Assembly (NCBI GenBank): GCA_022376515.1
Contig: WTXI01000140.1
Coordinates: forward strand, 1 to 64,000
Reading direction: 5' to 3'
From: Lactifluus volemus
Taxonomy: Eukaryota; Basidiomycota; Agaricomycetes; Russulales; Russulaceae
Length of the DNA stretch: 64,000 bases
The notes beneath the pieces were generated by a model. It worked only from the letters and a program-made list of their open reading frames with translations. It had not been told where the DNA came from and made no database searches. Made by a program: the position numbers and the translations under genes. This document shows, one piece after another, positions 1 through 64,000 of this stretch. Numbering within the stretch: position 1 is the first letter of the stretch; every line of letters starts with the position of its first letter.

Positions 1-531
1 GGTCTTGGTCTATCATGATGACTCTAGAGCACGGACGAGCACCAGAACCACGCTAAGGTAGGGCCCAATGGCATCATGTGAGCCATGTGTGAAAATACAA
101 AAGGGCTATCATCGGCCACAAATCTACATAATGAGTCAAGAGGGCTCTGTTAGGCCTTCAAGAATGGAAATGTGCAGGCTGTAACAGAGTGAGATTTTTT
201 ATTTTTGAATGCTGTGCAGAGTTAATAGCCATTTAGTCAATGCCTACCAAACTGTCTCATATGGCCATTCCGCTACCACAAACAAGTCATGTGATGCTGG
301 TTGCGAACGAATAAGCCCTACCTTAGTTTCGCGTGGCCGTAACCAATGCCTGGAACGTGGCACCAGAATGTTTGTTTTTGTTCAAGTTGTTTGTTCGTGA
401 TGGGCTGCAGTGACGCGCCCAGGTTGCGCCCTCAGGTTGTCTGCCAGTGATATCCTTCTATTAACCATTGCTGTAGACCAGGTCCTCAAGATTCCCGTAC
501 AGGGTCCGTCAGTCGCCCTCAAGCTAGCGAA
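1..531. other. Gene-free stretch upstream of the NLR-like gene
   Basis: No open frame here is convincing: the longest is 63 codons and matches nothing I know. The stretch must hold the promoter and 5' leader of the gene starting at 532, but I cannot point to a TATA box with confidence. Confidence 0.5.
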
Positions 532-3500
532 ATGGAACCTGGTTTGATCCCTCTCCAGGTCACAGGTGCGTATCTTTATGATCGTACTCTGACAAGTACT
601 ATATTTCTGTCCTCTTCCAGTCCTCAGAGCTTACAACCTTCCCCGTCTCAAGACCCTCCTTGGGAAGAAAAGACGATTTCATGTCACTGTGACTTACGGG
701 GAGAGAACGTGGGAATCGAGATCTGTGCGGAGCGTGGCTCAGCGCGTAGAATGGAACGAGATTGTCGACGCATTGTGAGAAAATGATTTTTTTTCTTCCT
801 GCATATAATCGAGTCTCCGAATCCCGCAGTGCTGTACGACCACTCTCACGTATTGTAGTATCTGTTTATGCGAAGAAGGCTACGACGAGAGACATCCTTG
901 TTGGAAGGCAGGAGATAGTCTGTGAACCCCGACACGGTTCGTCGGTTTCTTAGAATTGTTACTCATACGTCTTGCTGAGCATCCTACCTAGAAGTTGACA
1001 TCATTTTAAACAGTGCCGATGGATACGATATACATTCAGCGGAGCCAAACACATTCTCCCTAACGATTACCATGTCAGCGGATGCGGGTCCCTCTCTGAC
1101 TGGGATAGTCAACACCCTGAGCCCTACGGCGGCTCATATCCCTGTTGCTGAAGGAAGCGCTGTACGTCTTACTGTCTCGGCCAACACTGAAGCCATACAG
1201 CTCACGTCCGTTACTGCGCCTGTCCCCATTATCTCAGAATGGTGACCTTCCCATTGAGTGTGGTACTCCAGTGCGACAAGTGGCGGATAGGCCAGTGAGC
1301 GATACAGAGATGTCACGTACTACTCTCCGTCGCGCCGAACAAGCCATCAATACGATAAAAACATGGAATAGCGCTGTGAATGTCATCAAGTGGGTAATGG
1401 ACACCGTCGGTCCAATCGCAGCAGTATGTCCAGTGATCGGCTTGTAACCATTCGTCCTGAGCTAATTTCCGTTCTTCAGCTGAATCCATATGCAAGTCTA
1501 GCATGGAGTCTACTCTCGAAGATCCCCGAAGTTTGTCTATTTACATTCTCGTCTAATCAAGCATCTGGGATATTCACCATTTTCTCGTTCATCCTGCCAG
1601 ACTTTGCTACAGCAGGTTCAACGTGACGGCAACATCCAAACACTACTTGAGGCGATACGCGATGCCTTCCTATTTGCAGAAGAGGCTGAGAACCTAAGGG
1701 ATATCAAGCCGGAGTCTAGGCAGGCCACAATCCTCGAGGAGATGCTAGAATGTGTCTCCGAATGTGCCGAATTTATCAGATCGTATGCTGAGGATGTGAG
1801 CGCCGGTACGTCATCTTGTCTTCTCTCGTCTTGGTCATTACAAACACATGATCTGTAGGAAAGCGTACTTTGAAGAGTATTGTCGGCCAAGTTGATGCAA
1901 AAACAGATCAGTATCGCACCAACCTTATCCGTCTGCGAGACAATTTTCTTGCTCGTGCTGCAGTCACGACAGAGATCGCTGTGCTAGAAGCTGGTACGTA
2001 CCTACGGTCACACGGTTGTTGGATTGTCAACCTGACAGGGGGAACACAGAACTGGGTATGATAATCAGAGAATTGCCTTACAAGGGAGGGTGGCGATTCG
2101 GTGATGAGAAGCGCTGTCTTCCAGGCACACGAGAAGATTTCCTGGACCATATTATCAAGTGGGTCGAGAATCCTGAATCTCAACGTGGGCTCGTCCTCCT
2201 TGGGCAGGCAGGGACGGGAAAGTCTTCGATTGCACATGAAGTCGCACGTCACTTCGACAAGAGGAATCTCGGCTCATACTTTACATTTCTGAGAAAAGAA
2301 CAATCCAAAGACGAAGCTTATCAGCTCTTCACGACACTTGCTCGTGATCTCTCTGATCGCTATCCCGCGTTCAAACTTGCTCTTGGAGGAATCATTAAGG
2401 ATAATTCATCTCTTCGTGGCACCCGAGAATATCGTACACTTTTTGAAAGTCTTCTCCTCGGGCCGCTCAAGAATCTGTCACTTCCCGGTCCGATTCTTAT
2501 CGTTATCGATGCGTTGGATGAGAGTGGGGACGCGATCGGCGATGTCGGTATGCACACATTCATCGCCGAACATCTGGAGAAGCTACCAGCCGAATTCCGC
2601 ATATTCATCACCGCGAGGCCAGAAGATGGGATCGAATCTGCGTTCGCACAAGCATCATCTGTCGACACGCTCTATATGGATGATACAAAACTGGCTGCGA
2701 AGACAGAGCAAGATATTCGCATGTACCTTCAAAAGAAGCTCCGTCCGGAGGTGTTCAAAGATCATGGTGCCGAACTAGCCAAGGCGGCAGAGGGTTTGTT
2801 CCAGTGGGCAGCCGTTGCAAGCGGATTCATAACTAGGCCTCCTGCTAGCTTTGGCTTTAGCGAGAAGAAGTGCGTGCAGCGCCTGTTAGGACACTCTCGG
2901 GACCGGAATGGACAAGATCCACTGGACAGGCTATATGAAGAAGTTCTCGAAGGATACTTCAAGCCGCATGAAGCACAGGTTCTATTTCGTTCGGTCATGG
3001 GACAGCTTTTTGCTGCTATCGAACCATTATCCCTTCATTCCCTGATCGCTCTGCGTCGACACGCCCCCATTGATGACCGCGAGGATTCTCGTCCGGTCAT
3101 CGAAATGCTCCGCCACCTCGGCTCACTGCTGAGTAACGTAGCTTCATCTGATCGAACGCGTCCCATCGTCCCCCTCCACACCTCATTTCGCGATTTTCTG
3201 GTCAATAGAAAGAGTAATGAGTTCTATGTGGACCTTGGGGATTCCCACCGTGAATTGGCACATTCGTGCCTTGGTTTAATGGTCAACAGTCTCAAGTTCA
3301 ACATCTGCGAACTGGAGTCGTCATATCTTGCGAACAGCGATATTCCAGACCTTGAATCTCGAATTTCCAAGTATATTCCACCTGGATTATCATATGCCTG
3401 CGTTTTCTGGGAAGATCATTTAGAACGTGTTGCTTTCGAGCAAGACTTTTTCGTGAAACTTCGATCCTTGTTCGAGACCAAGTTTCTGTTTTGGCTGGAA

Positions 3501-6028
3501 GTGCTTAGCGTGAAGAGCAAAGTGAGCGTTGCTTCACCAGCATTGTCATCTCTGAAGACATGGTTGCGTTCTGACCAGAAGAAGGTATGTACATCCCATA
3601 GTCGATTATGACGTGTAGTGACTATTGGGTAAAATCACAGCAGCCTTCCCAACCGGAAATGGAGAGCTTGTTAACATTGGTGAACGATGCGACTACATTT
3701 GTTCGGTACTTTGGGATGGCTATTGCAAGGAGCACCCCGCATATATATATCTCAGCGTTGCCATTCGCACCGTCCTCTTCCCACGTTGTCAAATGTTACC
3801 TTGGCCAATTTCCTCACACCGTTTCCTTGGAACGCGGGCAGTTGGCTCATTGGCCAGCACTGGAGATGACCATTCCGGCACATAGCGAACCCGTCGACTC
3901 TGTTGCATTCTCGCCCGATGGGCAGCGTATCGCCTCGGGCTCACGGGATTGTACGATTCAAGTATGGGATGCCACAACTGGGGAGGTCGTAGTGGGTCCG
4001 TTTACTGGACACACTGGTCCGGTGGTTTCTATCGCATTTTCGCCAGACGGGCGGCGCATTGCTTCGTCCTCTTACGATGGTACGATTCGAGTGTGGGATG
4101 CCGCAACGGGCGAAGTCATAGCAGGCCCATTCGTTGAACACACTGGTTGGATCGCCTCTATCGCATTCTCGTCTGACGGGCAGCGCATCGCCTCGGGCTC
4201 GAAAGATCGCACTATCCTAGTGTGGGATGTTGCAACAGGACGAGTCGTGGCTGGCCCATTTACTGGACACACCAGTTGGGTCGGCTCTGTCGTATTCTCA
4301 TGGGATGGGCGGCGAATTGCTTCAGCGTCAGACGATCGAACTATTCGCGTGTGGGATGCCGCGACAGGGGATATTGTAGCAGGTCCGTTTGTTGGTCACA
4401 CCAACACGGTCAGTTCTGTCGCATTCTCGCCAGACGGAAAGCGCATCGCTTCGGCCTCGTGGGATCACACGATTCGTGTGTGGGATGCTACAACAGGAGA
4501 GGTCACAGCAGCCCCATTCACTGGACATACGGATCGAGTCAACTCGGTTGCATTTTCGCCTGACGGGCAGCTCATCACTTCGGCCTCAAATGATAATACA
4601 ATTGGCGTATGGGATGCCGCAACTGGAGTGACTGTAGCAAGCCCGTTTACTGAACACCTTAATCAGGTGTCTTCTGTTGCATTCTCCCCAGATGGCCAGC
4701 GCATTGCCTCGGCCTCATTTGATCGCACGATTCGTGTGTGGAGCGTCGCAACCAAGGAGGTCATAGCAAGCCAGTTTACTGGACACACCGACTGGGTCGC
4801 ATCGATTGCGTTCTCACCAGACGGCCAGCGTATCGCTTCGGCCTCGTTCGATCACAGCATATGCGTGTGGGATGTCACGACAGGACAGGTTACCGCGGGC
4901 CCATTGACTAGACACACCGATCGGGTCAGATCTGTTGCATTCTCGCCAGATGGGCGACGTATTGCTTCGGGCTCATATGATAACACGATTCGCGTGTGGG
5001 ATGCTTTAACCGGAGAGGTAGTGGCGGGCCCGTTTACTGGACACAATGGTTCGGTCACCTGTGTTGCATTTTCACCTGATGGGGAGCGTGTTGCCTCAGC
5101 CTCGCATGATCGCACAATTCGCGTGTGGGATGGCCAGTCAGGAGAGATCATAGCGGGCCCGTTTACTGGACACACGGATTTGATCTTTTCTGTTGCATTC
5201 TCTCCGGACGGCCAACACATCGCCTCGGGATCAAGAGATTGCACTATCCGTGTGTGGGATGCTACAAAGGGAGAGATTATAGCAGACCCGTTTACTGGAC
5301 ACACTGGTCTTGTTGGATCTGTTGCATTCTCTCCAGACGGGAAACACATCGCTTCGGCCTCGGTCGATCACACGATTCGTGTGTGGGATACTGCAACAGG
5401 GGATGTCATAGCAGGTCCATTTGCTGGACACTCCAACCCAGTCAACTCTGTTTCATTTTCGCCGAATGGACGATGTATCGTCTCGACCTCGGGAGATCGT
5501 ACGATTCGCCTGTGGGATGTCGCAACAGGAGAGGTCATAGGTTCCCCATTTATCGGACACACTGACCAGGTGTCTTGTGCTGAGTTCTCACCAGACGGGA
5601 AGCACATCGTCTCAGCCTCAGCAGATCACACGATTCGCATGTGGGATGCCCCATCAGGACCCGGAGAGGTAACAAGCCCGATTCCTGGATACACTACATC
5701 GGTCGACTCCGAGCATGTTGCACTCTCACCGGACGGGCAGCACATCCAAGTCACGACCTCACAAGATCGCAGGGTTCGTATGAAGAAGGTCAGAATGGAG
5801 GATACTGAGAAGGTCGACTTTATGAACGAGTTTTTGGTTAATGGTGATGGGTGGTTATGTGGTGAAGACGGTGAACTTCTCTTATGGATACCCCAGATTC
5901 ACTGGTCATACTTTCATAGAGCTAACACGGTCTGGATTGCAGGCAAGCAGGAAACTTGGCTTGATCTGTCAAATTTTGTACATGGATCGAATTGGACTAT
6001 GGTACATGTTCATAGTTTATCTGGATAG
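532..6028 (+). CDS. C2-NACHT-WD40 NLR-like protein (HET-E/HET-D type architecture)
   Basis: Exons 532-565, 621-774, 830-936, 992-1241, 1291-1423, 1480-1530, 1601-1805, 1859-1993, 2050-3584 and 3641-6028 sum to 4992 nt, an exact open frame of 1663 residues. The introns are 49-70 bp. Seen: an N-terminal C2-like domain (about residues 8-110, with VTVTYGERTWESRS and RDILVGRQEI), a helical linker, then a NACHT NTPase with P-loop GQAGTGKSS and Walker B ILIVIDALDESG. A helical region follows, then 14 regular 43-residue WD40 repeats and one degenerate repeat. The architecture is that of fungal NLR-like proteins; HET-E and HET-D of Podospora control heterokaryon incompatibility and bind ligands through WD repeats. 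A role in non-self recognition is inferred. The first exons rest on C2 similarity; the 1242-1290 intron has the weakest splice sites. Confidence 0.9.
3881..5690 (+). repeat. Tandem 129-bp repeat array encoding 14 WD40 repeats
   Basis: Fourteen head-to-tail units each encode a 43-residue repeat starting at HT or HS and containing SVAFSPDGQRIAS and TIRVWDATTGE-like cores. The units are very similar at both protein and DNA level. Differences concentrate at a few positions: the residues after the initial HT, the residue before the conserved Asp of the SxD motif, and the residue after that Asp. This is the pattern described for fungal WD repeats evolving by unequal exchange plus selection on surface residues. 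Confidence 0.93.
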
Positions 6029-7685
6029 ACTCTGTTATTTGCCGTGTTGTTTTTCGAAATACTATAAAATACGACCTCCTCTACTTGCTCCTCTAGGCCG
6101 TCAATTTACGCAGCGGCTTGAATGCTGAGTTCGTTTTCCAGTTCCTTTTTTCCCACATTCAAACAGTCACGTGTTATTTTATACCGGGGTTTGCCTCCCC
6201 GCGAGGTACATCTCGTGTACCCCCATTTCAAGTTGCTGCTTGCCATCTGCACACTTTCAATGTTCTATGTTCCTTCATAATAAATGCACTCCAGAATCAC
6301 TGGCATGCCATCTATGTGTAACTCAACCGCTCCACAACCTATGTATTGAATGAACATTCTGAACTTGAATTGGCCCGGCGAAGCCATACAATGTATTGAC
6401 TCAATTTGGGTGGCAAGAATGGAAGCAGTGGGAAAAGGGGGTTGGTTGCCCATGAACACACTTTGTATGCCAAACAATCATTTCTGTAGAAGGGAGTCTC
6501 TGGAACTCTTGTCAAATCTGCTGGAACTTCAAAATTCTGGGCGTGTTGGTGATGTATTTTCTCCAATCATAAAGGGACGACAGGCAGCCACCGCGGACTT
6601 GTGCGCCTGCTATCTTCCCTCGTATGTGAATCATATACAGCCCGCACAGAGCCTCTATCTTGGGCACACCGACTACTGGCGACAGACAGCCCATTGGCTT
6701 TATACTCAAACAAAAACATTCCTGTATTGACCGAATCGCCTTGATGCTCCCTCCGTTGGGTTACCCCGTGCTTCAGACATCGAGCAAGCATGATCCCACC
6801 ACTGTGGGCTCTACATAGAGTATCCTCACCCGACTCTGTAGGTCACTAATAGGTGGTTTCATCACGCCTAACTGCTTGTTCCGGATTACTACGAGTAACG
6901 GATGGCTATTATCGGGGCTGTCGTGGGGTTTCCTTCGATTCCTCCTGGGGATGCCTCTCGGCCGCCACGGTTGTGCGTCTCTAAAAGCGCAGGGATCGCA
7001 GCAGCCATATCCCTTGCGACAACTGGAGGTGCATCGTATTCCCCAGCACGTTGCGTTTGTGGTGCAAGACACCATCTACAGTGTACATCTCAGAACGGGT
7101 TCTGTGTCGGTCTTGCATGTACTTGATAACTGCCGTCAGTTATAACCAGGGGTCTGCACTTCAAGCAATGGCTCGACTCGATTTCCTCCACAATTCATGG
7201 GGAGTCCTTCATCAGCTTCAGCAACCGCAGCGGCATCAGGGCCTAGCGCGAAAAGGAGGACCTAATGTGTTGCAGACATTGGCAGCTGACAAAATACTCG
7301 AGTAACTTGTTCTTCGTGTCGTCTACCCAGTTCTTACATGGTTCTGTATGGAGAGTGAATGTCACGGACGTTCGTCTAAATGTTTGCACCTTTACGAAGG
7401 GTGCGGGGGGCATATCTGTGATAGTTTAAGAGACAGCATACATGTATGCATGATTCACTGCTAGTACTAGGAAGCCTGAGGAAGGAAGCGAATGATGAGT
7501 GGATAATTACAATGCAACCCAAGTCTTCCACAGCGACTTGGAGGCTAAGTCCTAGACGGGTTGTACAAACCTTGCCTTAAAACTGACGGGCCGAAACGGG
7601 AAATGTGATTTGATTAGAGAGGATTTCATGAAAAAAAAGGTGTGTGCGTGGCGAATAAATAAGAGCCTTGTATACGGGTGATTGC
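6029..7685. other. Intergenic stretch between convergent NLR-like and PLD genes
   Basis: The stretch starts with the 3' UTR of the NLR-like gene and ends with the 3' UTR of the phospholipase D gene. A 126-codon ATG frame at 6350-6730 and an 89-codon frame at 6876-7145 exist, but no family is recognisable and such lengths are expected by chance. Nothing else was found. Confidence 0.5.
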
Positions 7686-10600
7686 CTAGTTGTAAATAGG
7701 TAGTGGCAACAGCCTATCAGTGGTGAACAAAAAGTTGTTCGCAGCGTCTTCTCCTTCCAAGAATCGGGTTGGATAAACGACTGGTAGGCAATGATGAGCG
7801 CCTGTGAAACAGCCGAAGACCACGAAGACCAACCTAAATGACCACACGAGTCGCCCAGCAACGCCTCCATCTCTTCCCTTTCTTGTTTCGTGAAGGGTGG
7901 TTCGCCCCTGGTCCTCTTTCCTTTGTCATTAACAGCCGAGCCGTTGACTTTCTCTTTCTCGATGAAGGTCGAGGTGCCCGCTTTTTCATGCGCAGGTGAC
8001 CCACACGATTTCTCGGTGACCGCCGAGGGGGGCCTGTTCGTTGCTTCCTCTGCCCTCAGTTCCTGTTGTGAGCTCTGTTCACTTGATGGGCGCTCATTTC
8101 TTCCTGTAGAAGGCACTCGCGCTATAGGCTCAGATAAGAGGTCGTCTTTGATCTTGTGACTGATTGTCAGCTATGAAAGGCCAAAGGAGAAATGACTCGC
8201 GTACCGGCTTGAGCAGACGGTCGTGATATGCGACGAAGTCCTTATACTGCTTCCACGTCGCAACAAGGTCGTCCGGTACAGCATGGAAAACGCGACGGAA
8301 GATCTCGGTCTAAAACACAGCTACCGGTTTGACATGGCCTCAACTCGAAGAATCAGCCGAGCACGTACATTACGCGTTGCACAAGCCTTCCAGATATCTT
8401 TCCAAAACTCATCACAGATGGGGTCTTCAAAGCTGTCAGCGTCATACTCGGGTCTGGGAGTTGGAACTGTCCACGGTGACTGGCCGGACTTTGTATGCAT
8501 ATGTTTTCGTGATGACGCCTTCTGTTCCTCCGCATCCGTATCATTTTTCCTCGTCCGCACATGGGGGGGTTCCTTGGCGGTTTGGGGCGCGTCCGTCAGT
8601 GCGCCGAACATTTGACTATCACCAACTTTCGCGTTGGCCGGGACACCGACCTCTTTCCCTATGTTCTCAACGGGCATGCTATGGGTGTGTTCGACTGCTG
8701 GTAGTAGCTGTTCTGTCACAGACTTTTCTTTGAGAGCGGGGACCAGAGTTTGGGCGAAACTAAGGGCTTTCTCGCTACCACAACTGTACGTGTCCCTTTC
8801 CTCGATGACCACGTCCACCAAACCCGCGTCGCGCAGTTCCATCTCGAGCCCGACGTTGCTGAACTCTTTGATGGCGCCATTAGGATCGACGTCCTTGGGA
8901 CTATGGACGGCTGCAGGGGCTCTATCAGACAATAATCCACACATATCATGTCAGGCAATCACCTTGCCGCATTGTCTCTTCCACAACCTGCATCATGTTC
9001 TTCATTCTCTCCTTATGACGGGCCTTCTCTGTGCCAGACTCTGGCCCGCATCTGTGCTCAGCGTTAGAGTCCGATGCCTTTGCACCGTGTCCTTCTGTTG
9101 TGATATCGTGTACTTTCAAGTCCTCGTCGCCGAGAGCATCAACGTCGATCCCAAGGTGCTCACGCATGAGACGAACACGGAGGGTGTGAGCAAACCGACC
9201 AACTTTGAATGGCTTTCCGGCCATTTTTCTGAAAGTACGAGTCAGAAGCAAGTAATTATCCCATTATGGGGAAATTTCTATACCCATCTATCAGGTCGGT
9301 GTCACGGATCACGACAGCTAGCTCTGAATCGCGGTCGCCACGAAGTGATCGATCGTTGATGTTTGCGCTGCCAATGATAGCGAGCCGGTCATCTACAATG
9401 CAGACCTTCCCATGTATATATACCTAAAGTGACTTCAGTATCAGCACCAACGGAGGTAATCATGTATACCAACCAGCTCTGTGGTCAGGACATCACGCAA
9501 CTTCGCCCAGGTGCGTAGCGAAAATACGCAGAAATAATCATCAGGCTAAGAATGAGATAGAAGTCTGTCAGCTATTCTACACCGACTTCAAGAGGGCGAC
9601 AAACATTAATGCCCTCTTTGAGCAGACGCGAGAAAATAGAACTCGGGCCACGACAAAGCGTGCGATTCTGGCAATCCATGATGATTCGGACCTGACAGCC
9701 ATCTTAGCACGCCTACGCAGATCGCATTCAGAGACCTGGACTTGCCGAGCTCGCATCGGTATGATCGACGGGGAACGGGAAGCCAGGAAGAAGTGGGATA
9801 ACAACACAACACTTCCACTTTGTGCCCTCGTGGTGTGCGCGAATGATGCGATGAACGATCGCGTCGCCAATTTTGTTCTCAATAACTGAGTCGTCAATAG
9901 TTGTCCTATAATACAAGGTCAAGCCGCTCGGTTGATCAGGGTGGGAAACGCTGCATACGATGTGATGAAGAACTGATTTTCGATGTAAACGAAATGTTCA
10001 GAGAGCTGGATGGCTGCTTGAGAGTCAGGGACATCGCAATTAACACATGCAATGGCGTACATGCCTTTGAGGTAGGCGTTCTGGATGGAGCGTTCCACCT
10101 TGTCCGGCGTGCCAAGGGACCATGGTCCTGCTGATCGACAAATTTGTAATTCACAGGTACCCGTCAAACCCAGATGGGTGAGTTCTCCAGGCTTGAATTC
10201 CTCTGGTGGAAGGAGGAACGGCATCACACGGGAGTGATTCTAGGTGACGCAAATTAGATCGATTATTACCCAGCATTCGACGACACACATACTTTGATTC
10301 TCAACAGGTGGTTCCACCTGCAAACGCTTGAATATAATCGGATGTGTGTAACTGGAATAACTCACCTCTGGACGAAATGACGAGCAAGATCTCGTGCCGG
10401 TTGGCCGACAATCTGAAGGCCAACGTCGTGCCTGTGAGCATCGAGTTAGAGTAGGTGTGAGAGCTAGAGCATTATAAAATAACATTACCATGGCATACGT
10501 GGAACCTTTGACCGATCGTGCAAATCCTCTTCAGGCTTTGTGAGGGTGTGGAAATCCGCGATCCGGGGATTACTGTAATCCTTCCCTGCTATGACATCAG

Positions 10601-13600
10601 CACTCTGGGGGCAAACTTGACTGCGGTTTCGGTATCACCTGGCCAGATCGGCAGTTCACCCTCCTGAGGGTCATCAACGATACTATGCTGTGGCGTATCC
10701 CACCTACCCAATGCATCAGGTCAGCCACAGCGGCGAATGGACAAAAAGGAACTTGCCTCCCAAAGCAGAGGTCGAGACCCCCCATAAACGCGATCGTTGA
10801 GTCGATGACGCACAACTTCTCGTGCTAAGGCGCCTCATTAGACCGCCTCGCCTCAACCGAAGATGCACCACACTGACATGTGCCCAGTAGAAAGTACCAG
10901 TCTGAAAATGCGATGGCGACCGCTGTACCAGAATATTTGGATGCAGCGTAGTCAATCGCTGCTTGGCATAGCTGCGCCGAATCAGCATCACCAAAGTGCT
11001 GCAGGATGATAACAAGCTCGTACTGGCTGTCCGTGGGCGTTGTCCTACTCGACACTTCTAGGCTGCGTGGCCTTTGGTAACAACCCACAGGTAATAAGAT
11101 AATTGACGCACTAGACAATGATAAAGATCTTCACGCCTTCTTTGGCTTTCTTCTCCAGGAGCTTGTCAAGGCGATACTTCGGCATACCAGGCCTGCGCAA
11201 GCAGAGCTCTGCTCCGGGTCAATAACAACAACGCGACTTAGCTAGCTAACACTAACCCGGCGACAGCCACCAATCATGGATGTAGATAGTGTCCTTGGCA
11301 AGTAGAATCGCACGAGATAGATTCCAGAAGTAGTCTCGCTGACAAGCATCAAGGTACGTCACCACACCGCACACGCACACTCTCAGGAACAAAGAACTCA
11401 CGCCATCCACAAGCCATTGCGCAGAGACGTTCATGCGGATTGGCGCAAAGCTGTCGAACCGGTTGTTCTTCCCGGCATAGTGCGATGTAGCCGCAATTTT
11501 CTTGAGGGCGGCAATCCACTGCAGCATCTGACGCTGTAACCCAAACCAAAGCTTTCAGCGCCCCGTCCGCTGGCCACTGTTGCAATTTGCGCTAGCACAA
11601 AATGTCCGACGTACCTCGCTTCGCGCATATAGCTTGAGCCGCATTTGCGAATTCTTGATGTAAAACGTGTGCTTCGATACCTCGCCCGGGGCAGAATACC
11701 GCTTCTTGTTCTTCTGGGCCACGTCCTCTTGGTTGCGCGGTGTCTGAGTTCCATCCCCGTTCAATGGGTTCGTGTTTGTCGATGGGTCTAGCACTGGTGT
11801 CGGTGGGCGTGATTCAGGATCTAACAAATCTGCTTCCGTGTCAGATCGAACGTGATTCTCGTGTTCGTCACCCGGCACGCTGGAAGGGTTCGCATGTGGC
11901 GCATCATGGCGAGGATGGAATATGTGGGACACACAAGAGCGGATCGAGTCGAACCATGACCCGCGTTCTGCGTGATTGTTGTCCTCAGACCTGGACATGG
12001 TCGAGCCCGCCGCATCTGCCCTCGACGCACTACTGTCCCCTGAAAAATCTAATACTTGGCGATAGTAGCGTTTTGGTCGCTCAATTTCAAAGTGGGCGTC
12101 TAATAGAAACACGTCCCACACAGCGAGCTCTCCGGGATCCTCGACGGCAACAAGGTACGATTCTCGGACAGCGCACCACTTCTGCTTCCTCTTCTGCATG
12201 CGACCAGCCGATTTTCGCCCGAAACTGGTACCCTTGCTTCCGGAGGCAGCGATCCAGAGATAGCCTGCCTTATACTGTGGACCACCAGATGGCGCAAGGT
12301 GGATGGAGAGCGCAGATATCTCCAGGAAACCAGCGAGGCGATTTGACGATGGAAGAAACATCTACGAATGGCGTGAGCGGAGCGAACAGGTGACAATAAG
12401 AGGGTACTTGCCACGGCACGAATAAGTCCTATGAGGTAGTTCTCAAGGACTTCGCGTTGTAGGCGAGCGAAATCAGCTCGATCGACATCACGACCTCTTT
12501 CACGACTCTCCTTCTTAAGGAATCTAAGTAAAGGAAGACCTGAGATGGCCCTTAGTGCATAGACATATTGAGGTTTAGCTATGAACCTACTCGTTCGAGG
12601 AAATTCGGGAAGGTTGTCGATATTGCGGTTATATGCGTTAGAAAACGCATAATGGGCATGTAGTGACACAAAGTCGCGCAACTGACGATAAATGACCCAA
12701 CGCATAGCACCGTTCGCGTATTCGCATTCGATTCTGAATACCGTCTGGCCTCCGTGAAGCGGGTGGAGGCTATCACTGACGCGAATGCGCAATCGATGAA
12801 GAAGTATGGGTACCCGCCTGTGATCGTGCTCGTCGCGCTCGAACCAAAGACGAAGCATGAGGACCGACAGACCGCCGACCGTGAGCTCATCAGTTATATT
12901 CATACCACGAGGTGTGACGGCAGAGGCGGGGGATTCCTTTGAAGCTGCTGATGCTATGCTCGGGAGGAGGAACCGAAGACGACTCCAGCCTGAAGAGGGA
13001 GACTTGTTCACCACTGAGGCCTGGGTGTCCTGGCGCTCGGGCGCCTTGCCTTTGGTCCAGTGGACACAGTAATAGAGCGGGAGAGCCCTGAACCTGAACC
13101 CGAAGCGATTGTTGAACTGAGTTTCGGAGACTGTGGCCCACCACTTGTGTCCGTATCATCCCTTTCCTTGTCCTTCCCAGGGGATTTCTCCTCGCCGCCA
13201 GTGGGTGAACTGACGATAGAATCAGGACGCCAGCGAGACTTGAAGTCATCCCAACGACTTGAGTCTCTCCGCTTTCCACGGCGATCTGTAGCCTCCCGCT
13301 CGCGGTCTCTCTGCGCTGCAGATATTGAGTCGAATGGGCCACGGAACTGGGTTTCGGACGGCGTCGGGTCATGGGTGTGCGGATCATCACCTGGGCCGCT
13401 ATGCGTTCGAGCACGGACCCGCCTGGGCTGCTCTAGAATGTCGCCATGATCATGACTGAAGTAGCTGGGGGATGAGAACGAGGACGGTACAGTGTGGCCG
13501 TATGAGAAAGACAAGGAGCGAGGTGGGCCAGTACGTGCGGCCGGGGTTAAAGAGGAGGGGGGAAGGGAAATGTGTTTTGACTCGGGTAGAGTGTCGGATG

Positions 13601-13739
13601 GGTGTTCACGGCCTTCCGACTCTGAGTTTGCCTCAAAATTGATAGATGACGGTCTTGGGGAAGTTGTATGACGAAGTGTGAGTGAATCATACGGATCATC
13701 CGCGGAATAACAACTTTCAATGTGTGCGAGAGAAGTCAT
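7686..13739 (-). CDS. SPO14: Phospholipase D, PX-PH-PLD type (Spo14/PLD1 family)
   Basis: Hydrolyses phosphatidylcholine to phosphatidic acid and choline on cytoplasmic membrane faces; in fungi it is needed for sporulation and vesicle traffic. The ATG at 13739 opens a low-complexity Ser/Pro-rich exon 1 (13068-13739). A PX domain follows ([20 protein letters not shown] near 12700), then a PH domain split by a Ser/Asp-rich insert (12361-11600). The PLD core begins [20 protein letters not shown]. Both HKD motifs are present: HEKLCVID at 10801-10824 and HGKVCIVD at 9387-9413, the latter followed by [11 protein letters not shown]. The C-terminus resembles fungal PLDs: [13 protein letters not shown], then a final spliced exon ending LLPLPIYN. 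There are many short introns, at least two with GC donors (12362-12411 and 10704-10756). All catalytic residues looked for are intact. Confidence 0.93.
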
Positions 13740-16700
13740 ATAATGGACGTGAGAATAGCAGTGCCCCTATGTCAACACCGCCCAAGCTATCTTCATATCG
13801 TACTGTATAGCGCCTATCATACGTCTCGCAAGACTCTCTTGTCGCAACCACGACTTTATACGAGGGATTTCCCGCAAATTTATTGATTTCTTGTGCTTCC
13901 CCTTTGCCCATTGGCCCTGTAGTTGCTCCTTCGCATTCGCATGCCCGGAACTAGTCATCGCGGCGTCTACAGTTGCCATACTACACCTAAAGCCACGCCC
14001 GGACAACATCTGTCTGCCCATCCGCGTTCTGCCGTCTCCTGAATCTCGATCATACCATATATCCACAGCAAAAACTCTCTTCATCGACAAAGCCTAGATG
14101 GGCTCTGGACATCCTGAGCGGCCATCGAACCCTCGAACGATGACATTTCGATTCTGCCAGTGACGTGATTGGACATGAAGTTTCCACCTGGGCTGCGAAC
14201 GTCGTTCTAGGTTCACAACAAGTTTCCGGATGACTTCCATAGCGCACCGATGGGATCAAACAGGGTCCAGCTAATGTCAGCAAGGCAGTCATCATACATC
14301 CTCTAGACGCAGCCCTCAGCGGCGTTTCATAAGGGACAATGGTCATCTTTACGATAACCACTTTAGCACTCCGCAACTGGTGATCCACCAACCCTGAACA
14401 AGAGACGCAGCGCGATCTCAACCTCTTCTACTAAGAAAGCCACTCAATAAAGGCAAAATATCAAGAAAAGGGCGAGCCTCGACATTCCCTCACGTGACTG
14501 GATCGTCCTATCGTTGCAAGAATAGACAGAATGTTCACGGCATGCTTCCCGTGCTTCCCGTGTCTGCTTTCGTTTCCAAGTAATCCAACTCACGTACGGA
14601 ACCTTCCATTCCTTCCGTTGACACACTCGCGCGGGCCCTTGCTTTGTATGGTAGCCAGAGAGGTTTCTTTCTTTTTGCAAATTCAGAGGTCAAGCATACG
14701 CGTGTTGCCAACAACGACGCCCATCTCCCATTCTGCAACTGTTCCCTTCCCACACCCTTCACCGCATCCCTAGAGATATGCGTAGTCCTTTTTCGCCCCT
14801 GTCGTGGGGTAGATCCCTCAATGCGCCGTAGATGGATAACCCTTTGACCTAGCACCTACATCTGTGAGAAAAATGGCAGGTTACTTAACCAATCCCTTCC
14901 GTGGTTTCCCCTAGGCCCCAGAGTGGTTACGGGTAATTATGAAAACTGTCACCTCTTGGGAGGTGCGACCTCACCATAGCCCAGTATAGTACGGGCCTCG
15001 CGCCTATCTACAGATCAATCAGAAGAAAATAGCACAGAATTGAAGAGCACGGTTTCATCGGCCTGTGTCCTCCACAAGTGCTTCGTCGGCTTCGGATAGG
15101 CACTTGCGATAATTTGCAGTGGGCGTGCATGGCAATCTAAGGTCGCGAAGTGTGTGGATTGTTCGCGTGTATTCTGGTGCGCATGGTTGTATCTTTTTTT
15201 GTTGGTAGCTCATGCGTGGCACTGAGTGAAACATGTAAGCCATTTCTCCAGTGGGATGTGTATGTCATCGTCTATCACTAACCAGTGATTACAATTCTCA
15301 CTTACCGACTCTCACCCCTTAAGTCAACGATCGCAGGACAATGCTGCATAAATAAATATTTCAGGTACCGGAGAGAGAAGTGTGCAATCACCACTGCCGA
15401 GCCTCCGCAAAGCTCTATCGTCTCTTAGAAGGGGAAGGTACTTTTACGGACTTGGCCGATAACGCCTACCCCAACGATTGCGACAAGTATAGATTCTGCT
15501 TCTTCCACAACCAAGCTCTCTCTTGCGGACACCACCGACGTGCGTATGCGCAAGTGAGGTCGACGACCGATCACCGATCACTCGCGAGATCTGTCTCCGT
15601 CATGATTTGACACGTGTTGGCCCCAGCCCAGTATCACCTGTACTGTTTTCAGTGCTCTATCATTTACACTGCGCGGCGCTGCCAAGCGAGAGCGAGGGGC
15701 TGTATTTCCCCATCCTCTTTTTCCTGTAAATCGCACCGAGGGACGCTCTCAACTGAGGGGGCCGACGTGAAAGCCCGAAGTCTATTCATGCGGCATCACA
15801 TCTCGCGCAGAAATAGCCCTTCTTCTTCATTCCAAGAAGAAGGGTGCCCGTAAAATCCACTCGCTTATGCATATTTGGTTCGGGGTCGATCACCCGTGAT
15901 GCGAATTCCCTCCGACGATGAGAGGATGTTGGGAACAGATAAAGGAAGCATTGGCCACCTTGCAATCACGACGGGAGTTGCACGCGGTGCGTACGAGTTT
16001 AAGAGCTCCTTGTGGGGGTCGACCAGTCCAGTTGCTCCACTTTCCGATGAGAAGCAGACGGGGTTCTAAGCCTATCGCAGCTTAGATCCCGGGGAAATAA
16101 AAGGAAGGATCTTACGGACCGCTGTCCGATCTGTCGGCAGACGGTGGTTCATAGCCCCGCTTGTGAGCGTTGTCGCCTCCAACTCATGCTTTCGTTTGTT
16201 CTGACACGTAGTATATACACTTACTCGGCACTCACATCGGATATGAGAAGTAATAACAACTGGGCGGTGTGATGCAGAAACCAGCTGCAAAAAATCTCAT
16301 AGAGACCCTTGCTACTTTTAGCCAACACCTCCTATTGGAGAAAGGCCATGAATCGAAGCATGATGTGGAGTAGTTTGGTGCGCCACAACGGATTCTACTT
16401 GCCTGTTGGTGTTGACAAAACAAGCGGACCGTTCGCCGACGGCGGCCGACCTGACCCGACTCGGCCCTCATAAGCCGTTTCGCTTTCGTATGTGCGCGGA
16501 GTAACAAGAGCAACGTGATGCATGAAAATGACGACGTGGACGTGGAGGGCGAGTCATCGTGACCCTTACAGTACAAACTGATGACGCGTGTGATCAAGTG
16601 AGGTTACGTACTGGAGCTTCGGCGTATCATAACAGTACAGTACGGTTGTGCGCCACCGGGCTTGTCGTTGCCCAGATACAGTACTACAGTATCCCATCCC

Positions 16701-19700
16701 ATTCGCGAAGCCACGTAAGGGCGGATCAATCCCCTTAGTGGCATGTGAAACCCCACACTATCACACACCGCACGAACCCCTCGGTGACAGAGACGCTGGC
16801 TCGGCGCCGCGGTAGCGCGAGACCAAAACAAGTGACAAGTGAGGTGACTCGGTCGGACGTCCGAAGAATCCTTGTGCGCGTGTGTGTCTGTCCGTGTGCG
16901 TGCCAGTTGTATCTCTTGAAGCGAATCTATTACTCACAAGAACCAAAGGGAATGAAAAAACCAGGGTGCTGTCCGTTAAATTGAAGGCCCCACATTCATA
17001 CATGATTATACATATGGTTCGTGTGGTTACCCGTCCCTTTGAACTTTGCGATAATTTGAGTTAGTACGAACTATCCGACTTTTTTGGTGAAGTCGGGACT
17101 TTGTTCAAACCGTACGAATAGACAACGCACACAACCGCATCACACACATGTGCAAGTTTCTTATGCGCGACCTGATTGTCAATTACATACTTTTTTTTTT
17201 TTTTTTTTAAATCAGCATTTATATCCCGGTCAATTACATACAAACGCCCTTTAATATCGAGTACCCGGAGCGCCCGGAGCACAGCGCATGTCCCCAGTCG
17301 TTTTCCGCTTCGATTCCATTCTCCGTTTATTGTGACAATTAAGCCTCGTGTTTCTGCATGTGTAACTTGTTTTTTTTTCTGCCCTTTCATCGGTGTGCGG
17401 GTACATACACATTTGGGAGTAAATTTCCTCGGTCATTTTCCATGACGATGCCAAGAAGGGGTTACTAGCATGTACTGTCTCTCACCGTATGATGGGCCCT
17501 GACGAAACGACGTGTTACCACGCGCCACTGCCACGGGTAAACCCGGGTGCAAAGGCACACTTCCGCCACGTCCTCCCTTTTAATTGACCAGACCACAAAA
17601 AAACGTAAACGAGTAAACGCGCGCACCAAGCTTCAAAGCTTCAAGGGCTTCAGGTCCCTGTGTCATTGTAAGTATCATAATTATAAAGAAGAGCCATAAG
17701 GGGGATCAACGCACGGCCCGTGTTTAATCCACGTCTGGACGACTGAGAGGCGTAGTATATTCGGGAACACATTGTAATAAACCAGGCAAGCACTTTCTCC
17801 GCATTCATATTTAGAAAAAATTGATTTTAATTTCCCGCCAAACGAAAAGTGCGTGATGAGGGAGGGGAATTTCGAAGTTCGAGTAGTTGGCTTCAAACCG
17901 CGGATCATGCCAGGTGCACCGCCACTACTAGCTGGCACATGGGAATCCGTCTACAACACAATCTAACGGTGGGGGGGGTTCGCAAATGGGTTGCCGGAGG
18001 TTCGTTTCATCTTTTGAAAAAACAACGCCGATGACTCACCTAGGAAGCGCCTTCTTCGAGCGGCGCCACAATGATCATTCGGAGGGGCATGCTCAAGCTT
18101 CTGTAGGAACTTCGATCGCAAACAGCTTTCAGCAACCAGTGGAGCCCAAAGGTCCAGTTCTATCCTCTCTCTTCGCCGTGACCACGGGATGATTCTCTCT
18201 TCAGGGGTGCAAGCAACAAACAGCGCGAACGTTAGGCGAAGTCGGTCATGATTCCCCGCAAAAGACCGCTGAAATCGCAAGACGGCTTGCGGAAGCTGTT
18301 CGGTGCTTTCGGAGCGCATTGTCAAAAATTTGAATTTTCTTTCATAATTTTTTTTTTTGTTTTGACGTGCCTCGTGAAGTGGCAGCCGTCGGATATATTT
18401 GTAGTAGAGCCAACTACAGGTAACCCTTATACTTGTTGTATCGCCTCAACTGAAAATAAAAATAGAAGATTTTCCTTGCCTATCCGCTCTCTCGCTTCCA
18501 ATTCACCGTTTCTCCAAATGCATTTTATCAGGAGGATGCAGAAAGAAAAAAAAAATCGAGTGCCATACTTGATGGAGTATTGCGTCATTGGCGCCGCAGG
18601 CCTGTGGATCCTAGTTAAAAGCTCGCCGCATTGTTTCCGAGAGAGAGCAAAAGTTCGAGGGAATTTAAATTGTTCTGGGTCAGTTCGGCTTTGTTTGTTA
18701 GCGTTTGAGTGAAGGCTGGTCAAGGGCTGGGTCGAGCTCGGCTTGGGATGGGGCGAGGCGCGGCGTCGCCAATCAATCTATCCTTAGATCTGTACGCACG
18801 CACGCGTGGAAGCGGCGTTGACGTTACAGTATCAGGCACCAGAAATGACGACAGCCAAGTCGACGGCGCGGAGGACGAGCCACTGGACATCATGACACGT
18901 AAAACAGACGTCCGCCTTGTATGGGCATGTGCGTGATAGAAGCGTTGACTGGCTGACGCACATGTTTGGCTCAACTGGGAGGGTACACAATCAAAGATAG
19001 GTGAATTTGTGCATACATACAAGCAGGGCGTAAAAGGAGTGCATGTATCTGACAATGTCGTGCCCACACATCGTGGGGGTGTGTCCCACGGGAAACGTTT
19101 ACGAGAGGGAGCCCCAAAGTGCTGCGAAAGCGAGTTGTGGAAAGTCGCGTTTTGCCGTGACCGCCCACGCCGTTGGCTGCATAGAGGCAGCAGCCACAGG
19201 AACTAGTTAACGGACGGACAGGTTTCAAAGTACATTCCATATTCGGTATACAAGGACAACCCCGATGCCCGGTGTTGTGTGATTTGGATCGCTTGTATTC
19301 TACTTGTGATCTGGGGTCGTAGGAAAAGTAGTCCGTGCGCGCAGTTGCCACGTCGCTTCTCCGCGTTTTTCCCGATTAACTTGGCGCATGGAGACGGAAG
19401 AGATAACGGGGCTAGACTAGTGGGGTACAAATAAATCCAGTCAGTGGAGAGAGAGGTTAGTTAGACGTATCCGTGGCAAGAGCGGGCACGCGGGAAAAAG
19501 ACATAACGCAAGTCGAGAGTCATGACATGACATGACAATTACTTACAAACGAGGACCGGGGACGAGGCCTAGACAGAGGGAGGAGCGATTATGGCGTGAT
19601 GGAGGAACGGGAATACCCGCGGAAGACAGACGCGGGGGTGTGGGGAAGTAGCCGAATTGGAATTAGGGATCGGAATGACGCGAATGGCGGATGTTTGCTG

Positions 19701-20561
19701 CGTGCGTGAGATGATAAAATGACACTGGATCGGTCGGGAAAATTGATGCCGGTAATAATGAATGTACGCACGTGGTGGGGGGAGGGTAAGCTGAAAAGGT
19801 ATTACCAGGCTCAAGGTTGAAAGGTAAACGCGAAAAATTTTCAGGATAAAAAAGAGCGGATCGAGTCCGAGTGGGGATGAACAAGTATTTTTGTGATTGG
19901 AAAAAAAAAAGAAAAGAAAATACAGTATGTGACAGATCGTGACGGATGGAAAATACCGAAAGTAGTTTAGTGGACTGTGGGGGGGAGGAGAGGAGGGGAG
20001 GAAGGGGAAAAGGGGAAAGGGTGTACTCACTGACAAGACGTGTTGAGGGGTGTGACGACAGGGTCCTGTAAACTGTAAGCGGGACATAATTGATCGAGCG
20101 AAGAAGAAGAAGAGATGGGCTTAAGCCTCGGGCAAAAAGATAATATTGCAAGGTGTAGTGTTGGCACCCCAGAATGCGCGCGGTTGCCTCGACTCGATTC
20201 ATTGACGCCTGGACGCTGTGCCTTCTAGCCCCCTCATCGTCCTTCCTTTCGTTTCCAGTCCTCCCCACTAATCTCCCCGCCCGAGCTTCCTGCTCCGAAG
20301 TTTTCAGGGATCACTTATTATCAAGCTTCCCACCTCACTTGCCGAATTTCTTCTTTCTCAATTAGACTTTGTTATCCCCTCCCCTAGAGGCTCGACCACT
20401 TCTAGATCTCTCTTACACACAACTCTCTCCACCACCCACTTTTTCCCACCCCCTTTCCCTTTTCATCACTATATTCTCTCCCACAGCGCCTTATAACCTT
20501 ATTCCATCCCTTGCCAACCACACCCAACCCCCAATTACATTTCCCCCCTCAGCAGCCTTCA
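13740..20561. other. Long gene-free stretch (6.8 kb) upstream of the PLD and CreA-like genes
   Basis: Divergent promoters for the phospholipase D gene (left edge) and the CreA-like gene (right edge) must lie here. No frame shows a recognisable protein. A 154-codon frame at 18248-18712 is within the length expected by chance. An 18-base T run lies at 17191-17208. The last 340 bases before 20562 are strongly C+T-rich, as in fungal 5' leaders. No tRNA-like B box was found. A multi-exon gene with short exons, or a long non-coding transcript, could be missed. Confidence 0.45.
19632..19982 (+). promoter_or_regulatory. Cluster of CreA/Mig1-type sites (SYGGRG) upstream of the CreA-like gene
   Basis: Five matches to the CreA core SYGGRG lie on the plus strand: 19632 (GCGGGG), 19640, 19775, 19871 and 19977 (all GTGGGG). 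About 1.4 would be expected on both strands of 350 random bases. CreA of Aspergillus represses its own gene, so autoregulation is a natural reading. The stretch is G-rich, which raises the chance expectation. Confidence 0.35.
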
Positions 20562-22456
<1,895 letters not shown>

Positions 22457-23151
22457 TATCACGGCTCCACTCTCACATGCTCTCAGAATAAAATGATGCC
22501 TCTCTCTCTCTCTCTCTCTTTTTTTTTTTGTACGTTCTCTTTCCCTAATGTCTCCATTCATAGAGGTTTGACATAGGTTGAACACTACATAGAGTATAGT
22601 TACGGTAAATATATGCACCAAATGCTGCACACATACATAGATATCGATATCCCCATTTGGCCAATCTGTCATCGTTACCCAGATACATCTCTGTATGACT
22701 GCGTCCCCCTACTATGTTACCCCCCCTCTTTTCTTTCTTTTCTTGTGGAATCGATGGCTGGATGTAATCTATTTATTTCCGATCCCTCGATCGATATTAA
22801 AAAATTGTGAACCCATCAAGGAAAAAGTCCGTCCGACTTTTTGACGACCGGTTCCATTCTCTCTCCTCTTTGGCTTAATGCGATATATAGCACTTCTTAT
22901 CGTTTCCCTGAATCTAGTAAGGACGATCATCCGAGGACATTTGTACATTAACCCGCGTATATATACAACCATGACAACATGTGTGTTGGTCCTTCCTTCC
23001 TTCCTTCCTCCATTGATGGCCGATGACCGCTCCAATCACTGCCGAGCAATAGAGGGAACGAACGGTCTCTCTAATCGCGGGAATCACGATCAAGTTTTAA
23101 AAAAAAGACACATACACAGACAGAGAGACAAAGAGACAAAGATAGATACAT
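22457..23151. other. Convergent 3' intergenic region with microsatellites
   Basis: Lies between the stop codons of the CreA-like gene and the importin gene. It holds a CT repeat plus T run at 22501-22529 and a CTTC repeat at about 22991-23009. No gene was seen. Confidence 0.6.
22501..22529 (+). repeat. CT microsatellite followed by T run
   Basis: About nine TC dinucleotides are followed by an uninterrupted T run, 45 bases after the CreA-like stop codon, so it lies within the probable 3' UTR. Confidence 0.85.
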
Positions 23152-26100
23152 TCAATTGTTCCCAGGAATTGGCGCACCTGCGCCGCCGGTCGATGCTCTT
23201 CCTGTGGCGGCGGCGGCGACGGCAGCAGCACTCGCCTCCTCCGCGATCCGCATAATTTCCATAAGGATTGTCTGCTGTTCGACCGTGAGTGCGGTCGTTG
23301 CGGCCTGATACATCGCTCGATCCTTCACTTCAAGCCCTAAATTAAATCGTCAGAGAGGGCAACAAAATGAACGAAGAGAAGACGTGTGACGTACCAGCGA
23401 GGGCTTGTTTGAATGTCACGTACGGGTTGACGGCGTCGAGGGGCGAGATGAACCCGAGTTCCTCCTCAATCTCCTCTTCGTCTGACACGTCCGAAGCGCC
23501 ACCATCTAAAACATCGTGATCTTTTCGCTCGGCGGCCTCGCGCAGACGTTGACCCTGCATTTATGAACAACCCGGTTATTTTTTGAGTGAGCACAGAGGG
23601 AGGGAGTAAATACGCACCTCTTTGGCAAGCATCTCAATGTATGCCGAATCCTCGTCCCACACATCGCCTTCTTCTTCATTCAGGTTTAGATACCGTTGCT
23701 CGTCTTCATCGTCTTCATCGTCATCTTCGTGCAACGCATCCTGGAGCGCCTTACGAGCTGTTGAAAACGGTCAGGTACCCCCGCCCTACTATTCTATGCA
23801 TGCGAGAAAAAATCTGATCACGCACCCGCAACGGCCTTTGGCAACCCTTGGAACACTCGGATAGCTCCACCAACAATGCCCGGCCACCCATCGCGCAGCC
23901 CTGCAGGCACGGCGGAAGGGTCCATCTCGAGCAAAGCTGATAGCGCGACGATCGACAGCGTCTTGTCGTGCACGCGAGGGAGCCCACGCTCTGCATTGAC
24001 CGCCTGGAACCAACGATCGAAGAACGTACGTGCTCCACGAGGACTCTGCCCGTCCATCAGGGCAAGCGCGGCACCCGGGTTGTACAGCACCGCGTTGATG
24101 AGCACTTCGAGGTTCGCCAATTCGAACGCCTTTGTGTCTGCCTTGTCAAGGTGTTTGAATGCCGTCGCCACAATGAGCTCAAGGTGCTGTGTGTGGTTTT
24201 GCGCACGAGCCAAAAGTCAGAGGGATAGCGTATCACGACGAAGGGGCAGGCTGCTCACATCGTCGACGTGCCCACGGAGATTGAGCAGAAGTGACTCGGC
24301 GAGCTTGCAACCATTTACGCGGTCGTTTTCGCCGAGGTGGTCGCTGGCGAGCGCCGTCGTGTAAATGTCCAACGCCTTTTGTCGGTAGTCGGGACGGCCA
24401 CGGAAGATGTCAGTGCCAAACGAGACAAAGTTGTCGAGCGAAGGGAGCATTTCTATGAAATTCCAGGTCAGCTTTCGTCCTTGCACATGCAAGGAGGGAA
24501 ATCATTGCCATCTAAAAAGTCTATCGCATCCGTCCGGAACAGCTCATACGTCAGCTCAAACACAGGCCACATGTGTGGCGAAATGCTGTGAGACTTGAAG
24601 GTAAGACTATCCACCAGCTCGTACACATTATCGAACAAGTCTTTTGGGGGTCATCAATTGGTGAGCCACACTTTAGGCCTCATACTTTAACCACATACCA
24701 AGGGCCTTGTTCTCTAGGGTGAACCTGATAATAGGGATGATGACTTCCTGCACTTGCGCGAGAATCTCCGGCGAAGAATCAATTGACGACACAATCTGTA
24801 AAGGGTCACTATACATGTCATTTCAAGTATTTATCATCACTGACCGTACTGAGGGTCTTCGCGACACCCATCGCAGCATATGTCTTGTCATCCTCACCTT
24901 CGGCATCCATAAATGCTTCCAGGTCATCACCCTTTGGTGCGTTCTCCTCGTTTGCAATCGCTTCCCGTACAAGGCGCATATACGACTCGCACTATTTCCT
25001 CTTAGGAAACGGTCACGGGACGAGAAGGGAAAAATACATACGAGACGCGCAGTAAGCTGTGCCGCGACAGGGAGAAGTTCGTCCTGGAAATGCTCGACCA
25101 TAGTCTCCATACTGCTATTTAGTATGTCAAGGTCTGTCTCGTCGGAAAGCTTCAGCAAATCTACACATTGTAAGACCACGTTGGAGGATATTGAACGCAT
25201 CTGCGGCGAACCTTGGACAACTTTGCCAACTTGGGGGGAGACCGCAGCCTTGACAGAGTCGTGCGAGGAGACCATCTCCGTTAGCGTGAGCGCGGCATGA
25301 ACGCGCACAGGAAGCTCCCCGTCGTCTAGCCCGGTGGCTACGGCACGGAAGACCTTGCTGAGGTTCTACAGTGAACCGTTGTATCAGAGGCTCCCCACCG
25401 GTTTCAAGACAGAGAGCTGCGCACCTCGTCACTGGTCCAGGTTAGGCGGTTGCGCACTTCCGCGGCGACAACTTCGTTTGCCTATAAATTCGTCGAGCCA
25501 ATAATGTCGCATCCTACCACCGAAGAAGAAAGGAAAGAAAACGCACCACGGCACGCATATATCCTTCGGGTGCAGTGAACTCTGGCAACACATGCTGCAA
25601 AGTGAAATCCTCCATCTTAAGTTTGACATCGGGATGACGCATCGCAAACGGGGCCAACGCAGAAAGCATGTTAAGCGCACCGAAGCGCTGCGGCGCGGCT
25701 GGGTGCGCATCAAGGACGGTATTGACAAAGCCGAGAATCGGAAGGAATGTCGATTTAGTGCGGCTACTGACGAGCTGGCAAAGGAAGGTCGTCGCCGCAG
25801 CCACAGGGGAGGAATAATTCTCATATTCATCTATCGAGAAAAAAAAAAGAGATGTCAGGCGAAGATCGGCTGGCAATAAACCAAAGTGGCAAAAAAATGC
25901 ACCGATTGATGTGCGAGTGTAGTCGATGGGGTCCGACTGCCACAGTTCTTGTCTGGCAGGTGTGAAAGACAGATTTGGGAAGACAAAGTTGGAAACGAGC
26001 GACTCAAAGTGCGGCTTGAGCAGGACCCATGTGCTCTGCGGCTTCACACTACGTCTTCATGGCACCTGGATCACAAGGAATAGAAGAAGGAAAAGCACGA

Positions 26101-27434
26101 ACCACTCGGTGAAAAATTGAAGAATCTGATATTGACATTTCTTAGAGAGCCACGCCTGTGCCGACACATATAATTCGATTTGATGAAGATAGACCTTGAA
26201 GATCTCGGGCGCAAACGACGTCACAAAGTGTTGGGAAAACGCCCCGTATTCTTCCTGCAGTGGGCTGGGTAGCTGGGATGGGTTTCCATATCTAAGCAGG
26301 GAACCGGTTTGTTTCCACCAGAGACGATAAAGATAGATGATATACCTGTGGAATAGTCTACCCAGGATTCCACAAGCCCATTTCTTTGCCTTCCACCACT
26401 CGCTGCGCTCTCGTCCCTCTTCGTCTGCCGGAACAGCGTCATCTGGGATGCGGAGGTTCACGACCTGGAAGAGGAGCCGACCCCAAGGCACGAGGCTTTC
26501 CGCGCTCTGTTGATACAACGATAAGTTTAGCACGATCGAGTGTTTGTACGTCTTGAGGATAAGATGCAGAATCGAGGGAATTTCCTGCCCGGCACCGGCA
26601 GGCGGGGAATTGAGCAGATTCGTGGCGAGGGTGACGAGGATCCCAAACGTCTGCTCGACGATGCCCGTCAGAACATCGCCCTTCTGGCGGAACCTAACCA
26701 ACCCCAGCGGGAGCGGGGAGAGAGTCAGTCAAACCGACGTGCACACAAAGACCGTGTTTAAGGGAAAAAGGAGGGGGGCGGGGCTCACCGGAAGGCACGG
26801 ACCATCTCGAGCACGACGACGGTACCCGCACCGACCTCATGTATGTTGCTGCTGGCCAGAAGGGCCTTGGCGCTGTCGAGCAGCTCGGGCCACTTTTCCG
26901 GGAAATCATGTGAGATGAGGGTCTTGAGGGTGCTCGCGAGCTGGACCGTGATCGCGCGGGACGGAGACGCGGCGAGCAACGGAAGGATGTTGCTCTTCAG
27001 AGCCGAGCGGTCGGTGGGCAAGATCGGCTTGTAGTCTGGACCTACGCGCGCAGGCTCGGCACCGTAAGACGATGCGACGCGGTTTTTGATCCAGACGGAA
27101 ATGGCCTGGCGAGTAGCGCTGCATCACGGAGGGGCGAGGGAGTAAGTAAGCGATGTTGATGCGATTCAAACGGTAATTCTGACGTACATTTCGACATTAT
27201 CTGACGCAATTATCCGTAGGAGGGCAGGGATTACGCCTTCTTGGCCGGAAAGCTGAGAAACGAGACAAGGAGATGATTAGTTATGACGGCAGAAAACACA
27301 AAGCCACTTGACAAAATGAATGCTGCCACGCGGCGAGAGCGTACCTTGCGTACGGCAAGTTCACCGGCCTTGCGGGTGTTGGGGTTTGAATCATAGGTGG
27401 TTGCGAAAAGTTGAGTCAAAGACTGGAGGTCCAT
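23152..27434 (-). CDS. NMD5: Importin-beta family karyopherin (Nmd5/Sxm1, importin-7/8 type)
   Basis: Nuclear import receptor: a HEAT-repeat solenoid that binds RanGTP and cargo. The ATG at 27434 starts MDLQSLTQLFATTYDSNPNT and the importin-beta N-terminal domain follows (RKAGELAV, then ATRQAISVWIKNRV). Spliced exons continue through HEAT-like helices with family-typical stretches such as DFPEKWPELLDSAK, YGAFSQHFVTSFAPEIFKVY and DPIDYTRTSIDEYENYSSP. The C-terminal part has the usual acidic patch (EDDDEDDEDEQRYLNLNEEE) before a short conserved tail. There are many introns of 50-70 bp and all exons stay open. The total is roughly 1000 residues, the normal family length. The stop is TGA at 23152-23154. 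Whether it is the strict orthologue of Nmd5 or of Sxm1 cannot be told from sequence reading alone. Confidence 0.9.
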
Positions 27435-27776
27435 CTTTGTTTATGCTGCGAAACAAATACATCACAGGGGTTTTAGCGGCGCGTAAATATCAGTGAAATG
27501 GACACTTTACGGGCTTTAGGGTCGTTTTCAAGTCGTGCAGGGTATGATGGAACAGGGTATCGAAGTCAAAGGGGAAAGAAAAAAGGATGAATGGGGCTCA
27601 AAAATTCGGGCTTTATAGTCAGCCTTTGGAGAGATGGATAAATCAAATCAACCGCGACGCGTCCAATTACGCGTGTTGTTTGTTTTATGACATGAAAGGA
27701 AAAAAAAGCCAGAATACTAAGCAATGCGACCCTGCTTCGCATTCTAATATATCCGTACAACCCTCATCCCAATCTA

Positions 27777-29607
27777 CTATCTTCGCTTCATAGCCGAGAC
27801 CGTCCGCGTGCGCACCTTCGCTGGCGCTGATGGTGGAGGTGTTCGACCACCCTCATCGTTTCCACCCCGTTCATAGTCCATCCCAAACTTCTTTCTACAG
27901 TAGTTGCTTCCCCCTTCGAGGTACTCCGCGCGAGTCACTGAAAGGTTAGTGAGGGCGGATGTTTTCGCTAGCGCCATTGCGCTGTGGTATGCTTCCGTTA
28001 TAGCACTAAACCATCGATAATTGGTTTAATACATGTCATCTAGCTAGCAAGAGACGCACACACTTTTCTGATTCGTAAATTTTAATCTCACAATCCATTG
28101 GAGCACATGGACGCAGCTCTGCCATTCTATAAGTAGCCGTGAGCGATCACACGAGGTTCGACACAGCCATCCTCTCAGGGACTCACAGACGTGAGGCAAA
28201 ACCAGGAAAGTTCGTACTTCCACCGATCAGACCAATGTTTGCCCAGAACATGCCTTGTAAGTCTTCAGGGAGTAAATTGATGGACTGGACAATGGCCTCG
28301 CCCAATCCAGCCTGGTGTAACCCTAAGGGTGTAAGACGTCATTTCCAACAGGCACAGTGCTTCGCGAAGGGTGCTCGTACCTATATGCTCTGGGCAAAAC
28401 ATTACTTCGGGAATCGAGAAGCGTTCGTTGCCCATATAAAGAATCTGCTCGCCCTCAATAGGCAGGTTGTCACGCTGGCGTATGTATCCGTGTCGATTCC
28501 TGGAAAAATCAGGAAGCACGTATTCCTGTACAATCGAATTTCGACTCTTATCAATCCTGAAAGTGGCGATGGGATAAGTCGAGCAGACGCGACTAGACCT
28601 GATGGGACGCGCGAACCTGCAGGCTTCGAGATCGGCAACAAATTGCGTCGAGACATAGCAACACTTCTCCTTGACGTCATTCATGATGTATGTTTCCTCC
28701 ATCATGTTCCATTGCCGGAACGAGACAAGTTCCTTGAGATGATTTGTCAAGAGCTTTCCGCCAACATCTATTCTGGTATCAACTCTTAACTTTTGCATAT
28801 ACCAACCATCATACGACAAATTACAAACCTTTTCACGGCGGACCAAAGAACAACACCTCCCATGATTGGTACAATGTGGGTGAAGCTAAAGCCAGCGTCC
28901 ACGACAAGCATGCATTCCGGTTTTGGCAATCCCGGCGCCGAGAATAGCTGACCATGTGGGATTAGTGCTGCAGCTGCACAAAACATGATCTGGATGAATG
29001 GTGGTTGCACTCGCACCCAAACAGGACTGACGTACGCGATGTGTAAAGATACGACTGAAACTCATATTCCTCAAAGACGAACTGGTCATAAACCTCTTGA
29101 ATGTTTGGGAGGTTGAAGTAGGGCTCAGTTATCAGAAGTGACGTCTCTGCAGTATCGATCTACTCGGGGGTGAACGGGTTGAATAGATGACAAAGGGGGA
29201 GCGTGTAAACTCACGTTGAGAACATGATCTGAGAATATGCCATCCCAAATAGCCTTCTGTGCGTCCCAGTCGACAAGATAGCCCTGTATGAGACATAAAG
29301 TCGCTTCTGGACACGACAAAGAGATAACAATACTCACCCTTTCAAAAGGCAACCTGAAATGTAACGACGAGAAGTCCTTACATGCATCAAACTCGTGCCC
29401 AAAGTACGTTATTTTGTCCACCTTGGATCTTACGATCGCATTGGTTATTATTCTGAGTCGTGACGGTAAGAGTTTCAGACGCAATACAGGCGTAGGGGAC
29501 AAAGTAAACGGGGATCGTACCTACCTCACGTCTTTTGGTGAAGTGGTAACTCCAACTTTGATGGTCGATGCGCCATTGTCGAGAACTATGACCCGAGCAC
29601 GTTTCAT
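27777..29607 (-). CDS. ARP6: Actin-related protein 6 (SWR1 chromatin-remodelling subunit)
   Basis: Nuclear actin-fold protein of the SWR1 complex, which exchanges H2A for H2A.Z. The start is [20 protein letters not shown], the actin-type phosphate-1 loop. Exons follow with [37 protein letters not shown] and the phosphate-2-like [14 protein letters not shown]. Then comes [20 protein letters not shown], highly typical of Arp6, followed by [11 protein letters not shown]. The C-terminus has [20 protein letters not shown]. The first exons (29525-29607, 29338-29452, 29215-29283) keep frame. The gene lies head-to-tail downstream of the importin gene, and its ATG is 241 bp from a divergent gene. Length is near 400 residues, usual for Arp6. 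No damage was seen. Confidence 0.92.
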
Positions 29608-29848
29608 GGCAAAAGTGTCAGATTATCGATTATGTAATACAGCTTGTCGATTCCATTTGCCTGGGGTACAGTAGCTACTAGTCATCAACCATTGTTGATG
29701 GCGCGCGTCCGAGCATCTACGTAGTGGCCTGACTATCCCCAAGTGGCTCGTAAGCCACTCCCCCGCGGACACAACCACAAAAGCGACGCGCAATATAAAA
29801 AGCGGCGCTTGTCTCCATGTCCCTCCGCCCGTCACCTTACAAAGAACA
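29608..29848. promoter_or_regulatory. Divergent promoter between ARP6 and a hypothetical gene
   Basis: Only 241 bases separate the two ATG codons, so the two genes must share a promoter region. No specific binding site is identified. Confidence 0.55.
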
Positions 29849-30583
29849 ATGTCGAACAATCCCTTTCTCCCCATTATAGGCGAACTGCAGAAACGACAGC
29901 ACCTCGCACGCACTGTACCATTGCCCGCAACACGCGCCCTAAACTTTAGACCGAAACCTATCGAGCTTGGGACATACATCGTATTTTCCCGTTCTTCACG
30001 CCCACCCTCCGCAAGCGGAGAGGAACAAAAGCCCGATACCGCAGTAGCAGCAGTACCACCACCGCGACGACACGTCGGCCTCGTCGTCAACGTGCGCAAT
30101 CTACCGCACACCAGCGCCACCGAGCTCATCATCTCATACGTCTCTCAGACACGCGCGCTCGGCGCAGGACAACGTCTCGCGTTGCCGATCGCCGGGCCGA
30201 CCAACGCGACCGCCGACGGACACGCCGGTTTGAAGGACACGAGCGCACACGCGTACATGGATGCGGAGACCAAGGACGTTCTTCGCGTCGATCCGGACGG
30301 ACAGCACTTTCCGTGGGATGGATGCATACAATGGACGACGTGCGAGCGTACCGCCCGGTTGCGCGTCGTCACGCAGCACGAGTGCAGTGGCGTGCGTCGC
30401 GGACGCGCAGGGCGGTGTAGACTTACGAACGAGAGCGTGTTGCGCTTCGCAGAGGCCGCTGAGGAAGGGTGTGAACATGAACCTCACTCGGAGAAGGTTG
30501 AGGATGACGTCGCGGATATTGTACCCGTGGAGGTCTGGTTCGATCTTCGGATAACAGACGTGATTCATGATGCGTGGGAGTAG
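29849..30583 (+). CDS. Hypothetical protein, 244 residues, intronless
   Basis: An uninterrupted ATG-to-TAG frame whose start (ACAATGTCG) is in good context, 241 bp from the divergent ARP6 start. I do not recognise the family. The N-terminus (MSNNPFLPIIGELQKRQHLA) is followed by a Pro/Ala-rich linker. A middle region has strand-like hydrophobic runs (HVGLVVNVRNLPHTSATELI). The C-terminus is acidic (about residues 205-225) and ends in VPVEVWFDLRITDVIHDAWE. There is no signal peptide or membrane helix. Antisense frames over the same span are GC-driven shadows. Its compact placement among housekeeping genes supports a real gene, but no function can be given. Confidence 0.6.
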   Translation: MSNNPFLPIIGELQKRQHLARTVPLPATRALNFRPKPIELGTYIVFSRSSRPPSASGEEQKPDTAVAAVPPPRRHVGLVVNVRNLPHTSATELIISYVSQTRALGAGQRLALPIAGPTNATADGHAGLKDTSAHAYMDAETKDVLRVDPDGQHFPWDGCIQWTTCERTARLRVVTQHECSGVRRGRAGRCRLTNESVLRFAEAAEEGCEHEPHSEKVEDDVADIVPVEVWFDLRITDVIHDAWE

Positions 30584-30886
30584 GGGTGCTGAGATGTTCT
30601 GTATGAAATATGTCTCCTGGAAGGCTGAGAACTGGAGTCGGCGCGTATCAATATTGACTTATGATTTGGTTGGAATGACCAGGTAACGGGTGTTTCCCTC
30701 GCGAGTCTCTTAGGCCGTGGCGGAAGTTAATAGAGAGAGTTCGTGAAGGACTCGGGCGAAGGGGAAATGGTCACGCGCATCCAAAGGGCTATTAGGATAT
30801 CATGTTCCGAGACAAAAGTAAGATACAGCTCAGCGTTTCACGCGTTCACGAGTCAAAACGTACAAAAATCCCGGCGTTGGCGCTTC

Positions 30887-31926
30887 TTAAGCTGTCGTGC
30901 CCACTCGCTCCATCCGCCGACGCTTCCGCTCCTGTTCCTCCAAGATGAGTTTCTCTGCGGCAGAGAGGGGTGTCTCCTTCCGCTTTCCACCAGGTTTGTC
31001 CGCTGCGCCGGAACTTGTAGGCGCTTGCTTTAGAACATTCGGTCGTTTGAGAGGGTTCGCCTTGAGAGGGTTGACAACCGGCTTGAGCGGATTGAGTTTG
31101 GAACCTTCGGATGAAGTCGTTGAAGACGCAGCCAAGGCAGGCTTCGCGAACAGCGACAGGACAACCTTTTTGTCGCCCTCGGAGCGCAGCAGTCCTTCCT
31201 CCCGCTCCTCCTCCGCCGCACCTGCCGCAGACGTCCCTTCGCCCTTATCTTGGGCTTCGCGCTCTGCCCGCTCGATCTGCTCTGCGATGAGTAGCCGCTC
31301 GCGCTGCTCGTCGTTCATTGTCGCGCGCTCCTTCTTGAGCGACGCTTCCTGCTTCTCAAGAGCTTTCGGGCTACGATCAATCCACGCGATAAACCATCCC
31401 TTATCTGTCTCGTCTACGTGCGCGACACCTGAGCGGCCAAGGTGTTTGATGAATTCGGTGAGAGTCACCCAGCGCGTCGCGTTCATGTGTAGGTGGTTCT
31501 TGTCTTGGATGTATTCCTGGTACACATTGTTAGCCTTAACACGCTTCGTACCAAACCTTTTGAAAAAGAAACGACTCGTTAATTCCTACGAGGTATAGGA
31601 GGAGAAAGGGAGTAGCGGGACGGACCGGCGAGAGAGAAGCGTAACAAATTCACTTTGGAATTGTGATGAAAAGTCGGCGATGTGTCGGCCTGCATTCTCT
31701 CCTACGACAATCATCTGTCGCAAGTGAGACTCGGAGGAAACGTGCATCTTGAAGCCATTTTCGTCGCGACATTGCTTTTCGCAAACCTGACAGTACCATC
31801 GCAGGCGCTGTAGGCCTTTCGACTTCATTTTATTCGCAACCCATTTTGGCGTTCCGACTGTTTATTCAGTAATTAGTGTAAGCATGGGGAGGCTAAAGGA
31901 CAGGGCGCACCTTCAGCACGCGGCAT
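30887..31926 (-). CDS. KIN17: Kin17-family DNA/RNA-binding zinc-finger protein
   Basis: Nuclear protein linked to DNA replication, repair and pre-mRNA processing. Exons 31926-31911, 31857-31626 and 31556-30887 sum to 918 nt, giving 305 residues in frame. Seen: the N-terminus MPRAEVGTPKWVANKMKSKG, then a C2H2 finger (WYCQVCEKQCRDENGFKMH, with SSESH completing it), then the Kin17 winged-helix middle domain (FGTKRVKANNVYQEYIQDKN to DETDKGWFIAWIDRSP). A charged, low-complexity C-terminal third follows, with a coiled-coil-like Glu/Arg stretch and an NPLK repeat (NPLKPVVNPLKANPLKRPN). The C-terminal KOW/SH3-like tandem of longer metazoan Kin17 proteins is absent, as is common in fungi. It is convergent with the hypothetical gene to its left. 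Confidence 0.93.
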
Positions 31927-33153
31927 AGTGAACAACTTTATGAAGACGACCGACTGATGGCCTTAGCTAAGACAATCTTGTTGTCGGCAATATCCGACAT
32001 ACTATATTTCAGCTCATCGTCAGGGTCACCTGTCCGTCACTTTTGAATAACTCAATAAATCCTTACTCAATCACCACCAAAATTCAAACATGTACTCTAG
32101 ACAACTGCTATCATATGTTCCATGCATTTTTTCTTCACGCAAGTTAGGTGGAGCAAAAGGGTTTGAAAGTCACGCGTGATTTAACATGCCGGATGGGCGG
32201 CACATCTGAGTTTAATTACTACATCTCATTGACAATCCCAGCTCGCTGAGAATCGCCTTCTCAGCTCTCGCTGACCAAATCGTCGCCCTCCGAGCCAAGC
32301 TCCAACATCCACACCCCAAATTGCTCCTATTCCCCTGATACCTGGACCATCCTCACTGACTCTGCAACAGGTGATGCCATCTGGCCCTCTGAGTCAAGTC
32401 ATGCTACCTCCCCTGGGCCAATCCCCCTTCCAAGTTATCAGCATCCTCGCCCTGGCCTGCTCCTCCATATTATTACCATTCTTATCCAGTCATCCATATG
32501 GTCCTTCATTGTAGCAGATATGACATAGATAAATGGAACTGTTACTACTTCTATTGCACACAACATCACCTTGATTGTGCATAACTCTGAGTCAATGAGT
32601 CGTCAGCGCGTCAGCTAGCGGACTTTGAATCAACTTGGCCAGCCCATGTGTGACATTGTGTGACTTGACGGACAGGTGACCCTGACGATGAGCTGATCCA
32701 ATATAAGTACTGTACCCCACGAATGAAACAAAGTCTCGCTTAAGTTAAGTTTTGTGAATACGGATGCTTCAGCCCGCTGTACAAACAGTTCTTGTTTACA
32801 GACATTCAAATCAATGCCCAAATGGGAAATCAGAATTCTTTGGCCTTCTCGAACTCAGCTCTCCGCATGCGACTACAGCCAGTAGAGCCACGGACTTGGC
32901 ATTTTACCTTGCTTGCAAGGTATCTATGCGGGCGTAATCACGCCTGCTGCTTACTGTTGTTGGTAATCAGTTTACATAATGTTTTTGCCTTTTTTGGCCA
33001 CCGGATGGCCCTTTTCGATCTTTCCGGTTTTTCTTGTGACTGTTATCCTGCCTTTCCTGTTCGTTCCGTGCAAAAAAAAACATTTGTGGTGGCCTTAACA
33101 AGTATGTTTTGTGATGTGTTACTGTCACTCCAGTATGTTTTTTTCACCGACAC

Positions 33154-33177
33154 GGCGTGACCCGTCAGGGTCACGCC
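33154..33177. repeat. Palindrome GGCGTGACCC-GTCA-GGGTCACGCC, copy 1
   Basis: A perfect 10-bp inverted repeat with a 4-base loop; the first of three copies within 1.8 kb. The loop is GTCA here and GCCA in the other two. Confidence 0.85.
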
Positions 33178-34293
33178 CACTTTTGCAATACATTGGCCCA
33201 CAGCCGCGGCAACATACGCCATGGGGCGGTCCTCCGCCGCCAACTGTTTCTGTGCCGAAGGGTGTCGTCCCTGCCAGTGCTTATCATCAAGCTGAAACCG
33301 ACAATCTACGTGTCACATCGTTCTTACCATTGTTGGCCAACACACCATGCGGACTTTGAGCTGAATAAAGTGCTCGTCATTTTCCAGAATGCTCAATTGT
33401 TCGTCGCAACCTGTCTATAACTTACCACTGTGCTGATGTTTCCAACTTCCTAGTGACCCCACTTGGACCATCGGCTGGCATTTGGAGGCCGAAATCATCA
33501 TTGACAAGCGATATAGCAAAGTTCACGACGTCCTTGTCAACTTCTGCCAGATCCCCAATGACTCAGAATCCCTGAGGCTTCGCGCGCGCGCTGCCCTGGG
33601 GACAAAGCATCGATGGGATACTCTCCCGTCAATGTCGAGCTTCTGCCTAGAGGGTGTGCTGGACCTTGTTCCCAAGCAAGGCCCGAAAGCCAGTGGAATT
33701 AGGCTGAGCACGCTATCCCAAATTAGTATTCATCTTCTCGCCATCAGCAGCCAGGAGCTTGGGCTGAAAGCGAGGCAGAAGATGGATTACAGGTTTGGAG
33801 TGTTTGGCACCATTCACATCGCAGTCTCCAGCTCTAGTGTGCCAATGGCAGAACGTATTTGGGTCTAGTTTAACGGTACGCGAAACGCTGATCACTCGTC
33901 TTCACGTCCTCATCTTCTATGACAGCTCAGCAATGTGTTATTCTCCACCATGTTCGATGCTAGAGCGGTGGCTCGTTCATACCAGTTCGATCTGAGCGTG
34001 GTGCTTGAGTGGGAATCCACGATCATCGAGCTATCTGGACATTACAGAGCAGGCGGGGACTACTCTCTCACCGCAATTGTTGAAAAGCACACATCCTCAA
34101 AATCTATACCCACCTGACCACCCAGTCAATCACCATCAACCTGTCTCTTTGCATTCGCGTCACAGTTGCTAGAGTCACTCATCAGGTAACATCTTCGTCA
34201 CCACCACCTCCACCACGACAGCTCAGCGCCGCATTTGTACCAATTGCAAGGCCATCAACGGGCCATCAACGCCACAGCGGCGGCCACGCCATG

Positions 34294-34321
34294 GGGGCGT
34301 GACCCGCCAGGGTCACGCCCC
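34294..34321. repeat. Palindrome GGGGCGTGACCC-GCCA-GGGTCACGCCCC, copy 2
   Basis: Twelve-base perfect arms around a GCCA loop. The ATG/CAT bases outside nearly extend the palindrome. Confidence 0.85.
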
Positions 34322-34905
34322 ATACGTTGCTATACGTTCACGCTCCAGCGTTGTTTCGGGCTGCATTGCCAGTCTGTGCAGAGATCGAAGGGAGCAATAT
34401 CAGCATATTAGAGCAAGACGCGTCATGTCCGAGTTCAGCCCTGGCGCCCCTGCATTCGTTCCATTCAGTTCGGCTTATCCTACTCCGTACTCGACAAAAG
34501 TGAGTTTCATAGGGATGACTTTTACTGGTTTCTTACCTACTCCATGTCATAGGGCGAGCCCATATCATGCTCGCTCCCCACCCCCAAGAGCAGGTTCAAC
34601 TTGCACCCCTTCATGAGGTCGCGTTGCCAGTCTATCTCCGTCCACTTTCTTGCTAACGACTACGTAACACCGTGTCATCGCCTACGTGGGACATGAAGAG
34701 GGGACGAAATGGCTTCAGATCGCGACCACCGGTCAGTGGGGATGATCGGATGATGGGCATGGGTCGGACAAAATGACGCCCTAGACGTTACTATCACCAG
34801 TTTCTAAAACGAAACCGACACCCATGCAGACCAAAAGATTGGATTCGTGCGTGACATGACGACGGGAGGTAGGGACCGCGAGCGACAGATAGCGACTGCA
34901 ACACA

Positions 34906-34931
34906 GGGCGTGACCCGCCAGGGTCACGCCC
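34906..34931. repeat. Palindrome GGGCGTGACCC-GCCA-GGGTCACGCCC, copy 3
   Basis: Eleven-base perfect arms around the same GCCA loop. The three copies have unrelated flanks, so only the palindrome and not a larger repeat is shared. Confidence 0.85.
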
Positions 34932-36105
34932 AGGGCTGACGGACGGCGCAAAATCTGGACGGTGACAGTGCATCGCACCGGGCCTTGCGCCCCATTTGAC
35001 TAGACAATCGGTTGCAATGACCTAATCGAGCCCGTGCTGGCGTTGTTGAGTGAGATGGTGCCGAGGTCGTCGCCGTAGTGGAGGACGATGGTATGGAACG
35101 AGAGGCCGTCCAAATATAGATCTGATTGTAGTTCAAGGCATCTGCCTCAGTCGGAGCTGTTTGAGAGTTGACCCCATTCAGGCAGGTGCTGCGCCACCCG
35201 CAAGCAAGGTTAAGGCCAACAGCGTTGGCATTTTCTAGTGAATACAACGGGGTACGGAGAACTTTTAGTCCCGAAAGCATTCGGTAAAGACTGAATTACA
35301 TGGCGTGACAGTTCGCATGTTCACACCCCTGTCGGCTAGTCTGCGAGGTCGGAATAGAATCTGCGCCGAATCTGCGCCGCGGAACGCTCAGAGGCCCACT
35401 CCTGACCTACAGAACTTGTATTTTGTCACACGAATGCCCACCGACGCATTTTCTCTGCCTGTGTGAGGCGAAATTAAATAATTGGATAAGGTAATTCGCC
35501 ACTTCGCTGGCGTTGAGTGGCACAGCGCCGTAAATCGCGGTCACATGTCGACATGTCCACTTCAAGTTGCAACAACGCCACACGAACGTAATTCATGGGT
35601 GGGGAAATTCCTCAGTAGCGACGGCTACCGTGCGGCTAACACCCTGTGGTGAGTAACTCACTAGTTGTACGCCAGCAGAGAGGAACTTTGGGGTTCGAAG
35701 CCTTCAACTGAAGTGAAGATCCGTATCCTAAGCAATGTACGCTACATTTTGTGTTCTTTTTGCTTCTAATACTCATATCAGGATGATCAACGTTCTTCAT
35801 GATCACTCTGAGTGGCTTTTTTAATTAGAACCAAAATGGCCTTACTTTCCCGGGTCCTGACCTTCTGTACAGATGGTTCGTTCAGTCTAGAAGCTCTCCG
35901 AACGTTGGCTTCGATCCAGACACAGCTGTTCCTGACAGTCACGAGAATAATAACTATATTTATTCCCGTATTCCGACACATTTCCGCTCATCATGCATCA
36001 TGTTTCAAGCTAGTTCATTGAATAGCACAACGCCGTTACGGACACCGAGCCCCGGGTCTTCTAATCTGCATTATCTCATGATGTACCTCCCAGCCGACAG
36101 AAAGC

Positions 36106-36112
36106 TATAAAA
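36106..36112 (+). promoter_or_regulatory. TATA box of two-module gene copy 1
   Basis: TATAAAA lies 138 bp before the ATG at 36250 and is followed by a CT-rich leader. The same box lies 144-145 bp upstream in the other two family members (39491-39497 and 57127-57133). Confidence 0.7.
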
Positions 36113-36249
36113 GCCCCACTAATTTACCTGTCTTTTCTACATCACATTTCGATTGTGATTTCTCAACCATAGCATCTTCAGATTTCTCCCTCTGCACCCT
36201 CCCTCTCCCTAACACCCCTACTTCAACAATCTTCTCTTTCGACACCGAC

Positions 36250-37009
36250 ATGACTTCTTCAATTACCTGTACGAGCTCCTGCGCGCCGGTCCCCTCAGTT
36301 CACTGTCCTCCAGTTACCACAACTCGCTGTGGCTCCTCTGAGCTCTGGATTACCTACCACCAGGTGTCTCGCGCCCACAAACACGTGACTGCACAACTCG
36401 TCGACTGTAGCGATGAGTCGCACATCTTCGATCTCGAGGATGTGCTCGATCACGTCTTCCAGCAGGGGTTCGTAGATCCCAAGTGGCGATCTGTCTCCTG
36501 GTGGGAGGACTGCAAGTCTCTTCGTCTCAAGGCATGCGATACCGTTCAGGACCTTCTCGCACGCGGTGCTGGCAGCACCCCCGAAACCGCGCTGCGCCTC
36601 ATCATCGGTATGCTGTGTCCCACTTTGCTCCTCGCGATGAGCTGATGTGAAAGTGGATGTAGCGGATATCCCATTGGCCGTTTGGGTGCACTATGAATAC
36701 GTGCATGCTGGGCATGTCCATACCGCGACCCAGCGGTTCCGCCTCGACTTGCCGCACCTCAAGTGTGAGCGTCTGGCGCACCTCACGAACCACATCTTTG
36801 CCAAGGGATATCTCCCCGCCAAGACGCGTTCTCTGGTGTGCTGGAAGGCCCCATGTGGCAAGGTCCTCGATGAGTGCACCAAGGTCGAAGACGTGCTCAC
36901 TTTGGGTGAAGGTGTTTGTGAGGGAAAACCTCTCCGCCTCGTTATTGGTGAGTTGCCCTGAACTCATCTACCTATATTTGCGGATTCTGACAATGTTATA
37001 GATTTGTAA
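36250..37009 (+). CDS. Two-module (ubiquitin-like?) protein, copy 1 of a local family
   Basis: Exons 36250-36607, 36663-36947 and 37002-37009 sum to 651 nt, an exact frame of 216 residues ending Asp-Leu-stop. After a short Cys/Pro-rich N-terminus the protein is two homologous modules of about 90 residues. One begins SELWITYH and ends ALRLIIG; the other begins AVWVHYEY and ends PLRLVIG. Exon 2 starts at the boundary between the modules. Each reads as two strands, a helix (DHVFQQGF / NHIFAKGY), strands, then a final hydrophobic strand, as in a beta-grasp fold; that is an inference. I do not recognise the family. No signal peptide or membrane helix is seen. Its own TATA box and CT-rich leader suggest it is expressed. 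Confidence 0.75.
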
Positions 37010-38464
37010 GGAATCTTGCAACTGGTGCAAAGGAAGGCGTTGAGGGAAATTATGCCAGCGTTTTGTCAACTTTCGTTTATAGTCAACTAAAATGATGAGC
37101 CTCGTTTGGTGCCTGGTAATTAATTGATCGGCGTTCCGCTTGGCTTATTTTAGCCATTGTTCCTCACTTTGGTGGCGAGTGTGCATTGATTTCCTAAATC
37201 TTATCTTGAAAGCTCCCCTTGATGATATTTGTATCGCAGTCTTATCATCTTATGGAATCTGCGTTTATACGTATAACCTTGACGCTCCTCCCGTAGGACC
37301 CGAATGTGACATGTACATGTTTTATGTTGTAAGAGCTTTCCCGGTTTCAGGACAAGTTGGGATCCAGTCGCTCACACTAGCTTCCTGGGTGGGATACATA
37401 CTGTCCGAAAAAAAATTGTGCTTTCGAATCTACTGGGTACGTTTATGCAGACAGGCTTTCAACTGGGTGTAGTGCACACCAATGTCGTGCGGTCGTGAAG
37501 GTCTCCTGGAAGACTGTGTTGTTCTGTTACTCCTGTATCATGCTTAATGTCACTTAATGAAGCCAGCGTAGATCTCGCTGAAGACTCCAGAGCGTGGGCG
37601 GTGAGACGCCTCAGACATTAGATAACAGGCCACCCAGGTTTGCGTCAAAAAGACTCGGACTGGGTCCGAATAGCATAACCGTAGAAGGAAGATGCGGCTC
37701 ACCATTCACTGGTCAAAAAACGTACGGTACATATATACCAATCCGTTAAGATACCTCCCCGTCTCGCTCCATCAACCGACAGTTTTATTCTCGATCCTGT
37801 CTTTGGCAGGATGAGTGAAAGACTGGGACTGCAGATATCTCCGGAGAAGCTTCGATAACATGTCATGATGCGATATGGAAGTACAATAGCTTACTAGCGG
37901 GTTAGGGTAGCTTTTCATAGTCGACTTGTGAGCTAGGCCTCAGGCTCAAACTTGTAAGCCCTCGCTTCATGCTTCGTGGGTTGGAACTCCTACCACACTT
38001 CTGCTGATGGGCACTATTTTCCATAAACAGCTCCGGTGTCAACAGAGCTGAAGTCGCAGGGTGCCAAGGCGAGCGGCGGTAATTGCGCGGAATAGAATAC
38101 TGTATTGTAATCCAACTTTGAGGGCAAATGGCCATGCTTCTAGTAGTATATATGCGTGAGCATGTTGACTTATTTTAGACAATGGGTGCATAGCTAAACC
38201 GGATCACGTTTAAGCGGAGGTTGAAATATGTTTGTTACTCAAGTCCCGATCTAACTTACAGTCTCAACTACTGCTCAACGTCACCCGGATTCTTAGGGCT
38301 ACAGCAGATGAGGTGATAAAGACTTAATTACCACTCCAGCGTGGTTGTATTTCGCGCCAATAATGGCGACAGTTTCGCCCCTACTCAATTCGTGTCCGAC
38401 ATTGACACATTTTCCCTGCCTGTGTGAGGCAAAATCAAAGGTAATTCGCCGCTTCGCTGGCATT
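37010..38464. other. Downstream part of duplication unit 1, no gene called
   Basis: A 110-codon frame at 37140-37472 has a longer counterpart at 55077-55517 in unit 2, with shared text such as VCIDFLNLILKAPLDD and CDTYMFYVVRAFPISGQVG. The frame breaks differently in the two copies. It may be a decayed membrane-protein gene, or chance conservation through the recent duplication. Confidence 0.4.
37689..37871 (-). repeat. Segment inverted relative to duplication unit 2
   Basis: In unit 1 the sequence after GTAGAAGG reads GAAGATGCGGCTCACC and ends near ACATGTCATGA. In unit 2 (55649-55832) the same roughly 183 bases lie in opposite orientation between the same flanks. The sequence outside both breakpoints stays collinear, apart from about 25 extra bases at the right junction of unit 1. 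Confidence 0.8.
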
Positions 38465-38882
38465 TTTTTTTAAATCTGAATCTGTATTCTGTAGCGCGTG
38501 CAAGAGGCGGTCGTGAAGGGTATCTACACATTATGACTAACATGTAGGGATAATGAATGAAGGATGGCCGGAGGCCATAATCAGTTTGTAGTAGTGTGAT
38601 TATGTTAAATGGTGGTCATGTGTATGTGTATAAGTATTTGCAACACAGGGGTGACTGTGATGCGGAAAAAGAAGACCCTGTGCCTCAGTCTGGTTCCCAG
38701 ACCGCCCGCGGTTTATTGCAGGCCCTCGTCTCCTCTAAGAACCGAAGCAGCTTTTGGACGTGCTTCTGGGTTTCAAGGAGTGTTGGTCTGGAGAACGTAG
38801 CTTTGGGCCTCTCTGCGTTGGGGCCGGTGGTCATGTTATGTTTCCCATTGTTGGCGGGTGGCGGCTTTTCTTGGGTTGAAAA
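38465..38882 (-). pseudogene. 5'-truncated processed retrocopy with poly(A) and 14-bp target duplication
   Basis: This 418-bp insert in duplication unit 2 is absent from unit 1. It is flanked by a perfect 14-bp direct repeat GCTTCGCTGGCATT (38451-38464 and 38883-38896). On the minus strand it ends in an A run right at the duplication. It reads a partial frame (about 38879 down to 38685) containing NAERPKATFSRPTLLETQKH and VQKLLRFLEETRACN with a natural stop, then a 3' UTR-like stretch. These are the marks of LINE-driven retroposition of a cellular mRNA. The parent gene is not recognised. The open frame is only a C-terminal piece. Confidence 0.8.
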
Positions 38883-39980
38883 GCTTCGCTGGCATTGTAA
38901 TGCACAGCGCCGTAAATCGCGGTCACATGTCAACATGTCCACTTCAAGTTGCAACAACGCCACACGAACGTAATTCATGTGTGGGGAAATTCCTCCAGTA
39001 GCGACGGCTACAGTGCGGCTAACACCCAGTGGTGAGTAACTGACCAGTCGTACGGCGCCAGCAGAGAGGAACTTTTTGGGGTTTGAAGCCTTCAACTGAA
39101 GTGAAGATCCGTATCCTAAGTAATGTACGCTACATTTTGTGTTCTAATACTCATATGAGGATGATCAACGTTCTTCATGATCACTTTCACCCTTGCCCTG
39201 AGTGACTTCTTTAGTTAGAACCAAACGGCTTTCTCGGGTCCTGACCTTCTGTACAGATTGTTCGTCCGGTCTAGAAGCTCTCCGAACGTTGGCTTCGATG
39301 CTTCGACAACTATCCCTGACAGTCACGAAAATTATTGTTTTTTATTGTACTGTATTGCCCTGTTCCGACTCAATTCCGCTCATCTTATTTCAAGTTGATT
39401 CATTGAATTGCACAACGGCATTATGGACATCGAGCCGCGGGTCTTCTAATCTGCATTATCTCATGGTGTACCCCCCAGCTGACAGAAGGCTATAAAAGCC
39501 CCACCCACTTGCCTGTCTTTTCTACATCGCATTGCGATTGTGATTTCTCAACCATAGCATATTCAGATTTCTCCCTCAGCGCCCTCTCTCTTCCTAACAC
39601 TCCTACTTCAACACTCTTGTCTTTCGACTCCGACATGACTTCTTCAATTACCTGCGGGTCCGTCGCCCCAGCTCACTGTCCTTCAGTTACCGCGACTCGC
39701 TGTGGCTCCACTGAGCTCTGGATCACCTACCACCAGGCCTCTCGCGCCCACAAGCATATGACTGCGCAACTCGTCGACTGTAGCGATGCGGCGCACATCT
39801 ACGATCTCGAGGATGTACTCGATCACATCTTCCAGCAGGGGTTCGTTGATCCCAAGTGGCGATCTGTCTCCTGGTGGGAGGACTGCAAGTCCCTTCGTCT
39901 CAAGGCATGCGATATCGTTCAGGACCTGCTCGCACGCGGTGCTGGCAGCACCCCCGAAACCGCGTTGCGCCTCATCATCG

Positions 39981-40035
39981 GTAAGCTGTGTCCCACACCG
40001 TTCCTCGCGGTGAGCTGACGTGAATGTGGATTTAG
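39981..40035 (+). other. Intron 1 of the interrupted gene copy
   Basis: GTAAGC donor and TTTAG acceptor, 55 bp. It matches the first intron of copy 1 (36608-36662) in position and phase. Confidence 0.8.
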
Positions 40036-40093
40036 CGGATATCCCATTGGCCGTTTGGGTGCACTATGAATATGTGCATGCTGGTCATCTCCA

Positions 40094-40113
40094 CATCGCG
40101 AAAACTTCTCAAA
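40094..40113 (+). repeat. Left terminal inverted repeat of the transposon
   Basis: Starts CATCGCGAAAACTTCT and agrees with the complement of 54655-54674 at about 17 of 20 positions. Confidence 0.8.
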
Positions 40114-40745
40114 TTAGGGATTGCTAGGGATTACTAGGGATTGCAATCCCTTGTCCACATTTATAATCCAGTTAATAAAATTGTTTGAACAATACCTCTC
40201 ACCTCTATTTCGGCCATTTTGCATCATCTAGGGATTTTTGAGGTTATCTAGGGATTTTTAAGATTATCTAGGGATTTTTAAGATTATCTCGGGAATGTTA
40301 TGATTATTTAGGTATTGTCGGTCCATCCTTAGATCATCAAGGGATTGTACGACATTTTTGATCTAACAATAAATCGCACCTCGATTGAGGCCTAGTTGGA
40401 TTATCTAGGGATTGTTGCTCCATTCTTAGATCATCTAGGGTTTGTAAGATTATCTAGGTATTGTCGGTCCATTTCTTATATTATCAAGGGATTATAAGAT
40501 TATCTAGGGACTATCGGTCCATTCTTAGATCATCTAGGGATTGTCAGATTATCGGTCCAATATTAGATTATCTAGGGATTGTCAGGTATTCTTGGACCAA
40601 CATGATATTGTTAGACTATCTAGGGATTGTCAAGCAAAGTTTATAGCTTGGGCGCAATTTTCTCGCATACTGACATATTTGGGTCACTTCTTAGATCTCG
40701 GACCAACAAGGCCTAATCAACCCAACTAGGGATTGTCAAGCAAAG
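40114..40745 (+). repeat. Left subterminal array of AGGGATTGT-like motifs
   Basis: About eighteen copies of CTAGGGATTGT or close variants (AGGTATTGT, AGGGATTTT) occur at irregular spacing, separated by AT-rich text with recurring AGATTATC and GTCGGTCCAT. Nearly all point the same way. The same core recurs at the other end of the element, so these are likely transposase-binding sites. Confidence 0.8.
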
Positions 40746-40817
40746 TTTTTAATGTCAAATATATTTTTTCGTGTATTGACATAGTTAAGCGTATTACAGA
40801 AATTCTAAATACTTTTA

Positions 40818-42761
40818 TCACTTTTTCCCCTTACGGCGGGGCCTCTTTGGGGGCAGCAGGACCAACCTTTGGCTAGCAGCGGGAACTGCTGCATATTGAC
40901 TGCTGGGGCCGGCTGGTGGTGACGCGTCCCTATCGCTCCCATAGGACGTCGCATCATCCGGTTCTTCGGGGTCTAAAGGATAGCATTAGCGCAGATTATA
41001 TATGAAGGGTGATTACTTACTACTGAAGCGAGTCACCCTTTGGCTGACAGGGTTCAGACTGTAGGCGTCATTTGGTGGCGACAGATGCCTATCGCTGCCG
41101 CGTGATGTCAAGGAATCCCCTTCTTCAGGGTCTAAAAGATAGCGTTAGCACGAGTTATATATGAAGCGTGATTACTTACCTATAGAGAACGGGGAGTCAC
41201 GGGGCTCTCTGATGGTATCTGAACACAATATTGTTATTTGCAAACAGATAAATGAGAGTGGAAGACTTACTGTCCGAGTCACTCATATGACGTACTGCCA
41301 GTGCAGCTTGCTCTGCACGCTGACGACGCTGGGCCAGAATGAGTGCCCGGTGGTCTGGCCCTGATGTACTTGCTGGCTTGTCCGGGACCCTCTCCGCGAT
41401 ACCGTTGAAGGCGATCCTATGGAGTAGTTGATAAGTCCAGGAGATTGGTATATATAATGAGACTTACTTGGAAAATTCTTCAATGATTTCTTCGTTGAGC
41501 ACATCGACGATAGCATCAAAAAACTCTGTCCGATCGAAATATGGATCTTCGATACGCCAGTCATCAACGTTAGAGAGATTCCATCTGGCCTGTGTCATGC
41601 ATATTTGAAGAGTGATCACCGTATCGTAGAGTTCACTCACCTGTAACGCCGCGTATGCGATCGTTCTGGCAGTTGCCGTTGTAAGGCCATTCGACTCGGC
41701 TTGCCCTCTCTTGACCTGGACTACACTGCCTTTCTTCCGCAGAGCTGATTGCGGTCCTATAAAAAGATGTCTAAATGTCTGTAGTGTACAGTATATGTTA
41801 GACATGTATGATTGAAAACAAAAAACGCTTACAGAGATCAAGAAAGGCCCCATACAGAAACCTTCGTCCAAGATCCCTCGATACTGCGTCGGGTCCTCGT
41901 ACAAAAACGATGGGAACTGTGTCGATGACACGGTGATAGTGCCATCTCTCAATTTTGCTCGTGTGCTATTCGATATCAGTAAATTAGTGGAAATAATAAT
42001 ATCAATAATGACTCACTCATCTCTGTCGCGCATATAGTCTTCATATAGGTGGATAGGGCATAGGAGCGCCCCAAGTTGAGGGTGAAGGAACCCACGCGTC
42101 GTGCTCTTTTGGGCCTTGGCCAGAATGGTTGGTGTTAGAACCCGGTTAGGCATAAGAGATGCGGCATATGACAATCCTTCATCCCGCAGACTGGCAACGT
42201 CATCGCCTCTCGCCTGCGCACAGGCCTTTGTCATCTGAAAGTGTCATCAGTATATGCGTGTAGATACGTAGCCACACGTACCGCATTCATCAGGGCAAGG
42301 CGTGTCTCTTGGTCCAAATCACTCAAAATCTCAATGAATTCTGGGACTTTCTCGACCAGCCTATCGAAGATCTCAAGGGCCTCCTCTTTCCTACGTCTTG
42401 TTACCCCAGATCATCAATAAATCAAAAGATTACCCTTCCCTGAATGAGTGAAATTAACTTACTCTTGTTTTTCGGTGAGGCTCCTGCGGTCTACGCCTTT
42501 GTTACGGAGAAGTCCCTCTCTCAGCACGGTGTCAAAAGACGGGAACGGGTAATAGCTCCTTGTTGTCCATCTGGCGAATTTGCGGTAGGCATTCCAGCCA
42601 TCATTTCTGCGTAGTGGATAATTAGACAGTCTCCGGCCTAGAAATAATATATATGGGTCTTACTTTTGACGTTTGGCACCCCTCTCTTCGACTAGGGGAC
42701 TTGGGCCCCGTCTTGTGCCTTGACGTGAGACGATGTCACTGGAAGAGGTCTGAGAGGACAT
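40818..42761 (-). CDS. DUF6698-family protein carried by the transposon
   Basis: The ATG at 42761 opens MSSQTSSSDIVSRQGTRRGP, then short exons run down to TGA at 40818. The spliced text carries the hallmarks of DUF6698, a family common in Agaricomycetes: a helical part with LALMNAMTKACAQARGDDVA, the conserved FLHPQLGALLCPIHLYEDYM, then TQFPSFLYEDPTQYRGILDE. TATARTIAYAALQARWNLS and FDRTEFFDAIVDVLNEEIIE complete the core. The tail is low-complexity with a duplicated segment (DPEEGDS... and DPEEPDD..., each followed by SDRxxSPP) and ends in a basic patch RPRRKGKK, possibly a nuclear signal. The biochemical role of DUF6698 is unknown to me. Exons stay open; exact splice sites were not all resolved. 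Confidence 0.72.
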
Positions 42762-43174
42762 GAAAAGCCTGAGGATAGTAGTGAGAGAGAGACGCGACTC
42801 AAAAATGCGCATATATATGCACTTGATGTAACGTACCACATATGGGTCATGGATTACTATTCTTGGAAGCCCCAATACCGCGTCCTTGGGGCTGCACCCC
42901 TTTGTTTCACAGCTCCATGGAAGAAGCGTACAGTAATTAGGTTGTTTTGGGCTAAATTAAATCATTTGATTCAAAAATTAGTATATTACCTATGTTGCAC
43001 GCCGAGTCATCTCCCACTACATCTTCGAATGAATTTCGAATTGTTCGCATTGTCAACGTACTATACAAGTCCGATATCTATGAATTCGATTGTTCTATTT
43101 CCGGGGGAATTTTTCTACCAGACGCTGGACAATGTCTTGAATTGGGTTAGTAGTAGACACCGCGCAGATTGAGA

Positions 43175-44556
43175 TTACCTACCACGATGAGTTGCGCCTT
43201 CGGAGGTGACAGGCTTCTTGAGTTGACGCCACCTATGCTGGAGCCTATGAGGCGTCCAGTACGTCCATGTAGAGTCCGGAAGGGTGGTCCATATAATGTC
43301 CTCTTCCCCGTCAAGATCTAACGATGCTATTCTGGAAACGAAGGTGAGTTAAGTTGAAAGCGTAAACCAAACACATACTTGTCGACCAGAATGCGTGTGT
43401 CAGCATAGCTCCAGCGACGTTTTTTGCCATCGTTTTGCAACCTCGGCGCGAGGGCATCGACCCTATAAATAAACTCTGAGAATATACCCAAGGATCGGGA
43501 GAGCATATACCATTTGTCCCGGCACTGGTTAGCCGTCCGTGTGTGATCCATCCGCTTCGCTACCTCTGTCCAGGGAATACCTGATGTCTGGGATGACGTG
43601 CCTTCCTCACCTATCTCTTCGATTATCTGCGTAATACGTGATTCCTCAGCGGATGACCATTTGCCTGAGACACAGTAAGCCTCGCTTCAAAGGGTAAGAA
43701 AAAGGTACATTCCTCGTCGTCGTGTACCCTTGTGTTCCACGCACTTCTCATACCTGTTCTTACATTGGGTTGGGGGCCGTTCCAGGGTGTCCCTGACCTT
43801 ACCCCAGTCGCGTCCATGGTCTTTGATGATCCTGAGAGTAGCGAAAAAGTTAGTATCATTTCCATACACATGTAGATCACTTACTCTGCCAGTTTTGCAT
43901 CATCCTCAACTGTCCATTCCCGCGAATTTCTCAAGGGATGGTACAAGCATCGTACATGCTGGAAAATCGAACGGACGCTCCTCTGAGGAACAGCACGCGC
44001 TAAAGGGGATTAGTGGGCGGATAGGGAGGCTGGTGCAATGGCAACTTACCGATATGGGCCCAAAATTCTGCCCCCCTAAAGTTCCCGAATAGGAGATCAA
44101 TCAGATCGTATTCTTCACCCTGCTGAGATTAGATAAAATGTGGTACAAGCGAAGGCGTCAGTTACTTTCTGATACTCGCGGATCGCATTCTGTACGAGTT
44201 CCGTTTCTCCCTTGGTAAATTTACCCACACGGCAGGGAATGCCTGGATCTCGTTCAAACGATGCGAGTCTGCGCAAATCATGACACACCTTTGCGTCGGA
44301 ATTTATCCGCCGGCCACCATTTTGTTGCGAGCATTTCGGATTCGTTACACGGACTCGAGTCCTCCTCGGTGACCGAGTCCGTCTCGGTGACCAGGTCCTC
44401 CTCGATGACCGAGTCCGTCTCGGTGACCAGGTCGTCCTCGAAGACCGAGCCCGTCTCGGTGTCCGGGTCCTCCTCGGTGACCGGGTCCGTCTCGGTGGTG
44501 ACCGAGTCTGACTCGGTGACCGAGTCCGTCGCTGCAAGGTCCTTATGTGGCGACAT
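43175..44556 (-). CDS. Reb1-like Myb/SANT DNA-binding protein with acidic repeat N-terminus
   Basis: The ATG at 44556 (MSPHKDLAATDSVTESD) opens an acidic stretch of repeated TETDSV and EEDL units (about residues 10-65). An inferred 46-bp intron then joins FRRKGIPCRVGKFTKGETEL to the DNA-binding part. Three Myb-like units follow. One has FWAHIARAVPQRSVRSIFQH, like Reb1/TTF-1; then EWTVEDDAKLAE with DHGRDWGKVRDTL; then KWSSAEESRITQIIEEIGEE with RTANQCRDKW; and a last RRWSYADTRILVDK unit. The stop is TAA at 43175. Reb1-type proteins bind specific sites to stop RNA polymerase or open chromatin; here control of the element's own promoters is inferred. The +1 frame of the acidic repeat would encode an SR-like repeat but has no ATG. 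Confidence 0.75.
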
Positions 44557-44589
44557 TATTTACCTATTAACTACACTTTTTTTCTTAGT

Positions 44590-44866
44590 GTTTTACTGTT
44601 TATAATGATTTATTCAACGTCGTCCAGAGTACTAAGTATAAGTCTGTCTACGTATGTGGGAGAAGAGGGAAGGTGGTGGTTGCGAAAAGAGAAGATGACG
44701 CGCGCGAGTCGGTGTATAAATACAGTCGCGCTTTAGCCCTGGACATTGCGGTTGGCGGACCGGTTGGTGAGGTTTCTCGCCGATTTCCCGATCTTATCAC
44801 GCGTCCGAATTGGGGTGTATCGCGGACCGGTCGGCGAGACTTTACCGGTTCCTTTACCGGTTTCCC
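44590..44866 (-). promoter_or_regulatory. Promoter module A, firing toward the Myb gene
   Basis: Read on the minus strand: four ACCGGT sites (44759-44861), TATTTATA (44715-44722), a CT-rich tract, then the Myb ATG at 44556. The block resembles modules B and C at 46 kb over about 130 bp. The order of upstream sites, TATA and CT-rich start region is usual for fungal promoters. Confidence 0.6.
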
Positions 44867-44962
44867 GATTATATCACGCTTCCAAATTGCGGATGCATAT
44901 CGAATACCTTATTATCTTATCTTATTCCTATCGTTATCTGATAGTAACTAATGTAGTAACGA

Positions 44963-45649
44963 CTATTCCCAGTTAAACTCGTCGTCCATCTTTTTGGCCA
45001 CATGCTCCATCGCCTCCCTATAGCCATCTTCTCGCGCTTCCTGGATCATCTGTGCCAAAGAGCGGCCATATATCACGATTTCCTTCATTGTGTCCGCAAA
45101 ACTTGCTTGAGAGGTTGAGCACGATGCATGGGCAACGTAAGGGGCGTGCGTCATGCACGATGCATGAGGAATGTGGTGTGCGATGTAGGGAGAGTAAGTT
45201 GCGCAGGATGCATGGGGGATGTAAGGGGCGTGCGTCATGCATGATGCATGAGGAGCGTGGTGAGCGATGTAAGGGGAGTGGTTTGCACACGACACACAGG
45301 GCATAGAGTGCCGAAAGTGGGGACTAGGCAGTTTGCACGGCTGGGGATCAGTTTGCGTGCCTTGTCCTTTGCGCGAGGGACTATGCCCAGGGGATTCAGT
45401 TTGTACGCCCTGTCCTTCGTGGCGTAGCGGAATGGGCATAGGGAACGCGGCTAAGTCTTGGCGCCTCGAACTCTCCGGTTGAGACTCTTCTATTTCGATT
45501 ACCTCCGATGGCAATGGCGGTGGCCGCTGTGGTGGTAGTGGTGATGGTTTCATACCACCAATAAAGCCCGACGAAACGATGAGTGGATCAGGTGGTGGGA
45601 GCATTGGGTTGATCCTTGCCTTTCTAAGAGGAAATCTAGTGGCCGGCAT
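44963..45649 (-). CDS. His/Cys/Pro-rich repeat protein carried by the transposon
   Basis: Single-exon frame of 228 residues from ATG at 45649 to TAG at 44963. The N-terminal half is Pro-rich and Ser-rich (MPATRFPLRKARINPMLPPP, then several QGxQT segments). The middle holds two imperfect copies of a repeat of about 27 residues made of SPYIAHH, PHASCMTHAPY and HASCAT. It has regularly placed His and Cys residues, which could bind metal. The C-terminal 55 residues look like an amphipathic helix (EIVIYGRSLAQMIQEAREDG). I know no matching family. Its place just downstream of promoter module B supports expression. Confidence 0.6.
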   Translation of the reverse strand: MPATRFPLRKARINPMLPPPDPLIVSSGFIGGMKPSPLPPQRPPPLPSEVIEIEESQPESSRRQDLAAFPMPIPLRHEGQGVQTESPGHSPSRKGQGTQTDPQPCKLPSPHFRHSMPCVSCANHSPYIAHHAPHASCMTHAPYIPHASCATYSPYIAHHIPHASCMTHAPYVAHASCSTSQASFADTMKEIVIYGRSLAQMIQEAREDGYREAMEHVAKKMDDEFNWE

Positions 45650-45936
45650 GAGGATGGATCAGTGACGATGCGATGCTCGTGAATATATGCGAGGTTAAAT
45701 ACCGTGAATATATGCTCGTGAATATATGCGCGTGAATATATGCGCAATGTATGCCATTCACGCACATTCTATTCGGAAGTCTTCGCGCAGATCTTACGTT
45801 GTGAATCGGTGCACCAGCCCTACAGTATTCGATTCAGACTTCTTCGAATTAATCCCAGATTGTGCCTACATACCATATCTGTCATATCTCGTTCCGATTC
45901 GGAGCATGATCCCGCGTCTCGTTCTCTTATGACCAT

Positions 45937-46497
45937 TTTCGATATCTACTATACCTTATTTTTTAATTTTACGAAACAGTTTGCTTAGTATAGCGTTATA
46001 TTTTATAACAATTCTAAGTTACAGTCTATCTCTACGTAGAGTGAGAGGAAGGAAGGTGGTGGTTGCGAAAAGAGAAGACGACGTGCGCGAGTCGGGGTAT
46101 AAATACAGCCACTCTTCAGCCCTGGGCATTGGGGCTGGCGGACCGGGATGAGCGGGAGGTGAAACCGGTAAAGCAACCGGTCAAGTTCTGACCGACCGGT
46201 CCGTCAGCCTGACATTGCGGTTGGCGGACCGGGCATGGGCTGGAGGTATAACCGGTAAGTTCTGACCGACCGGTCCGTCAGCCCTTTGACACGTGCAGCA
46301 AAATGTCCAGGACTGAAGAGTGGCTGTATTTATACCCCGACTCGCGCGCTTCGTCTTCTCTTTTCGCAACCACCACCTTCCTTCCTCTCACTCTACGTAG
46401 AGATAGACTGTAACTTAGAATTGTTATAAAATATAACGCTATACTAAGCAAACTGTTTCGTAAAATTAAAAAAAAAAAGGTATAGTAGATATCGAAA
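45937..46497. promoter_or_regulatory. Central inverted repeat: divergent promoter modules B and C
   Basis: Arms 45937-46119 and 46313-46497 are near-perfect inverted copies (about 183 bp). Each contains, from centre outward, TATTTATA, a CT-rich tract, CTACGTAG and an AT-rich end. TATTTATA is at 46327-46334 on plus, and its mirror is at 46098-46105. The 193-bp centre holds five ACCGGT sites (46164-46274), including a duplicated 27-bp block. Left-firing transcripts would reach the His/Cys-repeat gene and right-firing ones the Spt5-like gene. The layout implies a shared, co-regulated promoter. Confidence 0.65.
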
Positions 46498-46661
46498 AAA
46501 AGTTAACGGTTGAAGTAGTTACGCGGCTGTCCACATCAGTACGGACATACCTCGCCGCACCTTTTGACGATGGGACGGATTCGTCGGACGCTTCAGTGCC
46601 GCGTTGAGGAGGGCGGACATGCCTCGCGGCGCCTGGGTCGGACGCTTCAGTGCCGCGTCGA

Positions 46662-46876
46662 GGAGATACACCTAATAGAAGGCGCGCCAAACCCACGCGG
46701 AACCCCCCGGTATGTAAAAATCTCTATCACATTGATGCGAGTGGAGCTGACCATGACACTTTCCGACATGAGGGTTGCGCCTGCGTGAAGAGCATATACC
46801 TAATAGAAGGCGTGCCAATGCCAAGCGGATCCCAGGTACGTAAAAATCTCATCTTATCGATGCGAGTGGAGCTGAC
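46662..46876 (+). repeat. Two direct repeats in the leader of the Spt5-like gene
   Basis: Segments of about 90 bp at 46662-46752 and 46788-46876 share ACCTAATAGAAGGCG, GTAAAAATCTC and GATGCGAGTGGAGCTGACC. Each contains a GTATGT- or GTACGT-type splice donor. They may be duplicated leader exons. A 54-bp-period repeat (CGGACGCTTCAGTGCCGCG) lies just before, at 46587-46666. Confidence 0.6.
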
Positions 46877-46981
46877 CTTGTGCTTCGGGTTGCGCCTTTC
46901 ATTGTTCTTGGCGGTGGAGCGCGGGTGCGTGCATCAGTCGAAGTGAGTCCATGCAGTTTCAAGTTATCAAACACGCAACGG

Positions 46982-49626
46982 ATGAAGTCAAACATACAAA
47001 AGGTGTTACACTCAGCGATCAGCGCCCTTTTCTCTCAAACGTTCTTCCCATGGAATATTACTCTGTGCGTAAGTTTCAGTCAACATGGACCGGTGACGGA
47101 CTGATGCTTTTTTTTTAGCTCGAGCAACTCCTTGACCTTGAAGCCGTCGTAGCTGATGACGACGAAGATGAGGAGGAGGGTGAGGAGGATCTAGGTAAGT
47201 AATTCATGTCTCAATTTTACATCGCTCAGCTTCCGCATTAGAGGAATTTCTGGCCGATGATCTGGACGAAAGCGATGCGGGTCTGGCCGAGGGTCCAGCG
47301 TTCCTGCCGGATGATCGCGTTTCCGCTACAGAAGCCTCAGAACTGGAGGCACGCGCTAGAGATTTTATGACGGACTATAGGCGAGGATACCTCCGTGAGG
47401 GGGATCAACTCCCGCAACATTCACTCGTCCCAACCCTCAGCGATCCTCATATATGGGCTGTCCGCGTCAAGGTAAGTCACTATATACGTGCATAGTACGA
47501 TCTAATGCTTTCTAGATCGGATACGAGATGAGTCTCGTATTTCAAATTTACCGCAGGTGGAATCTGGGATCCGTGGACCTGGACATCACTTCAGTTTTTG
47601 CCCGAGATGGCATTCCAGGTTATATATTCCTGGAAGGTGGTTACGCCGATGTGCAACGGGCCATCAGCAAGCTGGTAACAGTCATCCCCAACAGCAGACA
47701 ACGGCTCGTCACCTTGGAGCAGCGTGTTGCGTTGCTCAATAGTCGCAACCCAATGTCCCGTGCCATCAAGGAGGGTGAATGGGTGCGGGTAAAGTATGGA
47801 CTTTATCGCGATGACGTTGGGTTTGTGTGTGGACGTTGTGACTCTTCGGACTTGGACATTATCGTTGCGCTCATCCCTCGGATTGCTACCAAGAGCGAAC
47901 GGCGTAGAGGGGGTCACATAGGTAAGAGGAAGCGGCCCATCAGACCAGCCGCACGTCCGTGGTCCGAGACCGAACTTGTACATGAATGGGGTCCCGAAAA
48001 GGTCCAGAACATTTCACCTGACGCGTTCACATTCCGCAATGAAACATACGAATCCCGTTTGCTTATGGCACGCTACTCATCGTCCCTTCTCGATATCATC
48101 AACCACTCCCCTTCCACTTTCCCAGTTTTTGCCGCGGCCTCAAGCATTGGAGAGCGACACTCATTCGTACTGTGGCGACACCGCAATGCCCAAGCTTCCC
48201 TGCAACCCCGGCAAAGGGTGAAGGTTGAATCTGGCGAACAACAAGGACTCGTAGGATTCATAAACGAAATCATTGAGGACAGTGCCTCTATCATCCCGGA
48301 GGAAGGAGATACCCTCCAGGTGATGCCTCACGTTCTTCTCAGTGATCTAGCGCCGCATTATCTTCCTGGGGACAATGTCAAGGCCCGCTGGATGGACTCA
48401 CACGGGATTGTCCAATCGGTCAACGATGCCGATCAAAAACTCGTTTATGTCCGATCTAACCCGGTTCAAGAGGTGAAGTGATTCGACTTCACAGTGACAA
48501 CTACTGACAAGCTAGTAGATTACGATTCTCAAGGACCTAGTGGAATTCTACGAACCTCCGCTTCGGCGGGTACATTTTCGGGTGGGGACCTGGGTTGAGT
48601 TCTGTGTAGATAGCGAGGTTCAACCGCGGAAGCGGCGTGGGATCATCACACAGATGATCGATAATACCGCACGCATAAGGGACGAACGTACTTCGGCCGA
48701 TGTAAGTAGTGGACTCGTGAAGAATATCGCTGACGGCCTGGTATAGTTTATGATCGATGCGCAAGAGCTCAACGTCTGCGCCATACAAGCTTCGTCCTTA
48801 CCAAAGGACAATCTAGACTATACCATAATCGGTCAGCGAGTCATGATCACACGCGGCCCCTTCAAGAGTTACTATGGCCTTGTCAAAGAAATCGGCCTTC
48901 CTCACGTGACAGTGGAACTCGACTCTCACCTGGTCTCCAGGAGTTCGCCACGGCAGAACGTTCCATGGAAGGATATCATGACGGTGTACGTGTCTATGTT
49001 TCTTTTCTGGTCTACGATCTCTCTTACATGTCGATCTGCGGAGATAAGACTCCCGACAGAACCTGCAAGACCACCCTCGCCGTCTCGCCCTATCACTCCA
49101 CCGTCCGGTCCCTCCGTTGACTTACAGAGGCTCACACCGGAACCGGAGGGCCCACAGAGAGGTAAGTTATCCAATATCTTATCGGCATCTCAATGAAAGT
49201 CCTTTAGATCATTGGCTATTTTACCCCTCAATACACACCATTCTCCAGACGAAGAGGATACCTTTTACAGTCTCCGGCGTTGACTCCAATAAAGATTTGG
49301 TCAAGTACAAGAACAAGACGGCCCGGTCAGTACCTGAACGTCAATGGGACTCTCAGCCGGGAGAGTGGCAAGTCATCGTCTCAATATTCATTGGTAATAG
49401 GATCAAACAGATCAGCATCGATCCCAAGTACCTCGTTCCATGGAACCCAAAGCAAGGCGGTGAAGTGGTAGTCATAAATAGGCACTGCCAATTATTTGGC
49501 AACTCGGGCACTATAATTGGCAAGAAGGACGATGATTTGTTTACTGTACTATTCGGATCTACAAGGATGTCACTTGAGCTGAATCTCCCTAGCACGGACC
49601 TCGTTGTATTAGAAACTCTTAGATAG
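46982..49626 (+). CDS. Spt5-like protein with acidic N-terminus, NGN domain and KOW-like repeats
   Basis: Spt5 travels with RNA polymerase II and aids elongation. The first exon I can phase is 46982-47068 (MKSNIQKVLHSAISALFSQT); earlier leader exons are possible. Exon 47119-47194 encodes an acidic run (DDDEDEEEGEEDL). The NGN-like domain follows: HIWAVRVKIGYEMSLVFQIY, then ITSVFARDGIPGYIFLEGGY. KOW-like elements include EGEWVRVKYGLYRDDVGFV, RQRVKVESGEQQGLVGFI and QRVMITRGPFKSYYGLVKEI. A Pro/Ser linker (PSPSRPITPPSGPSVDLQRL) precedes a last KOW-like part ending at 49626. The order matches Spt5, but the CTR repeats are missing and the sequence is very diverged. The intron 47195-47229 would be only 35 bp. 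The start is uncertain. Confidence 0.75.
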
Positions 49627-49876
49627 GGAATCTGTATTACATACTATCGCAATCACATGGACATGATATAGCGCACGGTGAAGATGGACTGGTAAGGGCG
49701 TGATCTACACATGGTACGTCTTCTCAGTTTGAATTGCGCTTACTACAATGGGAAGGTAAGTCACTCTTTACACATGATGAATATATACTGATTCTATCTT
49801 AGGTTACGTTCAACGCAAGTTACTGTATGGGCATATAAAGCTCGACGTGGTTAGTCCCAGTAAATTTTGTCTCATC

Positions 49877-52800
49877 ATGGACTTAGCCGTTCAGTGCCCA
49901 GGATGTTCGCGAACGTTCAGGAACATGAAAGGGCTGTCGCTGCATCGCCCACGCTGTTCAATGCTGGATGAGACCATGGCCGAACTCAGTCGAGAGCTAC
50001 GCGAGCAAAGGGAAGCCTCAAAGCTAGCGCGCCAACAAGGAAGAGACGTTGGTGAGGAGCGACAATCAGACAGACAAGAGAATGATAACGAAACCGTAAG
50101 TACTTAACGATAGATCTACTACAAATTTACATGTTGCGCAGGAGCCCATTGATATCACAATACCAGCACCAGAGCCACCAGAAGACGCGTTTATCCCCCC
50201 ACCAACGTCTTCTGGTCGTATCCGACGGTTCCCCCGACAGTTCACCGATTTCGTCCCTTCGTTGCCAATTCGGTTACCGCATCTCCCCCCCCGTCCTCAG
50301 TGTGTTCCGTCCCCCGATTCTGATTTCCGTGTCATTTCCGATCGGGAGCCAACTCCCGAAACCTCCGACAGTGATTCCGAAGCCTGCACTACGTACGAGA
50401 CCGAACCAGACGACTTTGGCGTCTTCCGCGTCTACTCAGCTAGACCGTCTTACGATCCAGATTCACTTCAGACTGTGAACTCGCTGTTCGATCCTCCTAG
50501 CCTTGAGTCTGACAATGACTATGGGCCTTTTCGTAACGCAAGTCTCTTAAAGTTTATGCAGTGGGTTCACAATGGCAGCGACTCAAAGTCGGCTGCCCAG
50601 ATAGATGACCTTGTCAACAAGGTCATCCTTGCGGAGGGATTCAACCCGCAAGATCTACGGGGAGATGCCGCGAATGGCAGGTTCAGCTTGCAACGTGAGA
50701 ATCAACGCCTAGATTCATATGAGGGTGAGCCCTCAATACAAGATGGCTGGAAGAAAGGTAAGATCGTCCTACGCCTCCCGGGAGACAAATACAAGAACCT
50801 ATCCGAGGATGTCGCGCCGGCGTTAGAAATTGATGGAATCTGGTACAGGAGTCTCACTGAAGTGTTGAAGTCAGCTTTCGCCGAGACAGATACGAAAGAT
50901 CTACATTTGCAGCCTTTCAAGTTGTATTGGCGCAATCCCGATGATCCCAACGCCACCCCTGTACGTCTGTTCAGTGAGCTATACAACACGGATGCCTTCC
51001 TGGACGCGCATAGCAACCTGACGGCACAACATCGAGAGCCTGGCTGCGAACTCGAGAAAGTTATCGCTGCTATGATGCTCTGGTCCGACTCGACGCACTT
51101 GGCCAGCTTTGGGACCGCATCCCTCTGGCCGCTGTATCTCTATCTTGGCAATGGTTCAAAGTATCAGCGCGCGAAACCTACTTCGTTGGCTGCGCATCAT
51201 GTTGCATACATACCCTCAGTAAGTACTATTCATCGCTCGGGTCCTCAGACATACTAACAGTGATCTACAGCTACCTGATAAGACTCAAGACGTATATACC
51301 TCAATTTTTAACCAGGCCGCATCGGCAGCCACGCTAACCTATCTAAAGCGTGAGGTGATGCAATCCATGTGGAGGCTGCTTCTCGACGAACAATTCGTGC
51401 ACGCCTATATCCATGGAATCAAAATCAAATGCGCTGATGGTGTTATTCGACGTGTTTATCCACGCATATTTACATACTCTGCAGACTATCCAGAAAAGTA
51501 AGTCGCTGTATGGTTTGTTCAATCACACTGATACATGATTATATAGAGTCTTACTGGCTACAATCAAATCAATGGGCCAGTGTCCCTGTCCCCACTGTCT
51601 CGTCGAAAAGGATCAAATCGCATTCATGGGTACGAAACTCGATATGAAGCGACGACGTGACAAGGCTAGGCAAGACAGCGAGGCAAGGCAGCAGCATGTC
51701 GATCGTGCACGCAAAAGAATTTATGAGTTCGGAGATCGCGTTAATGCAAAAAGATTCGAGGACCTATTCGGCCCAACATCAGCGGTTCCCAACCGAGTAC
51801 GTATCATGACATTGAGGCATATTACAATAATCACATCCTTTCAGAACGCATTCTCGCAACGCCTATTTCAGCACGGATTCGACTTTTACAAGATGTTCGT
51901 ACCCGATCTCATGCACGAGTTTGAGTTGGGTGTGTGGAAGTCAATCTTCACACATCTGATGAGGATCCTCTACGCAAATGGTGGCACGTCTATACAAATA
52001 CTGAATGAAAGGTGTAGTACGAGCTTCTCACAGATCTTCTCCATACTCACTATGAAAGTTAGATATCGTCAGGTACCCACATTCGGCCACGATACCATCC
52101 GCGTTTTCAACTCCAACGCATCGGCGATGAAAAAGCTTGCGGCACGGGACTTTGAGGATCTACTACAGGTACGTATTCAAGTCTCATCTAGATCGTTGCT
52201 GACAGCAAAGCTAGTGCGCTATCCCTGTCTTCGAGGGGATACTGCCATCACCCCACAGCGCTCTCGTCAGCGATCTCCTATTTGTCCTCGCGACATGGCA
52301 CGCATATGCCAAACTTCGCCTTCATACGGAACACACGCTCGAGATGTTTGAAGAAGCAACATCAACGCTCGGAAAAGTGGTCCGCCACTTTCGAAAAACA
52401 AGCCGTGAGGCATTCAATACGTACGAACTTCCACGCGAGGAAGCTGCCAGAGGACGACGCAAGGCTGCAATGGCTGCTGTGTCTGACAGGAGCAGACGAG
52501 CAACTGATAAGAAGAAACGTTATCTCAATCTCTCCACGTACAAGTTCCATCGTCTGGGTGACTACGTAGAGGCTATCCGACAGTTTGGGACCACGGATAA
52601 CTTCACAACACAAGTGGTAAGTTATCGATCTATATATATATTTACGATAGATGACTTTGTGCCTCTTATCTAGGGGGAGCTAGAGCATCGACGCGTCAAG
52701 CGTTTCTATGCACGTACCAATAAGAATAAGAACTTTACGCAGCAAGTTGCACAACATCAACGGCGAGAGCGCATTTTGAAGAATATGCAAGCACATATGG

Positions 52801-53899
52801 GGTCAAGTACTCATCATGCGATGGCAGCAACTGATGAGGATGATGAAATCTTTGCATATGCGTTACCTACTGATCACTACCATATATCGGGCTCCACGCG
52901 TGATCAAACCTACTTGACCACTTGGTTGCGAGAAATGAGGACAGATCCTGCGGTACAGGCAAGTAGTTTATCTCTCACAAAGCGCCGCTAACAAGGATCT
53001 TAGAACTTTGTGCCACGCTTAAAGGACCACCTACTCGGGCGCCTGCGTGGCCATGCATTTGAAGGAGATGAGAACGAGTTCTCAGATACGGATCGCGGTG
53101 CGATCTCATTCAAATATAATCGCATCTATCAGCACAAGACAATGCGAATCAACTATACGACATATGACCTCCGCCGCTCGCAGGACTCGATCAATATCCA
53201 GACTCACAGCGATGTTATGGTCATCGCACACGAAGATCAAGATAATTCGCACCCATATTGGTATGCGCGTGTCATTGGCATCTTCAACGCCGATATCTGC
53301 TACCGTGATCCGGAATCCGGAAATGTCGACACCCAACACATGGACTTCCTCTGGGTTAGGTGGTTTGGGCGAGATCCTACTTATCGCTCAGGGATTGACG
53401 CTCGCCGCCTACCTCGAATTGGGTTTGTCCCAAATGATGACGACTTTGCCTTTGGATTCCTCTCCCCTGAGGTAGTTTTACGAGCAGTTCATCTAATCCC
53501 AGGTTTTGCACACGAGAAGACTCAAGATCTACTTCCAAATGAGTCCATTGCACGACAACCAAGTGAGAACAACTTGGATTGGAGATATTACTATGTTAAT
53601 ATGTGAGTGGTGTCTATCTCACTCTTTCTCATTTCTCACACTAATATATGGCCAGCTTTGTCGATCGCGACATGTTCATGCGGTACTCTGGTGAGGGTGT
53701 CGGCCATAAATCCACACGCCGTGCTCTTAGAGACGCCCGATTTGGTAACCCGTATGAGATTGATGAAGCGGAATGGATTGATGAAGATGATACATTAATG
53801 GTCGCTGACTCGGAGGAGGACAGTCACGCTTCGGATACTGAGAGTGAAAGTAGTGCCAGTGAACATGTAGATCTTGATGAGAATCTGATGCTGTACTGA
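49877..53899 (+). CDS. Plavaka-type transposase (CMC superfamily), apparently intact
   Basis: The ATG at 49877 opens MDLAVQCPGCSRTFRNMKGL, a C2H2-type finger, followed by a coiled coil and a Pro/Ser linker. The core shows family motifs: MLWSDSTHLASFGTASLWPL then YLGNGSKYQR (first catalytic Asp region), a zinc-binding CPCPHCLVEKDQ, and VPDLMHEFELGVWKSIFTHL. The conserved C-terminal domain has HPYWYARVIGIFNADICY, FLWVRWFGRD and RIGFVPNDDDFAFGFLSPE. The protein ends in an acidic Ser-rich tail at 53899. About ten introns are present, one with a GC donor (52959-53003), and every exon stays open, so the gene may be functional. It is the rightmost gene, next to the right subterminal array. The catalytic triad is inferred from family layout. 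Confidence 0.9.
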
Positions 53900-53989
53900 G
53901 GGCAATTACTTTAATTATACACTTTTACTCCCATCATGAGCGTGTGAAAGTGAGATAACGTGTGCGTAAAAGGCTTTAAGATTTCTGAT

Positions 53990-54600
53990 AAGATTATCAC
54001 AGCAACGATTCGTTCATCACGTCAAGAGATTGTTATCCCAACTTATGGATAACAATACCTTGACGTGAAAATCTTATCATCATAAGATCTAGTTATACAG
54101 ACAATACCTTGATATCCCAAGTTATTATCAAGTTAATACAATCTTATCACTATCAGGGATTGTTATCCCAACTTATGGATAACAATACCTTGACGTGATA
54201 ATCTTATCATCATAAGATCTAGTTATACAGACAATACCTTGATATCCCAAGTTATTATCAAGTTAATACAATCTTATCACTATCAGGGATTGTTATCCCC
54301 AAACTTCTGTTTATCCAGACAATTACCTTGGTACCCGGAATCAACTTATCACATTCGATATCATCATAAGATCTAGATGTAAAAGTTAGATACAACAATA
54401 CCTTGACATCCCAAGTTATCATCAGGTCAATACAATCTTATCACTATCAGGGATTGTCATCCCAAGTTATCACCAGGTCAATACAATCTTATCGTTATCA
54501 GGGATTGTTATTCCAAATTATTATTGACAATACCAGGTTGAAATAATTTTATTATAAAAATATATCACAAGGTATGACAAGGGATTGTAATAACTTGTCA
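53990..54600 (+). repeat. Right subterminal array
   Basis: AT-rich stretch with many CAGGGATTGTTATCCC and ACAATACCTTGA elements. These are the left-end motif AGGGATTGT and the complement of its variant AGGTATTGT. It contains the two 130-bp repeats and degenerate copies up to about 54600. Confidence 0.8.
54029..54300 (+). repeat. Two 130-bp tandem repeats at the right end of the transposon
   Basis: 54029-54158 and 54159-54288 are almost identical, and a third unit begins at 54289 before diverging. Each contains GGGATTGTTATCCC, ACAATACCTTGA and CTTATCATCATAAGATC. Confidence 0.85.
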
Positions 54601-54654
54601 AATAAGATTAAATGATAACCCCAAAATGGCGAGGGTTACCATTGTCAAACCTTT

Positions 54655-54674
54655 TTTCAGAAGTTTCCGTGATG
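54655..54674 (-). repeat. Right terminal inverted repeat of the transposon
   Basis: The minus strand starts CATCACGGAAACTTCT. The plus-strand end is CCGTGATG, followed by the duplicated CA and the resumed host exon. Confidence 0.8.
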
Positions 54675-56345
54675 CATACCGCGACCCAGCGGTTCCGCCT
54701 CGACTTGCCGCACCTCAAGTGTGAGCGCCTGGCGCACCTCACGAACCACATCTTTGCCAAGGGATATCTCCCCGCCAAGACGCGTTCTCTGGTGTGCTGG
54801 AAGGCCCCATGTGGCAAGGTCCTCGATGAGTGCACCAAGGTCGAGGACGTGCTCGCTTTGGGTGAAGGCGTTTGTGAGGGAAAAGCCTTGCGCCTCGTTA
54901 TCGGTGAGTTGCCCCGAACTCATTACCCAGCTTTGCGGATTCTGACAATGTTATATAGATTTGTAAGGAATTTTGCAACTGGTGCAAAGGAAGGCGTTGA
55001 GGGAAATTATGCCAGCGTTTTGTCAACTTTCGTTTATAGTCAACTAAAATGATGAGCCTCGTTTGGTGCCTGGTAATTGATTGATCGGCGTTCCACTTGG
55101 CTTATTTTAGCCATTGTTCTTCATTTTTTGTGGCGAGTATGCATTGATTTCCTAAATCTTATCTTGAAAGCTCCCCTTGATGATCTTTGTATCGCGGCAG
55201 TCTTATCATCTTATGGAGTCTGGGTTTATACTTATAAACTTGACGCTCCTCCCGCAGGGCCTGAATGTGACACGTATATGTTTTATGTTGTAAGAGCTTT
55301 CCCGATTTCAGGACAAGTTGGGATCTGGCTACTCAGACTAGCTTCCTGGGCGGGGTACATACTGTCCGAAAAAAGTTGTGCTTTCGAATCTACTGGGTAC
55401 GTTTATGCAGACAGGCTTTCAACTGGGTGTAGTGCACACCAATGTCGTGCGGTCGTGAAGGTCTCCTGGAAGGTTGTGTTGTTCTGTTACTCCTGTATCG
55501 TGCTTAATGTCACTTAATGAAGCCAGCGTAGATCTCGCTGAAGACTCCAGAGCGTGGGTGGTGAGACGCCTCAGACATTAGATAACAGGCCACCCAGGTT
55601 TGCATCAAAAAGACTCGGACTGGGTCCGAGTAGCATAATCGTAGAAGGTCATGACATGTTACTAAAGCTTCTCCGGAGATATCTGCAGTCCCAGTCTTTC
55701 ACTCACCCTGCCAAAGACAGGATCGAGAATGGAACTGTCGGTTGATGGAGCGAGACGGGGAGGTAGCTTAACGGATTGGTATATATGTACCATACGTTTT
55801 TTGACCAGTGAATGGTGAGCCGCATCTTCAGGTTGGGGTAGCTTTTCATAGTTGACTTGTGAGCTAGGTCTCAGGCTCAAACTTGTAAGCCCTCGCGTCA
55901 TGCAACTCCTACCACAATTCTGCTGATGGGCACCATTTTCCATAAACAGCTACAGTGTCAGCAGAGCTGAAGTCGCAGGGAACCAAGGCGAGCGGCGGTA
56001 ATTGCGCGGAACAGAATACTGTATTGTAATCCAACTTTGAGGGCTAATGGCCATGCTTCTAGTAGTACATATGCGTGAGCATGTTGACTTATTTTAGACA
56101 ATGGGTGCATAGCTAAACCGGACACCATAAACGTAACGTGGCCGGGATCACGTTTAAGCGGAGGTTGAAATATATTTTTTGTTACTCGAGTCCCGATCTA
56201 ACTTACAGTCTCAACTACTGCTCAACGTCACCCGGATTCTTAGGGCTACAGCAGATGAGGTGATAAAGACTTAATTACCACTCCAGCGTGGTAGTATTTC
56301 GCGCCAATAACGGTGACAGTTTCGCCCCTACTCAATTCGTGTCCG
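54675..56345 (+). repeat. Tandem duplication, right part of unit 2
   Basis: Resumes unit 2 after the transposon and matches 36720-38400 of unit 1, including the region after the gene. Differences include the inverted segment 55649-55832 and a 26-bp insertion near 56123. A 146-codon frame at 55077-55517 lies here; I do not recognise it, and it is shorter and disrupted in unit 1. Confidence 0.8.
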
Positions 56346-57271
56346 ACATCGGGACAGAGACTGCACCTGGTCAACTTACACTGAAGTTGCCCCGATTGAC
56401 TCGGCTTTACCCTTAATTTCCTAGAAGTGCATCAGTCGTTAAACAAGCTCAATGTCAAAGAGGTCAACTCAGATATCAAATCAGTCCGGATGCATGCCAT
56501 TCGATGCTCGTATCTTGCCTCGTGGCATCATGAAAATGAAACAAGAGGTCAAATGAGGGAATGTGTCGAAAGGCCTTGCTGACATTTGTACACGTCGTGA
56601 CACTACAGGCATCTCACTGCCACATAGCGACTGAACCTTCGTGGCATTAATCGGAGGTAAATCACGTCAAGGCGAAGAGGTTGTTTCGGGATTTACGACA
56701 GCGTTTCAATTTTACGACACCAACAGAGCACAACCTGCAACCCGGAGCTTGAAGCTTAGAAGCTTATACAGTAACTAGAATTGGGATGGCGCTTTGTCGT
56801 GCTTGCAACCTCTCTCTACGGTGGGTTTGGGTCTCTGCTGTTCTCTAAGCTTGGGCAGTTGATAGTTTCTTTCACTTCCCGTCTTATTGTTGTACATGGA
56901 AAAGAATCTCTCGAATTCTCAGGGTCTTCAAACTATGCCAGACATGGAAATCATTGGAAGTTGAGTTCTCTCCCGTTCCGCTTGTCCCGTTTCAGGCCAC
57001 TGGGCTGGTCGCACGCCAACGAATTATCACGTTCGTGCCGATCTCTCTGAGTCTTGGAAGGTGAAAAATTTAGTTGCAGACCTTCTAATCGAGCTTGACA
57101 ATGACATATTACAACCTCCACTTGGCTATAAAAGATGCACCACCTGACTGACTGCTTCTGCATCACATCGTATTGTGATTTCTCATCATAGATTCTCCGC
57201 AGATATCTCTCCCCACTCTCTCCTCTCTTCCTAACACCCCATCTTCGGCTCTCCCCACTCTCTACTCGGAT
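56346..57271. other. Intergenic stretch before the third two-module gene
   Basis: No gene was seen; an 89-codon frame at 56781-57050 matches nothing known. The last 150 bases hold a TATA box (57127-57133) and a CT-rich leader shared with the other two family members. Confidence 0.5.
57127..57133 (+). promoter_or_regulatory. TATA box of two-module gene copy 3
   Basis: TATAAAA is 145 bp upstream of the ATG at 57272, followed by a TTCTGCATCACATCGTATTG-like leader shared with copies 1 and 2. Confidence 0.65.
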
Positions 57272-58076
57272 ATGGCGGTTCCAAATCACTGCGCTTCGGC
57301 CCATCCAGCTCACCGCACTTCAGTCGCCCAAGCCCACTGCTCTCAGGTCACTCCGGTTCACTGCCCTCCAGTCGCCCCAGTTTGCTGTGTTCCAGCCACT
57401 GGGGTCCGTTGCTCTTCTGAACTCTGGATCGCCTACCACCAGGCGTCGCGCTCCCACAAACAGATGACTGCTCAGCTCATCGACTGCAGTGACCTTTACG
57501 ATCTCGAGGATGTCCTCGACTACATCTTCCAGCAGGGGTTCGTAGATTCGAAGTGGAGATCTGTCGTCTGGTGGGAGGACTGCACGTTCGTTCGTCTCAA
57601 AGCGTGCGATACCATTCGGGACCTGCTCGCGCGCGGCGCCGGCAGCACCCCCAATACTGCGCTGCGCCTCATCGTTGGTATGCTGCGTCATCTTTTCATT
57701 TTAGTGAGCTGATGTGGATGTGGATGCAGCGGATGTCCCACTGGCTATTTGGGTGCACTACGAATACGTGCACGCCGGACAACATCATACTGCGACCCAG
57801 CGTATCCGCCTTGATTTATCTCACGTCAAGTGTGAGCGCTTGGCGCACATCACGAACCACATCTTCGCCCAGGGTTATCTTCCGGGAAAGGCACGTGGAC
57901 TTGTGTGCTGGAAGGGCGCGTGCGGGAGGATCATCGACGAGTGCACCAAGGTCGAGGACGTGCTTTCTTGGGGCGAGGGGGTCTCTGAATGCAAACCCCT
58001 CCGCCTTGTTATTGGCGAGTTCTTGGAACCCCATCTATCTGACTTGCGGTGCTGACAAAGGCATATAGACATGTGA
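57272..58076 (+). CDS. Two-module (ubiquitin-like?) protein, copy 3
   Basis: Exons 57272-57677, 57730-58014 and 58069-58076 sum to 699 nt, giving 232 residues in frame and ending Asp-Met-stop. Intron positions and phases equal those of copy 1, but the second intron uses a GC donor (GCGAGT at 58015). The two modules run from SELWIAYHQ to ALRLIV and from AIWVHYEY to PLRLVI. The N-terminus is longer than in the other copies and is built of 8-residue units carrying a His-Cys or Cys-Cys pair (VAQAHCSQ, VTPVHCPP, VAPVCCVP). The gene is more diverged than copies 1 and 2 are from each other, and it keeps the same TATA box spacing. Function unknown; intact frames suggest selection. Confidence 0.75.
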
Positions 58077-59370
58077 GAACCTCCAAAAGTATATGGGAAT
58101 TGAGGCTACTATGGTAATTGAATGGGCATGCCAAGGATAACTAAGTGGCATGGCTTTCTGTAGCGCGATTTCTGTAAAATATGAATGAAAAATGGAGACC
58201 CCCATATTCGCACATGACACGGCTTGAAATGTTATCATCACGATTCACCGTTCCCGACTTGGCTCGCGTCTATGAGATTGAGTTACGTTATCCTTGACTT
58301 GGAGAACAACTTCCGTACGATCCCAGTGACTTCAAGGCCCAGGGAAGTGCCACTAGCAATGTGACATGGTGCAGAGCTAATTATCTTGGGCAACTGTCAG
58401 TGGTTATCAACCCAGCGACTTCGAGTCATAAGATCAGGAATGCGCCCTGTCGATGCTTGAACCACGTGACTCCCGGGCCGAGTCGTTTCGGCTGCGCGAG
58501 CCCAGGATAGTTGTATTAAGATAACGCGAACACGCCCAGCTACTCAGCCAACAGGCCGACATGTACAGTGTACTAGTAACCAATCTTTGCGGTAGTTGCG
58601 GTAGGTGCGTGTCCGAGTCTCTGTTGCGGTACTAAAAAAAGAGGCGTTCGTGCAGATACTAGTACAAACAGTCCCATATCAGTACTTGCGACACCTGACA
58701 GATTCTTGATGGATCTGATGGAATTTATAAGGGCTGATCATGACCCATAAACTTGACAAGGCATGTCAGAGGTAGTAGAAATTACCTAAGTCATTAGCCC
58801 TGATCAGCACAATGCCTCCATCATAACTCCTTTGGCTTTTGCAACCACTGAAACACTAGTTAGGTAATGTCACCTCTAGTTGACATGCCTTATCAAGTTG
58901 ATGAGTTGTTATGAAAATATGATCAGCCCTTATAAGTTCCATCAGATCCATCAGGAATTCGTCAGGTGTCGCAAGTACTGATATGGTAATCAAGGTTTTT
59001 CCGACATAGAGACCCTGGTAACAATCAGAGTACTAGTACTAGTACTAAACCGGCGACACTATAAGTAGCTCTCAAACATTCCTTGCTGTGCACTTTCTAA
59101 ACTATTGACAATGGAAAGTCCAATTTGACGCTTTTCTGCCAGTGCTCAACAACCGTTGCAAACTTGAAGCTTGAAACATCGACGCTGTCAGTGTTCCGAT
59201 GACGACCTGGATAGCATCCTTTTGTTCTGCTTTGTCCAGTACTAGTGGCGTTGTGCTAGCATGACTCGGAGAGCTGACAGCCTTAAAAAGATGTTGAGAA
59301 CCAAATGTCCCTGCGCCTCTACCACCGCCAGATTACCATCCCCCCTATAACCCCAAACCTTCTCTCGAAG
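58077..59370. other. Intergenic stretch containing a foldback element
   Basis: No coding frame was seen. It holds the hairpin element at 58674-58986 (listed separately), several ACTAGTAC repeats (for example 59031-59046), and the promoter of the gene at 59371. Confidence 0.5.
58674..58986. mobile_element. Foldback/MITE-like hairpin element
   Basis: The left arm begins CCATATCAGTACTTGCGACA and the right arm ends with its complement. The arms are about 115 bp and match with small gaps (GATGGATCTGATGGAA and TATAAGGGCTGATCAT occur in both). The loop is about 70 bp. No coding sequence and no clear target duplication were seen, so it could be a MITE or a long palindrome of other origin. Confidence 0.7.
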
Positions 59371-60626
59371 ATGTTCGTATTTTCCTTGGCGGATTGTAAC
59401 AGTAGTAACACCGGATATTATGTCGCTTCAAACAAAGACACTATGGGGTGGTGAGTTGAGTTATTGTTACTTGGTAATGTACTTCGAGTAACGAAGCAAT
59501 GTGGTAGGAGGGATCTCCCCCATGACTTGGCCCATGTGTTAGAAGATGTACGACACAAGGGCGAAGAGGTACAGCGGGTGTCCATCGGTCTTGATGGCGA
59601 CTGGTTCCTCCGTACTGACAAGCGGCATGGTACGTCCTGTCCCCACGACCCATGCACCCGTATTCCAATCAAGTTATCCCTCTTCCTTGACTGAAATAAT
59701 GTCGCAGCGTACAAAATAGTCGATGCAGATTGGGTCTCTAACGTAAAGCTCTTCGTGGACCACCTCCGAAAGAGTGGTCTGGACCTTGCGGACCACGCGA
59801 TCCGGTTCTTCTCCTTCGTGCCGGATCCAACGGGCTATGTCACCGTATTTCACAAGTTGGACAGCCCATTCGGCCGGTGTTTATGGCACAATGTTCCAGA
59901 TGATCTCAACAAGCTTCTAGAAAGCGAGTCATCTAAAGGTGTTCGCCATGTGGCCGTAGGTGTGAATGGTTCATATGTGGTGATACTGGACACTGGCGTT
60001 GTGTGGTGGTACGCGGTCCCCGAGCAACTGGACCAACTACTAAGGGAAGCTGAGAAGCGGGGTCGTGCAATTGAAGTAAGCATCACGGTTTCTGGGAGTA
60101 CTTTCTTCTATTTGTTGATCTGTCGGCACTTTTTCAGACTGTCGCGCTTTCCCTCGTCTCACAAACCAGGTATTTCGTCAAATTCGCCGATGGTGCTACA
60201 TCATATAGTCTCCCCACCGCTTGGCACGAGTCTGTGAACCATTACACTGCACTCGCTGCATCCAGTGAAGGACACAGGATGTACAACTCTACACCCAGCA
60301 CTGGTCACTACACACACCCCATGTCGAACCCATACTCCTCGCCTGTCTCCACCGCTCCGCCTCAAGCCATACCCCCCACCCCATCATCCTCAATGGTAAA
60401 TAGGCCGATCCAAAACACCACTAACGTGCGTACTACGGCGAAAAAAACACAGGAGACGCCGTCCAAGGTTAAAGACGAACGCATGGATAAGCTTCTGAAT
60501 GGGGCTCTCAAGTTCGCTAGTACAGTCGCAGTGGCCTTACTCAAAGCCGAGATTAAGGATCTGTCTCAGGCTCAGGCTCAGGCTCAGACACAAGCACAAG
60601 CTCAACAGAATCAGACAGGATATTGA
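59371..60626 (+). CDS. Repeat-module protein of unknown function, 352 residues
   Basis: Exons 59371-59450, 59508-59629, 59708-60075 and 60138-60626 sum to 1059 nt, exactly in frame. The first 240 residues hold about three copies of a module of roughly 65-70 residues: a Trp/Pro-containing helix (LPHDLAHVLEDVRHKGEEV, VPDDLNKLLES, VPEQLDQLLREAEKRGRAIE), then a two-strand element (VSIGLDGDWFLRT, VAVGVNGSYVVIL, ALSLVSQTRYFVKF). The C-terminal third is Ser/Pro/Thr-rich and ends in a helix followed by an Ala-Gln dipeptide run (QAQAQAQTQAQAQQ). No signal peptide is obvious. The family is not recognised; the repeated strand pairs could form a propeller-like or beta-sheet fold. A decayed copy lies about 2 kb to the right. 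Confidence 0.72.
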
Positions 60627-61808
60627 TGTTGCCGATTTGCGGGAGTGGATGTTATGCGAATTTTGTTTTCTTGTATTGCGAGTGCTAGTCCGAGATGCTA
60701 TCATCCTCTCTTTTCAGCTTTGTACACACGGCCATCACGTCGTCTCAGAGGATGTACTTTCTTATTTTTAACTTGGGTTGTTGTTATCCGTCCACGGTTT
60801 TCTATATGCTTTGAGTGGCTATGTATACCAGTAATTATTTCTAGTAGTCCCTCGTTAGGAGCATATCGAAGTTTGATTTTGGTCTCAATCACGCATACAC
60901 ACCGTGCACAAGGCCCATCGAGCCCAGAGAGAAGGAAACGCATGGCGTGAGAATTGTGTAAGAGGCGTACTGACGAAATGATGGGAAAGTGCTGTAGATT
61001 TTGACGTTTTCCTGATCGCCATCATGATCTCGAGGGCGCCGACTTGGACACCTGCAGCGCATTCGTTGTAAGTTAGTCGGCGTCCAATGCTGGCAATCAA
61101 TCATTGTCCAGATCGTGTATCCGTGTGTCCATGACACTGAACCTACTTTGACTAGTGGCGTTGCGCTCAAAGGTCGAGAGTGTGTTTTCATCACAAGACA
61201 GCCTCGTGTCTGAGCTATTAGATCACCATCCCCTGCCCGAGAATGGTTGTCTTTGCCTTGGTGCCAGTGGCATTGAAAAGAGTGGCAGCAGCTTTATCTC
61301 AAACAGAGATAGTGAGTAACGCCACTTGTTATATCGTCTTCAGTGTTGTGAAGCAAGGAGGGGTCTCCCTCCCGACTGGGACCATGAGGTAGAGAATGCA
61401 CGACAAACCTGCGAATGATATTTCGATCAACTCGTCCACGATCGCTCACTAAAAGCAATGGTGTTTCCAACGTAAAGGTTTTTCTGTTAGTCAGCTTGTT
61501 ATGTCACTGTACACGTGTCATTATTTTTAAAAAGCAAAAAAGGGAAGAGGATAGAAATCCTTGGCGTGGGAAGGGCAAGAGACCGCGGGGTGAGTTTGAA
61601 GTGAAAAGAGGCAGGGCGTTATGTGTGCGATGCTCGGTGCCAGTGGGATGCGACTCGTATGAAGGTTCCCCGTACAAGTTAGCTACAGGATAGTATTTCA
61701 TAAGCCAGCGAAGAAGGCCAAGAAAGCCAAGAGTTTTTGCCAAGACCAAGAGCCGAATGCGGTGGGTTACAAGATACGACTGGAGACCGCCTCGACCAGT
61801 TGGTGATC
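60627..61808. other. Intergenic stretch with a decayed gene copy
   Basis: Contains the 3' UTR of the preceding gene, a pseudogene fragment (61130-61490, listed separately) and the leader of the membrane-protein gene. No intact gene was seen. Confidence 0.5.
61130..61490 (+). pseudogene. Decayed 5' part of a copy of the 59371-60626 gene
   Basis: The order of matching pieces follows the intact gene. A CTAGTGGCGTTG block upstream appears at 61151 and 59242. A start region follows (ATCACCATCCCC then ATGGTTGTCTTTGCCTTGG, compared with ATGTTCGTATTTTCCTTGG). Then comes a GGAGGGGTCTCC stretch with GCACGACAAAC, and later ACGTAAAG. Frames are broken by stops and indels. It looks like an old tandem duplicate. 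Confidence 0.55.
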
Positions 61809-63536
61809 ATGGGTCTGTATGATAATAATCCGATTTCTCTCGCTAACTCGGTCAACAACAGTGGCTACCCTGCAAATCCGTACCTCCTCTATCGCCCCGT
61901 CTTTGCCCGTTCCCTTCCGATACAAATATTTTTCACCGGCATCACACTCACCCTCGTCTGTGTTCTTCTCATCCAACTCATCTTTACTGCTCCCTACCAC
62001 TTCCGTCTTGCCCGCACAAACTTCATCCTTCAAGTATCCGCTGCCATCTCCGTACTCGTCTGGGAAGCTACCTCTATCGTCATCATCCTCAACGAAACAA
62101 GACATCAAAGTAAAAAATGGCCATTCATGCTCGAATATGTCTCCGTCGATTTCCCCCCTCTCAATGATCCCAGCTCCCCCGGTAGCTGGTCGACGGTCGG
62201 CTTAACCTTTTGGTTTCTAATGAACGCATCGGTATCGGCCCTCACACAGGTACGCCACCTAACCCTCTCATTTGACTTACATATATAATAATGTCAAAAT
62301 CTTCCCCAGATGACTCACATCCAATTTCTTTCTCTAATGTATCCCTCTCGCCTCGAGGCCCAACTCATCTTTATCCTCCTCGGCCCTCTTGCCATCATTG
62401 CCGCTCTCACCCAGTTTGCGCCTTTCCACTCTGACTTAAACTTCATCTTTGCGGCCAGTGCAGTGCGCAACGTCTGCAACGCGACCCTCTCCATCCTCTT
62501 CACCATTTCCCTCCTCTTTTGGGGATTCGTCGTGAACCGCCACCAAGCCTGGCGCACCGATGGAGGCACGGCAGCCTTTGGTGTTGGTGCAATCCTCTTT
62601 GCCCTCCTGTCGACTGTTATCACCATCGCTTACATACCATCACATAACCAATTCGAGTGGGTCCCTGGCCTGATCGGCGTCATCGTGCTCTGGCAGAGTT
62701 TCCTCGGGTGGTGGTGGTGGGTGGGTGCGGGTATGGGTATTGGCGAGGTTGACGAGTGGCTCAACCGCGCCGAAAAGCGTCGAAAACGCCGCGCGGCGCG
62801 TGAGGCGAGCAAGAAAGTTTCAAAAGGACGTCTTCGGGGCGCATGGAATGCCGTTAGTGGCGGCAGTGCCCGGGAGCGTGGTGTCACCACCGCCATGGAG
62901 AATACGTCCTGTGAGATGACGGTGATGGCGGGGGTAAGGGAACCGGACTCGAATTCTCTCCACGGGTCCACAAGGTCCGCAGATACGACGACGACGACCT
63001 CTACGGGAGGAGGACAAGAACACGGTAGTGGCGAAGTTGGCGGTGGCCGATTCTGGCCTTTATCCCTTATACGCAACACGTTTCGCTACGTCCGCAACGC
63101 ACATGTCAGCGCCGCGCGCGCACGCGCGCTCGAGCGCGTCGAGCACATACGCGAGGTCTTTGGGTACGACGGCACGTCGCCCACCGAGGTATCCTCCCCC
63201 ACTTCCGGCTGGGCTCTCGGTTCGTTTGGTGTGCGCGAGAGGGAGGGGGGTGGTACTAGTAGCACTGCACAGGAGGGCGCCGCATTTGAGATGGAGGAGG
63301 GGACACGGTGGTTGGCGCGTCGCGAGCGGGAAGTGGAAGTGGAAGAAGACGATGATGCGGGGAATGGAGACGGAGAGGTAACAACGACGATGAGAACGAG
63401 ACGACGCCGGATGGAGCGCCCGCATAGACCATCGGAGCCTCCAGAAGAGCCGCCATCGTCTCCATCCTCGATGTGGTGGTGGGGTCCGCTGAGACGGTGG
63501 CGACTGCAAGACACGACCGAGTACTCGGAGCATTAA
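61809..63536 (+). CDS. Multi-pass membrane protein, seven-helix-like, 555 residues
   Basis: Exons 61809-62249 and 62310-63536 sum to 1668 nt in frame. The N-terminal 290 residues contain about seven hydrophobic segments: IFFTGITLTLVCVLLIQLIF, NFILQVSAAISVLVWEATSI, the segment around VGLTFWFLMNASVSAL, FILLGPLAIIAALTQF, LSILFTISLLFWGFVV, FGVGAILFALLSTVITIAYI and PGLIGVIVLWQSFLGWWWWV. A long, basic then Ser/Glu-rich cytoplasmic tail follows. The layout resembles a receptor-like seven-helix protein. I do not recognise a named family, though I believe similar proteins occur across Agaricomycetes. No pheromone-receptor or opsin motif (no retinal Lys) is evident. Confidence 0.75.
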
Positions 63537-63789
63537 GTTTGTTTACCCTCCATACTATTGAGCACCCTTGCCGAGTTGTTTTGTACGCTTTAGTAGTCTT
63601 GTGTCATGATCGCTCAGGTGTGTTTTTATTAAAAAAAGAGATAATTTCCTGCTGCTTGCTGATATGGGTGGATAAGGAAAAGTACAGATAGTAGTTGTTA
63701 AAAGGCGGGTATGATACTTGTACGATTCGATATTAGAAACCCGTTTTGAAACGGTAGTCACCATGAGAGAAGAAATCTATTTTCAATCA
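63537..63789. other. Short convergent intergenic region
   Basis: 3' UTRs of the membrane-protein gene and of the minus-strand gene at the window edge. No feature was seen. Confidence 0.5.
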
Positions 63790-63893
63790 TCAAACCATGG
63801 CTGTCGTCGCCATTCCCTCCTCTAACCTGATCAACTTGACCGCGAGCTCGGCAAGTACATCGTCCGCACGAGGATTACGTGGGAACTGCGTAC
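63790..63893 (-). CDS. 3' terminal exon of a gene running off the window (partial)
   Basis: On the minus strand an acceptor-like CAG (63894-63896) is followed by an open frame reading QFPRNPRADDVLAELAVKLI, ending in a TGA at 63790-63792. The next upstream part would lie beyond a G/A-rich tract at the window edge. Too little is visible to name a family, and a chance frame cannot be excluded. Confidence 0.35.
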
Positions 63894-63967
63894 CTGTACC
63901 ACAACTGTGTCACCACACCAGCACCGCAACGCGCCCGAATCAAAACAAAAAATACAATCAGACATCA

Positions 63968-63992
63968 AAAAAAAAAAAAAGGGGGGGGGGGA
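63968..63992 (+). repeat. A-run followed by G-run at the window edge
   Basis: About fourteen A then about ten G bases. A low-complexity tract that could also be an assembly artefact. Confidence 0.7.
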
Positions 63993-64000
63993 CCGAGAAC

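What the first reader, a model, noticed from the sequence alone, without database searches (positions are those of the whole stretch)
40094..54674. Giant Plavaka-type transposon with five genes, precisely bounded by its own insertion into a duplicated host gene
The uninterrupted sister gene at 36250 gives the empty site. Exon 2 of the hit copy is 287 nt once the insert is removed, against 285 nt in copies 1 and 3, so the insertion duplicated exactly 2 bp (CA). The ends are inverted repeats (CATCRCGRAAACTTCT). The layout is symmetric: subterminal arrays, outward-transcribed genes, central inverted-repeat promoter. To my knowledge Plavaka elements are described mainly by their transposase. A 14.6-kb version with four further intact-looking genes would be an unusually large autonomous element.
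Basis: partly seen in the sequence, partly recalled or inferred. Interest (0 to 1): 0.92.

Follow-up and report, generated by a model that had tools for sequence, protein, structure and literature searches.

The report
Fungal transposon carrying transcription-machinery genes
A large mobile DNA element in a milk-cap mushroom carries, besides the gene that moves it, a relative of the universal transcription factor Spt5 and a DNA-binding protein, and the same two-gene package sits in an unrelated kind of mobile element in that genome, as if jumping genes swap a tool for controlling transcription.

Summary
Observation confirmed. Window 40094-54674 (14,581 bp) is one DNA transposon with CATCRCGRAAACTTCT inverted ends and a 2-bp duplication (CA), in Lactifluus volemus (Russulales). 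The ends occur 32 times in the assembly (backwards control 0), forming 14 facing pairs; 13 of 14 have an exact 2-bp duplication. Three pairs are full-length (14.6-14.7 kb) with the same five genes, though only in the window are all five frames open by my models; a fourth copy is probably split between two contigs. Transposase, ends and duplication fit PlavakaB (Kojima 2025). So the cargo is heritable, not a local nested accident.

The cargo: a Spt5 homologue (NGN + KOW domains) without the C-terminal repeats of the host's own Spt5; a Reb1-like Myb protein; a DUF6698 protein; a small proline-rich protein. The Reb1-promoter-Spt5 block also sits, at 71-73% DNA identity, in MULE elements of the same genome (9-bp duplications, SWIM-finger transposase). 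Both versions share an ACCGGT-rich palindromic bidirectional promoter. It looks like a transcription-control cassette moved between two transposon superfamilies, as described for TET/JBP genes. Function is inferred. The literature searches made here listed no transposon-borne Spt5.

The parts
40092..40093 (.). left target-site duplication CA
54675..54676 (.). right target-site duplication CA
40094..40109 (+). left terminal inverted repeat CATCGCGAAAACTTCT
54659..54674 (-). right terminal inverted repeat CATCACGGAAACTTCT
40115..40585 (.). left subterminal repeats (TCTAGGGATTG units)
   Evidence: tandem repeat finder
54028..54521 (.). right subterminal repeats (130-bp and 51-bp units); this region differs in length in C154 and C166
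40818..42761 (-). DUF6698 protein, about 487 aa, 10 exons (model)
   Evidence: model; PF20414 8e-40
43078..44556 (-). Reb1-like Myb protein, about 370 aa, 8 exons (model; the stretch YMLSRSLGIFSEFIYR of my model is absent from the public partial model P0038 and is probably an intron)
   Evidence: Myb 9e-22; S. pombe Reb1 5eyb 4e-19; P0038 printed
44963..45649 (-). single-exon proline-rich 228-aa ORF with relatives elsewhere in the genome
45956..46476 (.). palindromic bidirectional promoter region (175-nt arms) with ACCGGT palindromes; a diverged extra arm lies at 44660-44747. Promoter role inferred from position
47050..49626 (+). Spt5-like protein, about 750-770 aa (acidic N-end, NGN, KOWs; no CTR); start and first intron taken from the public model P0001
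49877..53899 (+). Plavaka transposase, about 1,208 aa, with a GC-AG intron at 52959-53003 (start chosen by eye)
   Evidence: PF18759 3.7e-30
43103..49722 (.). outer limits of the DNA similarity to the MULE elements (Reb1-like gene to just after the Spt5-like gene); the part with the small ORF, about 44.9-45.9 kb, is extra here
   Evidence: alignment coordinates

Best explanation
The element is a young, probably recently active PlavakaB (CACTA-like, CMC group) cut-and-paste transposon in Lactifluus volemus. Shown: ends, 2-bp target duplications, near-identical full copies and short copies with the same ends. Inferred: its transposase recognises the 16-bp ends and subterminal repeats and also moves the short copies. 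It carries a transcription-control cassette of two divergent genes with one palindromic promoter: a Reb1-like Myb protein and a CTR-less Spt5-like protein. The block also occurs in MULE elements of the same genome, so it moved between superfamilies (shown by homology; direction not known). Inferred working: the Reb1-like protein binds ACCGGT palindromes in the shared promoter and so controls its own gene and the Spt5-like gene; the Spt5-like protein joins Spt4 and Pol II through its NGN and KOW domains and changes elongation on the element's chromatin, helping element genes to be transcribed where the host would silence or terminate them. I rate identity and structure at about 0.95 and the working model at about 0.35.
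For: Ends and TSDs: 13 of 14 pairs with 2 bp. Same five genes in three full-length copies; up to 54000 C154 differs from the window by 3 substitutions and 5 one-base gaps. PlavakaB features match. Spt5: sequence 6.5e-30; fold search gives Spt5 chains with E down to 2.6e-26, human NGN 3h7h TM 0.81 of the target (whole-chain TM of the query mostly about 0.2, mean pLDDT 65.9). Reb1: 4e-19. CTR: 0 TPx[W/Y] motifs in 4 of 4 TE-type proteins, 3 in the host Spt5 model, 3-4 in three other ordinary Spt5s (P0002 and P0003 are short public models). MULE sharing; 9-bp direct repeats at equal spacing in 5 of 6 copies, the sixth a 12-bp repeat holding that register. Shared promoter: ACCGGT 9 in 2,494 bp in the window and 3 in 960 bp in C223, reached by 0 of 500 shuffles each; 1 in the other 12,087 bp; 2 in 980 bp in C1 (no shuffle). 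It ranks first of the 7 shared 6-mers with at least 4 and 2 copies. Selection: dN/dS 0.52-0.64 at dS 0.39-0.47. Besides the window the 319-codon exon is stop-free over its whole length in 7 MULE places, and to codon 308 in C154.
Against: No expression, binding or mobility data. dN/dS near 0.5 is only moderate constraint. C154 has a one-base gap in a Reb1-like exon and one in an Spt5-like exon against the window; C166 has 131 substitutions and 29 gap columns in Spt5-like exons, 23 and 47 in transposase exons and 1 gap in the Reb1-like gene, and no matching TSD; assembly errors or real decay, not decided. Other Spt5 places are broken or split (C68, C138, C166, C102, C556, C616). MULE relatives C190 and C620 have Reb1-like but no Spt5 match. 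ACCGGT as a Reb1 site is a guess; the known yeast site (recalled) differs. Only 4 of 37 protein hits are TE-type by sequence, in two Russulaceae species, so the cassette does not look widespread. The stem of the TE-type clade is very long (2.15), so its place among Spt5s is uncertain.
Confidence: 0.57

Rival explanations
1. The Reb1-like and Spt5-like genes are passive cargo: a MULE once sat inside the Plavaka, lost its own ends and transposase, and the remaining genes now hitch-hike without helping the element.
For: The shared block ends just after the Spt5 gene and lacks the MULE transposase, ORF4 and TIRs, as an eroded nested insert would; dN/dS is only about 0.5; frames are interrupted in C154 and C166 relative to the window.
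Against: The exon is open in both superfamilies and the ACCGGT palindromes are kept in both; gene order and direction are the same; no MULE remnant is seen at the block's borders in the DNA comparison.
Confidence: 0.28
2. The Reb1-like protein acts as a replication-fork barrier and the pair times excision to replication, so that a cut-and-paste element gains copies.
For: S. pombe Reb1 (best PDB match) is known, from general knowledge, as a fork-barrier and terminator protein.
Against: The candidate sites sit in the central promoter, with one in the rest of the element; it gives no role to Spt5.
Confidence: 0.1
3. Dominant interference: the CTR-less Spt5-like protein competes with host Spt5 for Spt4 and Pol II and so weakens co-transcriptional silencing genome-wide.
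For: NGN and KOW domains kept, CTR absent.
Against: A global poison of transcription should be costly to the host; no evidence on dose.
Confidence: 0.15

Closest known systems
PlavakaB DNA transposons of Agaricomycotina (Kojima 2025, PMC12730594; outline, passages and sections 20 and 25 read)
   Same: transposase family, 2-bp TSD, CATC..GATG ends (right end reads CATCA, left end CATCG), accessory genes beside the transposase
   Different: accessory genes here are Spt5-like, Reb1-like, DUF6698 and a small ORF; the cargo described in what I read is TET/JBP. The words Spt5 and KOW do not occur in that paper's main text
TET/JBP genes shared among transposon superfamilies (same paper, section 25)
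   Same: an accessory gene moves passively between unrelated transposon superfamilies of fungi
   Different: here a two-gene divergent block with its promoter moved together, and the genes resemble transcription factors, not a DNA-modifying enzyme
MULE elements of L. volemus carrying the same block (C223, C68, C112, C1, C22, C384)
   Same: Reb1-like gene, palindromic promoter, Spt5-like gene in the same order and direction (gene content checked in full on C223, by DNA similarity on the others)
   Different: MULE/SWIM transposase, 9-bp TSDs, other ends, and a further gene (ORF4); no DUF6698 match in the C223 stretch
Cellular Spt5 (DSIF) and plant SPT5L/RDM3
   Same: NGN and KOW domains
   Different: no CTR; TE-type proteins form a separate clade with support 100/100 and a stem of 2.15 changes per column, away from the host's own Spt5

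Membership tests
PlavakaB transposon | Plavaka transposase domain (PF18759) | tested here: met
   3.7e-30, 105.7 bits against a cut-off of 26.3
PlavakaB transposon | 2- or 3-bp target-site duplication | tested here: met
   2 bp in 13 of 14 end pairs
PlavakaB transposon | termini CATCA..TGATG | tested here: inconclusive
   right end 5 of 5 bases; left end CATCG, 4 of 5
PlavakaB transposon | transposase falls in the PlavakaB clade of a tree | not tested
   no reference transposase set was fetched
MULE (for the other carriers of the block) | MULE transposase domain | tested here: inconclusive
   PF10551 3.4e-5, 24.6 bits, under the 27.6 cut-off; SWIM finger 20.5 bits over its cut-off of 19.6 (the query joined two reading frames)
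MULE (for the other carriers of the block) | 8-10 bp target-site duplication (recalled) | tested here: met
   9 bp at equal spacing in 5 of 6; sixth a 12-bp repeat containing the same register
Spt5 family | NGN domain and KOW domains | tested here: met
   NGN and KOW5 over cut-off, KOW2 under it
Spt5 family | C-terminal repeat region | tested here: not met
   0 TPx[W/Y] motifs in 4 of 4 TE-type proteins; so I call it Spt5-like, a homologue lacking the CTR
Spt5 family | binds Spt4 and RNA polymerase II | not testable with these tools
   needs biochemistry
Reb1/TTF1-type Myb proteins | Reb1 DNA-binding region with Myb repeats | tested here: met
   5eyb residues 86-308 aligned, 4e-19

The most novel reading that the evidence does not exclude
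The Reb1-promoter-Spt5 block is a self-contained, self-regulated transcription-licensing cassette of selfish DNA: a parasite-owned elongation factor, long separated from host Spt5, that lets unrelated transposons be transcribed in silenced chromatin and is traded between transposon superfamilies.
Probability: 0.28. Interest if true: 0.85.

Novelty: new variant of a known kind. Interest (0 to 1): 0.66.

Why it matters
Fungal transposons are known to carry TET/JBP genes, thought to act against DNA methylation. A transposon-owned Spt5-like protein, paired with a Reb1-like protein and shared by two superfamilies, would put the transcription elongation step itself into that arms race. It also gives clean material for testing how cargo genes pass between transposon superfamilies, with exact ends, an empty site and near-identical copies in one genome.

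Tried and rejected
Nested-insert accident: rejected as the account of the cargo here, because three full-length copies with the same ends share the five genes. Recent capture of the host's Spt5: rejected; the host gene model (C57) groups with Agrocybe, the TE-type proteins form their own long-stemmed clade. C556 as a divergent Plavaka that independently carries Spt5: first noted so (note), then dropped; it also holds MULE ORF4 and looks like a decayed junction. C102 carries MULE ORF4 and reads as a decayed MULE-type copy; C138 showed only Spt5 over 14.5 kb, so its class is open. Direction of transfer: not resolved; the tree leaves Plavaka-type, MULE-type and Lactarius sanguifluus unresolved. 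Of the nine more distant MULE matches (67-72%), eight lie on contigs without any Spt5 or Reb1-like match (C446, C608, C591, C135, C12, C146, C531, C604); the ninth, C223:1870-2720, has none within 100 kb. So the block is an extra in MULEs too. The whole-element DNA search did not list C154 and C166, which the protein searches found; its list is a lower bound. Fold of DUF6698: not attempted, because the protein search gave only two partial near-identical relatives. C618 interior (13 kb of other sequence) not analysed.
Full report
What was checked. Both junctions read exactly as described. Exon 2 is 284 nt in the intact sister and 286 nt in the hit copy once the insert is taken out; the third copy aligns over the same 284 nt. 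The insertion therefore duplicated two bases, CA.

Is it a real mobile unit. The 16-nt terminus CATCRCGRAAACTTCT occurs 32 times in the 62.4-Mb assembly and 0 times read backwards. Twenty-eight of the 32 form 14 facing pairs; four are single (C6, C276, C23, C268). Three pairs are 14.6-14.7 kb (C47 window, C154, C166), one is 20.2 kb (C618), ten are 2.4-3.8 kb. In 13 of 14 pairs the two bases outside the ends are identical and no longer match is found. The exception, C166, shares its right flank with the window (100% over 508 bp) but not its left, which matched nothing held. It is an assembly chimera or a rearrangement. C6 and C276 break off at contig ends, hold the left 1.9 kb (100%) and right 4.2 kb (99%), and have flanks ...GT and GT...; they are probably two halves of one more full copy. 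Their middle was not seen.

Gene content between the ends. C154 aligns to the window over its whole length at 99.6% and C166 at 97.6%. Up to position 54000 C154 differs by 3 substitutions and 5 one-base gaps; two of the gaps fall in exons of my models, one in the Reb1-like and one in the Spt5-like gene. C166 has 131 substitutions and 29 gap columns in Spt5-like exons, 23 and 47 in transposase exons and one gap in the Reb1-like gene. Whether these are sequencing faults or decay is open. So the five genes are a heritable unit and the family spread recently, but only the window copy has all five frames open by my models. Of the ten short copies one was read in full: C605 shares only about 183 bp at the left and 241 bp at the right and holds Sec2p-type sequence. 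The C618 copy keeps both ends (TSD TC) and pieces of the transposase, but about 11 kb of the element is replaced.

Whose genome. Public proteins found by search lie on contigs with the lengths of C154 (56,384), C1 (2,319,487), C223 (1,741,901) and C6 (120,008) and are named Lactifluus volemus (contig lengths). It is in Russulales, Russulaceae.

The genes. Models are from a small splice-site program and agree broadly with public models (Spt5-like 95% over 100% of the query; partial Reb1-like and DUF6698 models), which differ in some introns. Rightward: a Plavaka transposase (PF18759 3.7e-30) and an Spt5-like protein. Leftward: a DUF6698 protein, a Reb1-like Myb protein, and a 228-aa proline-rich ORF with mostly 32-45% identical relatives elsewhere in the genome (48 matches with the three full copies included). 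The Spt5-like protein has the NGN domain and KOW5 over cut-off and weaker KOW2 and acidic N-end matches, matches solved fungal Spt5 (6.5e-30), and its predicted fold finds Spt5 chains of Pol II elongation complexes (mean confidence 65.9; single domains fit well, whole chains do not superpose). The C-terminal repeats are missing: 0 TPx[W/Y] motifs in 4 of 4 TE-type proteins, against 3 in the model of the host's own Spt5 and 3-4 in three other ordinary Spt5s (two of the four, P0002 and P0003, are short public models). The Myb protein matches S. pombe Reb1 (4e-19).

The shared cassette. DNA of the Reb1-like and Spt5-like genes recurs at 71-73% in elements that are not Plavaka. The C223 copy is about 10.9 kb, with a transposase that has a sub-threshold MULE domain and a SWIM finger, then the Reb1-like gene, the Spt5-like gene and a further gene, ORF4. 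In 5 of 6 copies tested a 9-bp direct repeat lies exactly 12 bases outside the TIR core on both sides; the sixth has a 12-bp repeat that includes the same register. These are MULE marks. The shared block runs from the Reb1-like gene to 96 bp past the Spt5 stop and includes none of the MULE ends, transposase or ORF4. The stretch between the two genes is palindromic in both, with ACCGGT 9 times in 2,494 bp (window) and 3 times in 960 bp (C223), more than any of 500 shuffles, and once in the other 12,087 bp of the element. I first saw the motif by eye; among the 7 shared 6-mers with at least 4 and 2 copies it ranks first, before a poly-A word. Two MULE-type places, C190 and C620, have Reb1-like but no Spt5 match, and nine more distant MULE matches have neither nearby.

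Age and selection. Between window and MULE copies the 319-codon exon has dS 0.39-0.47 and dN/dS 0.52-0.64; between the two MULE types dN/dS is 0.40-0.45. That is constraint, but moderate. The search for the exon gave 24 matches, two of them at 30% and taken as the host gene; besides the window 7 MULE places are open over all 319 codons and C154 to codon 308, while C68 is split and C138, C166, C102, C556 and C616 hold stops. In a tree of 18 proteins (four TE-type, 13 of the other 33 search hits, and the host model) the TE-type proteins form one clade (100/100) far from all ordinary Spt5s, the host's own included. Its stem is long, several rows have unusual composition and one is half filled, so its exact root is uncertain. 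In the protein search 4 of 37 hits are TE-type by identity (over 40% against under 32%), three clusters in L. volemus and one in Lactarius sanguifluus, whose surroundings I could not see. That search scored only the 7,995 candidates sharing most words. The Reb1-like search gave one protein, from L. volemus.

How it most likely works. Shown: the unit, its ends, its duplications, its copies and the shared block. Inferred: the Reb1-like protein binds the ACCGGT palindromes and sets the output of both genes; the Spt5-like protein joins Pol II and changes elongation on the element. This parallels, in logic, the TET/JBP genes that Kojima 2025 found passed between transposon superfamilies (sections 20 and 25 read; other passages). 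The role is a proposal.

Literature. Searches of the held open-access library: Plavaka, Spt5 with CACTA transposons, Spt5 with MULE, transposon-encoded elongation factor, L. volemus transposable elements (0 papers), Plavaka with Spt5 (0 papers), Reb1 and Spt5 with transposons, Kyakuja/Dileera/Zisupton, Spt5-like with antisilencing. In the listings (titles and starts of abstracts) I saw no report of a transposon-borne Spt5 or Reb1; only PMC12730594 was opened. Subscription papers and Repbase reports are not held, so a description there is possible.

Noticed in passing
C605:52991-56581 (L043, L037); C46:597482-601072 has the same length: A 3.6-kb non-autonomous copy with the same ends holds Sec2p-type sequence (PF06428 1.2e-11), so these ends have probably captured a host gene piece.
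   Followed up: partly
C166:33865-48492 (L050, L051): Full-length copy whose right flank is the window's own host gene but whose left flank is foreign and whose TSD does not match; chimera or rearrangement.
   Followed up: partly
C618:821491-841726: Both ends and TSD TC kept, but about 11 kb of the element replaced by 13 kb of other sequence.
   Followed up: no
window 44963-45649: The small ORF belongs to a repeated gene family; relatives on C175 and C252 lie within about 4 kb of MULE-type Spt5 genes.
   Followed up: no
C223:133022-134525: ORF4 of the MULE elements, 415 aa (model), no Pfam match, also found in decayed copies on C102 and C556.
   Followed up: no
window 36250-36946, 39635-54902 (interrupted), 57434-58013 (part): Tandem host genes of unknown family (no Pfam match for copy 1); the insertion disrupts copy 2.
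   Followed up: partly
window 52959-53003: GC-AG intron in the transposase model.
   Followed up: no
Lactarius sanguifluus EDB89DRAFT_2179677 (P0004): TE-type Spt5 at 42% identity over 97% of the query in a related genus; surroundings not available here.
   Followed up: no
own genome, DUF6698: 53 DUF6698 matches, most on contigs other than those of this element; whether they belong to other transposons was not tested.
   Followed up: no
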